Of a stretch of 10,513 bases of DNA, positions 1 to 10,513 are shown one piece after another (the stretch's first letter is position 1; each line of letters starts with the position of its first letter). The position numbers were made by a program, and so were the translations under genes. The DNA is from Chloroflexota bacterium. GTDB lineage: Bacteria > Chloroflexota > Dehalococcoidia > Dehalococcoidales > UBA3254. Location: assembly GCA_017860765.1 (NCBI GenBank), contig JAGDMY010000023.1, positions 1-10,513 on the forward strand. The letters run 5' to 3'. Under the pieces are notes generated by a model that saw nothing but the letters and a program-made list of their open reading frames with translations, had not been told where the DNA came from and searched no databases.

Positions 1-1454
1 CGGTTGCCAAGAGGCCGGATAACGGCTTCACAAGCATCAGCCAGATTCATGACGGTTCCCAGGACTCCATTGCCTGCTACCTTGCCAGGGTTCATTATAC
101 CCCTGGGGTCCATCTCTCTCTTAAACGCCTTCAAGAGGCCGACCCGCTCTTTACCTATAACTTGCTCGGCTTTGCCGGCGTAATACAGACCGGTAGAATA
201 AGGCCTGCCTCCATACTTCTCGGCAATCTTCATAATAGTAAGTGCCAAGGCAAAAATAAAATTATACCTGAATTTACGCTGGTCGCTGGGGATCAGTCCC
301 ATCACCACAACTTCCGGCTGCTGACTGCCGCCGCTCCTGACCACGATGCCCTCTTTAACCATGGGCTGGTTGACTTTCCGCTCTATTTCAGTCATAAAAT
401 TACCCAGATTATATAGCGGGACCACCACTTCCGCCGGGGCCAGACTGGGTCCCAGGCGTTTAATTAGCATTATCTTAAAACGGTTCTCCCATTCGTGCCT
501 GGCAATGTGGTCCGGGAGTTGTTCTGCCTGGTGGGATTGTATTATCCCCGGAAGACGGCTCATCACCTGTGCCTTGTCATTGGCACGAAAAGCTAATGTG
601 GTAATGTATAATTTGGGAAGAAGCACCCTCTCCTCAACCGGATTTCCCAGATGTTCTCGCAGAGGAACGACATTTTTTAATTCAGCCATGAGTGGATTAA
701 TAAACAGGATGGACCAGATGGGCAGCTTCTCATCGTAGATAGCCTGTATCAGGTTCTGCATGCGGACGGCATCCGGACTGCCGATGGCGACGATTTCCAA
801 TTCTTCCCGAGGCTGAATTCGGATAGTTACTTCGCTAATGAGGCCTGTAACGCCTCCCATTTCACTGACCAGGTCAAGGTCTTTTCCGTTGAATACGCGC
901 ACCTGGCCATCCGGCAACACCATCCTGGCACCGATAACATTATCGCGAAACCAGCCGGATTCGAAGGAGCCGATCCCTGCTCCGCCCTGGGCTAACCAGC
1001 CCCCAACGGTCGCTGCCGGATAACTGGAGGGATAGAGACGGAGAGTCAGACCCTGCTTTCCTAATTCCTTGTCCAGTCTTTCAAATACGATGCCCGGCTG
1101 GACAGTAGCCGTCATACTATTGGAGTCAATTTTCAAGATTTTTTGCATCCGGTAGAAATCAATTACCAGGCCCTGTTTTACAGGGGTCACCCCGCCATAA
1201 CCGGTAGTTGCCTTACCTCTCGGAGTCAGGGGAATATTTTCCGCGGCGGCCCAGCGCACCAGGTTGCTCAACTCCGCTTCACTAACCGGCTGGACAACCC
1301 CATCCGGAGTGGTATTTCCTATCAGAGGTTTAATAATGCCAGGTAATACTGCGATATCATGACCGTAAAGTTTTCTCTCGGTTTTGCGAAAAGAAGCCCT
1401 TTCGCCGAATTCATGTTCAAGATATGAGCGCTGCTTTATATTGATTCTGCCCAT
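1..1454 (-). CDS. FAD-binding oxidase, GlcD / D-lactate dehydrogenase-like, 3' end cut by window edge
   Basis: Translating the minus strand from 1454 gives 484 open codons to the window edge, so the C-terminus is missing. The N-terminal third is a PCMH-type FAD domain. A PLTPRGKATTGYGG stretch lies at residues 76-88 and TVGGWLAQGGAGIGS at 149-163, both typical of flavin pyrophosphate loops in this family. The rest matches the FAD-oxidase C-terminal fold, with an NPGK motif near residue 455. Family members oxidise 2-hydroxy acids such as glycolate or D-lactate; the substrate cannot be read here. At least 26 residues follow NPGK, so an extra tail or a fused iron-sulfur domain is possible. I chose the ATG at 1454 over the one at 1460 because AGGAG (1461-1465) touches the latter but sits 6 bases from the former. 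It lies 53 bases downstream of arsR on the same strand, so co-transcription is likely. Confidence 0.85.
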   Translation of the reverse strand, partial: MGRINIKQRSYLEHEFGERASFRKTERKLYGHDIAVLPGIIKPLIGNTTPDGVVQPVSEAELSNLVRWAAAENIPLTPRGKATTGYGGVTPVKQGLVIDFYRMQKILKIDSNSMTATVQPGIVFERLDKELGKQGLTLRLYPSSYPAATVGGWLAQGGAGIGSFESGWFRDNVIGARMVLPDGQVRVFNGKDLDLVSEMGGVTGLISEVTIRIQPREELEIVAIGSPDAVRMQNLIQAIYDEKLPIWSILFINPLMAELKNVVPLREHLGNPVEERVLLPKLYITTLAFRANDKAQVMSRLPGIIQSHQAEQLPDHIARHEWENRFKIMLIKRLGPSLAPAEVVVPLYNLGNFMTEIERKVNQPMVKEGIVVRSGGSQQPEVVVMGLIPSDQRKFRYNFIFALALTIMKIAEKYGGRPYSTGLYYAGKAEQVIGKERVGLLKAFKREMDPRGIMNPGKVAGNGVLGTVMNLADACEAVIRPLGN

Positions 1455-1460
1455 CTTCAT

Positions 1461-1465
1461 CTCCT
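1461..1465 (-). promoter_or_regulatory. Ribosome binding site deciding the oxidase start
   Basis: On the minus strand AGGAG is directly followed by ATGAAGATG. Only the second ATG (1454) has a workable 6-base spacing, so the oxidase probably starts MGRINIKQ rather than MKMGRINIKQ. Confidence 0.65.
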
Positions 1466-1507
1466 GGGTAGATAATTGAGTTCGTTATTGTCCCATGTTT
1501 CGAAAAA

Positions 1508-1840
1508 TCAGGCTAACAAGTTCTCTGCCATCTGGCGATTCTGGTCCAGTTGACTTAATAAAACCTCATGGACTATATCACAGGCCTCACAAATCCTCAG
1601 GCTGGTAAGGCTATAATAGGTATTGTTGCCAACCCGGCGCGGTTTAACCACTCCCCGTGACCTTAAGATGCCCAATTCACGTGAGATCACTGCCTGTGAA
1701 ATTTCCAGGGAGGTCACCAATTCTCCCACTGTTTTCTCACCGTCTCTTAATTCATTGATTATGATCAGCCTCTTGGGGTCAGAGAAAGCCTTGCTAATTT
1801 CTGCTTTTAGTTTATAGAGTTCCATGTTGTATTTTGACAT
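1508..1840 (-). CDS. ArsR/SmtB-family winged-helix repressor with a CxxC motif
   Basis: This 110-residue protein has the normal length and layout of ArsR repressors. Residues 12-35 hold the KAFSDPKRLIIINEL helix typical of the family. Residues 37-60 are the helix-turn-helix (TVGELVTSLEISQAVISRELGILRSRG region), and residues 64-78 are the beta-wing ending NNTYYSL. The C-terminal dimerisation helix carries Cys84-Glu-Ala-Cys87 with His91 close by. This could be a thiol or metal sensing site, but the ligand is unknown. I chose ATG 1840 because AGAGG (1848-1852) precedes it by 7 bases. An upstream in-frame TTG at 1954 would add 38 residues unlike the family. The gene lies upstream of the FAD oxidase and divergent from the A2M gene. 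It most likely represses its own operon and possibly A2M. ArsR family membership is firm; the inducer is open. Confidence 0.9.
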   Translation of the reverse strand: MSKYNMELYKLKAEISKAFSDPKRLIIINELRDGEKTVGELVTSLEISQAVISRELGILRSRGVVKPRRVGNNTYYSLTSLRICEACDIVHEVLLSQLDQNRQMAENLLA

Positions 1841-1852
1841 TTTGCAACCTCT

Positions 1853-1878
1853 ATATGCAATTATATATATATTCATAT
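1853..1878. promoter_or_regulatory. AT-rich imperfect palindrome, candidate ArsR operator
   Basis: A 26-base dyad begins ATATG and ends CATAT, with a (AT)n core; about 18 of 26 positions are symmetric. It lies just upstream of the arsR ribosome binding site and just downstream of the candidate arsR -10 box, where a repressor would block initiation. ArsR operators are typically AT-rich dyads of this size. Low complexity weakens the case, since AT runs are self-complementary by nature. Confidence 0.4.
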
Positions 1879-1880
1879 AT

Positions 1881-1909
1881 ATGGTATAACAGAGATAGAT
1901 GTTTGTCAA
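1881..1909 (-). promoter_or_regulatory. Candidate promoter of the arsR-oxidase operon
   Basis: On the minus strand a perfect TTGACA (1909-1904) is followed after 17 bases by TACCAT (1886-1881), a weak -10. An alternative -10, TATAAT at 1865-1860, lacks a good -35 at the right distance. The predicted start of transcription falls inside the palindrome at 1853-1878. Confidence 0.45.
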
Positions 1910-1928
1910 GTTAAATTGGTGGTATATT
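1903..1928 (+). promoter_or_regulatory. Candidate promoter of the A2M gene, extended -10
   Basis: On the plus strand TGGTATATT (1920-1928) is an extended -10. TTGTCA (1903-1908) lies 14 bases upstream, shorter than ideal but tolerable with an extended -10. It overlaps the -35 of the divergent arsR promoter, so the two may compete for polymerase. The leader to the A2M start would be about 120 bases. Confidence 0.35.
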
Positions 1929-2054
1929 ACTTTAGGGTCATAATCCGCGATCAAGCCGACTTAAACATAACTTTTCGGGCCAAGGCACGTTATTACTATT
2001 AAGCCGGAACTCACCGGAGGTCAAATAATAGTTTTCCGGAAGCGAGGTAAAGAG

Positions 2055-5000
2055 ATGTCCAAGAAATTACTCACCCTAGCGGTTATCATTACCATAGCCC
2101 TGCTGGTCCCCTTTATCCCGGCCTGCAAACCGGCCCCCCTGGCCACGGCTTATACGGCGGTTATTCCGGCCATTTTGCAGGCAGGTAGCACGCAGCGGGT
2201 CTCAGTAGCTATCTTTGCGGGTGATACTCCCACCTCGGGAAAAGTAAATTTGACTTTGCGCAAGGATGGAAAAGAGATCGCTCAGGCCCAGGGTAGTATC
2301 CAGGGCAACGGCGAACTACAACTGGTAGTCCCCGATGTCGCCGAAGGCGATTACACCATCCAGGTGCAAGGCGGCAGTTTTGAGGATGAAGCACAGGTTA
2401 AAATAGCCAATAATTATGTGGTTTTCCTGGAAACAGATAAGCCTATCTATAAACCCGGCCAAACAATTAATATGCGGGTTATGACCCTGGACGCCGGACT
2501 GATGCCCGTCAGCGAAAGCGTAACCGTAGAAACGCTGGATGCTAAAGGGATAAAGATTTTCCGGGACGAGATTAAAACCGATGAATACGGCCTGGCCACC
2601 CTGACTTTGCCCATTTCCACAGAACCCAATCTGGGGACCTGGAAAATTAATGCCATCGCGGCTAAAGCCAAAACCGAAACGGATATAAAGGTAGAAGAAT
2701 ACGTCTTGCCCAAATATGAAGTCAAGGTCGATCTTCCCAAGGACTGGTTCCTGGTCAGTGAACCTATTAAAGGCAAGGTAACCGCCACCTATAGCTTCGG
2801 CAAGCCGGTGAAAGGCCAACTTGAAATAAAGGCGACCAAGTATGTCGGCACCTGGCAAAATTATGCCTCCTCCAAGCTGGCTATCGACGGCACCGCAGAG
2901 TTTACTGTCCCGGCTGCCCAGTACGTGGCCGGTGTTCCCGCTGCTCAAGGTAATGGCAATGTCAAATTGGAATTTATTGTCACCGAAGATTCCACCGGCT
3001 ATCAGGAAAAGACCGACAATCTGCTCACGGTAGCCCAATCTTCAGTGAGTTTGTCGATTATCCCATCAGGATCAACCTTTAAACCCGGTTTGCCCTATAG
3101 TTTTCTGGTCATCTCTGAGACTCCGGATAATCGCCTGATCGATGCTGATATTAAGGCCACCATTTCCTACCTGGATAAGAATTTTAAAGAAATCAAAAAG
3201 GAAAATAAGACCGCCGCCACCCAAAAGGGCAAAACTATTTTCGAAATAAATCCGCCCAATGAGAGCGTCGCGCTGACTATCAATTGCACTTCTCAGAACG
3301 CCGGCGCCACCAAGACCGTCGAGGCGGCTTATTCACCATCCGGCAACTTTATCCATCTGGAGCAGACCAGTGAAGGGACTCCCCAGATAGGCGGCGACCT
3401 TAAATTCTACGTCTTTTCTACTAAAGAAGCGACTAATTTCTATTATGAGGTCATCTCGCGGGGGACAGTCGTTTTCTCCAGCTATACTAAGGGTAACGAA
3501 ATCACGCTAAAGACCACACCCGCCATGGCCCCTTCCGCCAAGCTGCTGGTATATCAGATCCTCTCCAACGGCGAGGTAGCGGCTGACTATCTGCCCTTTA
3601 AGGTTGCCGCGCAATACCCTCAGAACGTTCAACTCAACCTCAGCATTTCAGAAGGCCAACCCGGAGATAATATCGATATTAATATCCTGACCGAGGGCCA
3701 GGCTGAGGTCGGTCTGGCGGCGGTGGATAAATCGGTCTTCATCCTGGCGGAAAACCGTATGAACCTGCAGCAGGTGTTTGATGAGCTGGAAAAGCTTTAT
3801 ATGAATCCCCAGGCCGAGCTGCACGAAGTCTCTATCTACAAGGGGATTCAGAATAGAGGCGCCAAGGAAGTGTTCCAGGGTGCTGGCGTAATTGTATTAA
3901 GCAACAAAAAGATACCCGAAGGCAAAAAAATCGAGTCACCAGTCCGCAACCAGGAGCTGGGCGGAATCCGTTTTGACGGGATGGCTGAAAAGGGAATCCC
4001 ACCCCCCATGGTGGCACCCATGCCTGCCGCTGCGGCTCCCTCTATGGCGCCTCAGGCCGGCTCTGGGTCCGGCCTGGCCGAAGTCCAGAGGGTGCGCCAG
4101 TTTTTCCCTGAGACCTGGATATGGGATGTGAAAAAGACCGATTCCAGCGGCAAGGTCTCCTTTAACAACGTCACCATACCCGATACTATTACCACCTGGA
4201 TGCTCAGGGCGGTAGCTTTATCCAAGACCAAAGGTCTGGGAGTTGCGGAAAACCAGCTCAAGGTTTTCCAACCATTCTTCCTATCTGTAGACCTGCCGTA
4301 CTCAGCCATCCGCGGTGAAGAATTTCCGGTTAAAATAGCCATTTACAACTATCTGAACCAGCCGCAAAACGTTCAGGTGCAGATTGAGCCCGCCGCCTGG
4401 TTCGACCTGCTGGACAGTGCCAGCAAAACTGTTGCGATCGAGGCTAATGATATCGGCGGCGTCCAATTCAACATTCGACCCACCAGATTGGGGAACGCTA
4501 ACGAGGTTAAAATAACGGCCCGCAGCCCACAGGCAGCCGATGCCGTAATTAAGAAGCTCATTATCGAGGCTGAAGGGGCACCCCGGGAGATAGTAAATAA
4601 TATCACTCTCTCTGACGGGAAAGTCAGCCAGATTTCTTTGGCAGTCCCGGAACCGGTTGTAGAAGACTCAGCACGGGCGCTTTTTGCCGTTACTTCGAGC
4701 TACCTGACCCAAACTATCGACGGGCTGGAATCTTTGATTCAAATGCCCTTCGGCTGCGGCGAACAGAATATGATAATCTTTGCCCCGGATGTCTACATCA
4801 GCAAGTACCTGCAGGACAGCGGACAGCTCAAACCGGAGATCATGGCTAAAGCTGAAAAACTGATGCTCACAGGCTACCAGAGAGAGCTGACCTACCGCCG
4901 CAATGACGGGAGCTTTTCGGCCTTCGGCCAGAGTGACAAAGAGGGCAGCCTCTGGCTAACCGCTTTCGTGCTAAAATGCTTCTCACAAGCCCAGGGCTTG

Positions 5001-6218
5001 ATTTACATTGATGACCAGGTGCTGAACCAGGCCAAATCCTGGATTCTCTCCCATCAAAATTCCGACGGATCATTCGATGCAGTCGGTTTTGTCCATCATC
5101 AGGAGATGCTGGGTGGGATCAAAGGCAAGGACGCTTTAACAGCTTACGTAGCGATTGCCCTGATGGAAGCTGGTGAAAAGAACGCTTCTTCCAGGGCTGT
5201 CAGCTATCTGGCAGGGCGATTGGACCAGACGGATGACCCTTATACTGTAGCCCTGATGACCTATGCCCTGGAGCTGGCCGGCAGCAATCAAGCCGAGACA
5301 GCCTATAACAAACTGATGAAGCTCGCGAAGGAAGATGAGAGCGGGCTGCACTGGGGCAGCCAGGATATTCTTCCGTTGGAGCCCTCCGCTCCGCAGCCGG
5401 GACTTAAGATGGCGCCCATGCCCATCAGGCCCATAGCTCAGACTACGGGAATTGAAACCACAGCTTATGCCACCCTGGCCCTCATTAAGCACGGTGACAA
5501 CCTCAATGCTTCTCGGGCGGCCAAATGGCTGGTCTCCAAACGCAATGCCAACGGGGGTTTTGGTTCTACCCAGGATACCGTTATGGCGCTTCAAGCCTTA
5601 ATCGAATATGCCACCGGGTCCAGAGCAGATGTTGATTTAACGATCAACATAGATTCTGACGGCACAAAACAGCAATTAAAAATCAATGCTCAAAACTTCG
5701 ATGTGTTGCAGATTGTGGAGGTTCCGGTAAACAGTACGCTGAAAATCAGCGTTTCCGGCAAGGGAGAAGCCATCGGTCAGATCGTACAGCGCTTCAATGT
5801 TCCTGAAGTCATCCAGGAAAAAAATGAGATTCTAAAAGTAGATGTCAAATACAATGCCGACGAAGTTGCCGTAAATGACGAGGTTAAAGTGGATGTCAGC
5901 CTGACATTCAACCCGCCGGAGCCGATGGAAGCTGGCATGGTAGTAATGGACATCGCAGTACCCACCGGATTTGCAGCTGTTAAAGAGTCCATCGATAAGA
6001 CCATAGCCGGACATCAAAACATAAAGCGCTATGACATTTCCGGCCGCAAGGTGATTTTCTATATCGAGAATATGCTCCCCGGCGATCAGGTCTCATTCAG
6101 TTTCATGGTTAAAGCGCTATACCCGGTTAAGGCGAAAGGCGTTGCATCTCAGGCGTACTCCTATTATAAACCCGAGATCAGCGCAGAGTCCCTGAGCCAG
6201 GATATCACCGTTAAATAA
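2055..6218 (+). CDS. Animal-like alpha-2-macroglobulin lipoprotein with CGEQ thioester
   Basis: A2M proteins trap or tag targets: bait cleavage triggers a conformational change and a buried Cys-Gln thioester bonds covalently. Residues 1-24 are a lipoprotein signal with lipobox IPAC, so the mature protein is anchored by Cys24. MG1 follows (about 30-110), then MG2 with ETDKPIYKPGQT (126-137), MG3 starting VEEYVLPKYEV (213), and MG5/6 with VGLAAVDKSV (about 552). A Pro/Ala/Met-rich bait region spans about 600-680. MG7 begins FFPETWIWD (683-691) and contains QPFF and PYSAIRGE. The thioester CGEQNM starts at Cys901. The TED spans about 890-1200, with His1015 in HHQEM and GGFGSTQDT near its end. 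A CUB-like part and a receptor-binding-like domain (about 1285-1387) complete it. At 1387 residues it is close to human A2M (about 1450 mature) and shorter than the E. coli type (about 1650). GAGG at 2044-2047 supports ATG 2055. It is monocistronic, ending at a terminator. Confidence 0.95.
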   Translation: MSKKLLTLAVIITIALLVPFIPACKPAPLATAYTAVIPAILQAGSTQRVSVAIFAGDTPTSGKVNLTLRKDGKEIAQAQGSIQGNGELQLVVPDVAEGDYTIQVQGGSFEDEAQVKIANNYVVFLETDKPIYKPGQTINMRVMTLDAGLMPVSESVTVETLDAKGIKIFRDEIKTDEYGLATLTLPISTEPNLGTWKINAIAAKAKTETDIKVEEYVLPKYEVKVDLPKDWFLVSEPIKGKVTATYSFGKPVKGQLEIKATKYVGTWQNYASSKLAIDGTAEFTVPAAQYVAGVPAAQGNGNVKLEFIVTEDSTGYQEKTDNLLTVAQSSVSLSIIPSGSTFKPGLPYSFLVISETPDNRLIDADIKATISYLDKNFKEIKKENKTAATQKGKTIFEINPPNESVALTINCTSQNAGATKTVEAAYSPSGNFIHLEQTSEGTPQIGGDLKFYVFSTKEATNFYYEVISRGTVVFSSYTKGNEITLKTTPAMAPSAKLLVYQILSNGEVAADYLPFKVAAQYPQNVQLNLSISEGQPGDNIDINILTEGQAEVGLAAVDKSVFILAENRMNLQQVFDELEKLYMNPQAELHEVSIYKGIQNRGAKEVFQGAGVIVLSNKKIPEGKKIESPVRNQELGGIRFDGMAEKGIPPPMVAPMPAAAAPSMAPQAGSGSGLAEVQRVRQFFPETWIWDVKKTDSSGKVSFNNVTIPDTITTWMLRAVALSKTKGLGVAENQLKVFQPFFLSVDLPYSAIRGEEFPVKIAIYNYLNQPQNVQVQIEPAAWFDLLDSASKTVAIEANDIGGVQFNIRPTRLGNANEVKITARSPQAADAVIKKLIIEAEGAPREIVNNITLSDGKVSQISLAVPEPVVEDSARALFAVTSSYLTQTIDGLESLIQMPFGCGEQNMIIFAPDVYISKYLQDSGQLKPEIMAKAEKLMLTGYQRELTYRRNDGSFSAFGQSDKEGSLWLTAFVLKCFSQAQGLIYIDDQVLNQAKSWILSHQNSDGSFDAVGFVHHQEMLGGIKGKDALTAYVAIALMEAGEKNASSRAVSYLAGRLDQTDDPYTVALMTYALELAGSNQAETAYNKLMKLAKEDESGLHWGSQDILPLEPSAPQPGLKMAPMPIRPIAQTTGIETTAYATLALIKHGDNLNASRAAKWLVSKRNANGGFGSTQDTVMALQALIEYATGSRADVDLTINIDSDGTKQQLKINAQNFDVLQIVEVPVNSTLKISVSGKGEAIGQIVQRFNVPEVIQEKNEILKVDVKYNADEVAVNDEVKVDVSLTFNPPEPMEAGMVVMDIAVPTGFAAVKESIDKTIAGHQNIKRYDISGRKVIFYIENMLPGDQVSFSFMVKALYPVKAKGVASQAYSYYKPEISAESLSQDITVK

Positions 6219-6251
6219 AAGTTGATAATTAAAGTTTGAAGATTAGAGGAT

Positions 6252-6300
6252 GAGGGGGAGAGCCAGCCAAAAGAGTGGAGCTCTTCCCCTTCTTCTTATT
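6252..6300 (+). terminator. Rho-independent terminator after the A2M gene
   Basis: The arm GGGGGAGAGC (6254-6263) pairs with GCTCTTCCCC (6280-6289), giving 10 pairs including one G-U. The stem can extend by A-T and G-U pairs at its base. The loop is 16 bases. A T-rich tract (TTCTTCTTATTTAT) follows directly. It lies 34 bases past the A2M stop and separates that gene from the downstream regulator. Confidence 0.7.
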
Positions 6301-6350
6301 TATCATTGCTTCCGCCATACCCTGTGATGCATAAAAGATTCGGTAATCGC

Positions 6351-6392
6351 TTGGTGCAAATGCTATATAAATCTATATAAATAATGTATACT
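6351..6392 (+). promoter_or_regulatory. AT-rich promoter region of the Crp/Fnr-family gene
   Basis: TTGGTG (6351-6356) lies 17 bases before TATATA (6374-6379), which overlaps TATAAA (6376-6381). A second -10 candidate, TATACT (6387-6392), lies only 15 bases before the start codon and would give an almost leaderless transcript. Which of the two is used cannot be settled by eye. A small dyad GATT-CGGT-AATC (6337-6348) sits just upstream of the -35. Confidence 0.45.
6363..6382 (+). repeat. Perfect 10-bp tandem repeat in a promoter
   Basis: CTATATAAAT occurs twice back to back (6363-6372 and 6373-6382). The period is close to one DNA helical turn, so both copies face the same side. It covers the spacer and -10 of the candidate promoter for the downstream regulator. 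It may be a duplicated -10 or a regulator site, or a slippage product in AT-rich DNA. Confidence 0.75.
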
Positions 6393-6407
6393 ATTATTGA
6401 AAATTAA

Positions 6408-7109
6408 ATGGCTATTGAATTAGAGCAATTAAAAACCATCAACTATTTCACCGGCTTGAACGCCGAAGAACTTGAGTCGATCAAGAAATATATCACGGAG
6501 AGGCCGGTCGAAAAAGGCGAGATATTTCTCTTTGAAGGAGACTGGTCAGACTATTTGTATTTTTTGATTGCGGGCCTGGTGAAAGTTTATAAGACTTCCC
6601 AGAATGGAAAAGAGCAAATTCTTCATATTGCTCCTCCGGGGGAATCCTTAAACGACGTTTCCACTTTTGATGGCGGTACCAACCAGGCGAGCATGGTGGC
6701 GATGACTCCCGTCCACCTCTATGCTATTCGTAAGGATGACCTGCGCATCATCCTCCAGGACCATGCCAGGATTTACGTTAACATTTTAAAAGCCCTGGCT
6801 TACCGCATCCGGCGCGATTCCAACCTGGTGGAAGAGCTCTCCTCAACTCAGGTTATGGGCAGGCTAGCCAAGCTGCTTCTCGGCAAGTATGCCGGCGAAG
6901 AGGCCACCGTTGGGCTCTGGCTTACTCAGAAGGATATGGCCAGCATGATAGGCACCTGCAGGGAGGTAGTCAACAGGTCGCTTAAAATTATGGAGGAAAA
7001 AGGGGCCATCAGGCTGGGACGGCATCGGGTGATTGTACTCAAAAAGGATATTCTGGCAGATATGGCTAAAGAGACAGTGGACACCACTCCAAAATACCTC
7101 CAGCCCTGA
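6408..7109 (+). CDS. Crp/Fnr-family transcriptional regulator
   Basis: This 233-residue protein has the family's usual length. Residues about 12-125 form a cyclic-nucleotide-binding-type beta-roll (VEKGEIFLFEGDWSDYLYFLIAGLVKVYK region). A long dimer helix follows (about 125-150). A Crp-type helix-turn-helix lies at about 170-210 (LTQKDMASMIGTCREVVNRSLK), then a wing. The phosphate-binding cassette region reads GGTNQASMVAM and lacks the Arg-Ser/Thr pair that binds cAMP in E. coli CRP. There is no N-terminal cysteine cluster as in FNR. The signal is therefore neither clearly cAMP nor an iron-sulfur cluster. The start at 6408 is preceded by an in-frame TAA at 6405 and has no Shine-Dalgarno site, so initiation is weak or near-leaderless. 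It has its own promoter and lies upstream of the TRAP operon, a plausible target. Confidence 0.9.
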   Translation: MAIELEQLKTINYFTGLNAEELESIKKYITERPVEKGEIFLFEGDWSDYLYFLIAGLVKVYKTSQNGKEQILHIAPPGESLNDVSTFDGGTNQASMVAMTPVHLYAIRKDDLRIILQDHARIYVNILKALAYRIRRDSNLVEELSSTQVMGRLAKLLLGKYAGEEATVGLWLTQKDMASMIGTCREVVNRSLKIMEEKGAIRLGRHRVIVLKKDILADMAKETVDTTPKYLQP

Positions 7110-7221
7110 TTGCCGTTAGGCCATCCTCAATTTTTCGGGTTTCCCTATTTTACCCGGCACCGCATTACTCTTTATGTCAGCTTACTCGTAGTCAGAGTCG
7201 CCATCCTCGGGTTTGGCTTAC

Positions 7222-7251
7222 TTGACAGTGATTTTACGAGAGTGCTACAAT
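7222..7251 (+). promoter_or_regulatory. Strong sigma70-type promoter of the TRAP operon
   Basis: TTGACA (7222-7227, perfect -35) and TACAAT (7246-7251, five of six -10 bases) are 18 bases apart. Transcription would begin near 7258, leaving a leader of about 115 bases before dctP. The gap between the regulator and dctP (7110-7371) holds little else apart from the small dyad at 7268. Confidence 0.7.
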
Positions 7252-7267
7252 TGGCCATACTTATCTC

Positions 7268-7279
7268 GAGCGGACGCTC
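7268..7279. repeat. Short inverted repeat just after the TRAP promoter
   Basis: GAGCG and CGCTC flank a 2-base centre, placed about 10 bases downstream of the predicted start of transcription. It could be an operator half-site pair or a small leader hairpin. The 5-base arms are short enough to arise by chance. Confidence 0.3.
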
Positions 7280-7357
7280 AAGCTGAATTTATCTTGCCGG
7301 TAGACTCTCTATTTATTTCAATACCCACCAGATCAGGAGTTGCATAGCGCAAATTAT

Positions 7358-7365
7358 AGAGGAGG
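7358..7365 (+). promoter_or_regulatory. Near-perfect ribosome binding site of dctP
   Basis: AGAGGAGG lies 6 bases before ATG 7372. It is the strongest Shine-Dalgarno site in the window and fits high expression of a binding protein. Confidence 0.85.
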
Positions 7366-7371
7366 TTTTGA

Positions 7372-8544
7372 ATGCGGCACAATAGATTGACCTACGCTAT
7401 TCTAACAACGGTCTCCCTGGTACTTGTCCTGGCATTTCTCGTCGCCTGCAGCGGGTCAACGCCCGCTCCTACATCAGCTCCCCCCACTGCTAAACCCCCG
7501 GCCACTACCCAGGCACCACCGCCAACTTCGTCCCCACCAGCAGCTGCCGGGGCGATTAAATTGACCGCTTCCTGCTACCTGCCCCCGGCCCATTTCCTGT
7601 CTTCGATGATGGGTGATATGATGAAGGAGATACAGACTCTTTCCAGCGGCAAAGTGGAAATTACCTATGCTGCCGGCGGTTCTATTCTTACAGGTCCGAA
7701 AACCGCAGACGGCATTGAGCAGGGCCTGGCCGATATCGGTCTATCCCATATCGGCTACACACCGGGTCGTTTCCCGGTTACCGAAGGGGTCGACCTCCCG
7801 GTCGGTTACTCCTCCAGCTGGGTGGGAACCAATGTGGCACTGGACTACCTGGCTAAATTCCAGCCCAAAGAATGGGACAAATTCCATATCTTATTAGCCG
7901 ATGGCGGCACGACCGCCTCGGTCAATATGGCCAAAAGCGCCATCCGTAAACTCGAGGACTTCAAAGGCAAGACCATGAGAGGCGCCGGTGAAGTGGCAGA
8001 TGCGCTGACTGCTCTGGGCGCTACTCCGCGCGATATTCCCATGTCCGAGGTCTATGAAGCCATGTCCAAGGGCACCATCGACGGTCTTCTGGTCGGTGCT
8101 GAATCATTAAAAAGCTTTAAGCTGGCCGATGTTACCAAGTACACCACCTACGCCCCATCCATCGGGAACCAGTACCTGTTCTATATTGCCATGAATGGCA
8201 ACAAATGGAAGGGCCTGACGCCCGACCTCCAGAAAATTTTCACCGATGTCGCTGCTAAATACCAGCCTCAATCAGCCTTAAAATGGAACGAAGTCAATGT
8301 GCTGGGCTTCCAGCAGGCAATCTCCCAGGGCGCCGAGTATATCACCCTGCCGCCGGACGAAGCCGCCCGCTGGAAAACCGCGGTCCAACCGGTTATGGAC
8401 AACTACGTGAAGAAGATGGTAGGCAAAGGCTTCACCGAACAACAGGCTAAAGATATGATTGCCTTTATTAAAGACCGCATGGCTTACTGGGACCAGCAAG
8501 CCATCGCCCAGAACATCCCGTCTGAAGACGCGATGAAGAAATAA
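7372..8544 (+). CDS. dctP: TRAP transporter substrate-binding lipoprotein DctP
   Basis: This 390-residue extracytoplasmic receptor captures an organic acid and delivers it to DctQM. Residues 1-26 are a lipoprotein signal with lipobox LVAC (Cys26). A Pro/Ala/Thr/Ser-rich linker (27-62) holds the domain off the membrane, as in cells where binding proteins are tethered. From residue 63 the DctP fold is clear: a GKVEITYAAGGSILTG region, then FKGKTMRGAGEVADALTALGA with Arg203. In DctP proteins the arginine at this place usually pairs with the substrate carboxylate. IPMSEVYEAMSKGTIDGLL follows, the family signature before the hinge. The ligand cannot be assigned. It is the first gene of dctPQM, 105 bases before dctQ. 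A strong promoter, a strong ribosome binding site and a downstream hairpin all suggest it is made in excess over the membrane subunits. Confidence 0.93.
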   Translation: MRHNRLTYAILTTVSLVLVLAFLVACSGSTPAPTSAPPTAKPPATTQAPPPTSSPPAAAGAIKLTASCYLPPAHFLSSMMGDMMKEIQTLSSGKVEITYAAGGSILTGPKTADGIEQGLADIGLSHIGYTPGRFPVTEGVDLPVGYSSSWVGTNVALDYLAKFQPKEWDKFHILLADGGTTASVNMAKSAIRKLEDFKGKTMRGAGEVADALTALGATPRDIPMSEVYEAMSKGTIDGLLVGAESLKSFKLADVTKYTTYAPSIGNQYLFYIAMNGNKWKGLTPDLQKIFTDVAAKYQPQSALKWNEVNVLGFQQAISQGAEYITLPPDEAARWKTAVQPVMDNYVKKMVGKGFTEQQAKDMIAFIKDRMAYWDQQAIAQNIPSEDAMKK

Positions 8545-8572
8545 AGCTTTAAAAGAAAAAATTGTAGTGGAT

Positions 8573-8616
8573 TGATTCCTGGAGAGGCTCGCTATATGCG
8601 TCTTCTCCAGGAATCA
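8573..8616 (+). promoter_or_regulatory. Strong intercistronic hairpin between dctP and dctQ
   Basis: GATTCCTGGAGA (8574-8585) is perfectly complementary to TCTCCAGGAATC (8604-8615). With flanking T-A, G-U and G-C pairs the stem reaches 15 pairs around a 14-base loop. No T-tract follows, so it is a poor intrinsic terminator. Hairpins in this place usually protect the upstream message from 3' exonucleases, favouring the binding protein over the membrane subunits. Structure is seen directly; function is inferred. Confidence 0.75.
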
Positions 8617-8649
8617 TGGTAATTATTCGATTGAGCTAGAAAGCAATAT

Positions 8650-9183
8650 ATGCAAAATTCCAGCGCCACATCGCCAAGATCAATATTCAGCATCGCCTTG
8701 AGCGGCTTCGGCAAATTCAGCTATCTGATAAGCATGTGGTTCGAGCGCATTGCCATGGTTGCCATTGTCGGCATTATAGCGGCCACCCTCGTTGACGTGG
8801 TAGGAGACAAGCTGCTTAATAAACCCCTCTCGGCCGGTACGGAAGTGGTCTATTTCCTTCAGGTGATTGCCATCGCAGCAGCTCTGGCTTTTACCAAGAT
8901 AGACGGAAAACATATTCGTCTGGAGTTTGTAGATAGCCTCCCCAGAAGGCTTAAAGGTGCCTTCAATCTTCTTACAGCTATCCTGGGATTAGGGCTATTT
9001 ATCATCCTGAGCTGGAAAAGCTATGAGTATGCTCAAGCTTTAAATGCGGCCAACGAGGTAACAGCTGCCTCCAGAATTCCCATCTACCCCTTTGTGATAT
9101 GGGTAGGCATTTGCTGTATTCCCCTCTGCCTGGTACTGATAACAGATCTGTTTAACTCTGCCAAAGAGGTATTTTGGAAATGA
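8650..9183 (+). CDS. dctQ: TRAP transporter small membrane subunit DctQ
   Basis: The protein has 177 residues and four predicted membrane helices (about 34-52, 64-83, 105-123 and 145-167), the standard DctQ layout. The cytoplasmic loop after helix 2 carries DGKHIRLEF (85-94), matching the conserved G-x-H-[IV]-x motif of the family. DctQ binds DctM and completes the membrane complex that receives substrate from DctP. Residues 1-24 are a polar, Ser-rich tail of ordinary length. The ribosome binding site is weak (AGAAAG at 8638-8643), so an internal Met29 start is possible but would cut into the helix-1 boundary. Its stop codon overlaps the dctM start, so the two are translationally coupled. Confidence 0.9.
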   Translation: MQNSSATSPRSIFSIALSGFGKFSYLISMWFERIAMVAIVGIIAATLVDVVGDKLLNKPLSAGTEVVYFLQVIAIAAALAFTKIDGKHIRLEFVDSLPRRLKGAFNLLTAILGLGLFIILSWKSYEYAQALNAANEVTAASRIPIYPFVIWVGICCIPLCLVLITDLFNSAKEVFWK

Positions 9184-10484
9184 GCCCTCTGATTATCGGC
9201 GGCATCGGTATCTGCGTAATGCTCATCCTGTTTGGTATCGGTATGCCGATTTCTTTCGCTATGGCACTGGCTGGTATGGCCGGCTTTGCTTATTTGGCTT
9301 CACCCGCCGCCGGTTTCAGTTTGCTGCCCAGGGATATCTATGAGCAAATTGCTTCTTATCCCCTTAGCGTGATTCCGATGTTTGTTATGATGGGCTGCTA
9401 TGCCTTCGCCTCAGGAATCGGTAGAAAGCTTTTCAGCACGGCTTACGCCATTCTGGGGCACCTGCCGGGCGGATTGACCATTGCTACGATAGCCGCTTCC
9501 ACAGGTTTCGGAGCTATCTGTGGTTCGACTTCGGCCACCTGCGCCACCATTGGTAAAGTAGCCCTTCCCGAGATGAAAAAATACGGCTATCAGGACTGGC
9601 TGTCAACCGGTACGGTGACGGTGGCTGGCGGCCTGGGCATTATTATCCCGCCGAGTACCACTTTCATTGTCTATGGGATACAGACCGAGCAGTCCATCGG
9701 CAAGTTATTTATTAGCGGCATAATACCCGGTATCATCCTGGCTATCCTTTTCATGATCACAGTTTATTTTATCTGCAGACGTTTCCCCAATGCCGGTCCG
9801 GCCGGCCCTTCAACCACTTTGGGACAAAAGTTGGCTTCCCTGAAAGGCCTTATTGATACTATTATCTTATTCATTATCACCATCGGCGGTCTATTCGCCG
9901 GCATTTTCAGTCCCACCCAGGCCGGGGCCATCGGCTCCGCTGGAGCTCTGGTTATCGGCTTAATTAACCGGGAACTAACCTGGCAAAAATTTGTTGACGC
10001 CACCAAAGAGGGATTACGCTTATCCTGCATGATTTTGCTGCTCATCGCTGGCGCTACTGTCTTCGGCCACTTCATCACCCGGACGACGATGCCTATTCTC
10101 CTGGCCAACTGGGTGGGCACTCTGAATGTTGCTCCGATAGTGGTGATGATATTACTTATCGTTTTCTGGTTTATCCTGGGGTGCTTTATTGACGCCATGG
10201 CTATTATTGTACTGTTGATGCCGATTGTATACCCTCTAATCACCAATCTGGGCTTCGACCCGATATGGTTCGGGGTTATCGTGACTGTCCTCAGCATGAC
10301 GGCCGTGGTGACTCCGCCGGTAGGGGTAAACGCTTACGTGGTCAAGGGAATCGCCAAAGATATACCTCTGCAAACCATATTCAAAGGCGTGATGCCCTTT
10401 ATGATCCCCTTCTTTGCGGGCATACTTATCTTAGTAGCCTTTCCCGAATTATCCATCTTCTTGACCCGCTTTATAACTTACTAA
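9180..10484 (+). CDS. dctM: TRAP transporter large permease DctM
   Basis: This 434-residue ion-coupled permease moves the substrate across the membrane, driven by a sodium or proton gradient. It is hydrophobic throughout, with roughly a dozen membrane segments. Family signatures are clear: a GSTSATCATIGKVALPEM stretch and then GGLGIIIPPSTTFIVYG form the first conserved half. PTQAGAIGSAGAL starts the second half, and FIDAMAIIVLLMP and VVTPPVGVNAYVV form its re-entrant core. I start it at ATG 9180, which forms an ATGA overlap with the dctQ stop and has GAGG at 9166-9169. An in-frame TTG at 9174 would add two residues but is less likely. It completes dctPQM; the sequence does not identify the substrate. 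Confidence 0.95.
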   Translation: MSPLIIGGIGICVMLILFGIGMPISFAMALAGMAGFAYLASPAAGFSLLPRDIYEQIASYPLSVIPMFVMMGCYAFASGIGRKLFSTAYAILGHLPGGLTIATIAASTGFGAICGSTSATCATIGKVALPEMKKYGYQDWLSTGTVTVAGGLGIIIPPSTTFIVYGIQTEQSIGKLFISGIIPGIILAILFMITVYFICRRFPNAGPAGPSTTLGQKLASLKGLIDTIILFIITIGGLFAGIFSPTQAGAIGSAGALVIGLINRELTWQKFVDATKEGLRLSCMILLLIAGATVFGHFITRTTMPILLANWVGTLNVAPIVVMILLIVFWFILGCFIDAMAIIVLLMPIVYPLITNLGFDPIWFGVIVTVLSMTAVVTPPVGVNAYVVKGIAKDIPLQTIFKGVMPFMIPFFAGILILVAFPELSIFLTRFITY

Positions 10485-10487
10485 TTT

Positions 10488-10508
10488 CAAGGTAATTCCA
10501 AGGTCATT
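10488..10508 (+). repeat. Two near-identical 10-base direct repeats after dctM
   Basis: CAAGGTAATT (10488-10497) and CAAGGTCATT (10499-10508) follow the dctM stop with an 11-base period and one mismatch. The window ends 5 bases later. They may be the left arm of a terminator hairpin or a small repeat; this cannot be decided here. Confidence 0.4.
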
Positions 10509-10513
10509 TCGAA

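Follow-up and report, generated by a model that had tools for sequence, protein, structure and literature searches.

The window analyzed here is a 10,513-nucleotide stretch of DNA from a Chloroflexota bacterium, and its main gene is an open reading frame of 1387 residues. The encoded protein exceeds the Pfam cut-offs for the MG2, MG3, MG4, bait-region (BRD), A2M, thioester (TED) and receptor-binding (RBD) domains, and its MG domains, bait-region domain, CxEQ motif within the TED and MG8/RBD make it a member of the alpha-2-macroglobulin family (A2MF) (Table 1). An FAD-linked oxidase and an ArsR-type regulator lie upstream on the opposite strand (3–1954), and the stretch 6408–10484 holds a regulator of the Crp/Fnr type and, after it, the TRAP transporter genes dctP, dctQ and dctM. 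Searches of the window for Rfam families and for tandem repeats returned no matches, and the number of promoter- and terminator-like sites between 1900 and 7500 was near that found in shuffled sequence.

Table 1. Features of the macroglobulin gene, in window coordinates.
Feature	Position	Strand	Basis
Alpha-2-macroglobulin family protein, CD109-like, 1387 aa	2055..6218	+	ORF, Pfam, PDB relatives
Signal peptide with lipobox-like end IPAC24, predicted lipid anchor	2055..2126	+	Sequence reading, inference
MG2 domain, residues 123-210	2421..2684	+	PF01835, E 2.7e-19
MG3 domain, residues 215-287	2697..2915	+	PF17791, E 1.8e-14
MG4 domain, residues 340-419	3072..3311	+	PF17789, E 1.8e-5, 25.3 bits, cut-off 24.7
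Bait-region domain, residues 435-564	3357..3746	+	PF07703, E 1.4e-28
Variable Pro/Ala/Gly/Met-rich stretch, likely bait region, residues 618-678	3906..4088	+	Differs among relatives; placement inferred
RQFFP, residues 681-685, bait-region plug equivalent	4095..4109	+	R/F/P invariant 43/43
A2M domain (MG7), residues 687-776	4113..4382	+	PF00207, E 7.5e-30
Thioester domain (TED), residues 883-1185	4701..5609	+	
Thioester motif C901-G-E-Q904	4755..4766	+	Invariant 43/43
VHHQEMLGG loop, residues 1013-1021	5091..5117	+	Sequence and TED alignment
His1015, positional equivalent of the C3/C4B/CD109 catalytic His	5097..5099	+	PDB letters and alignments
Receptor-binding (MG8) domain, residues 1292-1378	5928..6188	+	PF07677, E 1.2e-15
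Y1368-S-Y-Y1371, possible aromatic cap over the thioester	6156..6167	+	Three Tyr invariant 43/43

Sequence comparison with the PDB gave A2M, CD109, A2ML1, TEP1, C4 and C3 as relatives of the protein, and Foldseek returned CD109 as its best structural match, with C3 and TEP1 near the top. The named sources of the listed relatives are Chloroflexota, Dehalococcoidia or Dehalococcoidales, which together with the TED tree points to a Chloroflexota host; where these proteins carry names, they are CD109 antigen (JGI) and alpha-2-macroglobulin or MG2-domain protein (NCBI). The ANATO and C345C/NTR domains are absent from the eight Pfam families matched at E values up to 0.001. A permissive pattern finds a lipobox-like motif at the start of 92 of the 98 full-length listed proteins, the window's included, and we infer that the macroglobulin is lipid-anchored and attached to the membrane.

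Positions 5091–5105 encode V1013-H1014-H1015-Q1016-E1017, and His1015 follows Cys901 of GCGEQ by 114 residues. In the PDB letters the corresponding stretch reads VIHQEMIGG in C3, VIHSELQGG in CD109 (His), VIHRSMQGG in C4B as against VLDRSMQGG in C4A (His versus Asp), and LLNNAIKGG in A2M (Asn), with the equivalent residue 114 positions after the thioester Cys in CD109, 115 in C4A and 116 in both C3 and A2M. The residue that falls opposite the C3 histidine is the second of the pair, His1015, not His1014. Between D/N-G-x-F and the His column, the animal and GCGEQ-type rows of a 68-row TED alignment line up without gaps, except for one extra residue in the CD109 protein P0239. The initial annotation had claimed a C3/C4B-like histidine at 1015, pointing to VIHQEMIGG in C3 some 116 residues after its Cys, and to His in C4B at the place of Asp in C4A; the PDB letters, the spacing and the TED alignment all bear this out. 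Judged from these alignments, His1015 matches the histidine of C3 and C4B in position, and its counterpart is not the asparagine of A2M. AlphaFold gives the loop low confidence, with pLDDT values under 50 in a 711-residue model and an average of 59 over the 10-residue block that holds the loop in a TED-only model.

The histidine is present in all 120 of the closest listed proteins (the best 120 of 3160 found, the window's own counted); a pattern recognized 119 of them, and P0032 (VIHQEMLGS) was read by inspection. It is also present in 77 of the 77 genome-fetched loci that span the position, although this set of 80, of which L042, L049 and L064 end short of the site, was partly selected for His, GFVHHQEM being among the six fetch patterns. 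Genome scans with Pfam PF07678 were chosen to escape this selection. Matches were found in 29 of 151 genomes in the phylum of G001 (Chloroflexota), 42 of 99 in the order of G007 (Methanococcoides), 16 of 68 in the phylum of G010 (Hydrogenedentota), 13 of 14 in the phylum of G011 (Omnitrophota), 5 of 296 in the phylum of G004 (Actinobacteria) and 35 of 246 in the phylum of G012 (Archaeoglobaceae), counts that include other TED proteins, presumably terpene cyclases among them, since the family also matches in Bacillus subtilis. Part of these matches yielded 122 loci (L082–L203). Every one of the 53 GCGEQ-type loci, from bacteria and archaea, has the histidine, several of them being genes already in the fetched set of 77; so does every one of the 22 GCFEQ-type loci, where x-Glu follows in each case and L143 and L148 represent fragments of a single gene. 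Of the remaining 47, some resemble the E. coli or the YPHGCPEQ type, and others are partial or show no CxEQ in the frames that were read. The histidine is a family trait, the default in the prokaryotic rows examined.

The GCFEQ-type loci (L133–L143, L148, L158 and L162–L170, with frames mostly of about 1630–1940 residues) are a second bacterial class, with His and Glu at the C3 place and, in the 17 loci tested, an RxxFPET plug and a C-terminal YxYY. The YPHGCPEQ-type TED proteins of archaea (L193, L194, L195, L197 and L198) show no HxE-GG loop in the stretch inspected. A His-bearing gene is present in named strains, among them Methanococcoides alaskense DSM 17273 and Methanolobus psychrotolerans YSF-03, so that the archaeal macroglobulin is not only a binning artefact and a His-bearing macroglobulin is open to study in culture.

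Conservation around the site was assessed in a 43-row alignment of the window protein with 29 proteins and 13 loci that we chose from the fetched set. R681, F684, P685, C901, G902, E903, Q904, H1015, G1020, G1021, Y1368, Y1370 and Y1371 are invariant in all 43 rows. The match at His1015 is not due to chance, since His1014 is conserved in only 32 of 43 rows; conservation alone is nonetheless no proof of catalysis, because many TED columns are invariant in the same alignment. Residue 1017, at the place of the Glu in C3 HQEM, is Glu in 32 rows, Asp in 10 and Gly in 1 (n = 43). RxxFP corresponds to the bait-region plug of A2ML1, formed by Arg730, Phe733 and Pro734 (PMC9156758). Searched as R-x-x-[FYLW]-[PR]-[ED], a plug of this kind occurs in 40/40 GCGEQ-type loci (of the 53) and 17/17 GCFEQ-type loci (of the 22), and also in 11/21 E. 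coli-type loci, so that the plug alone is not class-specific. The stretch before it varies among relatives, with Pro, Ala, Gly and Met abundant in the window protein. YxYY is found in 39/40 GCGEQ-type, 17/17 GCFEQ-type and 1/21 E. coli-type loci; by comparison with C3, Y1368-S-Y-Y1371 may cap the thioester.

In animals the histidine marks the CD109/TEP/C3/A2ML1 state and not complement as such, because A2ML1 (PMC7864068), the CD109 of the PDB and the snail CD109, TEP2 and TEP4 share it; snail C3-2 also has His, while TEP1 has Asp and the A2Ms have Ser or Asn (PMC7016707). The idea that the residue singles out complement thus falls away. His1084 of A2ML1 permits reaction with glycerol, while glycine is used by the wild type and by H1084N alike; the same residue is required to conjugate and inhibit acetylated thermolysin, and A2ML1, with this His, inhibits proteases (PMC7864068). 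The converse substitution in A2M, N1088H, gained some glycerol reactivity with no significant extra protease conjugation via hydroxyls (PMC7864068). The proposal of sugar tagging in place of protein amines is too strong in view of A2ML1, which carries the His, uses both glycine and glycerol and inhibits proteases (PMC7864068). What is supported in the hydroxyl-transfer reading of the initial annotation is the C3/C4B-type position, with mostly Glu or Asp at 1017; the chemistry is a prediction, and a preference for hydroxyls over amines does not follow.

We favor, because of the lipobox, the variable bait, the conserved plug and the lack of ANATO and C345C, a membrane-anchored protease trap resembling CD109 or A2ML1 that would pass its acyl group also to hydroxyls or water. 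We put the probability of a membrane-anchored single-chain macroglobulin working like these two proteins, with acyl transfer driven by His1015, at roughly 0.6. Its demonstrated parts are the architecture, the thioester motif, the positional identity and family-wide conservation of His1015 and the conserved plug motif. A protease, the probable main target, would cut the exposed bait region, releasing the RxxFP plug and letting the TED swing out. His1015 would then attack the thioester presumed to form between Cys901 and Gln904, giving an acyl-imidazole and a free Cys thiolate. The acyl-imidazole would acylate a hydroxyl or amine close by, in most cases one on the cutting protease, or otherwise be quenched by water within about a second. 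His1015 would in this way broaden the usable targets and limit stray labelling. Our data suggest that complement-type attack chemistry is not an animal speciality.

Surface tagging by the macroglobulin is possible. As a complement-like tag or glue the cleaved TED would go mainly to sugars or hydroxyl-bearing surfaces and so label foreign cells or attach the producer to a surface, and we regard this as unlikely. The pairing of His with Glu/Asp, as in HQE of C3, and the rank of C3 and TEP1 among the structural matches are consistent with such a role, as is the probable surface exposure of a lipoprotein in this phylum, whose cells have a single membrane. ANATO and C345C are, however, not among the Pfam matches, and A2ML1 shows the histidine to be compatible with protease trapping (PMC7864068). 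Nor did an all-against-all ORF comparison of the window with 80 loci, a good number of which have short flanks, reveal a conserved partner gene: the macroglobulin cluster covers 79 of the 81 loci and the next largest 13, the window's neighbor genes recur in at most 2 of the other 80, and the regulator and TRAP genes have no conserved link to the macroglobulin. The missing ANATO and C345C matches and the lack of a conserved neighbor make a protease trap with broadened targets the better reading.

Somewhat less probable again is that His1015 is kept for thioester formation or native-state stability, with a thioester that prefers amines as in A2M. The residue sits among many invariant TED positions, and A2M N1088H was expressed mostly in a collapsed form, which indicates that the position affects folding (PMC7864068), but animal members vary here (His, Asn, Asp, Ser; PMC7016707), and two distinct prokaryotic classes keep the His, mostly with Glu/Asp two residues on. 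It is highly improbable that the protein is a periplasmic inhibitor of the E. coli type (ECAM) that works with PBP1c: ECAM is of the same superfamily and its protease inhibition has been demonstrated (PMC7864068, PMC9156758), but it has YGCLEQT and a gap at the His column where the window protein has the His loop and no YGC[LVI]EQT motif, the window holds no counterpart of the pbpC that adjoins yfhM in E. coli, and the 12 E. coli-type rows branch apart from the rest (support 100/100).

In the TED tree the animal sequences fall together with Chloroflexota and Actinomycetota and with two rows from archaea (support 97/93, or 98/95 when the E. coli-type rows are left out), and in a tree from a longer alignment, where CD109 proteins are the only animal rows, with Chloroflexota and Actinomycetota (100/98). 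The animal sequences form their own clade in all three trees, and the bacterial macroglobulin lies outside the animal CD109 clade. Animal sampling is thin (four CD109 and one each of A2M, C3 and C4A) with long branches, and a prokaryote-only clade stays acceptable under the AU test (p = 0.286; 0.121 for the longer alignment; 0.224 without E. coli-type rows). L143 and L145 were dropped from the TED alignment for want of a usable TED; the longer alignment is without the E. coli-type rows, A2M, C3 and C4A, and without L040, L041, L075, L152, L154, L156, L157 and L158, which were too short. The prokaryotic branch nearest the animals in the TED tree is an Archaeoglobaceae macroglobulin (L075:6001-9756), with weak support (93/72). 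The macroglobulin of L041, a contig labelled Methanosarcinales, groups among Chloroflexota in the same tree, and this locus may be mis-binned or recently transferred.

The ancestral family member is described as CD109-like and as having arisen in animals (PMC9156758), and the two solved bacterial A2Ms as structurally distinct and thought to be animal-derived (PMC7864068, PMC9156758). We raise, tentatively and as less likely than not, that hydroxyl transfer is a prokaryotic invention and that the first A2M/complement gene of animals came from the Chloroflexota/Actinomycetota/Archaeoglobaceae part of a CD109-like, His-bearing clade widespread among archaea and bacteria. If so, the Asn of A2M and the Asp of C4A would be later losses, and the usual account, in which bacterial A2Ms come from animals and the CD109-like ancestor was animal-born, would be reversed.

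In the A2ML1 papers the histidine counts as a feature of complement, one by which A2ML1 stands "in contrast to other known" inhibitors of the macroglobulin type (PMC7864068, PMC9156758). Among the top-ranked matches of a literature search whose coverage mostly excludes subscription journals, no paper title or abstract opening describes it in prokaryotes. A large class of prokaryotic proteins that combine this residue with an animal-type layout offers a way to test hydroxyl-reactive protease trapping outside animals, and also the direction in which the gene moved.

Archaeal macroglobulin homologues are already on record and so are not new in themselves: 27 proteins in 24 genomes, like those described here TED proteins with CxEQ, include several from Methanomicrobia, with one Methanolobus named, and are close to bacterial A2M, at least some having probably been acquired from bacteria (PMC8416519). 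The accessible part of that report mentions neither the histidine nor a likeness to CD109. E. coli YfhM and Salmonella type I A2M share the bait region, thioester and TED superfamily with the window protein, and differ in CLEQT, the missing His loop, the pbpC partner and two extra N-terminal MG domains (PMC9156758); in the 68-row alignment the His position is empty in 11 of the 12 E. coli-type rows and is Asp in the other, where the alignment is poor, and the word histidine does not occur in the E. coli A2M structure paper (PMC4498604). C3 and C4B have His at the same place, and C3 also has HQEM, but the ANATO and C345C domains of C3/C4 were not found in the bacterial protein, which has no conserved partners. 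Human A2ML1 (PDB 7q1y) is a secreted animal protein, whereas the bacterial protein is predicted to be membrane-anchored. Membrane anchoring is, as an idea, shared with human CD109 (PDB 8s3o, 9fx2); GPI anchors are not expected in bacteria. CD109 has a GPI anchor and a furin site (PMC7960916), in contrast to the lipobox-like start of the bacterial protein, and the two CD109 proteins searched (P0121 and P0239) lack the YxYY pattern, where the bacterial protein has YSYY. The plug of human CD109 (P0121) reads RKHFP, and P0239 has no match to the RxxFP pattern. Human CD109 and the window protein are alike in domain order, GCGEQ, the VIH-x-E loop, the spacing of 114 and RxxFPETW after the bait region; the His and Glu of the CD109-branch loop (VIHSEL-type) recur in the window's VHHQEML, and the RxxFP plug of that branch in its RQFFP.
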